From: Candidatus Sabulitectum sp.
GTDB lineage: Bacteria; Fermentibacterota; Fermentibacteria; Fermentibacterales; JCC-6
DNA: 64,000 bases
NCBI GenBank assembly: GCA_021107435.1
Contig: JAIOSV010000030.1
Coordinates: 1-64,000 of the forward strand
Direction of reading: 5' to 3'
In this document: positions 1 to 64,000 of the stretch, piece after piece
How the letters are laid out: each line of letters begins with the position of its first letter
Position numbering within the stretch: position 1 is the first letter of the stretch
Notes under the pieces: generated by a model
Databases searched by the model: none
What the model was told of the DNA's origin: nothing
The model's input: the letters and a program-made list of their open reading frames with translations, nothing else
Translations under genes and position numbers: made by a program

Positions 1-1
1 G

Positions 2-208
2 CACTTGCGCATAGCTATCGGCGACCGTGACGAAACCCTGGACTTCAATTGCGACTTTAGTTCGCATCTGACGAGCCTTGGTATTCCCCACACCTTTGAA
101 GTACTGCCTGATATTGGTCACAATACCATGGCGCTTTTCAATGCGATGGGTAACTGGGAATTCTACCGCGATGTATTCTGTGCCAAAGTTCCTGCCGACG
201 GCCCATGA
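2..208 (+). CDS. C-terminal end of an alpha/beta-hydrolase (esterase-like), partial
   Basis: The reading frame is open through the left edge, so only the last ~68 residues are present. They contain an Asp-containing G-D-R-D-E turn and a later LPDIGHNTM stretch. This is the usual placement of the acid and the catalytic histidine in the C-terminal third of esterase D/feruloyl-esterase-like alpha/beta hydrolases. The nucleophile elbow lies outside the window. The substrate cannot be inferred. The family call rests on the GH-N motif and spacing only. Confidence 0.5.
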   Translation, partial: HLRIAIGDRDETLDFNCDFSSHLTSLGIPHTFEVLPDIGHNTMALFNAMGNWEFYRDVFCAKVPADGP

Positions 209-349
209 CGATAAATGTGCTGCCGAACAAGGACGCATACCGGACCAAAAACGCTACATGTTTTGGGCCGGTGAGCTTGAGCGCTTTACCACCAGGAGAA
301 TCATGACGACCAATTCAAGAAGTATTATGTGTTAAATAAAGGAGCATTG

Positions 350-628
350 GTGGGGTATCTGAACATGCGAAAACTGCGAGCAATTGCCTCTTCAGGACAA
401 ATTCACGTTTCACTGGCGATTGGGATCAGTATCATCGCAGTAGCTCTCGCATCCAAGTACCTATCCGTTGAGATTGGTTCTTTTTCTCTAGCGATACCGG
501 GCTTAATAGTTCTAGGCTATGAGTTTGTCGTAAACAAGAAGGGTTATGAGCGATTTGCTAAATCATGGTACTGGGTACTTGCAATCCTGCTTTCGACGTC
601 GATTACAATTTTTCTGTATTGGAATTAG
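350..628 (+). CDS. Small hydrophobic membrane protein, unknown function
   Basis: About 90 residues with three hydrophobic stretches (roughly residues 20-40, 45-60 and 75-90) separated by short basic segments, consistent with a small integral membrane protein. I chose the GTG at 350 because an AAAGGAG lies at 338-344. An upstream GTG at 329 and an ATG at 365 are alternatives. No family is recognised. The gene stands alone between the esterase tail and a transposase remnant, so it may be accessory. Confidence 0.4.
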   Translation: MGYLNMRKLRAIASSGQIHVSLAIGISIIAVALASKYLSVEIGSFSLAIPGLIVLGYEFVVNKKGYERFAKSWYWVLAILLSTSITIFLYWN

Positions 629-822
629 CCTAAATATGTGGGCAAGTCCTAAATCCTGATGCAGGATTCACTGTGCTGGCAGATATATCAGAAGATGTGG
701 AGTCATTCTCTACCTTGCATGGTTGAATGACAGGACTTTTGTTAGACAGCTATTTTACGGGAAAGCTTTTTTGCTAAGCGACAATGAGAGTATACGCCGA
801 ACACCTATGAGGCCTACCTTTG

Positions 823-1077
823 TCAAGGTGTAAACTCTTCCCCTTCTGCATCTTCTGCACAGAGATCCGACATCCGGTACCAGATGAAGATGCATTCTAC
901 TCCGATAAGAATGTCCGGCTTGTAAGGTGCAATAGTCTTGAGCAGGGATTCCGGATCGGCCTTCATATTACGGTGCAGAATAATTTCACCGTCAGAATTA
1001 ATGATACAGAGATACATCACACTGGCGTGCAGATTGATTCCGCAGTAATATTGGTGTGTAGTTGTATAAAATCTCAT
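823..1077 (-). pseudogene. IS110-family transposase, N-terminal remnant
   Basis: About 84 residues match the N-terminal part of IS110/IS1111 DEDD transposases: the HQYYCGI-x-LHA start, the HRNMKADPE segment, and a Glu-containing VECIF-WY-x-x-DLCAE motif. The first catalytic Asp, expected in GIDLHA, is Asn here (GINLHA). The reading frame stops after ~84 residues, where a full transposase has 300-400, and no C-terminal Ser-rich domain follows at 629-822. This is a decayed fragment of a former insertion. I could not identify the element's ends. Confidence 0.75.
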
Positions 1078-1261
1078 TGGAACTTCTCCAGCATATCAAA
1101 TTGATATGAATAGTTGGAGGCTGCAATGAGTATCAATGGCATTAACCTGACAAACCCTTTGTCACGCCAGTTGCGTCAGGTGTGCAGATTGATTTGGGAA
1201 GTGAAAAAAGGGAACTGCGCGCTAATTCCTGCCAGCCGTTACATGTCGAAAGGAATGGGAT

Positions 1262-1633
1262 ATGTCCAGGATTACTGTAAAAGGACTGCAGGTTTTAAGT
1301 GCATATGTTTCGGATCTGGATCGATCAGTCAAATTTTACACTGAGATTCTTGGGTTTAGACAGATCGGTGAAGTACTTCCAGGATTGACACTGCGCTCAG
1401 GTGACCTCACATTATATTTAGAGCCTGGTCGGCAATCTAAAGTGGTAGAATCGGGAAAATATGCTGAGTTCAGCCCGTGTTTTGAAACGGGAAGCGTAAA
1501 GGCTACACACGAAATACTGAAGAATCTCGGAGTATCAATTTGTGAGGATTATCAGGAGTATTCACCTGAATTCGCAATGTTCAAGATCTCGGATCCAGAT
1601 GGTAATGTGATAGAATTCGCAGGAAACCCGTAG
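1262..1633 (+). CDS. VOC-superfamily protein (glyoxalase/bleomycin-resistance/dioxygenase fold)
   Basis: A 123-residue single-domain protein with the paired beta-alpha-beta-beta-beta pattern of the vicinal oxygen chelate superfamily. An N-terminal module carries SDLDRSVKFYTEILGF, and the end reads SDPDGNVIEFAGNP, where the terminal Glu is the usual metal ligand. An AAAGGA at about 1248-1253 precedes the ATG. These proteins range from glyoxalases to antibiotic-binding proteins, and the substrate cannot be told from sequence. It lies in the accessory patch beside a transposase remnant. Confidence 0.8.
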   Translation: MSRITVKGLQVLSAYVSDLDRSVKFYTEILGFRQIGEVLPGLTLRSGDLTLYLEPGRQSKVVESGKYAEFSPCFETGSVKATHEILKNLGVSICEDYQEYSPEFAMFKISDPDGNVIEFAGNP

Positions 1634-1740
1634 AGCATGTAACCAATTTCAACAGAACTGCGGCTATGTTCTCATAAAGTCATGTTATCGCAGTCTGCTG
1701 ATTTGGATTGTTGACTGACAACAGAGAGAATGGAGTTGAG

Positions 1741-1896
1741 ATGAAGACGGAGAAGAAGGATATCAAGCCAATATGCCCGCACTGTGAAGCAAGAGTGGAG
1801 TGTTTGATCGTGATCAAGGAAGGGTGGTTTGCCGACCACAGAGTCTACTGCTGCCCGGAATGCGAGAAGATTGTCGGTGTGAACTTCTCGATGTAG
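1741..1896 (+). CDS. Small zinc-ribbon protein
   Basis: A 51-residue protein with two Cys pairs, ICPHCEARVEC near the N-terminus and YCCPECEKIVG near the C-terminus. They are spaced as in a rubredoxin-like or zinc-ribbon knuckle, so it probably binds one zinc. The ATG at 1741 follows a GGAGTTG ribosome-binding sequence, which is better supported than the upstream TTG at 1708. Its function is unknown; small solo zinc ribbons are often nucleic-acid- or protein-binding. Confidence 0.6.
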   Translation: MKTEKKDIKPICPHCEARVECLIVIKEGWFADHRVYCCPECEKIVGVNFSM

Positions 1897-2006
1897 CAGG
1901 TCGCCCGGTGGTGTTTGTCGCACGGCGAGCGGTCTAACAGTCGACTGCAACGGATTCGCTTCACTCACCCCTGAGCCGTGTGTTCTGTGAGGGTTTGCTG
2001 TGTGTA

Positions 2007-2042
2007 TTTCTATATTATGACTAAGATGTCATAGAATAGAAA
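2007..2042. promoter_or_regulatory. Operator-like inverted repeat upstream of the AbiE locus
   Basis: Two 15-bp arms (2007-2021 and 2028-2042) are inverted repeats matching at 13 of 15 positions, separated by 6 bp. The right arm ends 9 bp before the antitoxin start codon at 2052. AbiE antitoxins are known to repress their own promoter by binding inverted repeats, so this is probably the retained autoregulatory operator. Binding is inferred, not shown. Confidence 0.6.
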
Positions 2043-2051
2043 TGAGATATC

Positions 2052-2135
2052 ATGAGACTGAATGAATTCGCTGATCTTGCGCGGAAGCTGCCGGTGGTCA
2101 GTCTGTCAGATCTCAGGCTGTTTATGCCGGGTCAG
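2052..2135 (+). pseudogene. AbiEi-type antitoxin, N-terminal remnant
   Basis: From the ATG at 2052 the first ~28 residues (M-R-L-N-E-F-A-D-L-A-R, then LPVVSLSDLRLFMPG) look like the start of the winged-helix domain of type IV (AbiEi-like) antitoxins. After about 2130 the sequence in this frame loses all resemblance and the toxin's reading frame takes over in a different phase. The rest of the antitoxin is missing. The simplest reading is a deletion that removed the antitoxin body together with the toxin N-terminus. Confidence 0.55.
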
Positions 2136-2796
2136 CGCTGGTCTTGTTTTTCTGGGAGGGACCGCTCTGCGAATATTTTTCTCCAGCGGCAGATTTTCAG
2201 AAGATCTGGATTTTGACTCCGGAGAAATATGCAGGGCAGACCTTGAGGAAATTGCTTTGCGCGTGATTGACGAATTCGGTCGAGAAGGACTGGCGTGCAG
2301 TCTCTCTTTCGGAAAAGGAAAAGCATTCAGCGCGAAGCTGAAGTTTACTGATATTCTTCAAAGCCGGGGGCTTACAAACCACCGTGACGAAGTGCTGACA
2401 CTTAAGCTTGATGCAGCACCTCAGCATTACAATTACAGAGCAGAAATCAGGATACTGAATCGTCTTGATGTGGTGGTTCCCGTGCCGGTGACGCCTTGTG
2501 ATCTGCTTCTTTCTCAGAAGCTTTATACCATCATTAACCGTCGACGGGTAATGGGCAGGGATATATACGATGCTTCATACATGTTCGGCCTCACAAGACC
2601 GGATGCCGATTATCTATCGAGCAAGCTGAATGCCAGTTCTTCCGGAGAAGTGGGAGCACTGGTTCTTTCGCGCCTTGAGGAAATTGATATTGATTATCTG
2701 GCGGAGGATGTATCAGCGTTCGTGGCGGATCGGAATGACCTGCTGCGAATCAGGCTGTTTCCTCAGATTCTGCGGGACTGGATGGATTCGGATTAG
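2062..2796 (+). pseudogene. AbiEii-type nucleotidyltransferase toxin, N-terminally truncated
   Basis: Residues from about 27 onward are a clear AbiEii/AbiGii-type nucleotidyltransferase: a VFLGGTALR motif, then GRFSEDLDFD carrying the paired catalytic acids, and a downstream LLSQKLYTIINRR segment typical of the family. The first ~26 residues are an out-of-phase translation of the antitoxin start and carry no signal. The usual 40-50 residues before the GGTAL motif are gone. The catalytic core is intact, so a shortened protein could be made from the ATG at 2062, but without an antitoxin. It ends convergently, overlapping the next gene by 4 bp. Confidence 0.65.
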
Positions 2797-5700
2797 TTTA
2801 GAATGATTACTTTTCTTGTCACTTTCCCGGAATCAAGTCCTTCGATACATACTGTGTACATTCCCGCCGGAAGCCTGTTGTTTGTTCCGGAGTTTAACAG
2901 CAGATCTGTTGTTCCCGATTGAAGCTCCTGCGTGTCATGGTTGATTACCACTCTGCCGTCAGTTGAATAGACAGTGACTTTTATGCCATTGGGAAGTGGT
3001 GCAGGAAGCTGAAAAGTCAGTTCTATTGATTCTGCGGGGGTGGGAATACTTATTAGCGATGCGCTTCCCTGAATGAGTGTTGCTTCTGCTGCGGCGGTGT
3101 TGTTTGCCTCATCTGCTTCCTGATGTTCGTTCCAGGGATCGGCAACTATTGTGATAACGCCTTCCTGATAAGTTCTGAATCTCAGTGGAATTTCCACTGC
3201 GTGTATCCCGTCTTCCAGAGTGATTACAGTGGAGCCTATGAGTATGTTTCCGGAGAATGCCGCTATTGTCACTGTTCTGCGGAGGGGTAGCGTTGCGGAA
3301 GTGATGGAACTGCTGCAGCGTCCGATTTCAATTAAAGGTACTGCTGAGTTGTTTGCTCTTTGAGGGATTCGCAGATCACCGGTGTTATCTGCCTGCAGGA
3401 TTTCAGGGAAGACTGTTTCAGGAGTTGTGTTTTCCCTCGCATTCCCGGAGCCTGTTATCTCAATTTCAGCACGGATAGAGAGATTCCGGTTGTGTATGCT
3501 GCTGCTTGTTGATACGGAAGGCTTGCCTGAAATTCTGATATCCAGGTTGGCGCTGCGGTCTCCTGTGTTGTAGAAGCCGTTGCGAAGGGGGTTGTCCTGG
3601 TACATGTGCCAGCCTTCGCTGGTGTAGCTGCCCTGTTGCCAGTCGAACAGAGTGGCAAAGCCCGAGTAATCAATGTAGAGAACTTCAGCGATACCATTGC
3701 CGTCAAGGTCACAGACAGCAGGCGCGCCCAATGCTCCGTCACGGGTAAAGCTCGGGAAGCCTTCGATCATCGATGGGCCGTTATGGGGATTGTGTCCGCA
3801 CAGCAGTGAGGAAAAACCGGAGAAAATGACCATTCTATCAGAACCGGAGAATGTTGTAAGACCTGTTACAGGCTGTGACTTGATGCTTGCTCCACCTCCT
3901 CCCAGTATGGGATTGAAGGGGATGGTGTCACTCAGGAAATCCTCAGTACCGTCATTGAGGTCCCAGCTCGCGATATAGCCTTCCGCGTTGTAGATTCCAC
4001 CGTTAAGGCAATAGATAACCTCAAGATCCGGGTCACTGTCTGAATTGCCTATAGCGGGGCCGGGCATATTGCCGAAAGAATCATAGCCGCACAGCCATTC
4101 GGTCTGCCAGACCAGGGATACATCGATCAGGGGTTCTGATTCAAGACTGTATACAAACACTTTTTTAACGGAACTGCTCATGGCATCGTTCTTTGCCACA
4201 CCTGCAATGTAACAGGTACCATTCTCCTCCGCAGCGGCAAGGGTGCAGAAGGCTCTGGCCAGTTCACTTTCAGTATCCAGTTCAGGCAGACCGTGTTCTG
4301 TAATTACTGCATCGCCGTTGCTCTGGAAGTCCGCAATCAGAAGCGCGGTGCCTGAACCATCGGAACCAAAAACCGTAACAATAAGCTCTTCCAGTCCATC
4401 CCCGTCAAAATCAACTGCTGAAGGAGAGTTGAAGAAACCTCCGCTCAGAAGGAGAGGAAAATCGCTGTTGAAGTTTACCCATGCTTCGCTTTCTGTATCG
4501 TACCGCCACACATACAGATGTGGATTCCCGCCGTTGTTTCCCCTGGTACGAAGCGCGATTTCCATTGTAATCCCACTGTCAGCCTGGAAGAGAACAGGGG
4601 TTCCGGCGATACTGGGTGAGGATACCTCTTCATTTACATTGGTAGAAGCTATTACGCTGGCATTCCAGAACATGCCTGGTCTGTTAAACAGGAGTATCGT
4701 TGCCTGTTCCTGATCCAATACCTCAATCTTCCTCTGGCAGGAGACTATTATCTCCAGCTGAGAATCCCCGTCAACATCTCCCACTGCACATCCCAGGAAC
4801 CTGTCGAAGTCGAAGTCAGCCGGAGGATACAGTGTTTGAAAAGTGCCGTCTTTTTCAATGATGTATACCATCCCGAAGGATGTTGCTACAACGATTTCAT
4901 CGTTTCCGTCGTTGTCCATGTCAGCAATTGCAGGCCCACCTCCCGGAGAACCTTCCAGCTGAATGGGCCAGCCGTCAACAACAGGGCAGGTTGTACTGAC
5001 AGAAATGAAGGCCGGTTCACTTTCTCTGCCGATATGGTCAACGGCGGTAACCTCTATATCGAACTCTCTTCCCGCAATGAGTCCATCAATAGTGACTTGT
5101 TTCACGGGAACCGGAAGAGGATAGACCCTGTGTTTTGCAACACCATCATCATAGTAGATGTAGAAACCTTCAGCTTCCACATCTCCGTAGTGTTCCCAGA
5201 TCAGGTTTATGTAATCTCGGCCAACTTCATAAGCTTGTAAATCAACAGGTGGTGTGAGTTCAAGATTCTGCAGGTAATCAATCTGTTCAACATCTGCATT
5301 TCTTGCGATGAAGTCTCCGCCTTCGCTGCTCACCAGTACATCGAATGCGCAGCCCGGGAATCCCGGCTCAAGCCAGTTCGATCTGCTGCTCTGTGGAAAA
5401 ACTGTCAGGTTTATCTGCCCGTTCAATTCGGCGACTCGGTTGGACTCAATCGATGGAAGAGTAAGCATGTTGACTTGAAATGGTTCCGGAGGGGAAAGGT
5501 TATTTACTGTGATTTCAAGATTTTCACCTTCACCTGATCCGCAGTTTGCCAGCAGCATGCTGTTGAGGATGATTTCTGCGGTTCTGCCGCTGGAATTGTC
5601 AGATGAGGGCTCCATCAGTGTAAGTGCGTAGTTTTCAGAATAGACTGTCAGGAATAGAGGAGATTCCCGGTGAAGTATGCCTGAGCTGCTGCTGTAAGAA

Positions 5701-8174
5701 AACAACAGTTTGAATTCAATGGCTGCGTAGTCCGGTACATTGGGATTCAGTACGATAGAAAGCGGATCTGATGAATTCCCGGTATGGTCAGGATTGATGT
5801 CCGGGAAGCCAGCCTGGCTGTCGAGTATGAGATCAATGTATTCTCCACCTGAGATCAGTGACAGTTCCACAGTGATATTATATGCGGTTTCTCCACCGCT
5901 GTTTGCTGCAGTAAGATAGATATCAACTGTTTCTCCGGGGTTGGCAGTGCCATCACCGTCCGGGTCTGCCGCAAAGCATTCCAGAGATACCAGAGGAACA
6001 TTGGCTGGAAGAACATCCAGTGTGATTTGATCAGGGATGTAACTTGCAGTGGTTGTCTCGGTGGAAGTTATCTGCCTGATACGTTTTACGGCGGTAATTA
6101 CCAGATCCTGGTCGCCACTGCCATCGACAATACATACATCTGCAAATGTGACCTGCCCCTGGGCATCTGTTTCCAGCAATCTGAAAATCTCGTCCTTTTT
6201 CCAGAGACAGACTGTGGCATTCTCCACAGGGGCAGTTCCGTCTGTTACAGTAGCTGTGATATCTGCCGGCAGTCCCTCCCGGAGCAGGAGAGGGGGTACT
6301 GAAACAGAGAGCTCTTCCGGATCATCCCGCCAGACATACATCAGGGGAGATCCGAGCAGGTTTAAATGAATAAAGGATAGATCTGTCATGTTCTTGGAGC
6401 ATCTGTATGCCTCACCCAGGAAATTGAGGGGCCAGTGAAGGGGTTTTGAATGATGTTGATCAATAATCCAGCTGGTGTTGAACAGAGCATCGCAGAAGGC
6501 ATATGCTGTAATTTTCTGGGCATGCATGCCCCCCCGCGCATTGGCAATTACTGCGATTAGACCCGTTCCGGCAGAGGTTAGCAGCCCTGCTTCAGAAAAG
6601 CAGCATGCACCATCGAAGTGCCCTGTTTCACATCCAAGTGTCCAAAGAATCGAGGGTTGACCGGCGTTATTCATTGTGGAAAAATCTGAGTCCCACATGT
6701 ACTGTCCGAGGGTGCCGTTGCCTGCTGTGGCCAGTTTGTGTATCTCAGAATGATCAGCATGAATAATCATACCATAGCCCTGGTCAAATTCATCAAGAGC
6801 TGTGTTGCGGCAGAGGTCTCCTCCTGGCAGCGAGTGAGGGAAGTACAGAGTTGCGGGAGCATTCAGGTATTCGGGAGTTGCCAGTGAGTATTCCAGCTGA
6901 GATACAAGATCCATCATGTCATTGGCTCCGTTGCCCGCAGGATTATTTGAGCCAATCAGCAGAAGTTCTCTGGCAAAATTTTCAGGAAAGACTTCCGGTT
7001 GTTCATAGAGCTGAATTTTGTTAAAGATCAGATTTACATCATCAACAGTATTTACAGGCCATCTGCCCAGGCAGAGATCAAGATAACCACCTGTAGATTC
7101 TGTGCGCCAGTTGGAGCCATCGTAAGACCAGTTGCCGTCAATGTCCGCGTAGTAGTCATCCGAGGGAAGCTGATAGGACGGGAAAGGGGCCGGGGTATAA
7201 GTCCATCCATTGCATTCTCTGACAGGTACAACATCATCATCGCCTCCAAGAATAACCGCCTGGATTCCCCACTCAAGATGGGCGTCGCGGAGGAAATTGC
7301 GAATTCGTTCTGGTGTATCGCATCCGCTGTAGAACTGGTCTATCCATTCAGTTGTTCGAACAACAGTGATAATACCCTGTTGAGTACGGTAATCGGCAAA
7401 CAGATCGAAAACACCGGCAAGTTCATCATTCGTGATTATCACCATGTCTACTCCATCACCTTCAGGTGAGGGAGACTGAGTAATGTTCAGCGAAGATGTT
7501 CTGTCAGCAAAGGAAATGGTTGCGGGTTGCTGATAACAGGAAACATCCTGCGGATTAGCTACCATGCTGAGAATGCCCTGCTCTCTCAGGGAAGCGCTCC
7601 ACAGGGTTTCACGATTGGGAATGATCTGCTCAGACTCTGATAATCCGGTCCGAATATCAAGAGTGATGGATGTAAGGATAAATACTGTGCTGTCTGAGGG
7701 TATGTACCTGACAGGCGTGCCTGCAAGAGATACCACCGAGTATCCCATGGCGGAACCCTGACGTGATACATGAACAGGTTGCAGAGGAAAAGGGTTATCT
7801 GAGTTGTAGATATTGAAATCAGGCGGGGTAAAGGTCGTTTCCGCCAGCAATCCGGGTTGGGTCGGGTAGAGATAGTATTTCCCGGGAAGCAGATCCCAGC
7901 TTGTTGTCAGAATCTCAATTGAATCTATACGGGTATTCGGGGGCAGAAGGAAGGTTGAAGCGGTACGAGGAATTGCAGGCAAACCAGCGCTGTGAACTCC
8001 ATCAGCGGGAAGGGAAAACCCTTCCACAGATATCAAATGGTACTCGGTTTTATCTACATAAAGGGTGTCAACAGAAACATCAGTGAGAATAGAAGTACAA
8101 GTGAATTCAGTACCTGTTGAGCCCAGGCAGAAGGCCGCGGGTAAAAGAAACATAAATAGCAGGAATCTCGACAA
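2793..8174 (-). CDS. Giant secreted C25 (gingipain-type) cysteine protease with propeller repeats and C-terminal sorting-like domain
   Basis: 1793 residues. A signal peptide covers about 1-19. A Peptidase_C25 domain spans roughly 235-620, with a candidate catalytic His in MIIHADHSE (~473) and Cys in LGCETGHFD (~514). CARF/Ig-like beta domains follow (~640-970), then a fibronectin type III domain (~973-1065). Next are FG-GAP/VCBS-type calcium-binding blades (DMDNDGNDE, DVDGDSQLE, DFDGDGLEE, DLDGNGIAE) to about 1510. The last ~85 residues resemble the FlgD/Por-secretion C-terminal module. It is probably exported and surface-attached or released for protein degradation. It stands alone, facing the AbiE remnant. 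Family placement is confident; the exact sorting route is inferred. Confidence 0.85.
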   Translation of the reverse strand: MSRFLLFMFLLPAAFCLGSTGTEFTCTSILTDVSVDTLYVDKTEYHLISVEGFSLPADGVHSAGLPAIPRTASTFLLPPNTRIDSIEILTTSWDLLPGKYYLYPTQPGLLAETTFTPPDFNIYNSDNPFPLQPVHVSRQGSAMGYSVVSLAGTPVRYIPSDSTVFILTSITLDIRTGLSESEQIIPNRETLWSASLREQGILSMVANPQDVSCYQQPATISFADRTSSLNITQSPSPEGDGVDMVIITNDELAGVFDLFADYRTQQGIITVVRTTEWIDQFYSGCDTPERIRNFLRDAHLEWGIQAVILGGDDDVVPVRECNGWTYTPAPFPSYQLPSDDYYADIDGNWSYDGSNWRTESTGGYLDLCLGRWPVNTVDDVNLIFNKIQLYEQPEVFPENFARELLLIGSNNPAGNGANDMMDLVSQLEYSLATPEYLNAPATLYFPHSLPGGDLCRNTALDEFDQGYGMIIHADHSEIHKLATAGNGTLGQYMWDSDFSTMNNAGQPSILWTLGCETGHFDGACCFSEAGLLTSAGTGLIAVIANARGGMHAQKITAYAFCDALFNTSWIIDQHHSKPLHWPLNFLGEAYRCSKNMTDLSFIHLNLLGSPLMYVWRDDPEELSVSVPPLLLREGLPADITATVTDGTAPVENATVCLWKKDEIFRLLETDAQGQVTFADVCIVDGSGDQDLVITAVKRIRQITSTETTTASYIPDQITLDVLPANVPLVSLECFAADPDGDGTANPGETVDIYLTAANSGGETAYNITVELSLISGGEYIDLILDSQAGFPDINPDHTGNSSDPLSIVLNPNVPDYAAIEFKLLFSYSSSSGILHRESPLFLTVYSENYALTLMEPSSDNSSGRTAEIILNSMLLANCGSGEGENLEITVNNLSPPEPFQVNMLTLPSIESNRVAELNGQINLTVFPQSSRSNWLEPGFPGCAFDVLVSSEGGDFIARNADVEQIDYLQNLELTPPVDLQAYEVGRDYINLIWEHYGDVEAEGFYIYYDDGVAKHRVYPLPVPVKQVTIDGLIAGREFDIEVTAVDHIGRESEPAFISVSTTCPVVDGWPIQLEGSPGGGPAIADMDNDGNDEIVVATSFGMVYIIEKDGTFQTLYPPADFDFDRFLGCAVGDVDGDSQLEIIVSCQRKIEVLDQEQATILLFNRPGMFWNASVIASTNVNEEVSSPSIAGTPVLFQADSGITMEIALRTRGNNGGNPHLYVWRYDTESEAWVNFNSDFPLLLSGGFFNSPSAVDFDGDGLEELIVTVFGSDGSGTALLIADFQSNGDAVITEHGLPELDTESELARAFCTLAAAEENGTCYIAGVAKNDAMSSSVKKVFVYSLESEPLIDVSLVWQTEWLCGYDSFGNMPGPAIGNSDSDPDLEVIYCLNGGIYNAEGYIASWDLNDGTEDFLSDTIPFNPILGGGGASIKSQPVTGLTTFSGSDRMVIFSGFSSLLCGHNPHNGPSMIEGFPSFTRDGALGAPAVCDLDGNGIAEVLYIDYSGFATLFDWQQGSYTSEGWHMYQDNPLRNGFYNTGDRSANLDIRISGKPSVSTSSSIHNRNLSIRAEIEITGSGNARENTTPETVFPEILQADNTGDLRIPQRANNSAVPLIEIGRCSSSITSATLPLRRTVTIAAFSGNILIGSTVITLEDGIHAVEIPLRFRTYQEGVITIVADPWNEHQEADEANNTAAAEATLIQGSASLISIPTPAESIELTFQLPAPLPNGIKVTVYSTDGRVVINHDTQELQSGTTDLLLNSGTNNRLPAGMYTVCIEGLDSGKVTRKVIILN

Positions 8175-8369
8175 AATTTCACCCTCAACCTTTCAGGGCA
8201 ATTGGTAAATCAAAAATAGTGTATTCTCCAGTAATATCATCTCATTCTTCGGGAAAGGTAGTCACGCTGATACAAACAGGATATGTCTTGCGGTATTGTA
8301 TCGCAATATGGGAAACTGCACTGTATTAAATGAGATTTTTAAACCCTGCAATTCGCGAACGAGGTTGTA

Positions 8370-9650
8370 TCAGTTTCCGGCAGCAGCTGAATCTTTCATT
8401 TCGCCCATCAGTTTTTCCAGGCATTCGGGGCATACTGAGTGTGACAGCAGAGCATCTGAGTGGTTCGAAAGGTAGTTCTCCAGACTGTTCCAGTACCCCT
8501 CATCATTTCTCATCTTTCTGCAGTAAGAGCATATGGGAATGATCCCGGAAAGCGTTTTTATGTGCTCAAGAGCTTCCTGGAGGTCGCTGTTTGCTTTCTG
8601 AAGCTCGGTATTTTTCTTAGCGAGAATTTCAGCTTCCCGAGCTTTGCCTGATAATTCCATAACCTTCCGAGTACTGGTGAGCTGTTCTTCGGCCTGTGAT
8701 GAAAGAACTTCATCGCTTTTCTTTTTGAATGCTTCAAGCAGGCTAAGGGCCTTTTTGTAGTCTTTATTCAGCTTGTACAGAAAAATGAGTTTGTTGTAGA
8801 ACAGTTTTGAGAGTTGCCAATCCACACCCTCCTCGAGATCCGGAAGAGTTTTCTCAAGGATTGAAATGCCTTCAGACAGCTTGTTCCTAAGCTTGAATAT
8901 TTTCGCCAGCTTGAGAGTTGCAGCAACGCGAAGATCTTTCTCTTCGGGCAGAAGGGCGCTCTCAAGAGAACTTCTAGCCAGGTTTTCTGCTTTTTCAATG
9001 TCTCCGCCTGCGATCATTGCGCTGATCAAAGTAGCGAGGGCATGACCGGTACTGGAAGGATCGCCGCAACGAAGACTGTCCCGGTAGGCTTTATCAAGGA
9101 TCTGGAGAGCTTCCTCATTCCTTTTAAGATTGTAAAGCACGGCACCGAGATTTGCTGAGATACTGACGGCAAATGAGTTTAAGCCGGATTGCTCCGCAAG
9201 ATTGATAGCCTGCTTCATTAGTTCAGCGGCTTTTTCATAATCCTTTCTCATGGCAAAACAACTTGCCTGAACAGAAAGGAAATTGCAATCACCTTCATTA
9301 TCGCCCTGGAATGTCTGCAGTTTCCAGCGTTCCAGGATTTTTTCAACCTCGTAATATTCTCCTCTGCTGAAGAGGATTGAAGTGCAGGTATTCATAGCTA
9401 AGACATTTGCATCTTTTCCTTCAGGAAGATCGTCAAGATATCTCTCTGTGTACAGCAGTGCTTCTTCTGAAAGATTGAGATTAATAGCCGCAGTCATTCC
9501 ATGAAGCTGGATTTTTGATATATCACTTCGCGAAATATTACTATCGTCTGACGAAAGGATGGATGAACACGCGACCAGGAGATCTTCAAAAGACCCGGTC
9601 TCACACAGAGCGTCGAGCTTTTTCATCACATTATCAGATGAGTGTTTCAT
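8370..9650 (-). CDS. TPR protein with coiled coil and C-terminal CxxC zinc knuckle
   Basis: 426 residues, no signal peptide. Tetratricopeptide repeats fill about 1-310, a coiled coil rich in Lys and Glu runs about 315-360, and the end contains IPICSYCRKMRNDEGYW and a later SVCPECLEKL. This paired CxxC/CPEC module is usually found at the end of bacterial PAS, GAF and response-regulator proteins and probably binds zinc. Here it is attached to TPRs, suggesting a cytoplasmic scaffold or signalling adaptor. No partner gene is adjacent, and its function is unknown. An ~260-bp stretch without genes lies upstream. Confidence 0.65.
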   Translation of the reverse strand: MKHSSDNVMKKLDALCETGSFEDLLVACSSILSSDDSNISRSDISKIQLHGMTAAINLNLSEEALLYTERYLDDLPEGKDANVLAMNTCTSILFSRGEYYEVEKILERWKLQTFQGDNEGDCNFLSVQASCFAMRKDYEKAAELMKQAINLAEQSGLNSFAVSISANLGAVLYNLKRNEEALQILDKAYRDSLRCGDPSSTGHALATLISAMIAGGDIEKAENLARSSLESALLPEEKDLRVAATLKLAKIFKLRNKLSEGISILEKTLPDLEEGVDWQLSKLFYNKLIFLYKLNKDYKKALSLLEAFKKKSDEVLSSQAEEQLTSTRKVMELSGKAREAEILAKKNTELQKANSDLQEALEHIKTLSGIIPICSYCRKMRNDEGYWNSLENYLSNHSDALLSHSVCPECLEKLMGEMKDSAAAGN

Positions 9651-9913
9651 AGTAGCACAATTCCTCCATTAAGGACAGAATCCAGTATCCGGATGTTGAC
9701 GGCAAGAGCGTACAGCAAGTAAAATATAATGTTTAAGAAGGGTCGCCGGGTTAGTAGACAGATAACTCTTCTTTTCAGTTTCCTCCTGATCGAAGGGTTT
9801 TACTTGTTGACGGAGTAGACACAGCTTCCTTCTTCAGGCATAGTTCGTACTGTTCAAACAATTCCACAGGGAGTACCGCCGGTATTTTCAGCCTGGGAGC
9901 AGAAGGGATACTG

Positions 9914-10558
9914 ATGATAAGAAGAGAGAGAAGCCAGTTCTCTTTGCGTCGCCTGGAGGGTTTGACCGATGGTATTTATGCCATTGCCATGACACTGCTG
10001 GTGTTGAGCCTGCCGTTGCCGCAGCTTGGTGGAACAAGCACAAACAACGACATTCTTGAGCACTTCAGTGAAATAACAGAGCTTTTCGGAACTTATGCGC
10101 TGAGCTTTATCCTGCTGGCAAACTTCTGGATAATTCAACTCAAGATTTTCAAATACATAAAGATGAGCTGCACTCCTCACCTCTGGGCGAACCTCGGTGG
10201 TTTGCTTGTTGTATGCCTGATCCCTTTTTCGTCATCTCTGGTGGGCTGCCACAATCATACATTCACGGCTAATTTGTTTTTCCATTTCAATATTTTTCTC
10301 ATATCCGTGTTTTTTCTGATTCAATGCAGAGTGCTTCTCATTAACCCGGAAACCATAGCGGATCAATTCGATGAGTCTGCAATTCGAAGGGTAATCAGAA
10401 TCAATCTGATATTGCCTGTGGTGTCTCTTATCGGCATTGGCATTGCCTTTTTCGCACCCGACTGGAGTATACTGGTGTACATTGCTGTACCTTTCCTGAC
10501 CAATCAGTTGAAGGTAAGGATTTCAAATCCGCAAAAGGAGGAGAGCAATGGTCTCTAG
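9914..10558 (+). CDS. TMEM175-family (DUF1211) potassium channel-like membrane protein
   Basis: 214 residues with six hydrophobic segments. The first helix carries RLEGLTDGIYAIAMTLLVL, matching the bacterial TMEM175 filter-helix signature R-x-x-x-(F)SDG-x-x-AIA-x-TLLVL, although the usual FSD is LTD here. Bacterial TMEM175 proteins form tetrameric K+ leak channels in the inner membrane. The ATG follows an AGAAGGGA. The gene overlaps the downstream lipoprotein by 11 bp, so the two are probably co-transcribed. Confidence 0.8.
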   Translation: MIRRERSQFSLRRLEGLTDGIYAIAMTLLVLSLPLPQLGGTSTNNDILEHFSEITELFGTYALSFILLANFWIIQLKIFKYIKMSCTPHLWANLGGLLVVCLIPFSSSLVGCHNHTFTANLFFHFNIFLISVFFLIQCRVLLINPETIADQFDESAIRRVIRINLILPVVSLIGIGIAFFAPDWSILVYIAVPFLTNQLKVRISNPQKEESNGL

Positions 10559-11660
10559 AACACTTCTGACATGTGTTGCAGCCTGTGTTTTGACGGGGTT
10601 ATTCAGTTGTGGCAATACGCGGGAGACCGGTGAGGAGAGAGAGATTATTCCTGTGGATACACTTGTGTTTGCAGATACTGTTGGAATTCTTATGGGAGAT
10701 ACCGATTATGTATTCGGTAATATCAGCACAGTTGAAGCTGTGCCGGAAGGAATAGTTGTACTTGACGGGATTGGATGCAGGGTATCGTTGTTTGACAGAA
10801 GAGGTGAGTTCATTGCTTTTCAGGGACGGCAGGGAAATGGTCCAGGTGAATACTCTCAGCCGTGGGCCATGTGTTGTCTTCAGGGCGGGGAGTATTTTGT
10901 GTTTGATCTGGGATCGCAGAAAATGACGCTTCTTGATTCAACCATGAGTTATCTGAGCAGTATCGGCGTGCGACTGCGAGTTCCGTTGAAGCTCACTGCC
11001 GGAGCGGATTCCATGGTGGTGATCAAGGAGATCGTCATCGGGTTTGAGGATGAACAGCTTCTGGCAGGCTACAGGATCTATTCTTTGAACGCATATACCG
11101 GTGAGGAAGGTTTTGTCTACCGGGACTGCCAGCTTCCAATGGGAGCATCAGAGGTCGATTTGCGATCGGAGTTCTGTTATTTCGCCGCAGATACTCGCGG
11201 AAATATCTATCTTGCTGACTATGATTCAGATGAGTACTCTATTGAGATAATTTCACCGGAAGGCGAGTTGCAGCAGACAATCAATATGGATTCTCCCCCG
11301 AGAGGAGATTTCGATATTGAGGTACATTCATTGAATCGTCTTCCGCTTAGAATTCCGCTTAATACTCAGGAAGGCACCGGCGATCTTATGATAACTGCAC
11401 CCGAAAAACATCCCTGTATCACCGGTCTGGCCATTGATGGAGATCGCAATATCTGGGTAAGAAGGGCTGGTCTTGCTGACAGTGAGTCCTGGGATGTTAT
11501 CTCGCAGAACGGTGAACTGCTCAGACAGGTTGTTCTGGTGGCTGACACCACAGGTACCGGCTATTATCCTGCACTGCACATTTCACCCTGCGGTATTGTA
11601 GCAACCTTTACTGTTGAGGACGATTTTCAAAGATTTTTCACGGTAAGACTATCAAACTGA
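10548..11660 (+). CDS. Lipoprotein with predicted six-bladed beta-propeller
   Basis: 370 residues. A lipoprotein signal ends in TGLFSC, with the lipidated Cys at about residue 21. The mature part has repeated four-stranded blade motifs, such as GIVVLDGIGCRVSLFDRRG and NIYLADYDSDEYSIEIIS, typical of the 6-bladed (NHL/BF3997-like) propeller lipoproteins common in FCB-group genomes. A strong AAAGGAGGAG precedes the ATG inside the upstream channel gene. It probably sits at a membrane surface. The ligand is unknown. Confidence 0.65.
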   Translation: MVSRTLLTCVAACVLTGLFSCGNTRETGEEREIIPVDTLVFADTVGILMGDTDYVFGNISTVEAVPEGIVVLDGIGCRVSLFDRRGEFIAFQGRQGNGPGEYSQPWAMCCLQGGEYFVFDLGSQKMTLLDSTMSYLSSIGVRLRVPLKLTAGADSMVVIKEIVIGFEDEQLLAGYRIYSLNAYTGEEGFVYRDCQLPMGASEVDLRSEFCYFAADTRGNIYLADYDSDEYSIEIISPEGELQQTINMDSPPRGDFDIEVHSLNRLPLRIPLNTQEGTGDLMITAPEKHPCITGLAIDGDRNIWVRRAGLADSESWDVISQNGELLRQVVLVADTTGTGYYPALHISPCGIVATFTVEDDFQRFFTVRLSN

Positions 11661-11687
11661 CCAGAACGATAATGTGACACCGGAGAT

Positions 11688-13862
11688 TTATCTGCAGATG
11701 TAACTGCCTGTCCATTCAGGTCTTGCAGGTGGATCGCTCCTGAGCATGGTGCGCCAGGCTTCATCAGTCAGTCTGTCATTCATGGGCTGGCTGAACTGGT
11801 AGTAGCTCAGTACCGGTCCTATGGCTGCTTCCACAACTCCGTCAGCTCTTCGGTAGATGACTACACAGTTGTCAAGATTGCCGGAGGCAACCTCAAGAAC
11901 GCTTGATGTGTTCTGATCAGTGTGCACATCGGCGATAAGACTTGTTTCAAGCCCTTCATCTGTTATTTCGCCCCATGAGATTGTAGCTTCAAGAGCCTCC
12001 GCGAAGCCTTTGAGGAAGTCTGCATCACTTTCTGTAAGCATTTCACCTGCAAGTTCCCGTTCTGCTATGGACTGAAGAGTCCCCAGCAGGGATTCCGCTC
12101 TCTCAAACTGCATGGAAAGCCGGTCATCTGAAATGTCATAGTGTTCAAGGCCTTTTCTGGCCATTTGAAGGGTAGCTCTCAGCTCGGCGTAAACCTCGGG
12201 GACGGGTTCGACAAAGCCAGCAGAGGGAACTGGTTGATCCGTCGGCGGGCAGCAGCCTGCTTCGGCTGTGTAGCTCTGCTTGGCGTAGAGAATAGTGTCA
12301 TGCCTGAGCATGGCCCAGGAAGCCAGGAATGTTGACAGAGTACAGCGATCCCAGGCATCCGTCTGCATGAAGTCCGGGTAGCCTTCTTCTCTTGGAGCTG
12401 ACAGGAGTCTGAGAGAATGGAGCCAGCACATGTAGAGTGTGGCATGCCAGTCTTCTTCAGTGTAGTTGTCAACCATTTCCTGCATTGCAGCCAGTGTATC
12501 GGGGTAGTTCCCATAAAGCATTGTGCCATCTTCTTCAAGGATATCCAGTGCAGCCTGGCATCTGAAAGATGCAGCCACATCAAGACCTGAGGGCATGAAC
12601 CTCTGCCTGCCCTGAGGGTTTCTGGAAATATTGGGGAAGACGAATTTGCCCAGCATTTCGCTGTCAGGGGTGTATCTCTGTCCGAAAAATCTGAAACCTG
12701 TTGTCTTCGCAAGGAGAACCTGAAAGTCTTCAGGGTCGAATTCACCGGAAGCATCAGGCATTATAACAGAGGCGCCGGTACCGCTGTAAATGGAGGGACC
12801 GGCAAAGTTTTCTGCAATAAAGAGTTTGAAATCATCGCAGAAGTCCTGTGTTCTTATTATCGGGGAATCGACTCTTTCCCCTGCAACATTTTCAGCAGCA
12901 GCCTGATACTGAGAAGCGGAAAGATCATCGGCAAAACCGGCAAAGAAAGCAGTGATCTCGTAAATCCTCTGCCATTTTTCCTTTAGAGGAGCGTCGTCAA
13001 TTTCAATAGTGTTGAGATCAGAAACAACAAGAAGGGCAGCTTCAGTCATCTCTTCCGCTGTTTCTTCTGAAACCAGAAATATTTCATCAGGGCCGTAAGG
13101 ATCGCCTCCGGTCAGAAGGAAGGTGATCCTGCCCATGTACATCATTGCCATGAAGTAGTTCTCAAGTTCTTCGCTGGCAGTGTAATGCCCTCGGGGGACA
13201 TACTGCGAGTAATCTTCTTTGTAGCCGAAGACGGGGCTCGGGTTGAATCCCTGATGTGCTTCCATCAGAGAAACTTCTGCACTGACTTTCTCAGCAATGG
13301 AACTGTGGGGTTCGAAGTCTTCGTCCAGGAATGTCAGCGGGACCGCGAAGAAGGCAGCATTGAGGGTGTTGTTTCTGTTCAGGTTGCTCTGATAGAGTTC
13401 CCGGCAGATGAGGAGCAGATCCGGGTACAGGTGATCTGTCTCCACCTGCTGAAGAATCTGGTCAAAGAATATGTGGAGCATGTGCAGTGGAATACCGCTG
13501 GAGACGAAAATAGGCTGATCCCTGCCGTCAAGCAGCTCGAAGGCACGGACAGGATTGTCGGCAGGCCTTGGCATCGGGAATACAGCAAATCCATTGGTTA
13601 CAAGATGATCCGCCGGGTTGGATTGCCCGGCAATCAGAAGAACATCCATGAGGTTGATAACAACGTCAGCTTCAAGAGGAAGACTGATTTGTTCCATTCC
13701 CGGGTTGGAGGTGTATTCCACAGGGGTATAGAATCTTGAGAATGATTCTTCCATGGTTTCTTCCCTGGGGAATGAAAGATCCTCTGCTGAAATCTCAGCT
13801 GAGCAACTTCCGACCAGCAGTGTGCATATTGAAACTGTTAATACCCTTTTCATTTTGGACAC
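11688..13862 (-). CDS. DUF3160-family lipoprotein
   Basis: 724 residues. The N-terminus MKRVLTVSICTLLVGSCSAE is a lipoprotein signal with a Cys near residue 20. The body matches the DUF3160 pattern: an early FVSSGIPLHMLHIFFDQ helix followed by long helical repeats, and a late segment reading FVEPVPEVYAELRATL. The biochemical role of DUF3160 is not established. The gene faces the propeller lipoprotein, with only ~27 bp between the two stops. It is divergent from the MazG-like gene at 13984. Confidence 0.75.
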   Translation of the reverse strand: MSKMKRVLTVSICTLLVGSCSAEISAEDLSFPREETMEESFSRFYTPVEYTSNPGMEQISLPLEADVVINLMDVLLIAGQSNPADHLVTNGFAVFPMPRPADNPVRAFELLDGRDQPIFVSSGIPLHMLHIFFDQILQQVETDHLYPDLLLICRELYQSNLNRNNTLNAAFFAVPLTFLDEDFEPHSSIAEKVSAEVSLMEAHQGFNPSPVFGYKEDYSQYVPRGHYTASEELENYFMAMMYMGRITFLLTGGDPYGPDEIFLVSEETAEEMTEAALLVVSDLNTIEIDDAPLKEKWQRIYEITAFFAGFADDLSASQYQAAAENVAGERVDSPIIRTQDFCDDFKLFIAENFAGPSIYSGTGASVIMPDASGEFDPEDFQVLLAKTTGFRFFGQRYTPDSEMLGKFVFPNISRNPQGRQRFMPSGLDVAASFRCQAALDILEEDGTMLYGNYPDTLAAMQEMVDNYTEEDWHATLYMCWLHSLRLLSAPREEGYPDFMQTDAWDRCTLSTFLASWAMLRHDTILYAKQSYTAEAGCCPPTDQPVPSAGFVEPVPEVYAELRATLQMARKGLEHYDISDDRLSMQFERAESLLGTLQSIAERELAGEMLTESDADFLKGFAEALEATISWGEITDEGLETSLIADVHTDQNTSSVLEVASGNLDNCVVIYRRADGVVEAAIGPVLSYYQFSQPMNDRLTDEAWRTMLRSDPPARPEWTGSYICR

Positions 13863-13983
13863 CTTCCTGTTCGTTATTCTTTCGCAAACTAACAGAAGTG
13901 ATACCCCTCTGCCAGTGATGTATTCCCTGCGGAGTGGAATTTGTGTATTTTGCTTGCAGTACTTTCACAGTTAAGGAGGGGAT

Positions 13984-14325
13984 ATGCTCAATAAACTAAT
14001 CAGCGAAATAAGAGTATTCAACGATGAGAGGGACTGGGCTCAGTACCATTCCCCCAAAAATCTGGCAACATCTGTACTTATTGAGGCTGCGGAACTTGCA
14101 GAAATCTTTCAGTGGCTTACAGAAAACGAAAGCCGGGAGCTGGATGAGAAGGGAATAAAGGCTGCTGAAGAAGAAATTGCTGACGTACTTATTTATCTTC
14201 TAAATCTGTCGGACAAGCTGGGAATTGATCCTGTTGAAGCTTCGCACAGAAAAATTCTGAAGAATGCGAAGAAATACCCGGCCGACGATTCTCGGGGAAG
14301 CCGGTTGAAATACACTGAACTCTAA
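13984..14325 (+). CDS. MazG-like nucleotide pyrophosphohydrolase (dCTPase/RS21-C6 type)
   Basis: 113 residues forming one all-alpha NTP pyrophosphatase domain. The Mg-binding acidic pairs are visible in IEAAELAEIFQWL (E-x-x-E) and EEIADVLIYLLNLSDKLGID (E-x-x-D). The size and the DERDWAQYHSPKNLA start match the dCTP pyrophosphatase 1/RS21-C6 branch rather than two-domain MazG. It would hydrolyse (d)NTPs to monophosphates and cleanse the nucleotide pool. A good AAGGAGGGG lies just before the ATG. It is followed by a small unknown gene after 15 bp. Confidence 0.85.
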   Translation: MLNKLISEIRVFNDERDWAQYHSPKNLATSVLIEAAELAEIFQWLTENESRELDEKGIKAAEEEIADVLIYLLNLSDKLGIDPVEASHRKILKNAKKYPADDSRGSRLKYTEL

Positions 14326-14340
14326 GGAGATGAATTAGAT

Positions 14341-14856
14341 ATGGAAGTAATTACAGTAAACATCGTGTTGGTTCTGGCAATGAGATTTCTGGAGATATTC
14401 CCAGGTTATTCTTCAATGGTTTTGTCGCATTATCTTCATCCCGAGTCACAGATCTGTGCCGAGCTTGACCCACTTGAGTTCTCTGAGAGTACAGCTTGCT
14501 GGGCAGCAGTAATTCATTTGAGTCAGGCAGGAGTGGAGAACATACATATTTGTGAAGTAACGCGGATAGAAGCGCCGGTCTCCGGTTATCTTGTGGATGC
14601 CACAGGTCAGTGGGATTCCGGAACCAGGGATGATTATCAGGTATTTAGAACAGGAGTTCTGGACGGAGAGGATTACCGGGATAAAAGGGGAGAGGAGTTT
14701 GTCTTCCTGGCTGCCGGTTCAGATGAGAATGGAGATGTGTTTTTGTTTCCCGAGCCTGCTTTCACCAGAGATTCAGTTGCGCAGTTCGTTTATGCCCACG
14801 AGTTCCTTCTGAACCGGAATGAGTTCTTTGCACTTCCAGAACAATATCCCCTTTAA
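14341..14856 (+). CDS. Hypothetical protein, 171 residues
   Basis: No family recognised. The protein is acidic and mostly soluble, with a weakly hydrophobic start (VITVNIVLVLAMRF) that is not a convincing signal peptide. AAGGAG at 14325-14330 gives an acceptable ribosome-binding site. It follows the MazG-like gene by 15 bp, so the two are probably co-transcribed, and it overlaps the end of the convergent FMN-binding gene by 4 bp. Confidence 0.55.
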   Translation: MEVITVNIVLVLAMRFLEIFPGYSSMVLSHYLHPESQICAELDPLEFSESTACWAAVIHLSQAGVENIHICEVTRIEAPVSGYLVDATGQWDSGTRDDYQVFRTGVLDGEDYRDKRGEEFVFLAAGSDENGDVFLFPEPAFTRDSVAQFVYAHEFLLNRNEFFALPEQYPL

Positions 14857-15239
14857 GGAGTAAGAGCGTTTCTGACTGCGATCATTATACAGCGGCTGCT
14901 TCCGGTGGCTCCGGTAACAACATCCACATCGGGACTCTGGGCTTCAATTATCCTGTCCAGAATCTCATGAGCTTCGTAACCCTTTCCACCGCTCTGATTA
15001 AGGATGTCAATGCGGGTGATGCAGTGGTTCTCAACTGTCACTGAGAGTCTTACAGATATAACAAAATCTCCCGCATCACCGGTGTATTCACCGTTTTCAA
15101 ATGAGCCGAGGTCAATATCTGTGATTTGTTCAGATTCAAAGGTGTTGTACATTTCGTTCAGTCTTATTTTATACCACAATCCTGTTGCGGCGACTGCAAC
15201 AAACAGAACTGCAACCGCAATGAGAATCTTTCTTTTCAT
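14853..15239 (-). CDS. FMN-binding-domain protein, membrane-anchored
   Basis: 128 residues. One N-terminal transmembrane or signal-anchor helix (about 4-23) is followed by a compact FMN_bind domain ending VDVVTGATGSSRCIMIAV. In RnfG/NqrC-type domains the S/T of S/TGAT-x-S/T receives FMN covalently from ApbE, so T in TGATGSS is the likely attachment site. Such single-domain proteins usually act in periplasm-facing electron transfer. No rnf, nqr or apbE gene is nearby, so the redox partner is unknown. Confidence 0.8.
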   Translation of the reverse strand: MKRKILIAVAVLFVAVAATGLWYKIRLNEMYNTFESEQITDIDLGSFENGEYTGDAGDFVISVRLSVTVENHCITRIDILNQSGGKGYEAHEILDRIIEAQSPDVDVVTGATGSSRCIMIAVRNALTP

Positions 15240-15314
15240 ACAAGTCCTTTCCTGTGCTGTAATGTGCAGTGAACAATGAAGAGGAGTAATACATACCGTT
15301 TTTGCGTGAACAAG

Positions 15315-15341
15315 GAAAAGACCCCGGTTGTCCGGGGCCTT
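15315..15341 (-). terminator. Rho-independent terminator after the candidate selenoprotein gene
   Basis: Read on the - strand, a 7-8 bp GC stem (GCCCCGG pairing with CCGGGGT) with a 4-nt loop is followed by a short T run. It lies about 25 bp downstream of the TGA ending the propeller gene. Confidence 0.75.
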
Positions 15342-15364
15342 TCATCATTGCAATAAGCTGATGA

Positions 15365-16147
15365 TCAGAAAGTGGATTTGATGGAGCCCCATGTTGTTCT
15401 GGCAAGTGAAGTGTTCAGATCTATCTTGTAGATCTCATCTGTATTTATGTTGCTCACCCAGAGATAACCATCGGTGTCAAAAGTCATTCCATGTGCCGCC
15501 GGAAGAACTGATGAGCTTATGGATTCTACCAGAACTCCGTTTCCGTTGTACACTCGAATAGGGAATTCTGAATCATTGCAGGCATACCACCATTTGTTGT
15601 CAAACCAGGCTATGTCGTAGAAATCAATTCCAAGCTCAACCATAAACTCGGGTCCTGCCTGAAGGTATCCGGTGTAGCTGTAAATCTCAAGACATTCCTT
15701 AAATGTCTGGGTGTCGACGCCAGCACCGTAAATCTTACTGTTTCCTGTAGCGAGACCGGTTACCTCCCGGTCGAGATCGCTTCCTCAACAGTCCAGGTCA
15801 AACAGTCCCTGGTAGACTCCGGAGGTGTTGTATCTGTAACACCAGGAATCTATCAAGTTGGGTGGTGCAGTACCTATGATGTAAACAGTGTTGTTTGCGA
15901 AAGTAAGGCCTGATGGTATCCTGGTGCCGTTGGCGGCACAGAACCAGGAATTCTGGATTGAGCCTGTGGCCGGATCAACTTCGTAAGCAAACTCTGTAAC
16001 ACTGTCCACAGCCCAGAGTGAGCCGTTTCCGAAACCGAGCCCTGAGATATTCGTGTCCGGAGCGTCAATGGTGGAGATTATCTGATAGTCAGCCAGACTG
16101 ATGGCCGCGAACAGGAACAGCGAAACAATGATAACAGCAAATTTCAT
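15365..16147 (-). CDS. Secreted beta-propeller-like protein with in-frame TGA: candidate selenoprotein
   Basis: A single frame runs from the ATG at 16147 (preceded by GAAAGGGG) to the TGA at 15365-15367, interrupted once by an in-frame TGA at 15785-15787 (codon 121). Both halves read as one protein: signal peptide (1-20), then blades such as GFGNGSLWAVD, YEVDPATGS, GLATGNSKIYGAG, WFDNKWWYACND and TFDTDGYLWVSN. The C-terminus is TTWGSIKSTF. Codon 120 is Cys, so readthrough would give Cys-Sec. There is no frameshift or indel, and a SECIS-like hairpin begins 3 nt after the TGA. The alternatives are a nonsense mutation with intact flanks, or a sequencing error. Readthrough product would be 260 residues, exported. 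Confidence 0.6.
15749..15781 (-). promoter_or_regulatory. Bacterial SECIS-like hairpin downstream of in-frame UGA
   Basis: In the mRNA, positions +4 to +8 after the UGA pair with +32 to +36 (AGCGA with UCGCU), and a UCUC bulge follows. Positions +13 to +18 (GACCGG) then pair with +26 to +31 (CCGGUC), leaving a 7-nt loop, GAGGUAA. The loop begins with G, contains GGU at +21 to +23, and caps a 6-bp upper stem. These values fall within the published pattern for bacterial SECIS elements and are close to the spacing in E. coli fdhF. SelB binding is inferred. Confidence 0.55.
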
Positions 16148-16270
16148 GAAAACCCCTTTCGTCTGGTATGGCAGATAGATAAACATGTTCTGTATAGGAG
16201 TCAACAGCATGCAGAGAATCGGTTCGAAAGAATAGCGTTACTGGTATTCTGTACTATCGGCAGTTGTTTC

Positions 16271-16299
16271 TTGCTGAAAAGAATTTTCCCGGTTATTAT
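16271..16299 (+). promoter_or_regulatory. Sigma-70-type promoter for the secreted protein at 16355
   Basis: TTGCTG at 16271-16276 and TATTAT at 16294-16299 are separated by exactly 17 bp. They sit about 55 bp upstream of the GTG start of the next gene, in an otherwise empty intergenic stretch. Confidence 0.55.
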
Positions 16300-16354
16300 A
16301 CGTGTTGCGGTTTTGGAGGGTATGAGTTTACAAAACAGAAAAGAGGGGATTAAA

Positions 16355-16951
16355 GTGAAGAATTTGCTTGTTATTTCACTGCTTTTAGCAGTTGCTCAAT
16401 TCGCCGCTGCAGACATTTCAGTGAATTATGGCTGGGAAGGTACAGAAACCATTCTGGGAAACTATGGCGATATCATCGCGACGATTGATACAGATCCTGT
16501 TCACGGCGATTCGCAGTCTCTCAAGCTTGTTGACGATGCGGAATCAGGAACCCCTCAGGCTTTTGTAGGCTGGGTTGTAGGTCTTTCCGACGGGGATCAG
16601 GTAACAGCATCATTCTGGAGATACGACGTAACACCCACTGCTTCTCCTTCAAGCAGAATATGGGGAAGCTGGTGTGATGATCCCGATGACATCACCGCCT
16701 TTGCGGGAACTGCCGGAGGTCAGAGTGATTACGGTCCCGGAGAAGGATGGGACAAGGCCGAGTACACCTGGACTGTTGAAGCAGGACACTCAGGGCTTGT
16801 TATCCAGGCCAGAACCTACTCTTCACCAGGAGATACCGTATGGATAGACGACATGACCATTACGGCTCCTGATGGTGCTGAAATTCGCACCCCCGACTAT
16901 TCTATGGCGCTTTCACCAGACACATGGGCGGCAATCAAGGCTACATTCTAA
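16355..16951 (+). CDS. Secreted jelly-roll (CBM-like) protein with C-terminal TWAAIK motif
   Basis: 198 residues from a GTG at 16355 preceded by AAGAGGGG. A cleavable signal peptide covers about 1-20. The mature part has the beta pattern of a carbohydrate-binding or discoidin-like jelly roll: DPVHGDSQSLKLVDD, then QVTASFWRYDV, and a closing GDTVWIDDMTI. It ends in LSPDTWAAIKATF, nearly the same tail as the neighbouring secreted proteins at 15365 and 17562. Glycan binding is inferred from fold only. A strong terminator follows directly. Confidence 0.65.
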   Translation: MKNLLVISLLLAVAQFAAADISVNYGWEGTETILGNYGDIIATIDTDPVHGDSQSLKLVDDAESGTPQAFVGWVVGLSDGDQVTASFWRYDVTPTASPSSRIWGSWCDDPDDITAFAGTAGGQSDYGPGEGWDKAEYTWTVEAGHSGLVIQARTYSSPGDTVWIDDMTITAPDGAEIRTPDYSMALSPDTWAAIKATF

Positions 16952-16964
16952 GATAGTATTTTAC

Positions 16965-16999
16965 GCCGGGTCTGCATCTTAGCGGCCCGGCTTTTTTTT
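16965..16999 (+). terminator. Rho-independent terminator
   Basis: GCCGGG at 16965-16970 pairs with CCCGGC at 16986-16991 and is followed by eight T residues. It ends the monocistronic secreted-protein gene at 16355. Confidence 0.8.
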
Positions 17000-17072
17000 A
17001 TGTCTTCCGTTTTTCACTTTTGTTAGATATAGTCTGCTTTCGGATGAAAACAATTATATGAAAGGAGATAGT

Positions 17073-17480
17073 ATGGCCAGTTTTGAATTGAACCCGGGAG
17101 AAAGGGTTTTCGCGGATACTAGCAGATACACACTTCAAGGGAGCAAAATGAAGTTTCCTGTTCATTGCCGGTGTGTGGTGACCGATCAGAGGTTTGTGTA
17201 TTTTAATATGGGCAAAATGGCTCCACTCCACTTTCAACTGGGATTTCTTATCAGGATGATGGTTAAGGGTAAACCAGTCAGTTTTCCTCTTCACAATCTC
17301 AAATTGTCCAGAGGGCATTATGGAAAAAACAAAAGGATTCTCAGCATTGCCACAGATAGTGGACAAGAGGTGCTGCTTGAAAATTTCGATAAATCCCTTG
17401 AGTGGTTTCAGAATGCTCTTACAGGGAACGGAGTGAGCTTTGCGCAGACAGGGGAAGAGGAATGGAGGGCCGCTCTCTGA
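17073..17480 (+). CDS. Small PH/GRAM-like domain protein
   Basis: 135 residues, no signal peptide. The opening FELNPGERVFADTSRYTL and the VVTDQRFVYFN strand are typical of bacterial PH-like or GRAM-like domains, in which a GE-x-V start precedes a beta barrel and a final helix (here SLEWFQNALTGNG). Such proteins often bind membranes or partners, but function here is unknown. The ATG at 17073 is preferred over 17058 because AAAGGAG lies at 17061-17067, between the two. Confidence 0.5.
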   Translation: MASFELNPGERVFADTSRYTLQGSKMKFPVHCRCVVTDQRFVYFNMGKMAPLHFQLGFLIRMMVKGKPVSFPLHNLKLSRGHYGKNKRILSIATDSGQEVLLENFDKSLEWFQNALTGNGVSFAQTGEEEWRAAL

Positions 17481-17561
17481 CTGAGTGAATGACTGTGGGG
17501 CCGGCTCCCGTTATCTTTCGGGCTGGCGGAGTTGTTTTAACTGAGAACTGGAGAATTAGTA

Positions 17562-18245
17562 ATGCGAATATTTATGCTGCTTACGGCTCTGTTCTTCAGC
17601 ATTTGTTATGCTGATGTACTCTTCACCGATGATTTCAACGACGGGAATGATGATGGCTGGACCCATATTGGTGCAGCATCTTACGAAGTAATAGATTGTG
17701 AGTACTTTATCTATAACCAGGGTGACAGGGGGCAGGGGAAATCCATTAACGGTGACGCTTCAGGAGTGATGAGTACTTCCGATTACTCCGTTCTCTGCAG
17801 CATTATGATTGAGTGTGGTTCTGAAGGAGGCATATTTGTACGGTACGAGGGAATTGACCAATGGTATTACCGTATGGTTTTGAAGCCTTATACCGCCAGA
17901 ATTCTGCTTGAAAGAAGAAAAGATTCGGGCCCGACAATGGTGATGGATCACTACAACTTCAGTCTTCACACTGACGTCCGCTACTGGATTCGCCTTCAGG
18001 CTGACGGAGATTCCATTCGCGGTAGAATCTGGTCGGGATCTGTCGCTGATGAACCGGATGTCTGGCACCTGGAAGCAGAAGATGCTGTTCATCAGGAGGC
18101 CGGCTCCTTTGGTCTCTTTGCGGGGGGGTATGGGAAAAACAGAGTCTCCTGGTCCTGCATATTCGATGATGTTGCAGTCTCAACTCCACTTGAGCTGCGC
18201 CTTTCACAGGTTACCTGGGCTTCAATCAAATCCGCCGGTGACTGA
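17562..18245 (+). CDS. Secreted concanavalin-like (DUF1080/LamG-type) protein with C-terminal TWASIK motif
   Basis: 227 residues. Signal peptide about 1-17 (MRIFMLLTALFFSICYA). The body has the order of strands seen in DUF1080/laminin-G-like lectin folds: a FTDDFNDGNDDGW opening, GGIFVRYEGIDQWYY, RYWIRLQADGDSIRGRIW, and a closing WSCIFDDVAV. The tail LSQVTWASIKSAGD shares the TW-x-x-IK motif of the two preceding secreted proteins. It ends 2 bp before murJ, which may be co-transcribed. The ligand is unknown. Confidence 0.65.
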   Translation: MRIFMLLTALFFSICYADVLFTDDFNDGNDDGWTHIGAASYEVIDCEYFIYNQGDRGQGKSINGDASGVMSTSDYSVLCSIMIECGSEGGIFVRYEGIDQWYYRMVLKPYTARILLERRKDSGPTMVMDHYNFSLHTDVRYWIRLQADGDSIRGRIWSGSVADEPDVWHLEAEDAVHQEAGSFGLFAGGYGKNRVSWSCIFDDVAVSTPLELRLSQVTWASIKSAGD

Positions 18246-18247
18246 CA

Positions 18248-19879
18248 TTGTTTGACGAGAAATCCGAACTTGACGCCGGAGAACTCGGAACACCCGCCCA
18301 GGAGGGGCGAAGTGTAGCAAAAGCCGCCGGGCTGCTTGGAATACTGACTTTCGCAAGCCGGATACTGGGGCTGGCAAGGGATATTGGTCAGGCAGCCTTA
18401 CTGGGTACGGGAATGTCCGCTGATGCTTTCACAATTGCGTTTATTATTCCCAATATTCTCCGTCGACTTTTTGGTGAAGCTACAGTTGCTTCCGCGCTGG
18501 TTCCCACCTATACAGAGACACTGCTGAAGGATGGAAAGACAGAGGCTGGAAAACTTGCAGGCAGGATTCTGACCTTTGTCGGCTCTGCTCTGCTGGTGGT
18601 AGTGCTTCTGGGTATGCTTTTGGCACCAGTTCTTGTTGATTTGTTCGCGGCGGGATTTCGTGATGATCCCGGAAAAACACAGCTAACCGTGCAACTTCTC
18701 CGCCTTCTGTTTCCATACATTCTTTTTGTGGGAATTGCGTCGGTATGCATGGGGATACTTAACAGCCACAGGCATTTTCTCGCTCCTGCTCTTGCTCCTA
18801 TTCTTTTTAATGTTGCCGCTCTTCTTGGTCTGTTTGTTCTTGCTGGAATGTGGAGAGCCGAGATGCCTGTCTGGGCCTATTCTATTGGTGTGGTCACCGG
18901 AGGAGCACTTCAGCTGGCTATTCAGATACCGTTCATGAAAAGCAGGGGAATCAGCTTCAGACCAGATTTCTACTGGAAGGACGCCAGATTCCGAAGGGTT
19001 CTCAAACTCGCGGTACCTGCCCTTATCGGGCTTATGGCTGCCGAGGTTAACATTCTGGTAGATCAGCTTATAGCGTCATTGCTCACCGAAGGAAGTGTGG
19101 CGGCTCTCTCGTACGGATTGAGAGTAACCCAGGTTCCGCAGGGAATATTCGCAGTTGCTCTTGCGACAGCGCTTCTTCCTACTTTAAGCAGGCAGACAGC
19201 CCTTGGCAAACTTGATGAGGCAGGGAGGACGCTGGGCTTCTCCACACTGGTAATCAGTGGCATTATGCTTCCTGCTGCACTGTATTTGATTGTTATGGCA
19301 GAGCCTGTTATACGGGTTATGTTCTTCAGAGGAGAGTTTACAGATACCTCTCTGCGGCTTACTGCAGCATCTCTCCGTTATTATGCAATGGGAATGGTAT
19401 TTTACGCAGCCGTAAAAATAACAGCACCTGTATTTTATGCACTGAAGGACACAAAGACTCCTGTAAAGATCGCCATTGGCTGTATGGGGTTGAACATTGT
19501 TCTGAATGCGGCATTCACATACATTTTCCTGAAGACCGGGATTGCTGAGCCTCTTGCGGGTCTTGCTCTGGCCAGCAGTGTCGCTTCAGTGGTAAATCTT
19601 GTGCTTCTCAGGCAAAAGCTCAAAGGAAAAGTGGGGAAGGCCCGAGTTTCCGCAAAATCCTGGACAGCTCTTTCGCTCAGCGGTACAGGTACACTTCTTC
19701 TTCTGCTGTATCTCAAGCCTTATGTGACCGGATTCGCTTCAACCGGTCTTTTGCCAGGAGTTGTTTCTCTCGCTTTGTCCGGCCTGCTTGTAATCGCTAT
19801 TTCTGTAGGCCTGTTCTTCCTCGCGGGGGGAGATCAGGTAAGAGTTACCATAAGGAAGATAGTCAGGCGTGGCCACTGA
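18248..19879 (+). CDS. murJ: Lipid II flippase MurJ (MviN)
   Basis: 543 residues with about 14 hydrophobic segments. The N-terminal region contains ASRILGLARDIGQAALLGTG and NILRRLFGEATVASALVP, hallmarks of the MurJ branch of the MOP exporter superfamily. It flips lipid II across the inner membrane for peptidoglycan synthesis. The TTG start at 18248 is the first in frame, and the ~25 residues before the first helix are acidic. The end overlaps uvrC by 11 bp. Length is normal for the family. Confidence 0.95.
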   Translation: MFDEKSELDAGELGTPAQEGRSVAKAAGLLGILTFASRILGLARDIGQAALLGTGMSADAFTIAFIIPNILRRLFGEATVASALVPTYTETLLKDGKTEAGKLAGRILTFVGSALLVVVLLGMLLAPVLVDLFAAGFRDDPGKTQLTVQLLRLLFPYILFVGIASVCMGILNSHRHFLAPALAPILFNVAALLGLFVLAGMWRAEMPVWAYSIGVVTGGALQLAIQIPFMKSRGISFRPDFYWKDARFRRVLKLAVPALIGLMAAEVNILVDQLIASLLTEGSVAALSYGLRVTQVPQGIFAVALATALLPTLSRQTALGKLDEAGRTLGFSTLVISGIMLPAALYLIVMAEPVIRVMFFRGEFTDTSLRLTAASLRYYAMGMVFYAAVKITAPVFYALKDTKTPVKIAIGCMGLNIVLNAAFTYIFLKTGIAEPLAGLALASSVASVVNLVLLRQKLKGKVGKARVSAKSWTALSLSGTGTLLLLLYLKPYVTGFASTGLLPGVVSLALSGLLVIAISVGLFFLAGGDQVRVTIRKIVRRGH

Positions 19880-21656
19880 TTCTCTTAAGAGATCGGTTTC
19901 CACAGCACCTGATCTTCCAGGTGTGTACAGATTCCTTGATGACAGGGGAAAAACTCTTTACATCGGCAAAGCGAAGAGTCTGACTGGTCGTCTCCGCGGG
20001 CACATCTCCAATCCCGGAGACTTAAGACACAGAATTCTTCTGGAAAAAGCAGTTACCGTTCACTGGACAGTGACCAGAACTGAGCTTGAAGCCCTTATTC
20101 TTGAAGCCGAACTCATAAGAACCTGCAAACCGTCGCTTAATGTCGATCTTCGCAGTTCAAGCCGTTACCCGTGGCTTGAAGTGACTACCAATGAAGAATA
20201 TCCCAGACTGGTGATTACAAGAAGCCCGGACCGTTCACTGGATATCCCAAGATTCGGGCCGTATCCCGATGCAGGCAACTTGAGATCACTTGTTACTTTT
20301 CTGCTTGAGCTTCACCCTCTGAGAAAGTGCAGGACTTCCAGACTCAAGTCCCGGAAGAACCCATGTCTCATGGGCCAGATGGACAGATGCCCGTCGCCGT
20401 GTTCTAACCACCGGAAGGCGGAATACGACCGCACGGTGAACAAGATTATATACATGCTGAAAGGGCACTGGGATGAGGCCCGGGGCGGGATCATAAAGCG
20501 AATGAAAGATGCCTCAGGCAGCATGGAGTTTGAAAAGGCCGCCGAACTGAGAGATCTCCTGAAGCGGCTTGATTCTTTCGGATGGCCCACACCGGAATCT
20601 GTCAGGGATACTATCTCAAGAGATGTCATGGCAGTCTCCGGTAACTGGGGCATCATCATTCAAGTCAGAAGTGGAAGATTTATGGGGAGCCTTAGACTTC
20701 CGTTCAGCTCCCGGTGGAAGTTTGCTTCAGAGGCCGAGAGAATATCTATTCTGCTAAGGTCCTACTATTCCGAGACAGGTGACATTCCCAGACAGGTTCT
20801 CCTGGCTTGTGAACCTGAGGATGTCGAGGTTCTTGTTCAGTGGCTCCGTAAGAAGAGAACCGGAGCTGTTGATCTTCTTGTGCCAGAACGGGGTGACCTG
20901 AAATCTCTCACGGATGTTGCACAGAGGGATCTGAAACATTTTCTGGCAAAACTGGAATGGAAGCATCCGGCAGGACGCGGGGAGAGGCTTGAGGCGGCAC
21001 TGGAGGCAATTGCTGATATTCTTGGTCTGAAAGCATTACCTGGGTGGATGGTCTGTCTGGACGCGTCAACCATACAGGGACATGCCTCCGTGGCGGCTCT
21101 GGTGAGTTTCCGGAACGGAAAGCCTGATAAGGACGGGTACAGGAGATTTACGATGCCTGAAGACATCTCACAGAACGACCCGGCCATGATCGGGAATGCT
21201 GTTTCCAGGTTTGCTTCTCATCTTGAAGAAGAACACCCGGATGTTTTCCTTGTTGACGGCGGGATAACACAGCTTCGGGCAGCCTGGTCCGCAGGGGGAC
21301 ATCTTATGCCGAACACAAGAATTATCTCTATTGCCAAAAAGGAGGAGATACTTCTTACAGCACCGGGGGAGATTGAGATTAAACTTCCGGATGATGCTCC
21401 ACCGCTTCTTCTTTTGCGGGCAATGAGAGACGAGGCTCACAGGTTCGTTATTACCTTTCACAGAACAAAGCGGGCCAGAAGCCACTTTCACTCCGCCCTG
21501 GACGATATTCCCGGTATTGGTCCGGCATTAAAAGCATCCCTTCTAAAGAGTTTCGGGAGTGTTGACAGGATCAGTGCTGCTTCCGTAGTTGAGATCGCCT
21601 CAGTACCTGGAATAGGGCTAAAAAAAGCTGTTCTGGTAAAAAAGGCATTGAAGTGA
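19869..21656 (+). CDS. uvrC: UvrABC excinuclease subunit C
   Basis: 595 residues, the normal length. GIY-YIG nuclease about 16-95 (PGVYRFLDDRGKTLYIGKAK, catalytic Arg in GRLRGHI); Cys-rich segment about 155-180; UVR motif about 205-240 (FEKAAELRDLLKRLD). The RNase H-like nuclease spans about 380-520 with catalytic Asp in VCLDASTIQG and FLVDGGITQL and a His in AHRFVITFHR. Two helix-hairpin-helix units follow to the end. It makes the dual incisions in nucleotide excision repair. The first Asp lies in LDAST where most homologues have DISH. GTG start, overlapping murJ. Confidence 0.95.
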   Translation: MATDSLKRSVSTAPDLPGVYRFLDDRGKTLYIGKAKSLTGRLRGHISNPGDLRHRILLEKAVTVHWTVTRTELEALILEAELIRTCKPSLNVDLRSSSRYPWLEVTTNEEYPRLVITRSPDRSLDIPRFGPYPDAGNLRSLVTFLLELHPLRKCRTSRLKSRKNPCLMGQMDRCPSPCSNHRKAEYDRTVNKIIYMLKGHWDEARGGIIKRMKDASGSMEFEKAAELRDLLKRLDSFGWPTPESVRDTISRDVMAVSGNWGIIIQVRSGRFMGSLRLPFSSRWKFASEAERISILLRSYYSETGDIPRQVLLACEPEDVEVLVQWLRKKRTGAVDLLVPERGDLKSLTDVAQRDLKHFLAKLEWKHPAGRGERLEAALEAIADILGLKALPGWMVCLDASTIQGHASVAALVSFRNGKPDKDGYRRFTMPEDISQNDPAMIGNAVSRFASHLEEEHPDVFLVDGGITQLRAAWSAGGHLMPNTRIISIAKKEEILLTAPGEIEIKLPDDAPPLLLLRAMRDEAHRFVITFHRTKRARSHFHSALDDIPGIGPALKASLLKSFGSVDRISAASVVEIASVPGIGLKKAVLVKKALK

Positions 21657-22648
21657 CACTCCTGCTTTTATCTTCAGTATTTCTGCTGACTCCGGTATCC
21701 GGTGTTGTTTCCGGAGGCAGACTTACATCCTTTGCAATGAAGAGCGGTTTGATTCCGGCAAGCGAGTGGATGTATGTCCCCGGGGTTCCTGCTCAGGATA
21801 CCGGTACTTTCACTGAGATCACTTTTCAGGGCGGGCTGAACAGGAGCTTCAGAGTTATTTCTTCCGGTGAGACTGCCGGTTTGAATCCCCTGATAGCTTC
21901 AAGAGTTACTGAGGACGGCTATGCTGCACAGATTCTCGTTGAAGATATTTCAATGTACTGTGTAAAGAACGGGAACACGGGAAGTTATGCGATTTCATAT
22001 AAAAATGCCACAGTGGATTTCCGTGGCACAGCCATTGATGATATTCATCCTGCCGGTGAATACTTTGACGATTATATTCTTGTTGCCGCAACAGAGAACA
22101 CTTCTGCCCTGGGAGTTTCCTTCCCCATCAGTGAAAGCCTGGCAATTGGTCCCGCATACTGTACAGACAGATATGGAGGAGATATCTGGTTGCTGGCTGA
22201 AGCCTTATACGGCCCTGTGACGTTTGTTTCAGCTCCGGCAATTGATGAGCACAACAGTTATCAGCGGGTGTATGGAACCGTGGAGCACAGCGTTTCCATG
22301 TTGACCTGCGGCTGGGACGGAGCCAGGTACTTCGGTCGGTTATCCGTTCAGGGAGATGGTTTTATCGCGGCGATTTCTCTCCCTGTTTCAGGTGTAATGG
22401 CTGGATATCGTCCTGCAGACAATCTTGTCTTACTGGCATCCCACTGCGAAGAAGGATGGTCCCAGGGAGAAATTCAGTGTGAGTATTGGGGTATTACAAC
22501 AGGAATTGAGTTTCTCAGATCTCCCGGAAATGCATTTCACTGGGGATTCAGTGCGGGTATAAGTGTGGGAAGCGGCGGGACAACTGAGTTCACTTCTTTA
22601 GATTCACCATGGTTTTCTCAAATAGCGGTTAATCCCTGTCGGGATTAG
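21653..22648 (+). CDS. Secreted beta-rich protein, possible outer-membrane barrel
   Basis: 331 residues. A signal peptide covers about 1-21. The rest is rich in alternating amphipathic strands with aromatic girdle residues, as in LLASHCEEGWSQGEIQCEYW and FHWGFSAGISVGS. This suggests a small outer-membrane beta barrel or a periplasmic beta protein. No family is recognised. The GTG start overlaps the uvrC stop by 4 bp. A tRNA gene follows after ~50 bp. Confidence 0.55.
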   Translation: MTLLLLSSVFLLTPVSGVVSGGRLTSFAMKSGLIPASEWMYVPGVPAQDTGTFTEITFQGGLNRSFRVISSGETAGLNPLIASRVTEDGYAAQILVEDISMYCVKNGNTGSYAISYKNATVDFRGTAIDDIHPAGEYFDDYILVAATENTSALGVSFPISESLAIGPAYCTDRYGGDIWLLAEALYGPVTFVSAPAIDEHNSYQRVYGTVEHSVSMLTCGWDGARYFGRLSVQGDGFIAAISLPVSGVMAGYRPADNLVLLASHCEEGWSQGEIQCEYWGITTGIEFLRSPGNAFHWGFSAGISVGSGGTTEFTSLDSPWFSQIAVNPCRD

Positions 22649-22700
22649 TGCATGTCATGAAATTTCGATTATATTCGGTGCGTTAACAAATACGAGCGGT

Positions 22701-22788
22701 GCCGGGATGGTGGAATTGGCAGACACAACGGACTTAAAATCCGTTGCCCTAAAAGGGCGTGAGGGTTCAAGTCCCTCTCTCGGTACCA
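22701..22788 (+). tRNA. tRNA-Leu (anticodon UAA)
   Basis: 88 nt with class II shape. The acceptor GCCGGGA pairs with UCUCGGU (one G-U), the D arm is TGGAATTGGCAGACA, and the anticodon stem ACGGA/TCCGT encloses the TAA anticodon at 22735-22737. A variable arm (GCCCTAAAAGGGC) and the T arm GAGGGTTCAAGTCCCTC follow, and the CCA end is encoded. It reads UUA and UUG. A TATATT at 22670 may be its -10 element, without a clear -35. Confidence 0.97.
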
Positions 22789-22800
22789 CTCTGGAGGATA

Positions 22801-24504
22801 ATGTCCGAAATAAGAAAACTGCCGGATCATCTTGTTAACCTCATAGCAGCGGGAGAAGTGGTTGAAAGACCCGCTTCTGTAGTGAAAGAACTGCTTGAGA
22901 ATTCTCTTGATTCCGGGGCTACCGCGGTTGAAACAGAGCTTGAGGCTGGTGGCAGAAAGCTTATAGCTGTGCGTGATAACGGTGAGGGCATGGATAGACA
23001 TGATCTGCTTCTTGCTATTCAACGTCACGCTACAAGCAAGATATCATCTCCTTCTGATTTGAATGATATAACAACTCTGGGCTTTCGCGGTGAAGCACTT
23101 CCCAGCATTGCCAGTGTCTCAAGGATGACCATCCTTACCAGTCAGGGCATGGAAGGCTGGAAGATGATCATAACCGGTGGCAGGATGGATTCTCTGGAAC
23201 CTGCGGGAAGAACGCAGGGAACAACAGTTATCGTTGAGAATCTTTTTTTCAACCAGCCGGCACGCAGGAAATTTCTTCGATCGGAGACTTCGGAACTTTC
23301 GTGGATAGAGAGAATTGTCACCGGCGCGTCCCTCGCGAGGAGTGACTGCTCTTTTACTCTTCAGCATAACGGACGGAAACTATTTCATCTTCCAGTGGTG
23401 GATTCTCCGGCTCAGCGATTAAGAGATAGATATAGTCTGTCAGCTGGCGACAGATGCGTAGAGGCTTATGGTGAAAGCGAAGGCGTCACTGCGAAACTTT
23501 ACATATTTCCCGATAAGAGATGGGCAAACAGGCGTCATCAGTTCGCTCTGGTTAACGGGAGGCTGGTTACAGCACCTCAGGTAAGCATACCCCTCAGGGA
23601 TGCCTTTTCAGGACCTGCCGGGGAACCATTGATTCTGTGCGCCATAACAATTGATCCTTCTCTTGTGGATGTGAATGCTCATCCCGCGAAAAGAGAGGTG
23701 CGTTTTAGAAAACCCTATCAGGTAGAATCTGCCGTTCGATCTGCCATTCCCGGAATAGCAGCTCACAGAACAGAATCCACAGTTGCTGCATTTTCAAGCT
23801 CAGGCCCTTCACATATTTCATATTCATCTGCTCCTTACAGAAGCAGTAACAGGGTTTTTCCCGGTGCCTGTCAGGCAGCAATGAGTTTTGAGTCACCTGA
23901 CAAGGAGGAGCTTTCCACCGCTGAAAGTAACAGGAACTCATGGGAAAATTCCGTTGAAATGATTCGTATTTCAGGTTCTTACCTGGTTACAGAAACAGCC
24001 ACTGGCCTTCTCATAGTCGATCAGCATGCTGCTCATGAAAGAATTCTTTACGAAAAAATAATTTCCTCAGTCCGGGGAGCTATGTCCGCCGGACAGCAGA
24101 GAACGCTTCTTCCTGAAGAAATCAGTGTGGATGATCACGAGAAGACCATTTTGAATCTCTACAGCTCGATGATAAAGCAGGCCGGGTACGATTTTAGAAT
24201 TCAAGGGGACACTCTTGAGCTTCTCAGTGTTCCGGTTGGAATTAAAAGGGGAACAGAGGCTTTAAGAGAGGTGGTGAAAGCCCTTTCAAAAGGTACAGAA
24301 GTATCGGAATCAGAAGCTGAACGAATTGCATCAGCAAGTGCATGTGCCGGGGCAATCAAGTTTGGCGATAAAATCAGCCTAACCGAGGCCAGACATCTTT
24401 TTCACACCCTGTTCACAATGGATGATCCCTTTCACTGCCCTCACGGAAGACCAACAATGATCGAGTTGCCTTTCAGTGAACTGGAGAGTCGTTTTGGAAG
24501 ATAG
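22801..24504 (+). CDS. mutL: DNA mismatch repair protein MutL (endonuclease type)
   Basis: 567 residues starting at the ATG that follows GGAGG at 22793. The N-terminal GHKL ATPase shows LLENSLDSGA (~31-40), DNGEGM, and GFRGEALPSIASVS. Transducer domain to about 330. A low-complexity linker leads to the C-terminal dimerisation domain. That domain has the metal-binding endonuclease motif DQHAAHERILYE and the late CPHGRP, so this MutL should nick DNA itself, as in organisms without MutH. mutS is not in the window. miaA overlaps its 3' end, the widespread mutL-miaA pairing. Confidence 0.96.
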   Translation: MSEIRKLPDHLVNLIAAGEVVERPASVVKELLENSLDSGATAVETELEAGGRKLIAVRDNGEGMDRHDLLLAIQRHATSKISSPSDLNDITTLGFRGEALPSIASVSRMTILTSQGMEGWKMIITGGRMDSLEPAGRTQGTTVIVENLFFNQPARRKFLRSETSELSWIERIVTGASLARSDCSFTLQHNGRKLFHLPVVDSPAQRLRDRYSLSAGDRCVEAYGESEGVTAKLYIFPDKRWANRRHQFALVNGRLVTAPQVSIPLRDAFSGPAGEPLILCAITIDPSLVDVNAHPAKREVRFRKPYQVESAVRSAIPGIAAHRTESTVAAFSSSGPSHISYSSAPYRSSNRVFPGACQAAMSFESPDKEELSTAESNRNSWENSVEMIRISGSYLVTETATGLLIVDQHAAHERILYEKIISSVRGAMSAGQQRTLLPEEISVDDHEKTILNLYSSMIKQAGYDFRIQGDTLELLSVPVGIKRGTEALREVVKALSKGTEVSESEAERIASASACAGAIKFGDKISLTEARHLFHTLFTMDDPFHCPHGRPTMIELPFSELESRFGR

Positions 24505-25405
24505 AATACCGGTAATTACCGGGTGTACGGCATCAGGAAAAACCGCCGCTGCTTTTTACATAGCAGAAAAGAGGTCTGATGTTGAGATCATCAGCGCTGA
24601 TTCAAGGCAGTTGTACAGAGGAATGGATATCGGCACAGCCAAGCCTTCTGCAGAAGAACTGAAGAGATTTCCTCACCACATGATTGATGTTGCTGATCCT
24701 GACATTCTTCTTTCAGCAATGTGGTTTGCGGAGAAGGCTATGAAGATTGTAGAAGACATCCTGGACAGGGGGGCAATTCCCCTTGTGGTGGGAGGAACGG
24801 CTCTTTATGTGATGTCGCTTGCCGGGCTTCTTGATCCTCTTCCGGTCAGGAATGACGGTTTGCGAAATTCGCTTCAATCTCTTGAGGATACTGTGCCCGG
24901 TTCTCTTCATCGTATTCTTGAAGGGCTGGATATGGAAGAGGCGAAAAGAACGGGAAATACCGATCGTGTCAGACTGGTGAGAGCTATTGAAATTGCTCTG
25001 CTGAGCGGTGATAAACCATCAGTTCTTAAAACCGGCGGCAATCCCGATAAAAGGTTCAGATTTGTTTTTATAGAGAAGGACAACACTGCTCTTCGAGAGA
25101 GCATAAAGAGAAGAACTTCACTCATGCTGGAAGATGGCCTTCTGGATGAGGTCAGGGGTCTTCTGGAAAAGGGATACAGCCGTGATCCGGTACTTGGGGC
25201 TACAATCGGTTATTCAGAGCTTATTGATTATCTGGAAGGGCTTTGTTCCCTTGAGGAAGCACAGGCAGCTGTGGAAATTCATACCTGGCAGTACGCCAGG
25301 AGACAGAGAAACATGTTCAGGCGTTTGCCAGGGGCGGTATCAGTGAGCAGTGCCCCGATCAAGGTTGAAGCCGCGCTTTTCGGTGAGAGGAGAGCTGATG
25401 GATAG
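24494..25405 (+). CDS. miaA: tRNA dimethylallyltransferase MiaA
   Basis: About 303 residues. It has the P-loop ITGCTASGKT, the substrate motif ISADSRQLYRGMDIGTAKPS, VVGGTALYV, and the C-terminal TWQYARRQRNMFRR, all diagnostic. It isopentenylates A37 of tRNAs reading UNN codons, which would include the tRNA-Leu(UAA) encoded just upstream. The TTG at 24494 is preferred since a GGAG precedes it by 7 bp; a GTG at 24476 is possible. It overlaps mutL and the next gene. Confidence 0.95.
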   Translation: MEDRIPVITGCTASGKTAAAFYIAEKRSDVEIISADSRQLYRGMDIGTAKPSAEELKRFPHHMIDVADPDILLSAMWFAEKAMKIVEDILDRGAIPLVVGGTALYVMSLAGLLDPLPVRNDGLRNSLQSLEDTVPGSLHRILEGLDMEEAKRTGNTDRVRLVRAIEIALLSGDKPSVLKTGGNPDKRFRFVFIEKDNTALRESIKRRTSLMLEDGLLDEVRGLLEKGYSRDPVLGATIGYSELIDYLEGLCSLEEAQAAVEIHTWQYARRQRNMFRRLPGAVSVSSAPIKVEAALFGERRADG

Positions 25406-26612
25406 AGATAAAGAAAAAATTGCTGATCATCTGCCGCTTGAAGAGGTGATTATAGCTGATATTGATGGAATTGATGCCCCGGAAAACTGGTCCAGACCCG
25501 CGGGAGATGATTCTCCTGAAGTTCCTCCGGTGGTAGTTGAAGAGGACAGAGGTTTTTCTCTGGTGGGTAATCATCGTACAGTGTGGCACTTGAAAAGCAG
25601 CGGAAAAATCATGGTCAAATGTCTGGTTGTGAGAAGCCTTGTTCATGTAAAACCAGCTCATCTGCTGATCAGTAACTGTACCGAGGAGGCAATGCTGTTT
25701 GAAAGTCTTCTAAAGCGGGGTATAGTTTCCAACAGAAGCCGTCTGGCAGATATGCTGGGCTACTCCCGGGCGAGAATTACGCAACTTCTCAACCAGCTCA
25801 AACTTCCTCTGAACATAAGACAGAAAGTTCTTCTCACGGATGATGTGAGTGAATTCAAGCTCAGACCTTTACTTAAGTTTCTTGACGATGAGGCTAAACT
25901 TCAGGCTGGTTTCAAAAAGCTCATGGAAGGTAAGCTATCGGGCAGGCAGATGGCTGTTTTCGCAAACTCAGATTCTTTTGAGGAGAGCACTGACATTTCT
26001 GATAACAGTGGGAATGAAGTAAAGAAGAAGCCCCTTGATATCTCACTGGACGATACAGAGAACTCAATTGCAGAACTGGAGGATGTTTTTGCCGGATGTG
26101 AATTGGAAAGCACTTCTCCGGAAGAGGGTGCAGTTCCACCCGTGATTAAGCAGCTTTCCCCGGAAAAGCATTCAATTTTAGAGCAGGCGGAAAAACCTTT
26201 CATGGTAGAGATGGCGGGAGTGCTTCGTGAACTGGGCAGCATTCGCGATGCAGGATGGAGGATAAGAGCTGCTGAGTACATGCTTTCACCACCGGAAATG
26301 GAATTTCTCGAGGGGGTTTCCAGGTTGCGCGGCGGACTTTACAAAGAAGCAATGACTATTCTGGAAAAGATTGTTTCTGACGACCCGGACTACCATCTGG
26401 CCTGGTTTTACCTGGGACGTTGCTCCAACCTTACAGGGTCTCTTCAGGAAGCCGAAGAGTATCTCAGAAATGCTATTTCCAGATGTCCCGGTAATCCTGA
26501 TTACCAGGTGGAGCTTGCCATAGTGCTTGAAAAACTTAAAAGGCACTCTGAGGCAGAAGCATTTTACAGAAAATCGGCAATTATCAGGAAAGCGCTTGCT
26601 GTAGGAAAATGA
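25398..26612 (+). CDS. ParB/KorB-like HTH protein fused to TPRs
   Basis: 404 residues. The first ~100 residues resemble the ParB N-terminal domain (a VEEDRGFSLVGNHRTVWHL segment in place of the usual G-E-R-R-W). Next is a KorB/ParB-type helix-turn-helix, RGIVSNRSRLADMLGYSRAR with ITQLLNQLKLP. Then comes an acidic linker, and TPR repeats (about 310-400). The ATG at 25398 follows GAGGAGAG. It overlaps miaA by 8 bp. The ParB part suggests DNA binding and the TPRs a protein partner. No parA is adjacent, so a role in segregation is not supported. Confidence 0.6.
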   Translation: MDRDKEKIADHLPLEEVIIADIDGIDAPENWSRPAGDDSPEVPPVVVEEDRGFSLVGNHRTVWHLKSSGKIMVKCLVVRSLVHVKPAHLLISNCTEEAMLFESLLKRGIVSNRSRLADMLGYSRARITQLLNQLKLPLNIRQKVLLTDDVSEFKLRPLLKFLDDEAKLQAGFKKLMEGKLSGRQMAVFANSDSFEESTDISDNSGNEVKKKPLDISLDDTENSIAELEDVFAGCELESTSPEEGAVPPVIKQLSPEKHSILEQAEKPFMVEMAGVLRELGSIRDAGWRIRAAEYMLSPPEMEFLEGVSRLRGGLYKEAMTILEKIVSDDPDYHLAWFYLGRCSNLTGSLQEAEEYLRNAISRCPGNPDYQVELAIVLEKLKRHSEAEAFYRKSAIIRKALAVGK

Positions 26613-28192
26613 GAGAATACTCAGTATTGATTCTGCTTTTTCTTGCTTCATGCGCGAAAATTGTAGCTCCTTCCGGAGGGCCGGTAGACGATAAATCTCC
26701 GGAGGTTATCGCACTGGTTCCTGAACCCGGTTATGTAGATGAGATTCCCGCTGAAATCACGATATATTTCTCCGAAAAAATTCGTTGTTCGGAAGGTGAT
26801 ATTCAGCTCTATCCCGGTCAGGACGGGGAAGTGCTTGTAAAAAAGGATGAGGTCTATGTTGTTACGGGAGCAAATATCGGCGTTGTAATGGTAACCGTCT
26901 CCTCAAATCTTGAGGATACGCGCGGCAACCGTATCGCAAATCCTGAAACTTTTGTCTGGAACAGCATTCCGGAGGACAGTTTTGCCAGAGTTTCTGTTTC
27001 TGTGTTTCGTGACGGGGGAGGCGCTGTTACTTCAAGCGCCCGTTGCGATTTCTTTCTCCTGCCGGACTCAGCTGTTTCCCGGATAACACATTATCCGGAT
27101 ACTCTGGGAATTATTGATGCCGGCTGGCTTTCAGCAGGGGATTACAGGATAGTCTGCTACGAAGACGCAGATCAAAGCAGGACATGGGATCCGGAGAGGG
27201 AACCGGGTGCCTTTAGTGAAATAGCTCTCGCGTCAGGAGACAACGCGCAGTTGTCTATGACAATGACCATCATCGACAGTATAGGACCCCGCATTTCCGA
27301 TGTTGCTGCTCTGGATGGATGGCATCTGGAAATTCTATGGAATGAGCAGGTGAATTTGAATCTTGAATCTCAGCAATTTGTTACTGTCATCGGACCGGAC
27401 ACTCTTCCTGTTGAGGTTTACGGGGTAAAAACCTCCGCGGGAAGAAGCTCAACCGGAAGAATGACTGTGTACACAGATAAACTTTCCGACACATTGTATA
27501 CAATCGCGATTCAGGAAATACAGGATCTGGCAGGTAATCCTTCACTGGCGGATACTCTGGAATTCTGGGGCTCTGACTCGCTGCCGGTAACAAAGCTTGC
27601 AGTACAATCCGCTTATCCCGAAGACGGGGCTGTTGAAGTGCCTCCAGCGGGGCCGTTTTACATTTCCTTTACCGACTGGGTGGATGAATCTGATGTTGAA
27701 GCTCATTTTTCAGTTACCAGAGTGGCAGACAGCACTGTTGTAACAGGTGAATTCACCCGGACGTCCGCAGTTGCGTTCTCCTTTATTCCGGACAGCGAGT
27801 TGCTGGGGGAGCGCCAGTACCGGATTGATCTTTTCCCCGGTCTCATATCGCTTCAGGGTGATTCACTGAGCGGGCAGATCTGGACATTCACACCGGCCTG
27901 GAGTGAAAGTCCGGGTGTTGTGTCTGGCGTTATTTCCGGAACAGGTGCTTCCACGGTTACCATGGTTGTGGCTCCTGCCGGAAGCGGCGGAGAAGTCATG
28001 ACCGCAGTATTTGCCCCTGGAGCTTACTCTTTTTCTGAAGTACCAGGCGGCAGGTATACCGTTTCTGTTTTTGTGGATAGGAATTCTGACAACTTCTGGA
28101 ACCCCGGTGAACCTTACGGTGCCTGGCCGGGAGTTGTTGAGGTATTTCCCGGTACAGAAACAGAGAGCATAAACATACAGGTGGTTCCATAG
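26609..28192 (+). CDS. Lipoprotein with SbsA-type bacterial Ig-like domains
   Basis: 527 residues. A lipoprotein signal ends in LLFLASC (Cys ~15), followed directly by APSGGPVDDKSPEVI, the PSGGP-x-D-x-x-P start typical of Ig-like (Big_5) lipoproteins in the FCB group. At least two Big_5 domains are visible, each with a strand like EITIYFSEKI or FYISFTDWVD. The final part, AGSGGEVMTAVFAPGAYSF followed by RYTVSVFVDRNSD, is a carboxypeptidase-regulatory-like domain. Probably surface-exposed. ATGA overlap with the gene before it. Confidence 0.75.
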   Translation: MREYSVLILLFLASCAKIVAPSGGPVDDKSPEVIALVPEPGYVDEIPAEITIYFSEKIRCSEGDIQLYPGQDGEVLVKKDEVYVVTGANIGVVMVTVSSNLEDTRGNRIANPETFVWNSIPEDSFARVSVSVFRDGGGAVTSSARCDFFLLPDSAVSRITHYPDTLGIIDAGWLSAGDYRIVCYEDADQSRTWDPEREPGAFSEIALASGDNAQLSMTMTIIDSIGPRISDVAALDGWHLEILWNEQVNLNLESQQFVTVIGPDTLPVEVYGVKTSAGRSSTGRMTVYTDKLSDTLYTIAIQEIQDLAGNPSLADTLEFWGSDSLPVTKLAVQSAYPEDGAVEVPPAGPFYISFTDWVDESDVEAHFSVTRVADSTVVTGEFTRTSAVAFSFIPDSELLGERQYRIDLFPGLISLQGDSLSGQIWTFTPAWSESPGVVSGVISGTGASTVTMVVAPAGSGGEVMTAVFAPGAYSFSEVPGGRYTVSVFVDRNSDNFWNPGEPYGAWPGVVEVFPGTETESINIQVVP

Positions 28193-28965
28193 TGTTATTC
28201 AAACCTGAACAGAGGTTCATAAGTGAAAGGTGCACTGGCTGCGGAATCTGCTCTGAAGTCTGCCCTGAAGACGCTGTAAAAACCACTGATTCCGGACATG
28301 TTGTATCCTTTGCGTCCATCTGCATAGGGTGTGCGCATTGCGGTTGCTACTGTCCCTCAAACTGTTTCGATCTGCCGAAAGAGCAAGATGATAAATTCTC
28401 TCAGGAAGATCAGATACAGAGCCTCTTCGAATACAGAAGATCAATACGCAAGTTCTCGGATAAGTTGGTTGACGAGGCTGTTGTCAATTCACTCCTTGAA
28501 CCGGTGGGCTTTGCGCCAACAGGTCAGAATGCGCAGGGGATTTCAGTGGATGTGATTCTTGGAAGGGAGAGGATTCACAGGTTGATTCTGAATCCACTTG
28601 TGAAGCTGACAAGGTTTCTTGACTGTTTTAGACTTCTCTCCTTTGTGGCGGGCCCGGCCCGGGGAATCGTGCGAAAGATACGTGAAGGGGAGGATATCAT
28701 TACCTGGAAAGCTCCCTGTGTACTTTTGTTTCGAGCACCCATGATGAATGTTACAGGAAAAACAGATGCTGTTATTGCAGCAACAATGGTTTCCATCAAA
28801 GCTGAAGCTATGGGTCTCGGATCTTTCTGGAATGGAGTAGTTCAGATGGTATCCCCGATTCTTCGAGTGAAAAAATGCCATGCAGTTCTGTGTGTGGGGT
28901 ATCCTTCTCTTAAAAAGTATCAGCATGTTCCGGCCAGGGAATGGACCCGTAGAGACATCGGATAA
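28192..28965 (+). CDS. Nitroreductase with N-terminal 2[4Fe-4S] ferredoxin domain
   Basis: 257 residues. Two complete ferredoxin Cys sets lie at about 14-58: CTGCGICSEVCPEDAV, and CIGCAHCGCYCPSNCF, which has an extra Cys. A nitroreductase FMN domain follows, with RRSIRKFSDKLVDE (FMN-phosphate contacts) and PTGQNAQG. It probably accepts electrons from ferredoxin to reduce an unknown substrate in the cytoplasm. The GTG start overlaps the previous stop by 1 bp, so it ends the mutL operon. Confidence 0.88.
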   Translation: MLFKPEQRFISERCTGCGICSEVCPEDAVKTTDSGHVVSFASICIGCAHCGCYCPSNCFDLPKEQDDKFSQEDQIQSLFEYRRSIRKFSDKLVDEAVVNSLLEPVGFAPTGQNAQGISVDVILGRERIHRLILNPLVKLTRFLDCFRLLSFVAGPARGIVRKIREGEDIITWKAPCVLLFRAPMMNVTGKTDAVIAATMVSIKAEAMGLGSFWNGVVQMVSPILRVKKCHAVLCVGYPSLKKYQHVPAREWTRRDIG

Positions 28966-28989
28966 GTACCCTGTCAAGAAATAGCTGTC

Positions 28990-29110
28990 GCATCCTGCTG
29001 GCTCTCCAGAGCCCCAGCGGCGTTACTGGTTCAATTACATAGCGGTGCTATGCGCATAAACCAGTGCCTTGCTGGAAAGCAGCAGAGCCTATACCTGAGG
29101 GCATCCCAAA
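28990..29110. other. Highly structured intergenic region of unknown function
   Basis: Between two convergent genes lies a compact palindrome (GGCTCT at 29000-29005 with AGAGCC at 29008-29013). A nested hairpin follows: 29014-29018 pairs with 29071-29075, 29025-29031 with 29059-29065 (7 of 7), and 29038-29043 with 29047-29052 (6 of 6). No T run follows on either strand, so it is not a simple terminator. It could be a structured RNA, a small mobile-element relic or a bidirectional transcription block. No RNA family is recognised. Confidence 0.4.
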
Positions 29111-29179
29111 CGTTAGTATGGAACTCAGAATAGCGGCGCATTATACCGACACGTTAAGCTGTACAGTGTACTAGAACAG

Positions 29180-30088
29180 CTACGGACGCCAGGGGAGATC
29201 GTCGTGAAGTGAGGGTCTGGCATTGCTTTCCACCATGATATTGGACCAGTTCAGCAGTCTGGGTACACTGTAAAGTGCCATATCTATCCTGCTGATTCTG
29301 TATTCACCAAGCTCAGACTCATAAATCCGCTTGAAACTACTGACAGCGCCGTCTACAAGATAACCCTGGATAACAGCAGGGCGACCCTGATGCTCCATTG
29401 AAGCCATTGTGCTTTCCGCATTGACTCCGCGGGGTATCCGTCCGCCGGGATATGCGAAGACGTTTATTTCAGAAGCTCTGAGTCCAAGTTTTCTCTGGAA
29501 TGAATTAAGAGCAGGAATAACCTGCTCCCAGTATCTGGAAGGTGGAATTTTTGTAAAGGCAAGGTGGTCAGCGGAGTGATTCCCGATGCAATGGCCCATA
29601 TCCAGCACGGCATTCAACTTCTCTTCTGTCTGGATTCCGAATGGAACTTTGTCCCAGCTGATGAAAAAGACCACGCCCCGTCCGAAATCAGGATGTTCTT
29701 CGATGAAGGTGTTCACAATGGCTACAGCACAGTCCGGATCTATATACTGTTCTCCGCCCGTCATATCAATGTATCTGAAGTTGTCTTCCCAGCCATCGTC
29801 GAATGTTATCATTATCGGGCGTCTGTCAAAGGGAATTCTGCTGAGGCCGTTTTCGATGTCGTCGGGAAGTATCAGAAAGAAACCGGCGTCATACAGCCTC
29901 TGGAGGTCGTCTCTTAGCTTTGCTGGAGTTGCGCTGTACGCACTTTCATGATGTGTTATCTGGTGATAGGTTATTACGGGAATACCGCTTGCGTAGTCGG
30001 ACATTTCAGGGGCTGCACCGTGAACAAGCTCAGGAGCGTTGCCGGTCATTGGAATGAAGCCGACCAGAAGAAAAAAGAGTACTGTCAT
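29180..30088 (-). CDS. Secreted polysaccharide deacetylase (NodB homology)
   Basis: 302 residues with an N-terminal signal segment. The NodB domain shows TFDDGWEDN (catalytic Asp and metal Asp), GNHSADH (metal-binding His pair) and FAYPGGRIP. This carbohydrate esterase 4 signature removes acetyl or formyl groups from peptidoglycan or exopolysaccharide, probably in the periplasm. The start overlaps the upstream lipoprotein gene by 4 bp (ATGA), so the two form one operon. Confidence 0.88.
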   Translation of the reverse strand: MTVLFFLLVGFIPMTGNAPELVHGAAPEMSDYASGIPVITYHQITHHESAYSATPAKLRDDLQRLYDAGFFLILPDDIENGLSRIPFDRRPIMITFDDGWEDNFRYIDMTGGEQYIDPDCAVAIVNTFIEEHPDFGRGVVFFISWDKVPFGIQTEEKLNAVLDMGHCIGNHSADHLAFTKIPPSRYWEQVIPALNSFQRKLGLRASEINVFAYPGGRIPRGVNAESTMASMEHQGRPAVIQGYLVDGAVSSFKRIYESELGEYRISRIDMALYSVPRLLNWSNIMVESNARPSLHDDLPWRP

Positions 30089-30783
30089 AGCGGCATCACA
30101 GTAATGCGATCCAGGTCAGCATTTACCTTCGCGTCAACGAATACACCTATCTGACCGGTGGGAGGGATTGTGGTTCGAACCACCTGTACCAGTTGGCCGT
30201 TAACAGAGAAGTCAGTGTAGTTTCCGTGAACCTCAGCGGTGAGTTCAACCTCGTTAAGCCTGTAGGGAAGAAGTCTTGAGGATTCGAACACATCCAGGCC
30301 CATAACAGGTATCCAGAGACCGTTAAGACACCTCTGTATGGTGTATTGACCCCGTCCGTTCACTCCCAGCAGAAGGAAGTTGTCCGCTCCGTCTGCCCGA
30401 AGAACAATTCCCACCACGGAATGAGCTGATGCATCGGTTACATTGAATACGGCCTGAACAAGACCATCTTTCAAAAGCCCAGCCGTACTCAGCAGAACCA
30501 CGGGTTCATTGAAGTAGTGATTATCAATATGCAGAGCACTGTTGTAGACATCGTAGGGAATATCCGGACCAAAAGGCCGATCAAGAACCCTCTGGAATGT
30601 GCAGTTCAAAAGGGTATCGTCAGGCGCAGGGGCTACTTGATCCGCAGATATCTGCTCAATAGTCTCAGATACAGTTACAGAAGCATTCCTGGAAGGTGCT
30701 CCTACAAAAAAACCACTGGTCTGCTGTGTAGAACCGCAGGCCATTACAAGCACAGCCGCAGCAATAATGTATATTTTCCTCAT
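30085..30783 (-). CDS. Lipoprotein with lectin-like (DUF1080-type) beta-sandwich
   Basis: 232 residues. The lipoprotein signal MRKIYIIAAAVLVMACGS places the Cys at residue 16. The mature part from about 60 has the concanavalin-like strand series LLSTAGLLKDGLVQAVFNV, VVGIVLRADGADNFLLLGV and NYTDFSVNGQLVQ, resembling DUF1080-type glycan-binding folds. Paired with the deacetylase, it may help present or bind the polysaccharide substrate; that is inference. Its start overlaps the 5' region of the divergent gene. Confidence 0.6.
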   Translation of the reverse strand: MRKIYIIAAAVLVMACGSTQQTSGFFVGAPSRNASVTVSETIEQISADQVAPAPDDTLLNCTFQRVLDRPFGPDIPYDVYNSALHIDNHYFNEPVVLLSTAGLLKDGLVQAVFNVTDASAHSVVGIVLRADGADNFLLLGVNGRGQYTIQRCLNGLWIPVMGLDVFESSRLLPYRLNEVELTAEVHGNYTDFSVNGQLVQVVRTTIPPTGQIGVFVDAKVNADLDRITVMPL

Positions 30784-30784
30784 G

Positions 30785-31600
30785 ATGAGTTTTCCCGTCT
30801 TTCTGAAAGTGATTGGAATTGTGCTGAAAACTATTCTATTTTTTCCCGTCTGTCTAGTGCTGTGCTTCTGGTTCGGGTGCAGCGACGCAACCCCGGCAAG
30901 AGAAACTGTTCCCGTTGCTGCCGTATCGGGATATGCTCATCCCGGTCCTCTTTACCATGTGATAATCCCGGATTCCATGAAATCCGCTGTTGTGTGGGAT
31001 CAGAGTTTCCCTCTTCTCATCAATGCTGTTTCCACAGAAAATCCGGTACTGAACGGTGATACTATCCTCACTGGAACAGATCCATATTATTCCATGGAAA
31101 TGGAGCGGCTGGAAATGGCTCTGAACATAGCGGAGGCTGTGGGCGACAGCTTTGCAGCAGACAGCCTTACTGCTATGCTCTCTGACTCGTCTTCCTTCAT
31201 ATTTGTGATCTCTCCGGCATTCGGAACCATAAGAAACCTCGCTTTTCACGGGGGTACACTTGAACCAGGCGACACTATAGCGGTGATTACCGGGGATCCA
31301 CCTGATTCCGTATACATTCTGTCACCTTCCTATTTCCATATAAGATGGCCGGAAAACCTTACCGGATGTACTGTGACCGACATGGGTCTTCAGTGTTTCG
31401 GGCCATGGCCCGGCGAAACGACCTCAATTCCGGGAACTTGGTCTGTACAGCATCAATTTATTTACGAGGATGGTCTCAAATCCTTTCTCCTAGCGGCAGC
31501 AGGTGATACTATCCCGATTACCATTATAGGTTCAACTGACTCATCCAAAATAATCTACTCGGAATTTGCACTGGATTCCATTTCTCTCAGTCCCTGGTAA
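30785..31600 (+). CDS. Lipoprotein, unknown function
   Basis: About 271 residues. A hydrophobic stretch ending CFWFGCSDA gives a lipobox. The start is uncertain: ATGs at 30767, 30782 and 30785 overlap or abut the divergent gene, while GTG at 30821 would give the most typical lipoprotein signal (VLKTILFFPVCLVLCFWFGC). The rest is beta-rich with an early Met/Glu-rich helix (YYSMEMERLEMALNIAEAVG). No family is recognised. Confidence 0.5.
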   Translation: MSFPVFLKVIGIVLKTILFFPVCLVLCFWFGCSDATPARETVPVAAVSGYAHPGPLYHVIIPDSMKSAVVWDQSFPLLINAVSTENPVLNGDTILTGTDPYYSMEMERLEMALNIAEAVGDSFAADSLTAMLSDSSSFIFVISPAFGTIRNLAFHGGTLEPGDTIAVITGDPPDSVYILSPSYFHIRWPENLTGCTVTDMGLQCFGPWPGETTSIPGTWSVQHQFIYEDGLKSFLLAAAGDTIPITIIGSTDSSKIIYSEFALDSISLSPW

Positions 31601-31653
31601 ATCTGTCAACCTTTATAACAGCAGTCAGCAGAAATGCCGCAAATTTCCACATT

Positions 31654-33009
31654 ATGTTACCTCCATCCCGGAGACTACACTGTGAGAAGGGCGGAGGTTC
31701 CATATATTCACGTCTGGATTATATTCGCTCTGCAAGAAAACTGTTTCTCCATTCAGGAAAGGGGATCTTTTTGTCCGGTAATCTTTTTGATTTTGGGACT
31801 GATTACAATTGGGACCACGTTGGTACTGAAGGATTTGACCTGTTCAATCGGTGGCGGCAACAGGGACGGATGGGGTTCCTTGAACTTCCTCTTAACAGGA
31901 AACTTCACACTGACACTCTAGAGCTTGCAGACAAATGCAGAAGCAGCAGCAGTATTCTTTTTGTTGCTGGAATAGGCGGATCATCCCTTGGCCTGCGGGC
32001 AATTCTTTCGGCCCTCGATGACCATTCCGGCGGGAAGGTTGTTGTTGTCGATTCCCCTGACTCAGAAGTAATAAAGCGGGCCGTTGCGGGGACAGAACCG
32101 GGCGACTCTACCATAAGCGTTATCACAAAATCCGGAGGAACCTCGGAAACACTGTCCATTTTTATGGCGCTTCGGAAAACTCTCGGCAAGAAAACCCCGG
32201 TTGTTGCCGTAACAGACCCGGAGAAGGGGGAACTTGGAAAACTGGCTTTCTCCATGGGCTGGGACTCTCTTCCCGTGCCCGCGAATGTCGGTGGAAGGTT
32301 TAGTGTTCTTTCGCCTGTTGGCCTCTTTCCGGCAGCTTTTGCCGGTATAGATACCGCAGAGCTTCTTAACGGAGCCGCAGAGGTTGTAGAGGACTTTGAC
32401 AGAAATGCCGGAAACAGTCTTGCAGGCAGAATTACCGGTGCATTTCTCTCAAGATTCAGAAGTCATCCTGTTCATGTATTCATGCCGTATTCTGACTTTC
32501 TTTATAACACAGCCCTCTGGTTCGCGCAGCTATGGGCCGAGAGTCTCGGCAAGGCGGAAGATCTTTCTGGAAATAAAGTGAATACAGGCCAGACACCGCT
32601 GGCCTGTCGAGGTCCTGCTGATCAGCATTCCCTTGTTCAGCTCTTCATGGAAGGTCCCTCTGATAAAACAGTGACAATACTTACAGAAGGCTCTCCAGTC
32701 GGATCAGAACCGCAGCCGGGCGAATTTAAGAAGGTGTCCACAATGGCTTACCTTGAGGGCAGAAGTCCTGATGAACTCCGAATGGCTGAAGCTGAAGCTA
32801 CCGCAACAGCTCTTTCCGAAAGAGGTCTTCCTGTATCCCGAATCAACATTCCGGAAATATCAGCCGGTTATCTGGGGCAGATTTTCATGTCACTTGAAAT
32901 TGCCACTGCACTGGCGGGACTTGCCATGGGGCTTGACCCTCTGAATCAACCTGGTGTTGAGAGGGGCAAGATTCTCACATACAAAGCTATGGGTCGGGAG
33001 GGATATTGA
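31654..33009 (+). CDS. pgi: Glucose-6-phosphate isomerase
   Basis: 451 residues, similar in length to short bacterial PGIs. Two SIS-type sugar isomerase domains: the first has FVAGIGGSSLGLRAIL and VITKSGGTSETLSIF (phosphate loop), then GRFSVLSPVGLFPAAFAG, and later the PGI signature region QLWAESLGKAEDLSGN. It interconverts glucose-6-P and fructose-6-P. The ATG at 31654 lacks a strong ribosome-binding site and the N-terminus may differ. It begins the long + strand series running to 46.75 kb. Confidence 0.93.
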   Translation: MLPPSRRLHCEKGGGSIYSRLDYIRSARKLFLHSGKGIFLSGNLFDFGTDYNWDHVGTEGFDLFNRWRQQGRMGFLELPLNRKLHTDTLELADKCRSSSSILFVAGIGGSSLGLRAILSALDDHSGGKVVVVDSPDSEVIKRAVAGTEPGDSTISVITKSGGTSETLSIFMALRKTLGKKTPVVAVTDPEKGELGKLAFSMGWDSLPVPANVGGRFSVLSPVGLFPAAFAGIDTAELLNGAAEVVEDFDRNAGNSLAGRITGAFLSRFRSHPVHVFMPYSDFLYNTALWFAQLWAESLGKAEDLSGNKVNTGQTPLACRGPADQHSLVQLFMEGPSDKTVTILTEGSPVGSEPQPGEFKKVSTMAYLEGRSPDELRMAEAEATATALSERGLPVSRINIPEISAGYLGQIFMSLEIATALAGLAMGLDPLNQPGVERGKILTYKAMGREGY

Positions 33010-34247
33010 TACTGATACTTGCCGCCCTGCTGGCAACGTTTCCTGCTTCACAGGCTGAGGGCTGGTACACACTGCTTCAGGGAAGTTATCAACTGGGGTG
33101 TTCCGCTGATTACCTTTTATCAGGAGAGAAAGATAATGGTATTCTCATAAAAGGTCTTCCTCTGGTTGCCATAGGGACTATTCCATCTCTTCCGTGGCCT
33201 GACGCACAAACATTTGATCCTCTCAAAAGCGGTCTCTGGGGTGGCGGCAGGTGGAACACTTCTGTAGAAGGGCGAACCCTTCAGGATTCTCTGAGTATTT
33301 CCAGAATTGGACTGATACAGAATACCCTTGATCACAGCAGGTATATATTTCAGCTGGACAGACCGCTGCCATGGGGCACTTCAGGCAACTTTCAAATTCT
33401 CCGTGATGATTCTGTAAGCATGTATTCGGCTGTTCTGGAAAGGGAACCATTCAACATGCGAACAATGAGCTGGGAGGGAAACAAGTACGGCTGGGGTTCA
33501 TGGACCTCCTGGACATCACAACGCCTGTATGCAAGAGCGGGTTTCGCGCGGTTAAGTGCAGGAGACAGACGGCCGGAAGTGCTTGCTGGAGCCACAGGGG
33601 ATATTTCTTTGGCGAGATTTGAAATTGCAGCCGCTGCAGCCTGTATTGATTCCACTGCTCAGGGGAGAGGGATAGCAGGTATTTCAAGCAGTCTGGGACC
33701 TGCACAGCTTTCAGGGTTTTTTGAATACAACAATGAAGGAGAGGGCTTCTGGGGAGGAATCATCTTTCCGGCAGGGACAGTAGAGTTTTCTGCGGCTTTT
33801 TCGCGTCCGGCAGGGGATGAGTTGTTTCAAACAATTGCAGTAAGGCACCGGAACTTCAATCTCGTTGGCAGGATTTCCAATGAAACTGCTGTAGCTGCAG
33901 ATGCGGAAATGGCAAAAGGCTTCTTTCGCGGAAAGGGTGCAGCCATGTGGAATTTCGACCGGGATTCACTTTCTGTAAGTACATGGACGCTTCTTGGAGT
34001 TGACTGGTACAGAGGGCGATTTGAAGCTGGTCCCAGGATAACGGCCGGAATGGCTTCATCAGGTGAGTGGAATGAAGTGATGGATGTACTGCTGGGTTTT
34101 ACCCTTGCGTCATTTTCCTTTGCCACCGCCGTTGAGGATATAACCCATGAAACAGAACGAAACTGGTCATTCGGGATTACATGGAATTTTACCGACCAGC
34201 CTCCGGTAACTCCTGAAGGAGAAACGGAAAACAGAAATGGAAACTAG
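33006..34247 (+). CDS. Putative outer-membrane beta-barrel protein
   Basis: 413 residues, TTG start overlapping pgi by 4 bp. Signal peptide about 1-17. The body consists of alternating strands with Trp/Tyr girdles (YGWGSWTSWTSQRLYARAGF, FAGP-like turns, and a C-terminal NWSFGITWNFTD ending near an aromatic residue). No family is recognised. It sits between sugar metabolism and purN, with no clear functional link. It could be a porin-like or structural barrel. Confidence 0.5.
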   Translation: MILILAALLATFPASQAEGWYTLLQGSYQLGCSADYLLSGEKDNGILIKGLPLVAIGTIPSLPWPDAQTFDPLKSGLWGGGRWNTSVEGRTLQDSLSISRIGLIQNTLDHSRYIFQLDRPLPWGTSGNFQILRDDSVSMYSAVLEREPFNMRTMSWEGNKYGWGSWTSWTSQRLYARAGFARLSAGDRRPEVLAGATGDISLARFEIAAAAACIDSTAQGRGIAGISSSLGPAQLSGFFEYNNEGEGFWGGIIFPAGTVEFSAAFSRPAGDELFQTIAVRHRNFNLVGRISNETAVAADAEMAKGFFRGKGAAMWNFDRDSLSVSTWTLLGVDWYRGRFEAGPRITAGMASSGEWNEVMDVLLGFTLASFSFATAVEDITHETERNWSFGITWNFTDQPPVTPEGETENRNGN

Positions 34248-34830
34248 AATTGCCGTGCTTGCTTCAGGTGCAGGATCCAATTTTAAAGCTCTTGTAACTG
34301 GTGATACCGGATCCGGGAAGGTTGACATTCTCCTGACAGACAACGAAAACGCGGGAGCTTTGAAACTGGCAGCGGAACTTGGCGTAGAATCAAAATACTT
34401 GTATCCAGGGAAGTACAGAACAAGGTTTGGTGTAAGGGAAGAAGAACTCTGGGCTGAGTACCTGCTGGGCAGAGGAGTTCAGCTGGTCTGTCTTGCCGGG
34501 CTCATGAGGATTATCAAAGGACCTCTTCTTGATGCATTTAAGGGCAGAATGATGAATATTCATCCTTCCCTGCTTCCTGCTTTTCCGGGTCTTGACGCTC
34601 AGGGTCAGGCATTTGAGTATGGTGTTAAGATAGCCGGTTGTACAGTTCATTATGTAGATGGAGGTACAGATACAGGTCCGATTATCCTTCAGGAATCTGT
34701 TCCTGTTTTTGAGTCTGATCAGAGGGATTCTCTGGCTGCAAGAATTCTGATGAAAGAACACGAAATTTATTCAAAAGCTGTGAAAGCCCATCTTGAAGGA
34801 AGAGCAGTATATTCCAGGATTGTCCGGTAA
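34237..34830 (+). CDS. purN: Phosphoribosylglycinamide formyltransferase
   Basis: 197 residues. Start VLASGAGSNFKAL, catalytic Asn and His in MMNIHPSLLPAFPGLDAQGQ (Asn ~107), and catalytic Asp in VDGGTDTGPII. This is the formyl-THF-dependent GART that makes formylglycinamide ribonucleotide in purine synthesis. Typical FPG-x-x-A-x-x-A is FPGLDAQGQA here. No other pur genes are nearby. It overlaps the preceding gene by 11 bp. Confidence 0.93.
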   Translation: METRIAVLASGAGSNFKALVTGDTGSGKVDILLTDNENAGALKLAAELGVESKYLYPGKYRTRFGVREEELWAEYLLGRGVQLVCLAGLMRIIKGPLLDAFKGRMMNIHPSLLPAFPGLDAQGQAFEYGVKIAGCTVHYVDGGTDTGPIILQESVPVFESDQRDSLAARILMKEHEIYSKAVKAHLEGRAVYSRIVR

Positions 34831-34852
34831 CACCAGAGGGGAAATTACTCAC

Positions 34853-35785
34853 ATGAATACCGTAGTGATTATGCTCGTATTTCTATTGTTTGGCGGAGCA
34901 GAGGATCCTGTTCCTGCGAATCCCGCCTTTGCAATTTCAGTGAATAATGTACAATTGCAACCCCATATGATGGCCTTTACAGCTTCACCAGGTGAACAGG
35001 TAACACTCTCCTGCGCTGATTCACTGAGCTGGTCGATTCCCACTCTTGCCTTGAGCGGAACAGGCACTGAGTTCAGATTCACACTGCCCAGATCCCACGG
35101 AACCTACACAGTAACGGCATCGGACACTGCATCGGTTCAGGAGTGGATTATGATAATTCCGCTTGACAAAGCCCAATTCCGAACTGCGTCCATTAACTCT
35201 TTTCCAGTGGGGTTTTACGGGGATGGAAACAGCCGGGATCACTTGCCGGGCAGGGGTTTCATTGAGCTCTGGCCTGATGTTTTTAATGCAAGAATTTCTA
35301 CCCATCTGAGTTTCTCTGATTTTCTGGGACACACTGAAGGTGGATGGCCCCAGTATATGGTTCTTGATCTGAGACTTGTACACAAACTGGAATGTGTTCT
35401 TGAAGAGATAGCTCTGTCATATCCTGAAGCAAGGGGTATTCACTGCATAAGCGGTTTCAGGACTCCCGTATACAACGCAGCCATTGGAAACGATACAGGA
35501 TTCAGCCTGCATCTTTACGGTGCGGCATCCGACTTCTGGATAGAGGGCTGGCCGGCAAACAACCTTATTGATGACCTTGACAGAAACAAGCGGATTGATG
35601 TGTTTGACGGTGAATTCATAGTTGCTGCGGCGAGAAGGCTTGAAGCTGCGGGAGAGGTTGCTGTAGGGGGAGCCTCTGCATACAGATGGATTACCTCCCA
35701 TGGTCCTTTTGTCCACCTGGATACAAGAGGAAGCGCAGCTGTGTGGCAGACCCGGCGTAATCTGGTGGATAACCCGGTTATCTAA
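34853..35785 (+). CDS. M15-family D-Ala-D-Ala peptidase-like secreted protein
   Basis: 310 residues from the ATG at 34853 (GAGGGG upstream). Signal peptide about 1-17, an Ig-like N-terminal part to about 105, then a peptidase M15 domain. Visible motifs are CISGFRTPVYN, SLHLYGAASDFWI (the zinc-binding His/Asp set), a conserved Glu-free linker, and FVHLDTRG (third His). Such enzymes trim peptidoglycan stem peptides in the periplasm. It is followed at once by an L,D-transpeptidase, suggesting a wall-remodelling pair. Confidence 0.8.
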   Translation: MNTVVIMLVFLLFGGAEDPVPANPAFAISVNNVQLQPHMMAFTASPGEQVTLSCADSLSWSIPTLALSGTGTEFRFTLPRSHGTYTVTASDTASVQEWIMIIPLDKAQFRTASINSFPVGFYGDGNSRDHLPGRGFIELWPDVFNARISTHLSFSDFLGHTEGGWPQYMVLDLRLVHKLECVLEEIALSYPEARGIHCISGFRTPVYNAAIGNDTGFSLHLYGAASDFWIEGWPANNLIDDLDRNKRIDVFDGEFIVAAARRLEAAGEVAVGGASAYRWITSHGPFVHLDTRGSAAVWQTRRNLVDNPVI

Positions 35786-35798
35786 TGGGAGTATACAA

Positions 35799-36581
35799 AT
35801 GAAGATCCCCCTGATAGTTCTGATTTCTGTTCTTATCATGGCTCTTGCAATTAGCTTGACAACTGTTTACCGTATGAATGAAAAAGTCAACCATATGAGA
35901 AACATGATGAGCGAATATGGTGAGCAGGTGGAACAGGTCACTGCACAGCGTGATACGCTGGCTCTTGTTAATGCTGCTTTCACTGCAAGAATTGACTCGG
36001 TACCATTTCTCCTGCACACTGCTGACTCGCTTCGGATCCGGCTTGATGAAATCGAGCTGGTTCGTGATTATCTTGGTTGCTATCTTATCATAGATACAGG
36101 TCAGAACAGATTTCATCTCAGACGCAACGGGCTTCTTATCCGTTCCGGATACTGTGGTACCGGCAAGGGCTGGACGCAGAATGACAGCGGAATGGTGTGG
36201 AACTTCAGCACACCCAGAGGTATCAGATATGTGGTGAAAAAAGGAGAAAATCCCCTCTGGTACAGACCTGACTGGTACTGGCTTGAGCAGAATCTTCGCC
36301 CACCAAGACCCGGGCAGGACATTCTTATACCGGACAGTCTTTCATGGGACGAGCAGATTGCTTATTACAGGGATACACTCACATCATCGGAGCGTGTGTG
36401 GGTTCGAGCTGTTCCCGGAGCACTGGGTAACTTCAAAATTGATCTCGGTGGAGGAATTCTTCTTCACTACGGCGTGGGCAGGGGAAGAAATGTCAGTCAC
36501 GGCTGTATTCGTCTGGGCAATTCTGACCTTGATGCCATATACAGAGCCCTTCCCGTGGGTGCGCCCGTTTTAATCTACTGA
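35799..36581 (+). CDS. L,D-transpeptidase (YkuD domain), membrane-anchored
   Basis: 260 residues from ATG 35799, after GGGAG. One N-terminal transmembrane helix (about 4-24), a coiled coil (about 25-70), then a YkuD domain. The active-site motif is LHYGVGRGRNVSHGCIRL, with the nucleophilic Cys at about 236. These enzymes form 3-3 cross-links or attach proteins to peptidoglycan in the periplasm. It lies 13 bp after the M15 peptidase. Confidence 0.9.
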   Translation: MKIPLIVLISVLIMALAISLTTVYRMNEKVNHMRNMMSEYGEQVEQVTAQRDTLALVNAAFTARIDSVPFLLHTADSLRIRLDEIELVRDYLGCYLIIDTGQNRFHLRRNGLLIRSGYCGTGKGWTQNDSGMVWNFSTPRGIRYVVKKGENPLWYRPDWYWLEQNLRPPRPGQDILIPDSLSWDEQIAYYRDTLTSSERVWVRAVPGALGNFKIDLGGGILLHYGVGRGRNVSHGCIRLGNSDLDAIYRALPVGAPVLIY

Positions 36582-36594
36582 GAGAGAGGCTTAT

Positions 36595-37848
36595 ATGATA
36601 TACACATTCGCAGGAATCGCAGGAAAAAGATCAAGGCTTAACACTGTTTTGATTGCCGGTACTCTGGTGGCAGTGTTGACGGTGATATTTTTCCTGAATC
36701 GCTGGCAGAAAAACCCGGCAATGCCTCAGCACGGGTCAGTAACGGAAGTAAACCAGGGCGTTCCACCTCTTGAACCATCAGTCGGTATTCCTGTTGAGCA
36801 ACCTCCCGAGTTATGGCTTCAGGCTTATGGCTCATCATCAGGCAATGCTGCATGGGGGGACGCAATAGTAGCTCCATTTGATACCCTGTGGAGCATTTCC
36901 ACGGGAAGAGAGTTGTTTTCTCCCCCCGCAATTGTTGGTAACATGATTTTTATTGCCGGAAATGACAAGGTTCTCAGGGGACTCAATAGAGACTCCGGGC
37001 AGCAGATCTGGTCAAGAACTGTTACCTGCGGCTTATCAGGGGGAGTTGCAGCTGATTACACAACGGTCTATTTCAGCGGTCAGGACGGATACATGTATGC
37101 CCTGAATATTGAAACAGGTTCAGAAAGATGGAAGACAGGTCTTGGCTACCATATTTTTACGGATGCCTGCATTTTCCGTGACAGTCTTGTTCTTGCCGGG
37201 AACTCTATGGGTTCTATTGCAGCTCTCGACAGAAGAACAGGTGATCTGGTCTGGAATGACACCATGGATGGTCTTCTTCTGGGTCCTGCCCTTTCAGAGA
37301 GTATTGCGGTGTTTACATCTGAGGCAGGTGCTGCGGGTGCATGGGATATATCAGGGAATTCACTCTGGTCCCGAGGATTTACATCCCAGCCTTCGGCACC
37401 TTCAATTAAATCTGATGTGATTTTCATTGGATTCTCAACCGGTAAGGTACTGGCTCTTTCTCTTCAAACCGGGGAAACCATTTGGGAAACAGCACTGGAC
37501 GGTGTTCGAGGAAGAACTGTTGTTTCACGTCCTGCGCTTGCGGGGGATTCTCTGCTTGTAGCTGGAACTTGTGATGGAAGGGTTTTCTGCCTTGAAACAG
37601 GTAATGGAGAGCTTCTCTGGGAAACAGAGCTTGAGAACTGGGTTTCGGTAACTCCAGCAGTTTGTGATACCATTGTTTATGCAAGCTGCGATGACTGCAG
37701 AATACACCTTTTAAGCCTGAACACAGGTCTTCCAGTTGATGCAATTGAAACAGGATCGTATTCAGGAACTCCACCGGTGCTCATGGAAGGCGTCCTGTAT
37801 ACAGGTAATTCCGCTGGTGACTTTACTGCAATAACCGGAGCTTTATGA
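36595..37848 (+). CDS. Membrane-anchored PQQ-like beta-propeller protein
   Basis: 417 residues. One transmembrane helix (about 17-35) is followed by eight PQQ-type blades with the A-x-D/N-x-x-T/S-G-x-x-x-W pattern, for example LNRDSGQQIWSRTV, LNIETGSERWKTGL, LDRRTGDLVWNDTM and LSLQTGETIWETAL. The fold matches BamB and PQQ enzymes, but no PQQ ligands can be assigned. A scaffold role at the outer face of the inner membrane is likely. It lies 13 bp downstream of the L,D-transpeptidase. Confidence 0.75.
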   Translation: MIYTFAGIAGKRSRLNTVLIAGTLVAVLTVIFFLNRWQKNPAMPQHGSVTEVNQGVPPLEPSVGIPVEQPPELWLQAYGSSSGNAAWGDAIVAPFDTLWSISTGRELFSPPAIVGNMIFIAGNDKVLRGLNRDSGQQIWSRTVTCGLSGGVAADYTTVYFSGQDGYMYALNIETGSERWKTGLGYHIFTDACIFRDSLVLAGNSMGSIAALDRRTGDLVWNDTMDGLLLGPALSESIAVFTSEAGAAGAWDISGNSLWSRGFTSQPSAPSIKSDVIFIGFSTGKVLALSLQTGETIWETALDGVRGRTVVSRPALAGDSLLVAGTCDGRVFCLETGNGELLWETELENWVSVTPAVCDTIVYASCDDCRIHLLSLNTGLPVDAIETGSYSGTPPVLMEGVLYTGNSAGDFTAITGAL

Positions 37849-37879
37849 ACAATCATGTGGAAGAAGGACAGGAGAAAAA

Positions 37880-38749
37880 TTGCCAAGTGGAATGATACCA
37901 AGCGGATACGCACTTGTAGCAGGTTTGTCCAATACAGGCAAATCAAGTCTGCTGAATGCTCTAACTGAAACTAATATTTCTCCGGTGGCCCTTCAACCTG
38001 CCTCTACAAGAATGCCAATTACTGCTATATGTACGCCCGGGAATGCACAGATATGCTTTGTGGACACTCCGCCACTAGAGGGCCGATATGCCTGGTCCAT
38101 CATTGACTGGGTAGATGTGATTGTCCTTCTTATTAACATCAATACATTTGAGCAGGATCTTGAGAATCCTGTTGTCAAACATTTCTTGAGATCCACAAAC
38201 AAGAAACCCGTTGTACTGGCTCTGGGCAAAAGTGATTTTGTCAAACCGGAGCATCGCGCAGCTTTTGTTACGAGAGCAACGTACACAAATCAATTTGCGG
38301 GAATTGTGCCGGTCATTCCAATTCTGGGTGACGGAATCACTGAGCTCATGGATACTGTACTTCGAAATATTCCCATGCGAAACCGGTTGTTTCCGCGATG
38401 TATCAACACACTGAACTCCAAGCGGTTTCTTATATCTGAGCAGATTCGTACACAGCTGTTCAGTACTCTCCCGCTTGAGGTTGCAGGGGAAACCGCCGTA
38501 CAGGTGGAGGAAACGTCCCAGAGAGACGGCAAACTTTATGTCAGAGCGAACCTGATTGTGTCTCGAGCTTCCTCCAAGGGAATGCTCATTGGACGCAGGG
38601 GGCAGACTCTCGAGCACATCAACAAGCTGTCTTCAAAAGCTATTACGGAGTTCACGGGGGAAAAATGCAGACTTGACCTCTGGGTAAAGGTGCGGGAAGC
38701 ATGGACGGAGAACAAAACCGCTTTACTTGAGTTCGGATATGTCTGCTGA
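37880..38749 (+). CDS. era: Era-like GTPase with altered G3/G4 motifs
   Basis: 289 residues, TTG start after GGAG at 37871. The P-loop GLSNTGKSSLLNAL (G1) is intact and the switch region PASTRMPITAI resembles Era. G3 reads VDTPPLEG where Era has DTPG, and G4 reads LGKSDF where NKxD is expected. The C-terminal KH domain is well kept (KGMLIGRRGQTLEHINKLSS). Era binds 16S rRNA late in 30S assembly. Position before scpA and length support orthology, but nucleotide specificity may be changed. Confidence 0.8.
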   Translation: MPSGMIPSGYALVAGLSNTGKSSLLNALTETNISPVALQPASTRMPITAICTPGNAQICFVDTPPLEGRYAWSIIDWVDVIVLLININTFEQDLENPVVKHFLRSTNKKPVVLALGKSDFVKPEHRAAFVTRATYTNQFAGIVPVIPILGDGITELMDTVLRNIPMRNRLFPRCINTLNSKRFLISEQIRTQLFSTLPLEVAGETAVQVEETSQRDGKLYVRANLIVSRASSKGMLIGRRGQTLEHINKLSSKAITEFTGEKCRLDLWVKVREAWTENKTALLEFGYVC

Positions 38750-39488
38750 CAATCAGAGAGCCTGCCGAATTGATATAGAAGACTTTGAGGGTCCTCTTGA
38801 CCTTCTTCTGTTCCTCATCAGGAGAGATGAGCTTGATGTTACAACCATACATGTAGCTGAAGTGGCTGATCAGTACTTGAAATACATCAGAGAGGCTGAG
38901 GATCTTAATTTGGACGTCGCCGGAGAGTATCTTGTTATGGCAGCTACACTTACCAGAATGAAGAGCCGGCTGCTTCTTCCAGTTGAAAGAGCTCTTATGG
39001 ATGAAACAGAGGATCCCATGGAAACTCTCATGAGACACCTTGTACTCTATAAAGCTTTTAAAGAAGTGGCTTCTGAACTCCGTGAGAGTGAATCCATCTG
39101 GCGTGATGTTTTTGCCCCGCCGGGAGAGCGTGAAAGGTACAAAGAAGAAATAGTGGAATCAGATCCCGGACAGACTTCTCTGTTTGATCTGCTTCTCGCG
39201 CTTGAGAATATGACTGAGAAGAATACTCCACCGCCCCGGCACATGATACAAAAACCGCTGCTTTCTTTCACTGAGTGCGTAAAGGTGCTTGATAAGCTTC
39301 TTTCCACGAAAACCACAAGAGATTTCGGAGATGCAGTAGGGGAGAACACAGACGAAGCAACAGTAGTATCCTTTTTTGTGGTAGTTCTTGAGCTTGTAAA
39401 ACGGGGATGGCTCACTGCTGAACAGAGTTATCCTTTTGCGGATATATCCATGAAACGGAAAGAAGAAAGGTGGGAAATGAATGCTTGA
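38739..39488 (+). CDS. scpA: Segregation and condensation protein A
   Basis: About 249 residues. The kleisin N-terminus IDIEDFEGPLDLLLFLIRRD is diagnostic, followed by YLVMAATLTRMKSRLLLP. A C-terminal winged helix includes VVSFFVVVLELVKRGWL. It bridges SMC heads in the SMC-ScpAB condensin. I prefer the ATG at 38739; a TTG at 38727 would also fit. It overlaps era and scpB (8 bp). Confidence 0.93.
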   Translation: MSADNQRACRIDIEDFEGPLDLLLFLIRRDELDVTTIHVAEVADQYLKYIREAEDLNLDVAGEYLVMAATLTRMKSRLLLPVERALMDETEDPMETLMRHLVLYKAFKEVASELRESESIWRDVFAPPGERERYKEEIVESDPGQTSLFDLLLALENMTEKNTPPPRHMIQKPLLSFTECVKVLDKLLSTKTTRDFGDAVGENTDEATVVSFFVVVLELVKRGWLTAEQSYPFADISMKRKEERWEMNA

Positions 39489-40071
39489 TCAGCTGGCAAG
39501 GCAGATTGAAGCCCTCCTTGTTGCCACTGAATCACCTGTTACATTGAACAGAATATGTGAACTTACCGGCTGCGGTACCGAGTCTGCGGAGCAGGCTATC
39601 CTGCGCATTGAAGCAGAGCTTTCTTCCGGCGGGCACGCTATTGTGATAGCCAGGCTTGCCGGGGGATACAGGATTGTAACAGACCCGGATCTTGGTTTTA
39701 TAGTTGGGCAGCTATTTGAAGGCAAAAGACACAGTAGACTATCAAGAGCATCTCTGGAGACGCTGGCAGTAATCGCCTACAGACAGCCCGCAACAAGGGC
39801 TCAAGTTGAGGCAGTTCGCGGAGTTAACAGCGACAGTGCCATGAGAACTCTGCTGGAGAGGGACATGATAAAAATAGCAGGACGGCAGGAAACTCCGGGA
39901 AGACCACTTCTTTACGGTACAACTTCACGATTCCTGGAGTACTTCGGTCTCAGCAATCTTGAGCATCTGCCCAGGATGGATGAGATGGAGAATCTATTGA
40001 AGCTTTCAGCGGAGGACATTGAGCGAATGGCTTCTGAATTATCGGAGGAAGAAAGTGACCAGATCATCTAA
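39481..40071 (+). CDS. scpB: Segregation and condensation protein B
   Basis: 196 residues with two winged helices. Signature segments are ALLVATESPVTLNRICELTG at the start and LSRASLETLAVIAYRQPATR with VEAVRGVNSDSAMRTLLER in the second half. It binds the ScpA linker in the SMC complex. The start overlaps scpA, and the 3' end contains the next gene's ribosome-binding site. Confidence 0.94.
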   Translation: MLDQLARQIEALLVATESPVTLNRICELTGCGTESAEQAILRIEAELSSGGHAIVIARLAGGYRIVTDPDLGFIVGQLFEGKRHSRLSRASLETLAVIAYRQPATRAQVEAVRGVNSDSAMRTLLERDMIKIAGRQETPGRPLLYGTTSRFLEYFGLSNLEHLPRMDEMENLLKLSAEDIERMASELSEEESDQII

Positions 40072-40810
40072 AGGCGGGAAGACTGCATCAGCAGATGCCG
40101 ACGGAATGAGGCTTAACCGTTACATAGCGAGATCCGGAGTCGCCAGCAGGAGAAACTGCGATGCCGGTATCAGGAATGGAATGGTTACTGTTAATGGACG
40201 GCTGATTACCAATCCTGCGGAGAAAATATCAGAGGGTGATCTTGTTTTATGGGACGCTGCTTCAGTAACCCTCCCGGATATGTTCGTTGCGGTAATGAAT
40301 AAGCCATCAGGTTATGAAACAACAATGAATGAAAATGCCTCAAGACCTGTTTCTCAACTCGCGATTGGAATGCCGCGTGGAGCTGCACCTGCAGGTCGAC
40401 TGGATATACGAACAGGTGGACTTCTTTTATGGAGTAATGACGGTGAACTTGTTTACAGACTTACCCATCCCAAGTGGCGGATTGAGAGGGAATACTCACT
40501 TATTCTCGCCAGGTCCCCGGAGAGAGAAGCTGTTGAAAAAATGCGCAAAGGTGTTTACATCGCTCCAGGAGAGTTTTCCAAACCTAAATCCGTGGAAAAA
40601 ACCGGATCAAAAACTCTTAGTGTTGTTTTGACAACCGGGCGCAACAGAGAGGTTAGAAGACTCTCAAAGTTCTCAGGAATACCTCTGATCGGACTGGAAA
40701 GGATAAGATTCGGCCCGATTCAGCTTGAGGATCTTGAGCGGGGAAAGTGGCGGATACTGAATTCAGAAGAAATAGCATTACTCTGCAAAGCGGTCAGACT
40801 TGACAGATAA
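40055..40810 (+). CDS. RsuA/RluB-family rRNA pseudouridine synthase
   Basis: 251 residues from the GTG at 40055, which follows GGAGGAA. An S4 RNA-binding domain comes first (MRLNRYIARSGVASRRNCDA). Then the catalytic domain has PAGRLDIRTGGLLLWSNDGE, with the catalytic Asp in RLDIRT (usually RLDxxTxGLLL), and GRNREVRRL near the end. Its usual neighbours scpA and scpB are upstream, favouring the RluB (23S rRNA) role, but RsuA cannot be excluded. Confidence 0.88.
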   Translation: MTRSSKGGKTASADADGMRLNRYIARSGVASRRNCDAGIRNGMVTVNGRLITNPAEKISEGDLVLWDAASVTLPDMFVAVMNKPSGYETTMNENASRPVSQLAIGMPRGAAPAGRLDIRTGGLLLWSNDGELVYRLTHPKWRIEREYSLILARSPEREAVEKMRKGVYIAPGEFSKPKSVEKTGSKTLSVVLTTGRNREVRRLSKFSGIPLIGLERIRFGPIQLEDLERGKWRILNSEEIALLCKAVRLDR

Positions 40811-40927
40811 TTCACTCATAAGCAATGATGTCAATATAATTATCCGGCACGAAGTAAATGCAGGACTTGACGAACGACTCTTATTTCAGGATATTCGCCA
40901 CATCTGAAAGAGAGGATGTGAATTTGA

Positions 40928-41575
40928 CTGCCTGAAATAATAGCTGTAGATGGCCCTGCTGCTTCCGGTAAAAGTACTACCGCAAAGAAGATAGCATCAG
41001 AGTTGAGTTTTGAGTATCTTGACACCGGCGCAATGTACCGTGCGTCGGCTTTTCTAGTTTCAGCTTCAGGTATTGATCTTCAGGACGGACAGGCTGCAGC
41101 GGCATTCCTCAGTGACCATTCTATTGATGTTTCAAGTAAAGGCATTTTTGTTGACGGAGAGGATATCTCCGGAAGCATAAGAACAGCCGCGGCAGGCGAA
41201 GCTGCAAGCATCATATCAGCTCATCGCCCGGTGAGAGAGTACATGGTCTCACTTCAGAGAGCCTTTGGTGAAAAGCACAATACAGTAGCAGAGGGAAGAG
41301 ACATGGGAACAGTTGTGTTTCCTGATGCTTCATTGAAGGTATACGTGGTGGCTGATATTGCCATCAGGGCGTGGCGCAGATTGAGAGATCTGAATCAGGA
41401 TGACATGGACAGTATGGTTCACGCAGTATTCAGGAGGGATTTCAGAGACAGAAACAGGCTCGAGAGTCCTTTAAGGCTTCCGCCGGGAGCTCTCTGGCTG
41501 GATGGTACCAGTATGTCAGTCAACGAGCAGGTTAATTTCGTTCTCAACCACTACAGAGGGAAGTGCGGCAAGTGA
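40928..41575 (+). CDS. cmk: Cytidylate kinase, apparently with a non-standard start codon
   Basis: About 215 residues. The P-loop IAVDGPAASGKSTTAKKIA, YLDTGAMYRA, AEGRDMGTVVFPDA and RDFRDRNR are diagnostic for CMP/dCMP kinase. The P-loop region lies upstream of the first standard in-frame start (TTG at 41003, which would delete it). In frame, a TGA at 40925 is followed by CTG-CCT-GAA-ATA-ATA-GCT, with no ATG, GTG or TTG. CTG at 40928 is the best candidate, with GAGAGG about 12 bp upstream. A one-base error or frameshift after the TTG at 40924 is the alternative. Confidence 0.85.
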   Translation: MPEIIAVDGPAASGKSTTAKKIASELSFEYLDTGAMYRASAFLVSASGIDLQDGQAAAAFLSDHSIDVSSKGIFVDGEDISGSIRTAAAGEAASIISAHRPVREYMVSLQRAFGEKHNTVAEGRDMGTVVFPDASLKVYVVADIAIRAWRRLRDLNQDDMDSMVHAVFRRDFRDRNRLESPLRLPPGALWLDGTSMSVNEQVNFVLNHYRGKCGK

Positions 41576-42213
41576 AAAGATCTCTACTGGTTGACATTTT
41601 CCTCAGACCCGCAATTATTATACTGGCGGCGGTATTTTTCAGAATGAATGTGAAGAACAGGAAAAATTTTCCCAGGGGATCCTTGATTCTGGCAGGAAAC
41701 CATATCTCAAACTGGGATCCCCCTTTTATTGCCGCAGCGGTCCCCAGAGCAGTGCACTTCATGGCAAAATCCAGTTTGTTTAAAACTCGTTTTCTCTCAT
41801 GGTTCATGCATAAACTTGGTGCGTTTCCTATTAACAGAAGATCAGCAGTGAACTCAGGTGCGCTCAATAAAGCTATTGAGCTGGTTAATCAGGGAGCCGC
41901 AGTCATCATTTTTCCAGAGGGGACAAGAAGCAGCGACGGAAAAATGCTTAAAGCAAAAGCAGGGGTTGGCTACATTGCTCATGCTACAGGTGCATCGGTA
42001 TTACCGTTTTTCCTGGAAGGTATGGATGACCCGATAAGTACACTGCTGTTTAGGTCCAGATTCAGAGTAACGTTTGGTCAACAGATACTGCCTGAAGAAC
42101 TTGAGGTACTGCATAAACAGGGCGGCCCCAGAAAATCAGCGGAATATATTCTTGATAAAGTTAAGGAAATAAAGAAAGAAACGAGCATAGTTAAAGAAAG
42201 GAACGTTGAATGA
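41572..42213 (+). CDS. plsC: 1-acyl-sn-glycerol-3-phosphate acyltransferase
   Basis: 213 residues. An N-terminal hydrophobic segment (about 5-25) precedes the catalytic GNHISNWDPP (H-x4-D). The substrate-binding FPEGTRSSDGKMLKAKAGVG and a final PFFLEGMDDP follow. It adds the second acyl chain to make phosphatidic acid at the inner membrane. The GTG at 41572 overlaps the cmk stop (GTGA). The series cmk-plsC-rpsA is a familiar bacterial arrangement. Confidence 0.92.
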   Translation: MKRSLLVDIFLRPAIIILAAVFFRMNVKNRKNFPRGSLILAGNHISNWDPPFIAAAVPRAVHFMAKSSLFKTRFLSWFMHKLGAFPINRRSAVNSGALNKAIELVNQGAAVIIFPEGTRSSDGKMLKAKAGVGYIAHATGASVLPFFLEGMDDPISTLLFRSRFRVTFGQQILPEELEVLHKQGGPRKSAEYILDKVKEIKKETSIVKERNVE

Positions 42214-44111
42214 GTGAAATGAAAGAGTTTGTTGTAGGTCTTACTGCTGAAGAGATTGAGACCATTGAAGGGCATGATTACACAGCCAGTGAGAGATGCG
42301 ATTTCGAAGCTGCCTATGCAGGCACCATCGCTAACTTTACAGTCAAGGTTGGCACAATTATTTCAGGCACAATACTCAAGACCGCAAACAATGAGGTTAT
42401 TGTTGATCTCGGATACAAGAGCGAGGGAGTTATTCCTCTGCAGGAATTCCGTGATGAAGATGCACCTCAGCCTGGTAAAAAGGTTGATGTTTTTGTTGAA
42501 AGTCTTGAGGATACCGACGGTCGAGTTACTGTTTCTAAAGAAAAGGCTCACTTCCATACGGTATGGAACGACATCAAGGTGGCCTATGATGAGAATCTTA
42601 TCCTCAAGGGTAAGGTTATCAAGCGTATCAAAGGCGGTCTCACAGTGAGAATCATGGGTGTTGATGCTTTCCTGCCCGGTTCTCAGGTAGCCCTTCGTCA
42701 GGTGCCCAACCTTGAAAAATTCTGCGGGGAAGAGCTGGACTTCAGAGTAATCAAACTCAACAAGCGTCGCAGGAACATCGTAGTCAGCCGCAGACAGGTA
42801 CTTGAAGAGGCAAGAAGCGAGCTGAAAGAGAACCTCATCACGGAGTTGGAAGAGGAGCAGGTAAGAAAAGGTATTGTGAAGAATATCACTGACTTCGGTG
42901 CCTTCGTTGATCTTGGCGGTATCGACGGTCTTCTTCACATTACAGACATGAGTTGGGGAAGAGTTCGTCACCCGTCTCAGCTTCTCACAATCGGTGAAGA
43001 GATTGATGTCAAGGTTCTCAAATTCGACAAGGAGCGCGAACGTATCTCCCTTGGCCTCAAGCAGCTGCAGCCCTTTCCATGGGAAGGTGTTGCCGAGCGT
43101 TATTCTCAGGAAACAATGGTTAACGGTAAAGTTGCCTCCATTACTGACTACGGCGCATTTGTAGAAATTGAGCCTGGAGTAGAGGGTCTTATTCACATCT
43201 CCGAAATGTCCTGGACAAAGCATGTCCGTCATCCCTCCAAGATTCTTGCAGTTGGAGATGAGGTTGAGGCCGTAGTCCTCAGCGTAAATGAGGAAGAAAG
43301 AAAGATTTCTCTTGGTCTCAAGCAGACCATGGAAAATCCATGGAATTCCATTGAAGAGAGATACCCCATAGGATCTTCAGTGGACGGCAAAGTTCGCAAC
43401 CTGACTAACTTCGGTGCATTCGTAGAGATTGAGGACGGTATTGACGGCCTGATTCACATCTCTGATATGAGTTGGACCAAAAGGATAAGTCATCCTTCCG
43501 AGATTGTTCAGAAAAACCAGCCGGTGAAGGTTGTCGTTCTAAGCATAGACAGGGAAAATCACAGGATTTCCCTTGGTCTTAAGCAGACAGGTGAAAATCC
43601 CTGGGATTCAATGTCTGAGCGCTATCCGGAAACCACAGAAGTACGGGGCATAGTAACACAGATTCTTGACAGAGGTGTTGTTATTGATCTCGAAAACAAT
43701 ATTGAAGGTTTTGTCCCTCTGAGCCAGCTTGGTTGGGATGAGCTTGAGAATCCGGCTGACGTTCTTCGTAAAGGTGACGAGCTTCCACTCAGGGTTATTG
43801 AGGTTGTGCCTTCAAGCCGCAGGATTGTTTTAAGCGTCAGAAGCTACTTCAACGGTCGTCCCATGGAGGAACTTCAGGAGTTCAGAACTTCCCTTGAAGG
43901 TCGCCCTGTAGAAGAAGTCGCAGCTGAAGAGCCAGTTGCTGAAGGGACAGTAGAGGAAACGCCTGTGGAGGAAGCAGTCGCGGAGGAGAAGGCAGTGGAA
44001 GCCGCAGTTGAGGAAAACTCTGCGGTAGAAGAGACTGTAACTGAAGAACCAAAAGAAGAAGAAGTTGTTGAAGAAGAATCAGAGGTTCTTGAAGAACCTG
44101 CAGAGAAGTAA
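42210..44111 (+). CDS. rpsA: 30S ribosomal protein S1
   Basis: 633 residues with six S1 RNA-binding domains between about 45 and 545. The repeats end in near-identical phrases, such as GLIHISEMSWTKHVRHPSKI and ISLGLKQTMENPW. The last ~75 residues are a low-complexity tail of Glu, Val, Ala and Pro, acidic and unusual in length. It binds mRNA on the 30S subunit to assist initiation. ATGA overlap with plsC. Its placement close to the presumed terminus is notable for a highly expressed gene. Confidence 0.95.
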   Translation: MSEMKEFVVGLTAEEIETIEGHDYTASERCDFEAAYAGTIANFTVKVGTIISGTILKTANNEVIVDLGYKSEGVIPLQEFRDEDAPQPGKKVDVFVESLEDTDGRVTVSKEKAHFHTVWNDIKVAYDENLILKGKVIKRIKGGLTVRIMGVDAFLPGSQVALRQVPNLEKFCGEELDFRVIKLNKRRRNIVVSRRQVLEEARSELKENLITELEEEQVRKGIVKNITDFGAFVDLGGIDGLLHITDMSWGRVRHPSQLLTIGEEIDVKVLKFDKERERISLGLKQLQPFPWEGVAERYSQETMVNGKVASITDYGAFVEIEPGVEGLIHISEMSWTKHVRHPSKILAVGDEVEAVVLSVNEEERKISLGLKQTMENPWNSIEERYPIGSSVDGKVRNLTNFGAFVEIEDGIDGLIHISDMSWTKRISHPSEIVQKNQPVKVVVLSIDRENHRISLGLKQTGENPWDSMSERYPETTEVRGIVTQILDRGVVIDLENNIEGFVPLSQLGWDELENPADVLRKGDELPLRVIEVVPSSRRIVLSVRSYFNGRPMEELQEFRTSLEGRPVEEVAAEEPVAEGTVEETPVEEAVAEEKAVEAAVEENSAVEETVTEEPKEEEVVEEESEVLEEPAEK

Positions 44112-44120
44112 AAGAATAGT

Positions 44121-44144
44121 GGGGCGGAGGAAACTCCGCCCCTT
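44121..44144 (+). terminator. Perfect hairpin after rpsA, possible terminator or attenuator
   Basis: GGGGCGGAG at 44121-44129 pairs fully with CTCCGCCCC at 44134-44142 around a GAAA tetraloop. Only two T residues follow, so termination may be weak. It lies 10 bp after the rpsA stop and 9 bp before mtaB. It may stabilise the rpsA 3' end or reduce readthrough into the next genes. Confidence 0.55.
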
Positions 44145-44152
44145 GGCACACA

Positions 44153-45418
44153 ATGAACTTACCTGAGAAAACCGCTGTATTCGGCTATACCCTCGGCTGC
44201 AGGCTGAACTCTTATGAGACAGAAGCGCTCGTGGGAGAACTTGTAGATAAGCTTTCAGGAATCCGGGTCAATTCTCCGCAGGATGCTGATTTGATTCTGG
44301 TGAATACCTGTGCAGTTACAGGACGCAGTCAGGCAAGATCAAGGAAAACAGTTCGGGCATATACCGCAAGGTATCCTGACGCGACTATTGTTGTAACGGG
44401 ATGTGTTGCTGTTGTCTCTCCTGATGACTACAATGGTATGGACAAAGTGACAGTTGTGCCAAACGATAAAAAGCACTTGATTGCTTCCATGATTAGTGGC
44501 GTGCAGGAAGCGTCTTCAGATGAATATCTCTATCCTGTTTTCGCCCCGGTAAAAACTTCTAAAACAAGAGCTTTTCTGAAGATACAGGATGGGTGCAGCA
44601 ACAGATGTACTTACTGTATTGTTCCCCTTGCCAGGGGTGACTCCAGGAGTCAACCCAGAGAGCTTGTATTGAGTCAGGCAAAAGAGATGGCAGAAGCGGG
44701 ATACAGTGAGATCTGTCTGACCGGAGTAGACATTGCGGATTACGGCAGAGGCCTTTACACAAATGGGTATGGTCTTCCGGAGCTGGTGGAGGAACTTCTT
44801 GGAATTGGAGGCTTCCGCCTCAGAATTGGTTCTGTTGAACCTCAGTATCTTACAGTAAAAACACTTGAAAATCTTGTGATCCCGGGGCTGTGCAGACATT
44901 TTCATATTCCATTCCAGAGTGGATCGGACAGAATACTGAAAAGAATGGGCAGACGATACAGCAGGACAGAGGAGGGTGAACTTCTTGATGCTGTAGCAAG
45001 CCTTTTTCCGGGAGCCTGCATCGGCAGTGATATTATAGCCGGCTTTCCGGGAGAGTCCGAGGAAGATTATCAGCAGAGTTTGGATATTGCTAATGATAGT
45101 CGTATCAACTACCTGCATGTGTTTCCATTCTCTCCAAGGCCGGGAACTCCCGCAGCTGAGATGAAACCTCTTCACACGGAAATGATAACAATGAGATCCG
45201 AGGAACTCAGAAGAGTATCTACCAGTTCCAGAAGAGAATTCAGAAAGAACAACCTTTTCACAAAGCAGACAATGCTTGTAGAGAGCCGTACAATCAACGG
45301 AAGAATGATCGGGCTCACAGATAACTACATCCCTGTTTATGCTCCCGAAATGGCGAAAGAGGGAGAGCTCACTGATGTGCGGCTTACAGAAGAGAATATC
45401 TGCTGGGGGCAGCGCTGA
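44153..45418 (+). CDS. mtaB: tRNA N6-threonylcarbamoyladenosine methylthiotransferase MtaB
   Basis: 421 residues. The N-terminal UPF0004 domain has its three cluster Cys in LGCRLNSYE (~16), NTCAVTGRS and VTGCVAV. The radical SAM domain follows with CSNRCTYC (~147-154) and IGSDIIAGFPGESEEDY. A TRAM-like end closes the protein. RLNSYE and the lack of a MiaB-type LGCQ-x-N support MtaB, which makes ms2t6A37 in tRNA, rather than MiaB or RimO. The stop overlaps the coaE ATG by 1 bp. Confidence 0.9.
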   Translation: MNLPEKTAVFGYTLGCRLNSYETEALVGELVDKLSGIRVNSPQDADLILVNTCAVTGRSQARSRKTVRAYTARYPDATIVVTGCVAVVSPDDYNGMDKVTVVPNDKKHLIASMISGVQEASSDEYLYPVFAPVKTSKTRAFLKIQDGCSNRCTYCIVPLARGDSRSQPRELVLSQAKEMAEAGYSEICLTGVDIADYGRGLYTNGYGLPELVEELLGIGGFRLRIGSVEPQYLTVKTLENLVIPGLCRHFHIPFQSGSDRILKRMGRRYSRTEEGELLDAVASLFPGACIGSDIIAGFPGESEEDYQQSLDIANDSRINYLHVFPFSPRPGTPAAEMKPLHTEMITMRSEELRRVSTSSRREFRKNNLFTKQTMLVESRTINGRMIGLTDNYIPVYAPEMAKEGELTDVRLTEENICWGQR

Positions 45419-46062
45419 TGTTCTGGGGACTGACAGGATGCAGCGGCACCGGTGTATCAACTGTAGCCGCTGTTTGGAATCGGTTGGGGGCTCATGTGTG
45501 TTCTCTGGACGCAGTGGGACACGGATTTCTAAATAAGCCTGCTGTAAAAAAGGCCCTTGAAAGCGAACTTGGTATTCAGGGACTGTCAAGTATGTCCGGA
45601 GAACAGATAAGAGAACAGCTTCGTGAGAGAGCATTCGCTTTTCCTGAGATTCTTGGAGGTATCAACAGGGTTCTGCATCCGAGGTTGAAGAGATGGGTGG
45701 CAAATTCTGTTGAAGAGTTGAGAGATGAGAACGGTGTATTTGTTCTTGATGCCGCTCTTATATTTGAGCTTGGTCTGGACAATTACCTCAGTCGCACAGT
45801 TACTGTTACCGACAGGTTGGAGCGGGTCATGAAGAGATTGACAGCGCGGGATGGTATTTCAAAGGACACTGTTACTGGAAGGTGGCAAAATCAGATAAGC
45901 TTGAGGGAAAAGAGTATGAGATCTCATTTTGTAATTCGCAACGCAAGTACAGAAGAAATGCTGAAAAAGAACGCGGAAAATTTTTATAAAGAGGTAATAC
46001 AAAGAATGGAGGAACCAGGTGGCACACAGAACAAGAAAGAAACTGACAAAAAAAGAAATTGA
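45418..46062 (+). CDS. coaE: Dephospho-CoA kinase, Walker A lysine missing
   Basis: 214 residues, the normal length. The start FWGLTGCSGTGVSTVAAVWN aligns with the CoaE P-loop GLTGGIGSGKST, but the Walker A Lys is Val here. The LGAHVCSLDAVGHGFL segment, INRVLHPRLKRWV and VFVLDAALIFELGLD match the family's CoA domain and lid. It would make CoA from dephospho-CoA. With the invariant Lys missing, activity is uncertain. The last ~35 residues are Lys/Glu-rich. It overlaps the TPR gene by 44 bp in another frame. Confidence 0.78.
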   Translation: MFWGLTGCSGTGVSTVAAVWNRLGAHVCSLDAVGHGFLNKPAVKKALESELGIQGLSSMSGEQIREQLRERAFAFPEILGGINRVLHPRLKRWVANSVEELRDENGVFVLDAALIFELGLDNYLSRTVTVTDRLERVMKRLTARDGISKDTVTGRWQNQISLREKSMRSHFVIRNASTEEMLKKNAENFYKEVIQRMEEPGGTQNKKETDKKRN

Positions 46063-46750
46063 GCGGGACCCCATTGGTGACAAACTTGGAGCGGGAGTTC
46101 TTTTTCTTCAGACACACTACAGGGAAGTATTTGGCGGGCTTGCTGCGCTGGTTGTGATTCTGCTGGTGGTACAGTACATCGGCGGCAAAAGGAATACTGC
46201 TGCTGAAGAGTCAATGGCTGGCTTTATTACTGCCAGTCAGGTCTACAGTCAGGCTATGACAGCAGCAGCAGCCAATCAGCCACAGCAGGCTTTTCAGGCG
46301 CTGGACGCAGCTTACACCATGTCTGTGCAGACATGGAATGAGAATCCTCAAAATGACTGGGCAAGAAAGTCCGCAGTTCTTGCCGCGAAGATAGACATCA
46401 TTCGTGGAAATTATGATGTAGCTCTCAGTACTCTTTCAGCAGTTCTTGCGGCGAATCCGGATAAATCCATAAAGGTTCCGGCGTTGCTTCATATGGCAAT
46501 CGTTCTTGAAAATCGCGGGAGCGAACAGGATTTGATCAACGCAATTTCGGTTTACCAGGAAATTCTTGGAATTACTGATGATGGTACGGCAGTTGGAGCT
46601 GAAGCTCATTTCGGAATATCAAGAGTGTATTTTGTGCAGCAGAGATACGGGGAAAGTGAAGAAGCATTGAGTCGCGCGCTTGAATTCGCGCCGGACACAA
46701 CAGCGTTTGAAGTTTACCAGATCGCAAGACTGGCAGAGATCAGCTACTAA
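46019..46750 (+). CDS. Membrane-anchored TPR protein
   Basis: 243 residues. A Lys-rich cytoplasmic start, then one transmembrane helix (about 38-54: FGGLAALVVILLVVQYIGG), then TPR repeats to the end (for example VALSTLSAVLAANPDKS and GESEEALSRALEFAPDT). The topology matches YfgM/Tol-associated TPR proteins, with the TPRs in the periplasm. GTG start after GGAGG, inside the end of coaE. It is the last gene before a strong terminator and the dif-like site. Confidence 0.7.
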   Translation: MAHRTRKKLTKKEIERDPIGDKLGAGVLFLQTHYREVFGGLAALVVILLVVQYIGGKRNTAAEESMAGFITASQVYSQAMTAAAANQPQQAFQALDAAYTMSVQTWNENPQNDWARKSAVLAAKIDIIRGNYDVALSTLSAVLAANPDKSIKVPALLHMAIVLENRGSEQDLINAISVYQEILGITDDGTAVGAEAHFGISRVYFVQQRYGESEEALSRALEFAPDTTAFEVYQIARLAEISY

Positions 46751-46757
46751 GGCAGAG

Positions 46758-46780
46758 CGGGCCCGGAAGGGCCCGTTTTA
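46758..46780 (+). terminator. Rho-independent terminator ending the + strand series
   Basis: CGGGCCC at 46758-46764, loop GGAA, CGGGCCC complement at 46769-46775, then TTTT. It lies 8 bp after the TPR stop and 12 bp before the dif-like site, so transcription is blocked before that site. Confidence 0.88.
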
Positions 46781-46791
46781 ATGAATTCACA

Positions 46792-46819
46792 ATGTCCGAT
46801 AATGGATATTATGTAAAGC
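46792..46819 (+). other. dif: dif-like XerC/XerD recombination site
   Basis: The 28 bp divide as an 11-bp XerC-type arm ATGTCCGATAA, a 6-bp centre TGGATA, and an 11-bp XerD-type arm TTATGTAAAGC. From remembered references, the right arm matches the B. subtilis dif arm at 9 of 11 positions and the E. coli arm at 8 of 11, and the left arm matches B. subtilis at 7 of 11. It lies in a gene-free stretch directly after a terminator, where gene orientation switches from + to -. Site function is inferred. Confidence 0.7.
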
Positions 46820-46840
46820 AAGAAACATTACATAATATCC
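46804..46840. repeat. 13-bp perfect inverted repeat overlapping the dif-like site
   Basis: GGATATTATGTAA at 46804-46816 is exactly repeated in inverse at 46828-46840, with an 11-bp spacer. The inverse copy repeats most of the XerD arm plus half the centre, but lacks a matching XerC arm beyond it. No T run follows, so it is not a terminator. Confidence 0.85.
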
Positions 46841-46987
46841 GACAGTAAGAAAGGAAGCGTATGGTGTGCTGTTGCTGACAGATCACAGAGCACCATATTT
46901 CTGTCTGGTTCAGTAAAGCACCCGGTTGTATATTTGAAATACTGTGAGTTTTCTGCAATCAGATATTGAAGTCAGAAAGGACTTTAT

Positions 46988-47335
46988 ATGCGCAGACCTT
47001 TGATCACGACAGTACTGGCCATTCTTATTCTAATAACTGCCTGCACAAAAGATCCGCTGTCCCCTTCAGTAACAGTTGAGTACAAGGTAACAGGAACAGC
47101 TGAATCAGTAAATATCGACTACATAGATTCAAACGGCAAGCTGGCGATTATCAATAATGTTGAGATACCCTGGTCGCTTACATTCTCCGCAAATAGAGGT
47201 GACGCTGTTTTTCTTTCAGCGAAAAGAATTGGTGATACAGGAACAGTAACTGTAACAATATACCGTGATGGTAATGTGCTGGACGAAGATACAAGTACTG
47301 ATTCTGCAGCCGCTGAAGCAGAAGGTACTCTTTAA
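46988..47335 (+). CDS. Small MmpS-like lipoprotein
   Basis: 115 residues. Lipoprotein signal MRRPLITTVLAILILITACT (Cys 19). The mature part VTVEYKVTGTAESVNIDYID, then VEIPWSLTFSANRGDAVFLSA, follows the strand pattern of MmpS-family beta-sandwich domains (V-x-Y-E-V-x-G ... PW). In other bacteria these are small exported proteins of diverse or unknown role. AGAAAGGA before the ATG. It is the last + strand gene, and the next is convergent 3 bp away. Confidence 0.6.
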   Translation: MRRPLITTVLAILILITACTKDPLSPSVTVEYKVTGTAESVNIDYIDSNGKLAIINNVEIPWSLTFSANRGDAVFLSAKRIGDTGTVTVTIYRDGNVLDEDTSTDSAAAEAEGTL

Positions 47336-47338
47336 CTG

Positions 47339-47569
47339 TCAGCTACTTATATACTTGCAGTACTCATACTTAACCGGTCCAAGCCTGGTTAGATCGCAGG
47401 GAAATTCAGTACACTCAAAACAGTACTTAATTGCCTTGTAAGCTGCACAACTGGATATCTTGCAGATATCGTCTTTTTTCGGGACACAACCCGCCTCTCC
47501 GTACGGACATTTCCCATTAAGTCTTCTGGGACATTTCTCGCAGGCAATTCCACAGACCGCAATTCTCAT
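47339..47569 (-). CDS. DUF3795 cysteine-rich protein
   Basis: 76 residues from the ATG at 47569; a GTG at 47572 is possible. Cys are spaced as in DUF3795: AVCGIACEKCPRR, GKCPYGEAGC, ICKISSCAAYKAIKYCFECTE split over the middle, and EYCKYISS at the end. At least ten Cys suggest zinc or Fe-S binding. The function of the family is not established. It overlaps the methyltransferase stop, so the two are one operon. Confidence 0.75.
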   Translation of the reverse strand: MRIAVCGIACEKCPRRLNGKCPYGEAGCVPKKDDICKISSCAAYKAIKYCFECTEFPCDLTRLGPVKYEYCKYISS

Positions 47570-48258
47570 CACTTACCTGCCCTGGTTTTATAGGATATGC
47601 ACCAGTATGAAGAACCTGGAAACACGGAGTACCGAATATCGTCTGCTAAATGCTTTAGATCTGCAATAAGCTGATTTTTCTTTGGAGTGTTTTTCAGTAT
47701 CGTGAAGTCTTTCCCGTCTTTTCTTCTCAGGGCAAGTTTGTTACCATATTTGTCAGTCTTATGCGTTTTTACATCGCTGTCTTCAAGCTGGCAGATAAAG
47801 ACAACCGGTGAACCAGGTAAAAGCTTTCCGTGAAGGATAGCGAGAAAATCTCCTGTACGCTGTCTTGGAATATGGCACCAGAACAGCACTGCGAAAGCGC
47901 CGGTGAAGCCTTCAGAAACATTATTTAAACAGTAAGCATCAGCAACAGAGAAGGATACATTTGATAAATGAGACAACCTCTTCCCTGCTTCTGCAATCAT
48001 TGACGAGTTGACATCAGTGGCTAACACGGAATTAGCGGTTTCTGCAACAAATTCAGTCCAGAAACCGGTTCCGCAGGCTATTTCAAGTACATCAAGTCCT
48101 CTGAATGTGTTCTGAAGAAGTTCTGACTCGGCCTTAATACATTCATCAAATTCAGAGTCATTTCTGTAATATTTGTGATGATACCCGGCGGCTTGAAGTT
48201 TATAGTATTCGGCAACTGCCTCTTCCCTGTTCCCTGATGAAAACATATTGGTATTCAT
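47569..48258 (-). CDS. Class I SAM-dependent methyltransferase
   Basis: 229 residues. Motif I is VLEIACGTGFWTEFVAETA, the acidic residue after strand 2 is in VLATDVNSSMI, and later motifs FSVADAYCL and the FAVLFWCHIP strand complete the Rossmann-like fold. The substrate cannot be assigned. A GGAGGAAT lies upstream of the ATG. Its stop overlaps the DUF3795 start. Confidence 0.82.
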   Translation of the reverse strand: MNTNMFSSGNREEAVAEYYKLQAAGYHHKYYRNDSEFDECIKAESELLQNTFRGLDVLEIACGTGFWTEFVAETANSVLATDVNSSMIAEAGKRLSHLSNVSFSVADAYCLNNVSEGFTGAFAVLFWCHIPRQRTGDFLAILHGKLLPGSPVVFICQLEDSDVKTHKTDKYGNKLALRRKDGKDFTILKNTPKKNQLIADLKHLADDIRYSVFPGSSYWCISYKTRAGK

Positions 48259-48295
48259 ATTCCTCCTTCATCACAGCCGTATCATTTGATGGTAA

Positions 48296-48529
48296 CTATA
48301 TCTTAAACTGGACTCAAACGGCAAACAAGATTATTATTATTCGTTGACGGTATTCTATTCTTCACTTTTGCTCAAGGGCATTTACGGTGATCAGGGAGCT
48401 GAAATAAACACCGGAGAATACTGGGGCGAGGTATTCTTTTTCGCAGGCGAGGAACCTGAAGCTGTTATCGATGATTTTCCAGCCGGTGTTTACTCTGCTA
48501 CTGTTTCCGCTTTGCAATTCCAAGGATGA
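48296..48529 (+). pseudogene. Possible gene remnant (C-terminal fragment)
   Basis: An open frame of 77 codons with protein-like composition (for example GAEINTGEYWGEVFFFAGEE and GVYSATVSAL) starts right after a stop codon, with no ribosome-binding site or credible start. It runs 32 bp into the opposite-strand membrane gene. It may be the tail of a decayed secreted-protein gene, or chance. It fills the otherwise empty 48259-48497 interval. Confidence 0.2.
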
Positions 48530-49031
48530 GACCCAGAACAAGAGACCATGCAGCAGCAAGGCCCACCTGTACATCATGGTTGGCAATACTGAAGGTGAGT
48601 GTGTGGGCGGGAATCCAGAACCAGACAAGGCTTTTGATGGCAATGTCCATTCCCTTGTATCCTTTTGTTCCCTGGAGAAGATTGTCTTCCCAGCGGTGAA
48701 AAAACATCATCTGAGGACCGAACAGGATGTTGGTGAATGTGCTCATGCAGAATGCCAGAAGGACAGGGCTTGTAGCTGGCCAGTGGAACTTCGTGAAAAT
48801 TGCAGCGGTGAAGCCGTGCATGCCGATAAAACCGACTTTGATGATAAGTCCCAGAATTCCCCAGCCAATCATCTTCAGTATAAACTTGAGAGGGGTATAT
48901 TCGAATTTTTTACGCACTACAGTTGCTGCGATCCAGTCCCCTACCATTCCAAGAATGGCAAACTGGATAAATGCCGCGGGGAAAGGGTAGTTTGTTACAG
49001 TTCTCAAATACCATTCAAAGATTCCGCTCAT
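48498..49031 (-). CDS. Multi-pass membrane protein, weakly Mpv17/PMP22-like
   Basis: 177 residues with about four hydrophobic segments. The order FAILGMVGDWIA, then a long central helix, then FTNILFGPQMMFFHRWEDNL resembles the Mpv17/PMP22 pattern of GP-x-x-x-x-W-Y/F followed by a late amphipathic helix, but the similarity is weak. Function unknown. It ends the BAT operon, 3 bp after batD. Confidence 0.5.
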   Translation of the reverse strand: MSGIFEWYLRTVTNYPFPAAFIQFAILGMVGDWIAATVVRKKFEYTPLKFILKMIGWGILGLIIKVGFIGMHGFTAAIFTKFHWPATSPVLLAFCMSTFTNILFGPQMMFFHRWEDNLLQGTKGYKGMDIAIKSLVWFWIPAHTLTFSIANHDVQVGLAAAWSLVLGLILGIAKRKQ

Positions 49032-49034
49032 TTG

Positions 49035-50630
49035 CTATTCCTTTTCTTGTGATTTGAGGTCTTTACGCAGTTTGTACAGAAGCTCGTTCGAAGTTGCTTT
49101 TAATTTCTCGAAGGCAGTTCCCGTTATTTCCCGGTCAGAAAGTGATTGTTCCAGATCGCGCCAGAATCGCAGGATTCGTCTTGCCAGAAAGCTGTCTGTA
49201 TTACACTGGTTAAGAAGTTCATCAAGCTCTTCGCAGCCAAGGTATTCTTTCCTGCCGGTGAGCATTTTTGATAACTCGCTTTCAAGTCCGGAAAGAAGTT
49301 CATCAATATCGCTTGCGTTCGCTACAGAGGCCAGTCGCTTGTCTTTTCGTTTTGCTGCCGTTCCCAGAAGAGCAGTCAGCGTGAGAACTCCAAGAATACC
49401 GACAGTAACCCAGCAGAGAGGAGAACCTTCACTTTTAACGGGATTCAGCTCAATTGTTTTGTCTGACCAGGGAATAACTGTCACATGTAAAGAGCATGGC
49501 GCAATAAATGCTGTCCGGTATGTGTTGCTCCTGCGGTTAAGCCACACTACAGAATCAGATCCCAGAATGCAGTAACCTGTCTCTTCTGGTTCAAGAATGA
49601 AGTCCCACCAATTTTTGTTGTTAGCAGATCCGCTATCTGTCGGGACAAGCTTTGCATTTCCCTGAAGAGTGAGAATCGGCGGTTGATTCATATAGACACT
49701 GCCGGGGCCAATACAGGTGACTCGCACTGCAAGCTCTCCCCCCTGGCCGGGCGGCGTTGGAAGTTGCGCGACTCGTATGGCGATACTGTCCAGAAGAGCT
49801 CCATCCCAGCCTGAAGGCGGATTATCCGGGAAAGGATAGACGGGAAGTAATATTGGCGCACTTTCTATTGTCCATTGCTTTACTTTTCCCCATTGGTCGT
49901 AGCCAATTCCTGTAATATCCGCCTGGAATCCAGGAGCAAGAAGGCTGCCGGCAGCAGCTGGAGCCATTTCTACTTCAGCAAGAAGGCTGCGGCTGGCACT
50001 GTCGCGTCTGGTATCCGCACTTTCCCAGTTGCTGTCTGGAATGGTCTCTACATGCAGAATTGCGCCCAGTTCAGGTGCGCTCCACCAGTATGTAACATTC
50101 CCAACAGCAACCCGGCTGTACACATAATAGTCTATGAGAAGTCTGGTTCCAGGATAAATACGTCCTTCCGGGTCCCGCAGAATACCCGCGAGCCAGACAT
50201 TTTCTGATGATTCAGAGGTATCATTTGCTGTACTCCCTCGTGAACCGCTTATTCCAGAAGATCCAATTACTTCAACAGCTATCTGGTCCAGTGTGTATGA
50301 ACCAATACCGCCGAGATTGAGTTGTAAGGGACCTATTGTTTGATTGTTTCCTCCTGCAGCAGACGCTGAAAAAACCATTTCCAATACAACTACCTGAGTG
50401 AGCTGTCGACCATTGGGCGTTGTTACAGTCGAAACACTTGTGGAACTGGAACTGCCCCGTAAAGTGATGCCGGATGATGAAGTAATTCCACTAACGGAAA
50501 TTCCGGAGCACCCGGGCTCACAGCATGTTATTCGCAGAGAAAATGTCTCTCCCGCTTCCACAGACTCGGGACATTCCCAGTCAAAGGGTTGAACGGATCC
50601 AAAGAGAAGAAGAATAAGGATTCCTACCAA
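49035..50630 (-). CDS. batD: BatD-like protein
   Basis: 531 residues. Signal segment, then an Ig-like region opening with ESVEAGETFSLRIT (the BatD VEAGE-x-F/V start), a Ser/Thr-rich strand, further beta domains with YPGTRLLIDYYVYSR. A transmembrane helix lies near 425-445, followed by a cytoplasmic helical tail. BatD is the large membrane-anchored Ig component of the Bacteroides aerotolerance complex. The overlap of 7 bp with batC and the position in the series support the call. Its role is inferred from the operon. Confidence 0.8.
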   Translation of the reverse strand: MVGILILLLFGSVQPFDWECPESVEAGETFSLRITCCEPGCSGISVSGITSSSGITLRGSSSSTSVSTVTTPNGRQLTQVVVLEMVFSASAAGGNNQTIGPLQLNLGGIGSYTLDQIAVEVIGSSGISGSRGSTANDTSESSENVWLAGILRDPEGRIYPGTRLLIDYYVYSRVAVGNVTYWWSAPELGAILHVETIPDSNWESADTRRDSASRSLLAEVEMAPAAAGSLLAPGFQADITGIGYDQWGKVKQWTIESAPILLPVYPFPDNPPSGWDGALLDSIAIRVAQLPTPPGQGGELAVRVTCIGPGSVYMNQPPILTLQGNAKLVPTDSGSANNKNWWDFILEPEETGYCILGSDSVVWLNRRSNTYRTAFIAPCSLHVTVIPWSDKTIELNPVKSEGSPLCWVTVGILGVLTLTALLGTAAKRKDKRLASVANASDIDELLSGLESELSKMLTGRKEYLGCEELDELLNQCNTDSFLARRILRFWRDLEQSLSDREITGTAFEKLKATSNELLYKLRKDLKSQEKE

Positions 50631-51322
50631 TTCGGAACTCCAATCGCTCCATTGATACTGCCGTCAGTTGTGTCAGCCTGCGCTTCCTCAACCATATCAA
50701 GGATCATCTGCGCCACCTCGGGGGTCATTTCAGATACTGCTGGAGGCGGGGGCTGGTTTTCCTCATTATCCTCAGGTTCTTCCTGATCCTCGTTGTCTTC
50801 AGGTTCTTCCTGATCCTCGTTGTCTTCAGGTTCTTCCTGATCCTCATTGTCTTCAGGTTCTTCCTGGTCTTCAGGAGGGGGAGGTTCGTTCTGCATCAAC
50901 CACTTGAGTGCAACTTCGTAGTTCTGGCGAATGCGCTCTGAGGATTCTCCGGTGGATAGCTCGGGCAGGAGCATTTCCAGAACGCTCTGCACACCTGAGT
51001 AGTCTTCGTTTGCCATAGCATTGCCCAGTCTGGCAGAGGATCGGGCTTCCAGAAGTGTGTCTTCAAGGAAAGCTTCCCCGGGGAAAACAGAGAGCAGGCT
51101 GTCTGCTGTCTGAAGGCTGTCTAAGGCATAGTTTGAGAGAGCGTGGTTGTATATGGCTCTGGGATTATCTGGCATTCTTTCGAATATCTCGCTGAATAGA
51201 AGGGCAGTTTCCACGTATCTGCCATCAGAAATGAATCCGGTCGCTTCGAGGTACAGATCAAGAAGAGGTGTACGGTGAGGTGTGGAAACAAGTGTCATGA
51301 TCAGAACCGCAATAATTGTCAT
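50624..51322 (-). CDS. batC: BatC-like TPR protein with acidic tandem repeat
   Basis: 232 residues. A signal or anchor helix is followed by TPRs (about 20-150), then four copies of a 9-residue acidic unit (DQEEPEDNE) flanked by Pro runs, and a short conserved end MTPEVAQMILDMVEEAQ. In BAT operons the TPR protein BatC binds the VWA proteins. The acidic repeat corresponds to a 27-bp DNA repeat. Overlaps batB by 4 bp and batD by 7 bp. Confidence 0.78.
   Translation of the reverse strand: MTIIAVLIMTLVSTPHRTPLLDLYLEATGFISDGRYVETALLFSEIFERMPDNPRAIYNHALSNYALDSLQTADSLLSVFPGEAFLEDTLLEARSSARLGNAMANEDYSGVQSVLEMLLPELSTGESSERIRQNYEVALKWLMQNEPPPPEDQEEPEDNEDQEEPEDNEDQEEPEDNEDQEEPEDNEENQPPPPAVSEMTPEVAQMILDMVEEAQADTTDGSINGAIGVPNW
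50772..50879. repeat. 27-bp tandem repeat, four copies, inside batC
   Basis: Copies begin at 50772, 50799, 50826 and 50853, each 27 bp and nearly identical, encoding a 9-residue acidic unit in frame. Such in-frame minisatellites can vary in copy number by slippage. Confidence 0.9.
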
Positions 51323-52296
51323 GACTCTTTCCTCTCAAGGCCGATAGCTGTAAGCATGAGAAGCAGGGCAGCTCCGAGGAAATACTGGAATCTTCTTGCT
51401 CCTGAGGCTCCAGCTATGTCCGCATCAGCCCTGTCGGAACTGCGGTGCAGAAGTTCGTTTACCGGTTCAGCGAGGTCTCCGGCTTCAGATATCCTTGTGT
51501 AAAAACCACCGGTTTCCTCCGCAAGCTCCTGCAGACATTCCTCTTCCAGAACTGTCTTTATAGTATCTCCCTGCCAGACAAGGGGCCCATTCTCACCGGG
51601 AACCATTACCGGAGTGTCACCACCCGCTCCAACAGTAACAAGGGCCATCCTTCTGTCGAGTGCTTCATTGATTGCTTCATTCAGTGTGTAATCGTGAAAT
51701 CCGCCATCGGAGAAGATTATTCCCACCTGTCCCTCCATGCCCATATTGGGAAGAGCAGTGGCCATAACATCAACAAGGTTGCTAAGCGCAGTACCCTGTG
51801 GAAGGGAGATACCATCTGAAGGGTTGGACGGAATTTTGTCCAGTATGAAATCGTTGTCCAGTGTAATTGGTACTGCGAGTCTGGAGTGACTGCTGAAGAG
51901 AACAAGGCTGAATCTGGTACCGGGCAATGACATTATGAGCCTTCTTATTTCCATGGCTGACCTGCCCAGACGGCTGGGAACCTCGTCATCGCTCCACATG
52001 GATCGGGAGACATCAAGAGCAATCACAACATTCTTGCCCCCGCTGGGAATGTAAGCAGGAGAAGTGCCCCATACAGGGCCTGCAGCAGAAAGGGCAAGAA
52101 GTATGATTGCAATGGAAATCAGCAGACGGGATACTTTGTGCTGAGCCGGCGGTACTATACCAACTCTTTCCCAGAGCACAGGTCTGACAAATCGGCGAAG
52201 GCGTTTTTCGTCATTTCGGAGCCAGCGGAGTCTCAGCCACCAGTAAAGGGGGCCCGCAAGGGCAAGAATAACCATCCATGGTCTCTGGAACTCCAT
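51319..52296 (-). CDS. batB: BatB-like VWA-domain membrane protein
   Basis: 325 residues from the ATG at 52296. Two N-terminal transmembrane helices, a VWA domain with the metal (MIDAS) motif IALDVSRSMWSDDEVPSR, TALSNL (Thr ligand) and IIFSDGG, then a last transmembrane helix (about 300-320). The topology is that of BatA/BatB, with the VWA domain in the periplasm between helices. The ATG overlaps the batA stop by 1 bp (TAATG). Confidence 0.85.
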   Translation of the reverse strand: MEFQRPWMVILALAGPLYWWLRLRWLRNDEKRLRRFVRPVLWERVGIVPPAQHKVSRLLISIAIILLALSAAGPVWGTSPAYIPSGGKNVVIALDVSRSMWSDDEVPSRLGRSAMEIRRLIMSLPGTRFSLVLFSSHSRLAVPITLDNDFILDKIPSNPSDGISLPQGTALSNLVDVMATALPNMGMEGQVGIIFSDGGFHDYTLNEAINEALDRRMALVTVGAGGDTPVMVPGENGPLVWQGDTIKTVLEEECLQELAEETGGFYTRISEAGDLAEPVNELLHRSSDRADADIAGASGARRFQYFLGAALLLMLTAIGLERKES

Positions 52297-53249
52297 TACT
52301 GCCCCCCGCCTGTGACACGGAACGCTTTCCATCTGGAAAACTCACCGATTGCAAGCAGCAGGAGTCCCCAGATCAGCCAGCTCAGGTAGTGATCCTTGTA
52401 AACGAAAAGCCCGTGCTCCGGAAGAGTTGATGCTTCAAGAGAGTCTATGGAAGCATATACACTCTCAAGGTCGTCTTTGTTGTAAACGTTGAAAAGCCTG
52501 CCGTTGTTAAGCTGTGCTATGGCGGAAAGGGTTTCACTGTCAACTTCGTAGCCGCTGTTTTCTCTGCCGATAGCCACAGTGTAAACTGCAATGCTGTCGT
52601 CGTGCAGGATGCTGATAGCTTCGGCGACAGTTATGGGATCCACAACACCGGCAGTTTCCACTCCGTCGGAGAGCAGTACGATCACACGCCTGTCTGTGCT
52701 GGAAGAACCAAGTCCGCAGGCAGCAGTGGCAAGCCCGGATCCAATGGCGGTACCATCAGTGAGAAAGCCCAGTTCGGCGTTGGTTATAAATCTGGTCAGT
52801 GTAGAGTGGTCAAACGTGGGTGGACAGATTGTGATTGGTTCCGCTGCATAGAGAACAAGACCGATTCTGTCATTGGGTCTGTTTACTATAAATTCAAGAG
52901 CTGCGTCCTTGGCCGCCTCAAGCCTGTTGGGGTTGTAGTCTTCAGCCAGCATGCTCGTTGAGACATCCAGGGCTATAACGATGTCAACTCCCTCGCCCGC
53001 ATCGGGAAGTCTCTCGAATCCGCTCTGAGGTCTCGCAAGCGCTATTATCAGCAAAAGGAGACCGGTCCATGGGACAAACGCTGTAAAGAAACCTCCGGCA
53101 GTTACAGTGGGTGTACCTCCGAAGGGCCCCGTGAACACCGCTCCCCTTTTGCGGGGAGAAGAACTCTTTCTGACCGCAAGAGCAATGAATAGTATCACAG
53201 GGTAGAGAAAAAGGATGGGCCAGAAGGCAAATCTTATCATTTTGACCAC
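52296..53249 (-). CDS. batA: BatA-like VWA-domain membrane protein
   Basis: 317 residues. Transmembrane helices at about 8-26 and 55-72, then a VWA domain with an intact MIDAS: VIALDVSTSMLAEDYNPNRL, TDGTAIGSGL and IVLLSDGVET. A final helix (~290-308) follows. The R-x-E-x-A-K after the MIDAS is typical of the BatA branch. Overlaps its upstream neighbour by 13 bp. Start at 53249 or 53240. Confidence 0.88.
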   Translation of the reverse strand: MVKMIRFAFWPILFLYPVILFIALAVRKSSSPRKRGAVFTGPFGGTPTVTAGGFFTAFVPWTGLLLLIIALARPQSGFERLPDAGEGVDIVIALDVSTSMLAEDYNPNRLEAAKDAALEFIVNRPNDRIGLVLYAAEPITICPPTFDHSTLTRFITNAELGFLTDGTAIGSGLATAACGLGSSSTDRRVIVLLSDGVETAGVVDPITVAEAISILHDDSIAVYTVAIGRENSGYEVDSETLSAIAQLNNGRLFNVYNKDDLESVYASIDSLEASTLPEHGLFVYKDHYLSWLIWGLLLLAIGEFSRWKAFRVTGGGQ

Positions 53250-54076
53250 TCCCTTCTCAGTTTTGCGAGTATTCTTATGAAGCTTGCTGCTCTTTCCCGG
53301 GAGCTGCCCCAGTCTGCATATCGCTGAAGGGTTGTTTCTTTGAGAATAGGCGATGCCTGCTCAAGGAACTTGCGTCCCTTGCCGGTTGATGCAAGAGTTC
53401 CTGCAATCTGGTTAAGGGTGAGTGCTTTGTTAACAACGCCGAATTTTCCTGCTACAGTAGTTCTGAACTGGGCATCAACCTCTGAGTAAAGTTCGGCCCA
53501 GTGACCGTGTATGAAGTTTTCCGATTCAAGGAGGGCAAGAGCTTCATTCTCTGCTGCTTTTCCCGTGGGAATATGAGCAGCTGGTTCTGTCTGAACGAGA
53601 TTACTCTTCCCTTTTCGCTTTATGAGGAAGAACGCAAGAATTGCCGCAAGAACAACTCCGCCTGTAACCTGCAGCCAGGGGAACCCGGGCGGTGCACCCC
53701 AGACAAGCCAGAAAGATACATTTCTTGCATAGTCTTCAGGAAGTCCCGGTGGAATGTTCATGTAACCGGGAAACGGAGGGAAAGAAGGAGTCATAAGAGA
53801 ATCCGGGAACCAGCCTGTAACACTTATCAAAGGTGGCTCCGTGTAGAGAGTGTCTCCTTCATCGTTCCATGCGGCGAGAACTGGAAGCGGCAGGCTGTCG
53901 CTGAAGGTCAGAGGTACTACAGTGAAGACTCCGCTGTCTGCCTGAAGAACGGAGAAAAGGGAACAGGATTTGAGTTCTTCACAGGAATAGCCGGGTGGGA
54001 TTGCGTAATCCACTTCAACAGGTACACCTGGATGTGCATTTGAAATTGCAAAAAGAAGGGAAAGCATGTGAAGCAT
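53237..54076 (-). CDS. BAT-operon membrane protein (DUF4381-like position)
   Basis: 279 residues. Signal peptide (about 1-14), a periplasmic beta region, one transmembrane helix (about 138-158: QVTGGVVLAAILAFFLIKRK), and a cytoplasmic helical C-terminus. The gene lies where a small membrane protein (DUF4381 or a BatE-like gene) often sits between the DUF58 and VWA genes. Only the architecture, not clear motifs, supports this. GTG/ATG overlap with both neighbours. Confidence 0.6.
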   Translation of the reverse strand: MLHMLSLLFAISNAHPGVPVEVDYAIPPGYSCEELKSCSLFSVLQADSGVFTVVPLTFSDSLPLPVLAAWNDEGDTLYTEPPLISVTGWFPDSLMTPSFPPFPGYMNIPPGLPEDYARNVSFWLVWGAPPGFPWLQVTGGVVLAAILAFFLIKRKGKSNLVQTEPAAHIPTGKAAENEALALLESENFIHGHWAELYSEVDAQFRTTVAGKFGVVNKALTLNQIAGTLASTGKGRKFLEQASPILKETTLQRYADWGSSRERAASFIRILAKLRREWSK

Positions 54077-54963
54077 CAGTGGGCTCTCCTTTTTTTCCGG
54101 AGGTGAAAGAATCTTCTGAGTGGAAGAATCAGATCGTCAGCTGTTGATATGCTAACAAGATCAAGTTTGGTGCGTTTGCAAAAGATTTCCCTTTTTGCAG
54201 TCTGTTCCTGAACCTTTGCAGTAAAGGCTCTCTGCCAGGCGGGGGAAGAAGTATTAACAATAGATTCCAATCCTGATTCGGGATCTCTGAATCTGATCTT
54301 TCCAATATCAGGCACACGAAGTTCCCGGGGATCAAACACATGAATCCCGACCATGTCATGCTTGCGGGAGAAGACTTTCATCTGCCTCTCCCCTTTTGAA
54401 CCGAACCTGAAATCACTCACAAGAAAGATTAGTGCCCGTTTTTTTAAAACTCTTCCCAGAAATTGGAGGGCATTTTCCACATCAGCCTTTTCCTCGTGAT
54501 CGCTGGCTTCCAGTACTCGTCTGATTAATGCCAGAGAGTGAGCTCTGCCTTTATCAGGCGGCATGTAATCGTGAACCTTGTCACCGTAAGTAAGCAGTCC
54601 AACCCTGTCATTGCTTCTTGCGGCAGAAAGAGCAAGCACAGCGGCAGTTTCAGCGACCCGGTCGGCCTTGGTCAGGTTGACAGATCCGAAGTTGAGACTG
54701 CCGGAGACATCGACAACAAGCATTACCAGAAGCTCTCGTTCTTCCGTGAGTATTTTCACGAATGGAGTATTGGCTCTGGCTGTCACATTCCAGTCTATCA
54801 GTCTGGGATCGTCCCCTTCCACATAAGGTCTGTAGTCGTTGAACTCCATACCCTGCCCGCGAAAAACAGAGCGGTAATCTCCACCCACAAGTTGATCAAC
54901 AAGTTTTCTGGTATGTATCTCGATTCTCTGTACACGGCGAAAAAGGCTGTGAGCTGTTTCCAT
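54076..54963 (-). CDS. DUF58 (VWA-like) BAT-operon protein
   Basis: 295 residues, soluble. The DUF58 hallmark segments are all present: FRGQGMEFNDYRPYVEGDDP, RLIDWNVTARANTPFVK and MLVVDVSGSLNFGS (MIDAS-like D-x-S-x-S). Position 5 bp after moxR and before the VWA genes is the canonical BAT order. DUF58 proteins are thought to act with MoxR ATPases in folding or activating VWA proteins. Confidence 0.92.
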   Translation of the reverse strand: METAHSLFRRVQRIEIHTRKLVDQLVGGDYRSVFRGQGMEFNDYRPYVEGDDPRLIDWNVTARANTPFVKILTEERELLVMLVVDVSGSLNFGSVNLTKADRVAETAAVLALSAARSNDRVGLLTYGDKVHDYMPPDKGRAHSLALIRRVLEASDHEEKADVENALQFLGRVLKKRALIFLVSDFRFGSKGERQMKVFSRKHDMVGIHVFDPRELRVPDIGKIRFRDPESGLESIVNTSSPAWQRAFTAKVQEQTAKREIFCKRTKLDLVSISTADDLILPLRRFFHLRKKRRAH

Positions 54964-54968
54964 TGGAA

Positions 54969-55967
54969 TTACCTTTTTGTTACAGGAACCTTGTCAAGGA
55001 TGCTTGTGAGCATTTCCTCAACAGTAACTTCTTCAGCCTCTGCTTCAAAGGATCGGATAATCCTGTGCCGAAGCACGTCCGGTGCCACTTCCTTTACAAG
55101 ATCGGGTGTAACAAATGCCTGCCCTGTAAGCAGTGCTCTTGATCTGGCCGCAGCGAGGATGGAAAGAGATCCTCTTGGACTGGCACCAACCGTAATAAGA
55201 TCCTCAAGGTCGCGAAGCCTGTGGAGTTTCGGGTGCCTGGTAGCGTCAACCAGTCGAACCACATAGTTCAGAATGTCATCTTCCACAAGTATTCGCTTCG
55301 AAAGATTCTGCAGTTCAAGAAGTTTATCAGTTGCAATAACCGTTGAAGCTGAAGGTTTGTCTGTGCCGCCCATGCGTTTCAGGATTTCTATTTCTTCATC
55401 AGGAGTGGGATAAGTAACGATCAATTTCATCATGAATCGATCTATCTGTGCTTCGGGAAGCGGGTAGGTTCCCTCCTGCTCTATTGGATTCTGGGTAGCC
55501 ATTACAAAGAAGGGTTTAGGGAGTGGATGTGTGACACCTCCAAAAGTAACCTGCCTCTCCTCCATTGCTTCCAGAAGAGCGCTCTGAACCTTTGCCGGTG
55601 CTCTGTTTATCTCATCGGCAAGTATCATCTGGGCAAAAATCGGCCCCATTCTCTCTATAAATGTGCCTTTGGCCGGCTGGTAAATCATGGTGCCGGTAAT
55701 ATCAGCAGGGAGAATATCCGGCGTGAACTGAATACGGCTGAAGGATGCGTTGAGACATCTGGAAAGCGTGCTTGCCGCAAGAGTTTTAGCAAGACCGGGT
55801 ACTCCTTCGATAAGTACATGTCCATCTGAAAGCAGGGCGGTCATAAGGCCGATCCTGAACTCTTCCTGTCCAACCACAACAGATGAGAATTGCCTTCTTA
55901 TATCCTCCAGTATATCAGAAGCTTCAGTGATTTCTTTTTCTATCTGTTCAACTCTTTCCCTGGCCAT
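54969..55967 (-). CDS. moxR: MoxR-family AAA+ ATPase
   Basis: 332 residues. Walker A GVPGLAKTLAAST, Walker B ILADEINRAPAKVQSALLEA, MEERQVTFGG, sensor MATQNPIEQEGTYPLPEAQ and a C-terminal helical lid. It acts as the chaperone-like ATPase of BAT systems. The start overlaps the upstream phosphomannomutase stop by 1 bp (TAATG). Confidence 0.95.
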   Translation of the reverse strand: MARERVEQIEKEITEASDILEDIRRQFSSVVVGQEEFRIGLMTALLSDGHVLIEGVPGLAKTLAASTLSRCLNASFSRIQFTPDILPADITGTMIYQPAKGTFIERMGPIFAQMILADEINRAPAKVQSALLEAMEERQVTFGGVTHPLPKPFFVMATQNPIEQEGTYPLPEAQIDRFMMKLIVTYPTPDEEIEILKRMGGTDKPSASTVIATDKLLELQNLSKRILVEDDILNYVVRLVDATRHPKLHRLRDLEDLITVGASPRGSLSILAAARSRALLTGQAFVTPDLVKEVAPDVLRHRIIRSFEAEAEEVTVEEMLTSILDKVPVTKR

Positions 55968-57316
55968 TACAATTCCTCCCGGGCTGTCTGAAGTATGATT
56001 CTCATTTCCTGTTCGTACTCTTTCAGCTGATGAAGAGTTCCTGCCTCAAAACGCATTACCAGTACAGGTTGCGTGTTGGAAGCTCTGAGCAAACCCCATC
56101 CGTTTGGGAATTCAACTCTTACACCGTCAATATCATTAACTGTGTAATTCTGCTTCTTAAGTATCTGCTTCACCTTTTCAACAAGGGTGAATTTTGTTGA
56201 ATCGTCGCACTCCTCCCTTATCTCAGGGGTAGCCATTACAGGCGGCAGATGAGATGTGAGGGAAGAAACAGGACCATCTGCTTTTTCCGCTATCTCCAGG
56301 AATCTCAGTGTTGCGTAGAGGGCATCATCATAACCGTAATATCGGTCGCGGAAAAATATATGCCCGCTCATCTCTCCTGCGAGAAGTGCGTTTTCTCTGA
56401 GCATTCCCTCTTTGATGATTGAGTGACCGGTTGGAAGCATAAGTGCCCTGCCGCCCCTGGCTTCCACATCGGAAAAAAACGCGCTGGATGCCTTAACTTC
56501 GCTGATTATTGTTGCTCCGGGGTTATCAATAAGCAGGGCATCAGCAAGTACGCAGAGAATTCTGTCACCGAAGATAACATCAGCATTCTCATCAACAATC
56601 CCAAGCCGGTCAGCGTCACCGTCGAACGCGACGCCGAGGTTGCACTTTTCTCTGACAACCGTCTCTCTGAGAACTCTGAGATTTTTCATTACTGTGGGAT
56701 CCGGATGGTGGTTTGGGAAGGAACCGTCCGGGGTGCAAAAAAGCGGGATAACCCTGTGTCCCAATTGTGTTAAAAGATCAACGGCGCAATCGCCGCCAGT
56801 ACCATTACCAGCGTCTACTGCTATCTTTAGAGAAACCGGGGGAGCGAATTCTGATCTGAGCCTGCTCATGTAGGCTTCCCGGACAGAAATTTTTTCCATT
56901 AGAGGTTCAGGATTATTTACTTCCGCCGCTGTTTTCACCCTTTTCTGAATGTCTGCTATGGCATCTCCCCAGACTGTGTGGAGCTTTTTCATAATCTTGA
57001 AACCATTGTACTCCGCTGGATTATGACTTCCAGTAATCATTACAGTGATGTCAGGCTTCAGGGTGTATGCCGCAAAATATGTCATAGGTGTGGTCTGCTC
57101 ACCCAGATCTATTACTTTGCAGCCCGATGCTGCAGCTCCACGAGCCAGTTGATCTCTTAACCGAATTCCGCTTGGTCGGCAATCTCTGCCTATGGCTATT
57201 ACACCACCACTGGTCATTTCTCCCAGCACAAAGCCAAGCTTTGATACAGTGTCATTGTCAAGATCCCGATCTGCTACTCCTCGTATGTCGTATTTCCTGA
57301 AAATTTCTTTGTTCAT
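55967..57316 (-). CDS. Phosphomannomutase/phosphoglucomutase
   Basis: 449 residues. Start FRKYDIRGVADRDLDNDTV, the catalytic phosphoserine loop VMITGSHNPAEYNGFK, the metal loop AFDGDADRLGIVDENA, the sugar loop AGEMSGHIFF and a phosphate-binding RASNTQPVLVMRFEA near the end. GEMSGH is the PMM/PGM type. It interconverts hexose-6-P and hexose-1-P for glycan precursors. Its start and stop overlap both neighbours, so it belongs to the same long - strand operon. Confidence 0.93.
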   Translation of the reverse strand: MNKEIFRKYDIRGVADRDLDNDTVSKLGFVLGEMTSGGVIAIGRDCRPSGIRLRDQLARGAAASGCKVIDLGEQTTPMTYFAAYTLKPDITVMITGSHNPAEYNGFKIMKKLHTVWGDAIADIQKRVKTAAEVNNPEPLMEKISVREAYMSRLRSEFAPPVSLKIAVDAGNGTGGDCAVDLLTQLGHRVIPLFCTPDGSFPNHHPDPTVMKNLRVLRETVVREKCNLGVAFDGDADRLGIVDENADVIFGDRILCVLADALLIDNPGATIISEVKASSAFFSDVEARGGRALMLPTGHSIIKEGMLRENALLAGEMSGHIFFRDRYYGYDDALYATLRFLEIAEKADGPVSSLTSHLPPVMATPEIREECDDSTKFTLVEKVKQILKKQNYTVNDIDGVRVEFPNGWGLLRASNTQPVLVMRFEAGTLHQLKEYEQEMRIILQTAREEL

Positions 57317-58077
57317 TGATTTTCTCCTGCAAGGGGCAGAATTAATGTGATACGTCTGTTTTCCATGTCTGCGCTCAGCCAGCCTCCATGTGAGGATGCC
57401 ACGAGCCTGATAAATCCAGCACCAAGAAGATCCTGTTCTTCCGACGCTTGTTGCCTCACAGAGGTCCAGCTTGTTTCCATTTCCATATTGTTTTCAATTC
57501 TCAGCTCAACACTCATCAGTGTGCCGGAATCCGCTTTTTTGAGAGCCTCCCGGAGAATTGATGAAACCGTTTCGGAAAGCTGTGATTTTCTACCGGCAAC
57601 CTCAACAGTCCCGCAAATTGCCACGGACAGGGAGACCAGCTTGTCCGCTGCATCTTCAGATATATCCATAGCGGCTTCTGAAACTATTTCGTCCATTTGA
57701 ACAATTTCTGTTCCTGCGGGCATATCAGTTTCTTTGGCTGAGATTTCTTCAAAAACACTCATAATCCTGATTAGAGACCTGACTTCATCGGAGAGGTTCT
57801 GCAAATCATTGAAAATGTCATCGGGAATACCTGCGTCCACGCTGATTAACCTGCGGGAAGATGCTTCAATTGCTTTTAATGGTGTTGCAAGAACATCACC
57901 TATCCTGCTGAGAAAGCGTGATTTCAGTACTTCCAGAGAAGCAAGTTCGCGGCTTGAATCTGCCAGGAGTTTTTCAAGTTTTTTTACGGTTCTTATTCGC
58001 TTCTCTAGTCGGTAATGAATAATACCGATGCTGATTATCAGAATTGTAAAAATACCCGCAGCCAGTGGAAGAGGCAT
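57313..58077 (-). CDS. Degenerate histidine-kinase-like membrane protein
   Basis: 254 residues from the ATG at 58077. One transmembrane helix (about 4-22), a coiled coil, then a dimerisation-helix-like segment LKSRFLSRIGDVLATPLKAI. This parallels the kinase H-box (F-L-x-x-I-S-H-E-L-R-T-P-L), with the phospho-acceptor His replaced by Asp. The C-terminal part is ATPase-shaped but with weak N and G boxes (LREALKKADSG, LGAGFIRLVASSHGG). It is probably a pseudokinase or scaffold. No response regulator is adjacent. ATGA and TAATG overlaps with its neighbours. Confidence 0.6.
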   Translation of the reverse strand: MPLPLAAGIFTILIISIGIIHYRLEKRIRTVKKLEKLLADSSRELASLEVLKSRFLSRIGDVLATPLKAIEASSRRLISVDAGIPDDIFNDLQNLSDEVRSLIRIMSVFEEISAKETDMPAGTEIVQMDEIVSEAAMDISEDAADKLVSLSVAICGTVEVAGRKSQLSETVSSILREALKKADSGTLMSVELRIENNMEMETSWTSVRQQASEEQDLLGAGFIRLVASSHGGWLSADMENRRITLILPLAGENQ

Positions 58078-59303
58078 TATGACAGCTCCCAAATTGAATT
58101 TGTGGAAACTACTTTTGCGCCAGTTTTCTCACTGATTGTCTCAATGCTGTATTCGTCAAGAGTAACACCATCGTGATTGAACATCACAGAAGGCAGGAAT
58201 ACTGTCTCATCCCGGGTGTGGTATTGCTTTATGATGTTCAGAACATCCTCTCCGGACAAAAGCCCGGCAACACTTACAAGAGGACCCATTAAATTATTTT
58301 CCACTGGAACAACGCTGTAGCCTGAGGCTTCCACTATACTTGTGATAAACGGAGCTGCCATTGTACCTGTGATTATCATACCTCCTCTGGAAAACCTCCT
58401 GCCGCGGCATTTACTAATCATTTCCGCGAGAAGACCGATTCCGTTTGCGGCAAGGGAGTTATCACCATAGTAACTGGCCGGCGGGATTTCCTTTCCTGTA
58501 ATTGCATAGTATTCATCGGCGGGGTATACCCAGGGTGTTCCTTTCTGAGAAAGTGCTTTTACCTGCCATTTTTCAACCAGCTTGAGAGTTTGCTCAGCCT
58601 GTTGTTTTTGCGGTCTGGAAAGTGATTCAAGATCTTTTCGCCACTTTGTGAGACCAACAGGAACAATTCCAAGTATTTTTACATTCGGACGATCGAAAAG
58701 ATCGGCAATGGTGCTTTCCAGTTCTCGGTCATCATTCCAGCCGGGAACTTCAACTATCTGGGCCTGTATCTCAATTCCGCTATCAGCCAGACGGTCGATC
58801 TGAGGAAGAATCTCAGCAGGTTCCGATATTCCCAGCATTCTACCCCTGAGATGCGGGTCGCTCGTTTGTACGGAGACATGAAGAGAAGAAAACCCCCTGG
58901 ATATAGCCTCATCAGTTTGTTGCGATGTTAATGTAATGTATGTTCCGTTGAGAAAGGAATATCTCACATCATCATCCTTTACAGATAGAGATTTCCTTAA
59001 TCCGGGAGGTTGCTGGTCAACGAAGCAGAAAATACACCTGTTTCCGCATCCCCTTACCTGTGACCCTTCGAGTTCAATTCCCCACTGAACTCCCGGTCTT
59101 CGTTTAAGATTAACTCTTCTGTGAAGTGGTCCCCGGCTGAAATAGAGAGAAACGGTCGATCTGGATGATAGTGCAATAAAATCAACCCAGTCCCTTACCC
59201 GTGAGTTATCACATGATATCAACCTGTCTCCAGGTCGAAGGCCAGCCCTGGATGCAGGCGAAGCGGGTATTACTTTCAGAATTGATGTTCCCGGGGAAAT
59301 CAT
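58077..59303 (-). CDS. DUF512-family PDZ/radical-SAM-like protein
   Basis: 408 residues. An N-terminal PDZ-like domain (about 1-60: PASPASRAGLRPGDRLISCD), a CGNRCIFCFVDQQPPGLRKS iron-sulfur motif (about 87-94), and the DUF512 body with a RYSFLNGTYITLTS segment and a late PVENNLMGPLVSVAGLLSG. This family is widespread in anaerobes and has no firmly established reaction. The start directly abuts the TPR gene stop. Confidence 0.9.
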   Translation of the reverse strand: MISPGTSILKVIPASPASRAGLRPGDRLISCDNSRVRDWVDFIALSSRSTVSLYFSRGPLHRRVNLKRRPGVQWGIELEGSQVRGCGNRCIFCFVDQQPPGLRKSLSVKDDDVRYSFLNGTYITLTSQQTDEAISRGFSSLHVSVQTSDPHLRGRMLGISEPAEILPQIDRLADSGIEIQAQIVEVPGWNDDRELESTIADLFDRPNVKILGIVPVGLTKWRKDLESLSRPQKQQAEQTLKLVEKWQVKALSQKGTPWVYPADEYYAITGKEIPPASYYGDNSLAANGIGLLAEMISKCRGRRFSRGGMIITGTMAAPFITSIVEASGYSVVPVENNLMGPLVSVAGLLSGEDVLNIIKQYHTRDETVFLPSVMFNHDGVTLDEYSIETISEKTGAKVVSTNSIWELS

Positions 59304-61319
59304 CTATTCAAGCTGAAGCGCCTTTGCCATAACCGGATCCAGCTCCACAGCGAGTTTTTTCTCGGCTTCGGCGTGACCGCTTCTTCCAGTGAAATCGTAC
59401 ACTCGGTACAGGTTGACATGGAAACCGACAATGGCACTTCTGTCATCCAGAGCAGACGCAAGAACAAGTCCTTTACGGAAGTGATCCTCTGCTTCATCAT
59501 ATCTTTTCATGTCAAAGGTGCATCGACCAAGCATCTCTCTTGCCTTGATTCTGTGATCGGGACTGACAAGTACTTTCTCGAACTCCTGTATTGCCTCGCG
59601 GAAAAGACCCATTTCACGATAAGCGATACCAAGATCAAAGTGAGTCGTATAGTCTTCTTTTGAAATGCTTGAGTCCACACCTCTTTTGAACTCCATAATA
59701 ATGTCAGCAAGAGCTTTCCGTGAGGTGTCTATTTTAATGTTGTCTATATCATCCAGGATATCAGCTACACCGGTTACACCGGATTCCTTGTGCTCTTCCG
59801 GGCGCAGTCCGTTCATGAGGTCTCTTGCATCTTTGTAATCAGGACAGACTTCCACCGCTGCCTCAAGAGATGCAATAGCCTCATACTGACTGTCATTTAA
59901 AAGATAAGCAACTGCCAGCCTGTAGAATGCTCTGGACTGCCCCTCTTCATCAATTGTGTGTCGGATTCTGACAATTTCTTTGGCGGCAGAGAGGGATTCG
60001 GGACAAATATCAAGAACTCCTTCAAGAAGTTCAAAGACCATGTAGTCACGCTCGTCGCTGCGATAAATCTCTGCTGCTCTGAGGTAAGCCCCCACGGCTC
60101 CGTAAAAATCTCCAACATCAAGAAGAAGGTTTGCCATTTCTATATAACCAAGAGCATCGCCCGGATCTCTATCAAGACGGTTGCGCATACCGGCTACCTG
60201 TTTGGACAGAGCTTCACGAACCTGTCGCACAGATACAAGATTCATAGAAACAAGCACATCACCGAGCCTTGCGTCTTCCGGTGCGGAGGATTGCTGTTCG
60301 AGAGCTTTGAGAACATCTGCAGCTTTAAGAAGGCCACAGGCCACGAAATACTCGCCTATTCTCTGGGGGCCGGTGTTCTCTATCTCAACAATGCTCCAGT
60401 CCTCGTCATCGTCATGGGTTATATCTTTTAGAATATCTTCAGAGGATTCGCTTCTGCCCTCAAGAATATCGTTCCTGTCAAATGAAAGGTTAGTTTTTTC
60501 AGTTTGAACATCCTGATCAGTGTCAGGTTCCGGATGTTTCCTTTTCTCGGACTTTCTCTTTCTGTTGACATTGCCGGAGGTTTCCAGTTGAACATTTTCG
60601 GTGGATTCGTCATCGTCCTGAAGCAGGTCACCCCGATCAAAAGAAAGCTTTGTAAGGATTGTGCTGCTGTCAATATCAGGTTCAGTAGTCAGTTGTTTCT
60701 TTACACGCGGCACTTTTTTCTTTTTCGGGGCTGGATGCAGTTTTGTGTGGAGTTTTTCCAGCAAATTTGCTATTTTTTCGAGATCAGAATTGTTTCTCTC
60801 CATGGAAATGGAGACTGCATAGTCAAGAAAAGCTTCGTTTTCCTGCTTGTAGGCTACTTTTGCAAGGTTAGTTACCCATTTAGGAACATTGGGATCAAGA
60901 GCTGTAAGAGCCTTCAGGGCAATAGCAACATCAGGAGAATCAAGTGAAGGTTTACCCTTAAGGTAGCTTACATATTCCTTTTTTGCCTGTTCATGCTTAT
61001 TCTGTTGAAAGAAGCAATCGCCCATTATCAAATTGGCTTCAATTTCAGAGGGAAATGCTCTGATAATCTTTCTGCAGATTGAAAGAGAGACCATCTGAAG
61101 GCCTTCATCGTTGTACAGTCTTGCTGAAGAGAGGAAATGCTCCCTTGCTTTGTCCTCCTGTTTGAGCTTAAGAAGAATGTCGCCTATTTTGTTGTGAACA
61201 GAAGCGTCCTTGGGGTCTTTCTCTACAACAAGATTGAATATTTTGAGGGCACTATCCAGCCGCCCCTTCTGAACAAGGTCATGAGCTTTCTTCTTCAGCG
61301 AAGTGACATTTTCCGTCAT
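59304..61319 (-). CDS. Large TPR protein with MshEN-like module
   Basis: 671 residues from the ATG at 61319. TPR repeats at about 1-130 and 400-671 flank a charged linker (about 200-330). The linker has two similar short motifs, TKLSFDRGDLLQDDDEST and TNLSFDRNDILEGRSES. A domain at ~340-405 (QRIGEYFVACGLLKAADVLK) resembles the N-terminal module of type II/IV pilus ATPases. A cytoplasmic scaffold is likely. The upstream GTG/ATG at 61397 overlaps hutI and is less likely. Confidence 0.7.
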   Translation of the reverse strand: MTENVTSLKKKAHDLVQKGRLDSALKIFNLVVEKDPKDASVHNKIGDILLKLKQEDKAREHFLSSARLYNDEGLQMVSLSICRKIIRAFPSEIEANLIMGDCFFQQNKHEQAKKEYVSYLKGKPSLDSPDVAIALKALTALDPNVPKWVTNLAKVAYKQENEAFLDYAVSISMERNNSDLEKIANLLEKLHTKLHPAPKKKKVPRVKKQLTTEPDIDSSTILTKLSFDRGDLLQDDDESTENVQLETSGNVNRKRKSEKRKHPEPDTDQDVQTEKTNLSFDRNDILEGRSESSEDILKDITHDDDEDWSIVEIENTGPQRIGEYFVACGLLKAADVLKALEQQSSAPEDARLGDVLVSMNLVSVRQVREALSKQVAGMRNRLDRDPGDALGYIEMANLLLDVGDFYGAVGAYLRAAEIYRSDERDYMVFELLEGVLDICPESLSAAKEIVRIRHTIDEEGQSRAFYRLAVAYLLNDSQYEAIASLEAAVEVCPDYKDARDLMNGLRPEEHKESGVTGVADILDDIDNIKIDTSRKALADIIMEFKRGVDSSISKEDYTTHFDLGIAYREMGLFREAIQEFEKVLVSPDHRIKAREMLGRCTFDMKRYDEAEDHFRKGLVLASALDDRSAIVGFHVNLYRVYDFTGRSGHAEAEKKLAVELDPVMAKALQLE

Positions 61320-61350
61320 TCCCAGCAGACCCCCCGTTTTCGCCTGTATT

Positions 61351-62592
61351 TTAAGTACTATATACCTTTCGACCGGCACAGTACACCACTGCCACATCCG
61401 GATTACCCAGATGGTATGGAATAGTTCTAAAATCGTTGCAGTCCCAAATTACAAAATCAGCATCAAATCCCGTCGTAAGCCTTCCCTTGCGCCTGCCCAA
61501 TTCAAGTGCAGCAGCGCCGTTTGCAGTAGCTGACACCAAAGCCTCTTCTACGGTAAAACCGCATTGACAGACGGCCAGACTTACAATTAGAGGCATGGAG
61601 TCGCAGAAGCAGCTTCCCGGATTGAAATCGGAGGCAAGGGCAACCATTGCACCGGCGTCAAGCAGTTTGCGTCCTGGCGGGAAAGGCTTGTTAAGAAAAA
61701 GAGCTGTCCCCGGGAGAAGTGTCGCGACTGTGTTGCTGTCTGCAATCAGCTTGATGTTCTCGTCAGAGATAGAAAGCAGATGATCAGCACTGGCAGCACC
61801 CGCGCTGACAGCGACAGCAGTTCCCCCGGTGTCGTAAAACTCATCCGCATGTATTTTGAGAGAAAAACCCTGTTCAGCAGAAGCGGCAAGATATCTGGTT
61901 GCCTGTCCGGGAGTGAATACACCCTTCTCACAGAAAATATCTACAAATTTTGCAATTCCCTGTTCTCTGACCCTGGGATTTACCTCGTTTATGAGAAAGT
62001 CGATGTACTCTTGAGGTCTGCCCTTGAACTCTTCAGGAACTTCGTGAGCTCCCATGAAGGTGGGCACAATCGTCTGGGGTACCTTATCGGCGACTTCTCC
62101 CGCGACCTCAAGGCATCTCAGCTCAGTATTCAAATCAAGACCATAACCGCTTTTAGCTTCAACAGTGGTAGTGCCATTTGCCAGCATTATCGTAAGATGG
62201 CGCATCATGTTTTCTTGAAGAACAGCGTTAGAAGCTGATCTGGTCCTTCTTACACTGTTAAGTATTCCACCGCCGGCAACTGCGATTTCTTCGTAGTCAG
62301 CTCCCGCTGCCCGCATGGCAAATTCTTCCTGGCGAGTTGCGCCGAAAAGAGGATGAGTGTGAGAATCCACGAAGCCGGGGGTTACAACGCAACCCCCGGC
62401 TGAAACTATATCAGTATTGCCGGATAGAGAACAGCAGGTTTCAATAAGGTCAGCAGAACCGGCCCAGGCCACTTTGCCGTTTCTAACAGCAAGAGCAGCA
62501 TCTGTAACAAGACCGATACCGGAGGCGCCAGTGCCTGTCATGGTAAGAAGCTGACCGATCTCCTTCAGAACAAAATCTGTTCTAACTTTCAC
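61351..62592 (-). CDS. hutI: Imidazolonepropionase
   Basis: 413 residues. Metal-dependent amidohydrolase with DSHTHPLFGATRQEEFAMR (zinc His pair), EAKSGYGLD, GAHEVPEEFKGR, KIHADEFYDTGG (third metal His) and ASDFNPGSCFCDSMP (metal Asp). It hydrolyses imidazolone propionate to formiminoglutamate in histidine breakdown. No other hut genes are in the window. It follows rpmA by 7 bp. Confidence 0.95.
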   Translation of the reverse strand: MKVRTDFVLKEIGQLLTMTGTGASGIGLVTDAALAVRNGKVAWAGSADLIETCCSLSGNTDIVSAGGCVVTPGFVDSHTHPLFGATRQEEFAMRAAGADYEEIAVAGGGILNSVRRTRSASNAVLQENMMRHLTIMLANGTTTVEAKSGYGLDLNTELRCLEVAGEVADKVPQTIVPTFMGAHEVPEEFKGRPQEYIDFLINEVNPRVREQGIAKFVDIFCEKGVFTPGQATRYLAASAEQGFSLKIHADEFYDTGGTAVAVSAGAASADHLLSISDENIKLIADSNTVATLLPGTALFLNKPFPPGRKLLDAGAMVALASDFNPGSCFCDSMPLIVSLAVCQCGFTVEEALVSATANGAAALELGRRKGRLTTGFDADFVIWDCNDFRTIPYHLGNPDVAVVYCAGRKVYST

Positions 62593-62599
62593 CGGATAT

Positions 62600-62854
62600 C
62601 TAGTCTTCTGGAATTATGGAAGCAACCTTTCTGGCTCCCATGCGGTGGAATTTGACACGCCCTTCTATCTTGGCGAATAGAGTGTCATCACTTCCTTTGC
62701 CCACATTGAGACCAGGATGAATTCTCGTACCTCTTTGACGAATAATAATGGTTCCACCACTCACATACTGTCCGGATGGAGCCTTAACACCAAGCCTTCG
62801 CCCGGCGGTATCTCTTCCATTCCTGGAACTGGAGGAGGATTTTTTATGTGCCAT
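62600..62854 (-). CDS. rpmA: 50S ribosomal protein L27
   Basis: 84 residues, start [20 protein letters not shown], then [20 protein letters not shown] and [16 protein letters not shown], all diagnostic. The N-terminus begins directly with the functional AHKK without the cleaved Firmicutes extension. Normally rplU (L21) lies just upstream; here the upstream gene is a carboxypeptidase, so rpmA is separated from rplU. It shares a transcript with hutI (7 bp apart). Confidence 0.97.
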
Positions 62855-62884
62855 ATCATCACTGCCTTTCTATCAATATCAGTA

Positions 62885-64000
62885 TCAGTCCGCAACAACC
62901 ATCCTGGTGGATGCAGAAAGCCCGCCGGAAATGTATCTGATCTGATACACCCCCGCAGGAAGTGTCGAACCGGCGTTGAATGAGTGCGCTGTAACCCCGG
63001 CAGATATGTTTTTCTCGTACACAGTTCTGCCGGAAATATCATAAATTTTGAGGCTTCCATCAATACCTGTATCCGAAAGTGTGAAAACACAGGCGTTTGT
63101 TACAGGATTAGGAGCAACAGTCATGCGTATGAAGAGGTCCTCAGAGGGGGATTCTTCAATACCTGTAGTGAAAACAAAGTTTACAGGAACCATCTCTTCA
63201 GCCCCTACCACAACGCCGTTCTGGCTCTGGGAACCCTGCCCGGCAACAGTTGCAACAATGTTGTAAGTTCCGGGAACCAGAGCCTTGGAGTAACCTCCGT
63301 CAACAACATCAGACCTGCAGAACCTCAGGGGACTGGAGTCAGTGCCATCGGTTTTTTCCACCTCAATCAGAGCGTCCAGCGGGTTTCCTCCCCCATCGGT
63401 AACTGTTCCGTACAGTCCATAAGTGCTGGTAACGCAGAATTCCAGCATGGGCATGTAATTGGCGTTGGCGACGCCCGGCCAGTCCTCTGGTGACTTTATG
63501 TCGGAAACCTCTATTGTGTGATCTACTGTACCTGCTTCACCGTAAGACCAGTCGTTCACATCACCATTTGTGGGATACCAGTCGGCGCCGGGTATCCAGA
63601 TATCCCAGACTCCGGCGCCGTAGTATGAAATTATTGACGGGTGGTTGGCGTATGCGTTGGCCTGTGCTGTGATGAAATCAAGATCCTGGATGGGTTCAGT
63701 TGTGCTGAAATTCCAGACGCAGTTCACACACTCCGCTCCGCTGTGGAAAGAAAGTCCTGTAGCAAACGGATGTGTGTAGTTGTTCAGAGCAGGCCAGCTC
63801 TGCATGGTAATGTCTCTCATTGCGGCTGTTTCAGGCTCAGAGAAGGCAGTTGATCCGCCACCGCCGCCGGGACCCATATAGCTGCAGTTCCTGTTGAGAT
63901 CAATGTTGTTTGCGTTGTAGCGTGTGTCATTTACATATCCGTCAGGGTTAAGGATGCTGATAATCCAGATTTCGGAGTTGTTTACCACATAGGTACACAG
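62885..64000 (-). CDS. Secreted zinc carboxypeptidase (M14) with C-terminal sorting-like domain, partial
   Basis: The 5' end lies beyond the right edge. The M14 domain shows ILNPDGYVNDTRYNANNID with LNRN (Asn-Arg substrate-binding pair), a LSFHSGAECVNCVWNF His segment and the catalytic Glu in VDHTIEVSDIKSP. A carboxypeptidase-regulatory beta domain follows (GTVTDGGGNPLDALIEVEKT). The last ~80 residues match the FlgD/Por-type C-terminal domain (LKIYDISGRTVYEKNI, LPAGVYQIRYISGG), as in the C25 protease at 2793. Both probably use the same export route. Confidence 0.88.
   Translation of the reverse strand: MCTYVVNNSEIWIISILNPDGYVNDTRYNANNIDLNRNCSYMGPGGGGGSTAFSEPETAAMRDITMQSWPALNNYTHPFATGLSFHSGAECVNCVWNFSTTEPIQDLDFITAQANAYANHPSIISYYGAGVWDIWIPGADWYPTNGDVNDWSYGEAGTVDHTIEVSDIKSPEDWPGVANANYMPMLEFCVTSTYGLYGTVTDGGGNPLDALIEVEKTDGTDSSPLRFCRSDVVDGGYSKALVPGTYNIVATVAGQGSQSQNGVVVGAEEMVPVNFVFTTGIEESPSEDLFIRMTVAPNPVTNACVFTLSDTGIDGSLKIYDISGRTVYEKNISAGVTAHSFNAGSTLPAGVYQIRYISGGLSASTRMVVAD

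Follow-up and report, generated by a model that had tools for sequence, protein, structure and literature searches.

The bacterial selenoproteins closest to the one described here are those with a CU motif, namely SaoL, HgcA, SaoC, KCU-star and MbdU (PMC13188914). They share with the new family a UGA codon for selenocysteine (Sec), a downstream bacterial SECIS (bSECIS) element and a vicinal Cys-Sec pair, but none of them has been described as a beta-propeller or as an exported protein of the T9SS type. Two further selenoproteins, the FCYXU TonB receptor and the GSU2204 MtrB-like protein (PMC13188914), have domains unrelated to those of the family. Among propellers, the glutaminyl cyclotransferases of PF05096 (3nol, 2iwa) are also five-bladed, and are encoded next to one branch of the new family; however, they have a TQG.E / ESTG signature and no Sec, and there is no full-length homology between the two. 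Propellers of the DUF6923, NHL and SMP-30-like types have only weak, repeat-level similarity to the family. The TonB receptor and the MtrB-like protein are presumably located in the cell envelope, as the new proteins would be, and we take them as likely to act outside the cytoplasm.

The 119 prokaryotic selenoprotein families in a 2026 catalogue (PMC13188914) included no propeller, no selenoprotein model in NCBIfam release 20.0 matched the propeller family, and a search of the literature on propeller or FG-GAP selenoproteins or Fermentibacterota, confined to open-licence papers, found nothing relevant. The way in which Sec appears to be decoded is conventional, while the protein family is new and large, and no description of it was found.

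The gene in the window and its hairpin

The selenoprotein gene lies at 15365..16147 on the minus strand of the window, the whole 64 kb stretch of DNA that was analysed. Read from 16147 to 15365 through an in-frame TGA at codon 121 (15785..15787, minus strand), it gives a single 260-aa protein with a signal peptide, in which codon 121 is taken as Sec. The codon directly before it, TGT (15788..15790, minus strand), encodes Cys120, the partner of Sec. The N-terminal signal peptide, MKFAVIIVSLFLFAAISLA (16091..16147, minus strand), was read directly from the sequence; helix 2-17 of the AlphaFold2 (AF2) model falls within it, and homologues had a similar N-terminus. An earlier note on this DNA had described two halves of a signal-peptide-bearing protein in one frame, split only by a TGA after a Cys codon, and had inferred a Cys-Sec pair from them. 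The gene, the TGA, the signal peptide and the pair were all found again here, the last two in homologues as well; the strand, which that note had left unstated, is the minus strand.

The protein ends in the tail TTWGSIKSTF (15368..15397, minus strand), which is of a TWxxIK type; most homologues have a T9SS-like domain in its place. The same TW-x-x-IK tail ends three neighbouring exported proteins (15368-15397, minus strand; 16271-16951, plus strand; 17562-18245, plus strand). Direct reading of the sequence also identified a terminator-like GC hairpin followed by TCTTTT (15322..15337, minus strand), with the selenoprotein gene on one side of it and the FMN_bind gene that follows (14853-15239) on the other. 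Window-type neighbourhoods contained a divergent secreted protein, a DUF3160 protein and, beyond the terminator-like hairpin, the FMN_bind protein.

The bacterial SECIS element predicted downstream of the TGA (15749..15781, minus strand) is made up of a lower stem, a 4-nt bulge, a 6-bp upper stem (15767-15772 with 15754-15759, minus strand) and the loop GAGGUAA (15760-15766, minus strand), in which GGU occupies 15762-15764. Pairing begins 3 nt after the TGA, and the GGU lies 20 nt after it. Folding reproduced the bulge, the upper stem, the loop and the GGU spacing of about 20 nt as the earlier note had given them. Published rules for bSECIS elements specify a loop of 3-9 nt, a stem of 4-16 bp, a G in the first two loop positions, a spacing of 16-37 nt and a minimum free energy (MFE) of at most -7.5 kcal/mol, and the hairpin in the window meets all of them (7-nt loop, 6 bp, G first, 18 nt, -16.8 kcal/mol). 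When both strands of the 64 kb were scanned for TGA codons that are flanked on each side by 40 or more open codons and accompanied by a GGY-loop hairpin with a stem of 6 bp or longer, exactly one site was returned, the TGA of this gene. An Rfam search at the gene gave no match. Taken alone, the hairpin was only modestly unusual when compared to shuffled sequences (z = -1.9; 8 of 200 shuffles folded equally well), and the weight of the case is carried by the homologues, in which both the TGA column and a covarying pairing are conserved.

Homologues, pairing and the Sec machinery

A protein search over 60 relatives identified homologues in 42 genomes, and about 130 loci were analysed. Named records placed the family in Candidatus Fermentibacterota (Sabulitectum, Aegiribacteria and Fermentibacter), and at least one TGA-bearing member was found in 40 of the 42 Fermentibacterota genomes examined. 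Nearly all of the better homologues contained exactly one in-frame TGA. In all 120 members that carry the Sec loop it was found at one alignment column, and no Cys, Trp, Arg, Gly or any other residue was found at that column among them. Cys was at -1 relative to Sec (CU) in 68 members and at -3 (CxxU) in 51, with 119 members scored and one truncated member left unscored. Distant paralogues from the same phylum that had no stop (L132-L144) lacked the entire Cys/Sec loop. No orthologue with Cys at the Sec position was recognised in an HMM search of 385 genomes, so the usual test of Sec/Cys exchange is missing for this family; Cys forms would support a selenoprotein assignment but do not define one, and Sec itself also occurs in a second phylum. 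The viral contigs searched contained no relatives of the propeller family. Weak matches in 40 genomes from other phyla were not counted; they were fragmentary, repeat-level and nearly all stop-free, and the lone match with a TGA was in G218.

The sequence downstream of the TGA is under strong purifying selection: dN/dS after the TGA was 0.06-0.12 in 10 of 12 comparisons, and dS was saturated in two. Three members (L225, L226 and L227) were found outside the phylum, in G099, a genome from another phylum and the sole one examined from that phylum, which also encodes SelB. They have CPGGU at the same place, within longer multidomain frames, and their hairpins had a different shape and were less convincing.

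In 119 of the 120 members, a hairpin was centred on a GGU/GGC loop at a distance of 20 or 23 nt, counted from the first TGA base; the exception (L116) had an AGU loop and was mis-anchored in the hairpin alignment. Pairing was analysed in 57 distinct 21-mers over 8 stem pairs, with the register fixed on the GGU/GGC. Standard pairs filled 92% of the stem cells, compared to 34-49% when the register was slid by 1-2 nt, and there were 385 Watson-Crick cells versus 248 +/- 7 in shuffles. The eight pairs included 32 standard pair types, with up to six at a single position, indicating that the pairing was conserved with compensatory changes across the homologues. The shuffle control ignores the relatedness of the sequences, for which the slid registers and a constraint on synonymous sites partly compensate. 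This constraint was seen in the CxxU members (46-50), which had zero synonymous variation at codons +7 to +9 (TCG GTG ACG); elsewhere in the CxxU branch, most conserved residues used nearly all of their codons.

The source genome (3.38 Mb, about 92% complete) contained selB, the product of which has winged-helix domains, with selA just upstream, and a tRNA-Sec (70.4 bits) with the anticodon UCA. Two selD genes were present (L010 and L011). Each has an in-frame TGA where Sec is known to be encoded in selD, and a hairpin of the same GGY-loop type at +25, and both SelD proteins are likely to be selenoproteins themselves. SelB was above the curated cut-off in 35 of the 42 Fermentibacterota genomes examined. 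The remaining seven were metagenome-assembled genomes that were 61-86% complete, several of them with selB fragments.

With the sel gene set, the TGA column, the covarying hairpin and the selection downstream all pointing the same way, we consider it highly probable that UGA codon 121 is decoded as Sec. The UGA, the SECIS element, the Sec machinery and the selection for read-through rest on sequence evidence, and insertion of Sec in the cell is inferred, without 75Se labelling or mass spectrometry. The earlier note had reached the same reading, and had allowed that it would fall if the sel genes were missing, if homologues had Gly, Arg or Trp at codon 121 and lacked a conserved hairpin, or if the TGA was an assembly error. 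None of these proved to be the case; as to the last, independent genomes carry the same TGA. Beyond the view of that note were the size of the family, the CxxU branch, the second phylum and the FG-GAP family described below. In the mechanism that we propose, SelB carrying Sec-tRNA(UCA) would bind the GGU-loop hairpin just past UGA codon 121, the ribosome would insert Sec and complete a five-bladed beta-propeller of 260 residues, and the signal peptide would then export the propeller.

Predicted fold and readings of the Cys-Sec site

The beta-propeller that had been proposed from the window alone was borne out by an AF2 model of the protein (pLDDT 91.4, pTM 0.86), which has five four-stranded blades, with Sec121 in loop 118-126. 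A model from the CxxU branch agreed with it. As judged from strand order, with no distances measured, the Cys-Sec pair is predicted to be in the loop between blades 2 and 3, which runs from the outer strand of the former to the inner strand of the latter. The nearest solved folds were glutaminyl cyclotransferases and NHL domains (3nol, TM 0.67/0.74), and the only invariant polar residues in a diverse alignment were Cys120, Sec121 and Asp178.

An additional C-terminal domain was present in 80 members, with T9SS/CHU_C matches in those tested. Por_Secre_tail / CHU_C matches were found in the homologues L060, L131 and L031, while the window protein ends in just the short TWxxIK tail, a form seen in 22 members. 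The 18 members of other forms mostly had a lipobox-like N-terminus or were truncated. The TWxxIK tail substitutes for the T9SS-like domain in one branch, and may have a sorting or anchoring role that has not been described. The window protein can be described as an exported five-bladed propeller, with the qualification that the fold is predicted by a model and that export is inferred.

The Cys-Sec pair (CU in the window protein, CxxU in other branches) would be on the side of the propeller that usually holds the active site in enzymes of this fold. There it may cycle between a selenenylsulfide and a selenol/thiol, and so may act in redox reactions beyond the cytoplasm of these anaerobic bacteria. 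We lean slightly towards such an extracellular thiol/selenol function, which is inferred only, from motif and position. The main rival is that the protein is a selenoprotein in which the pair forms a ligand site for soft metals or organometals (Hg, Cu, Ag, Cd) and not a redox centre, since several catalogued CU proteins handle metals; the SaoL, HgcA and MbdU families have names that suggest metal or organomercury handling (PMC13188914), and a Cys is conserved near Sec in the new family as well. This remains possible but is doubtful, as no conserved neighbour for metal resistance or transport was recognised, and the Cys shifts between -1, -3 and -4 while Sec stays fixed. CxxU is moreover a usual redox motif, and its presence in one branch, together with a Cys partner that moves while Sec does not, favours a reversible selenenylsulfide and extracellular redox chemistry.

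There is a slim chance that the family is related to glutaminyl cyclotransferase, which is another five-bladed propeller, and uses selenium in a related chemistry. The structure 3nol is among the best PDB folds, and a PF05096 gene adjoins the CxxU branch in 14-15 loci, but the profile alignment covered only 65 columns of generic propeller repeat, P0002 had no PF05096 match, and the TQG.E...ESTG residues that are invariant in the neighbouring cyclotransferases are absent from the family. In the CxxU branch (L163-L191, about 14 loci), the upstream neighbours were an SH3 protein, an M48 peptidase and the glutaminyl cyclotransferase, and one or two CxxU selenoprotein genes close this neighbourhood. 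The function of the propeller selenoprotein is not settled by its gene neighbours.

The clear translation of the downstream half would also be expected if UGA was read as another amino acid, through a reassigned code or a suppressor tRNA. This seems extremely improbable: the selenoprotein gene itself ends in TGA (15367-15365), so TGA is not globally reassigned, members as a rule have one in-frame TGA and always at the same column, the hairpin obeys the bSECIS rules, and the sel set is complete, including the UCA tRNA-Sec. That the TGA is a nonsense mutation, a pseudogene remnant or a sequencing or assembly error, which two same-frame halves with a single stop between them might suggest, is already refuted because the TGA is conserved, in 120 members and 40 genomes that come from different assemblies and from named projects, with purifying selection downstream and a covarying hairpin.

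A second exported family and a possible role of selenium at the cell surface

Selenocysteine, the preferred reading of the TGA in the propeller gene, also appears to be encoded in a second, unrelated family of exported proteins, which was found by scanning loci near the propeller genes. These are FG-GAP-repeat propellers with a T9SS-like tail and the motif GUCTGATNPQ; examples are at L149:4762-5979 (plus strand) and at L269:1501-2673, a copy that belongs to the window's own genome. Their hairpin has a GGU/GGC loop, which is mostly found 26 nt downstream of the TGA. The family was found at about 75 places in 29 genomes and in most of the relatives, and nearly all copies have a single in-frame TGA. 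It occurred once in a further phylum. NCBIfam contained no selenoprotein model for the FG-GAP family, and a Cys homologue of it was sought and was not clearly found. In one natural copy (L318, at G024:C35), GUC is replaced by GET and the TGA is absent; judged from its sequence, this copy has apparently lost Sec. Ordinary gene calling splits the proteins at the TGA, and more than 100 propeller genes were apparently missed as a result, along with a second family that is about as large.

We think it reasonably probable that the Fermentibacterota have an extracellular selenoproteome made up of two unrelated classes of exported beta-propeller, the five-bladed proteins and the FG-GAP GUCTG proteins. 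There would often be several paralogues per genome, with Sec just before the innermost strand of a blade, and they would serve a selenium-dependent surface chemistry that has no Cys substitute. Most catalogued bacterial selenoproteins are thioredoxin-like proteins or redox metalloenzymes, and it would be unusual for such a costly residue to serve in a surface-sorted propeller that always has Sec and for which no Cys form was found. Selenium would thereby be linked to surface biology that is still unknown, in a phylum that has not been cultured, and the role of Sec outside the cell becomes open to experiment.
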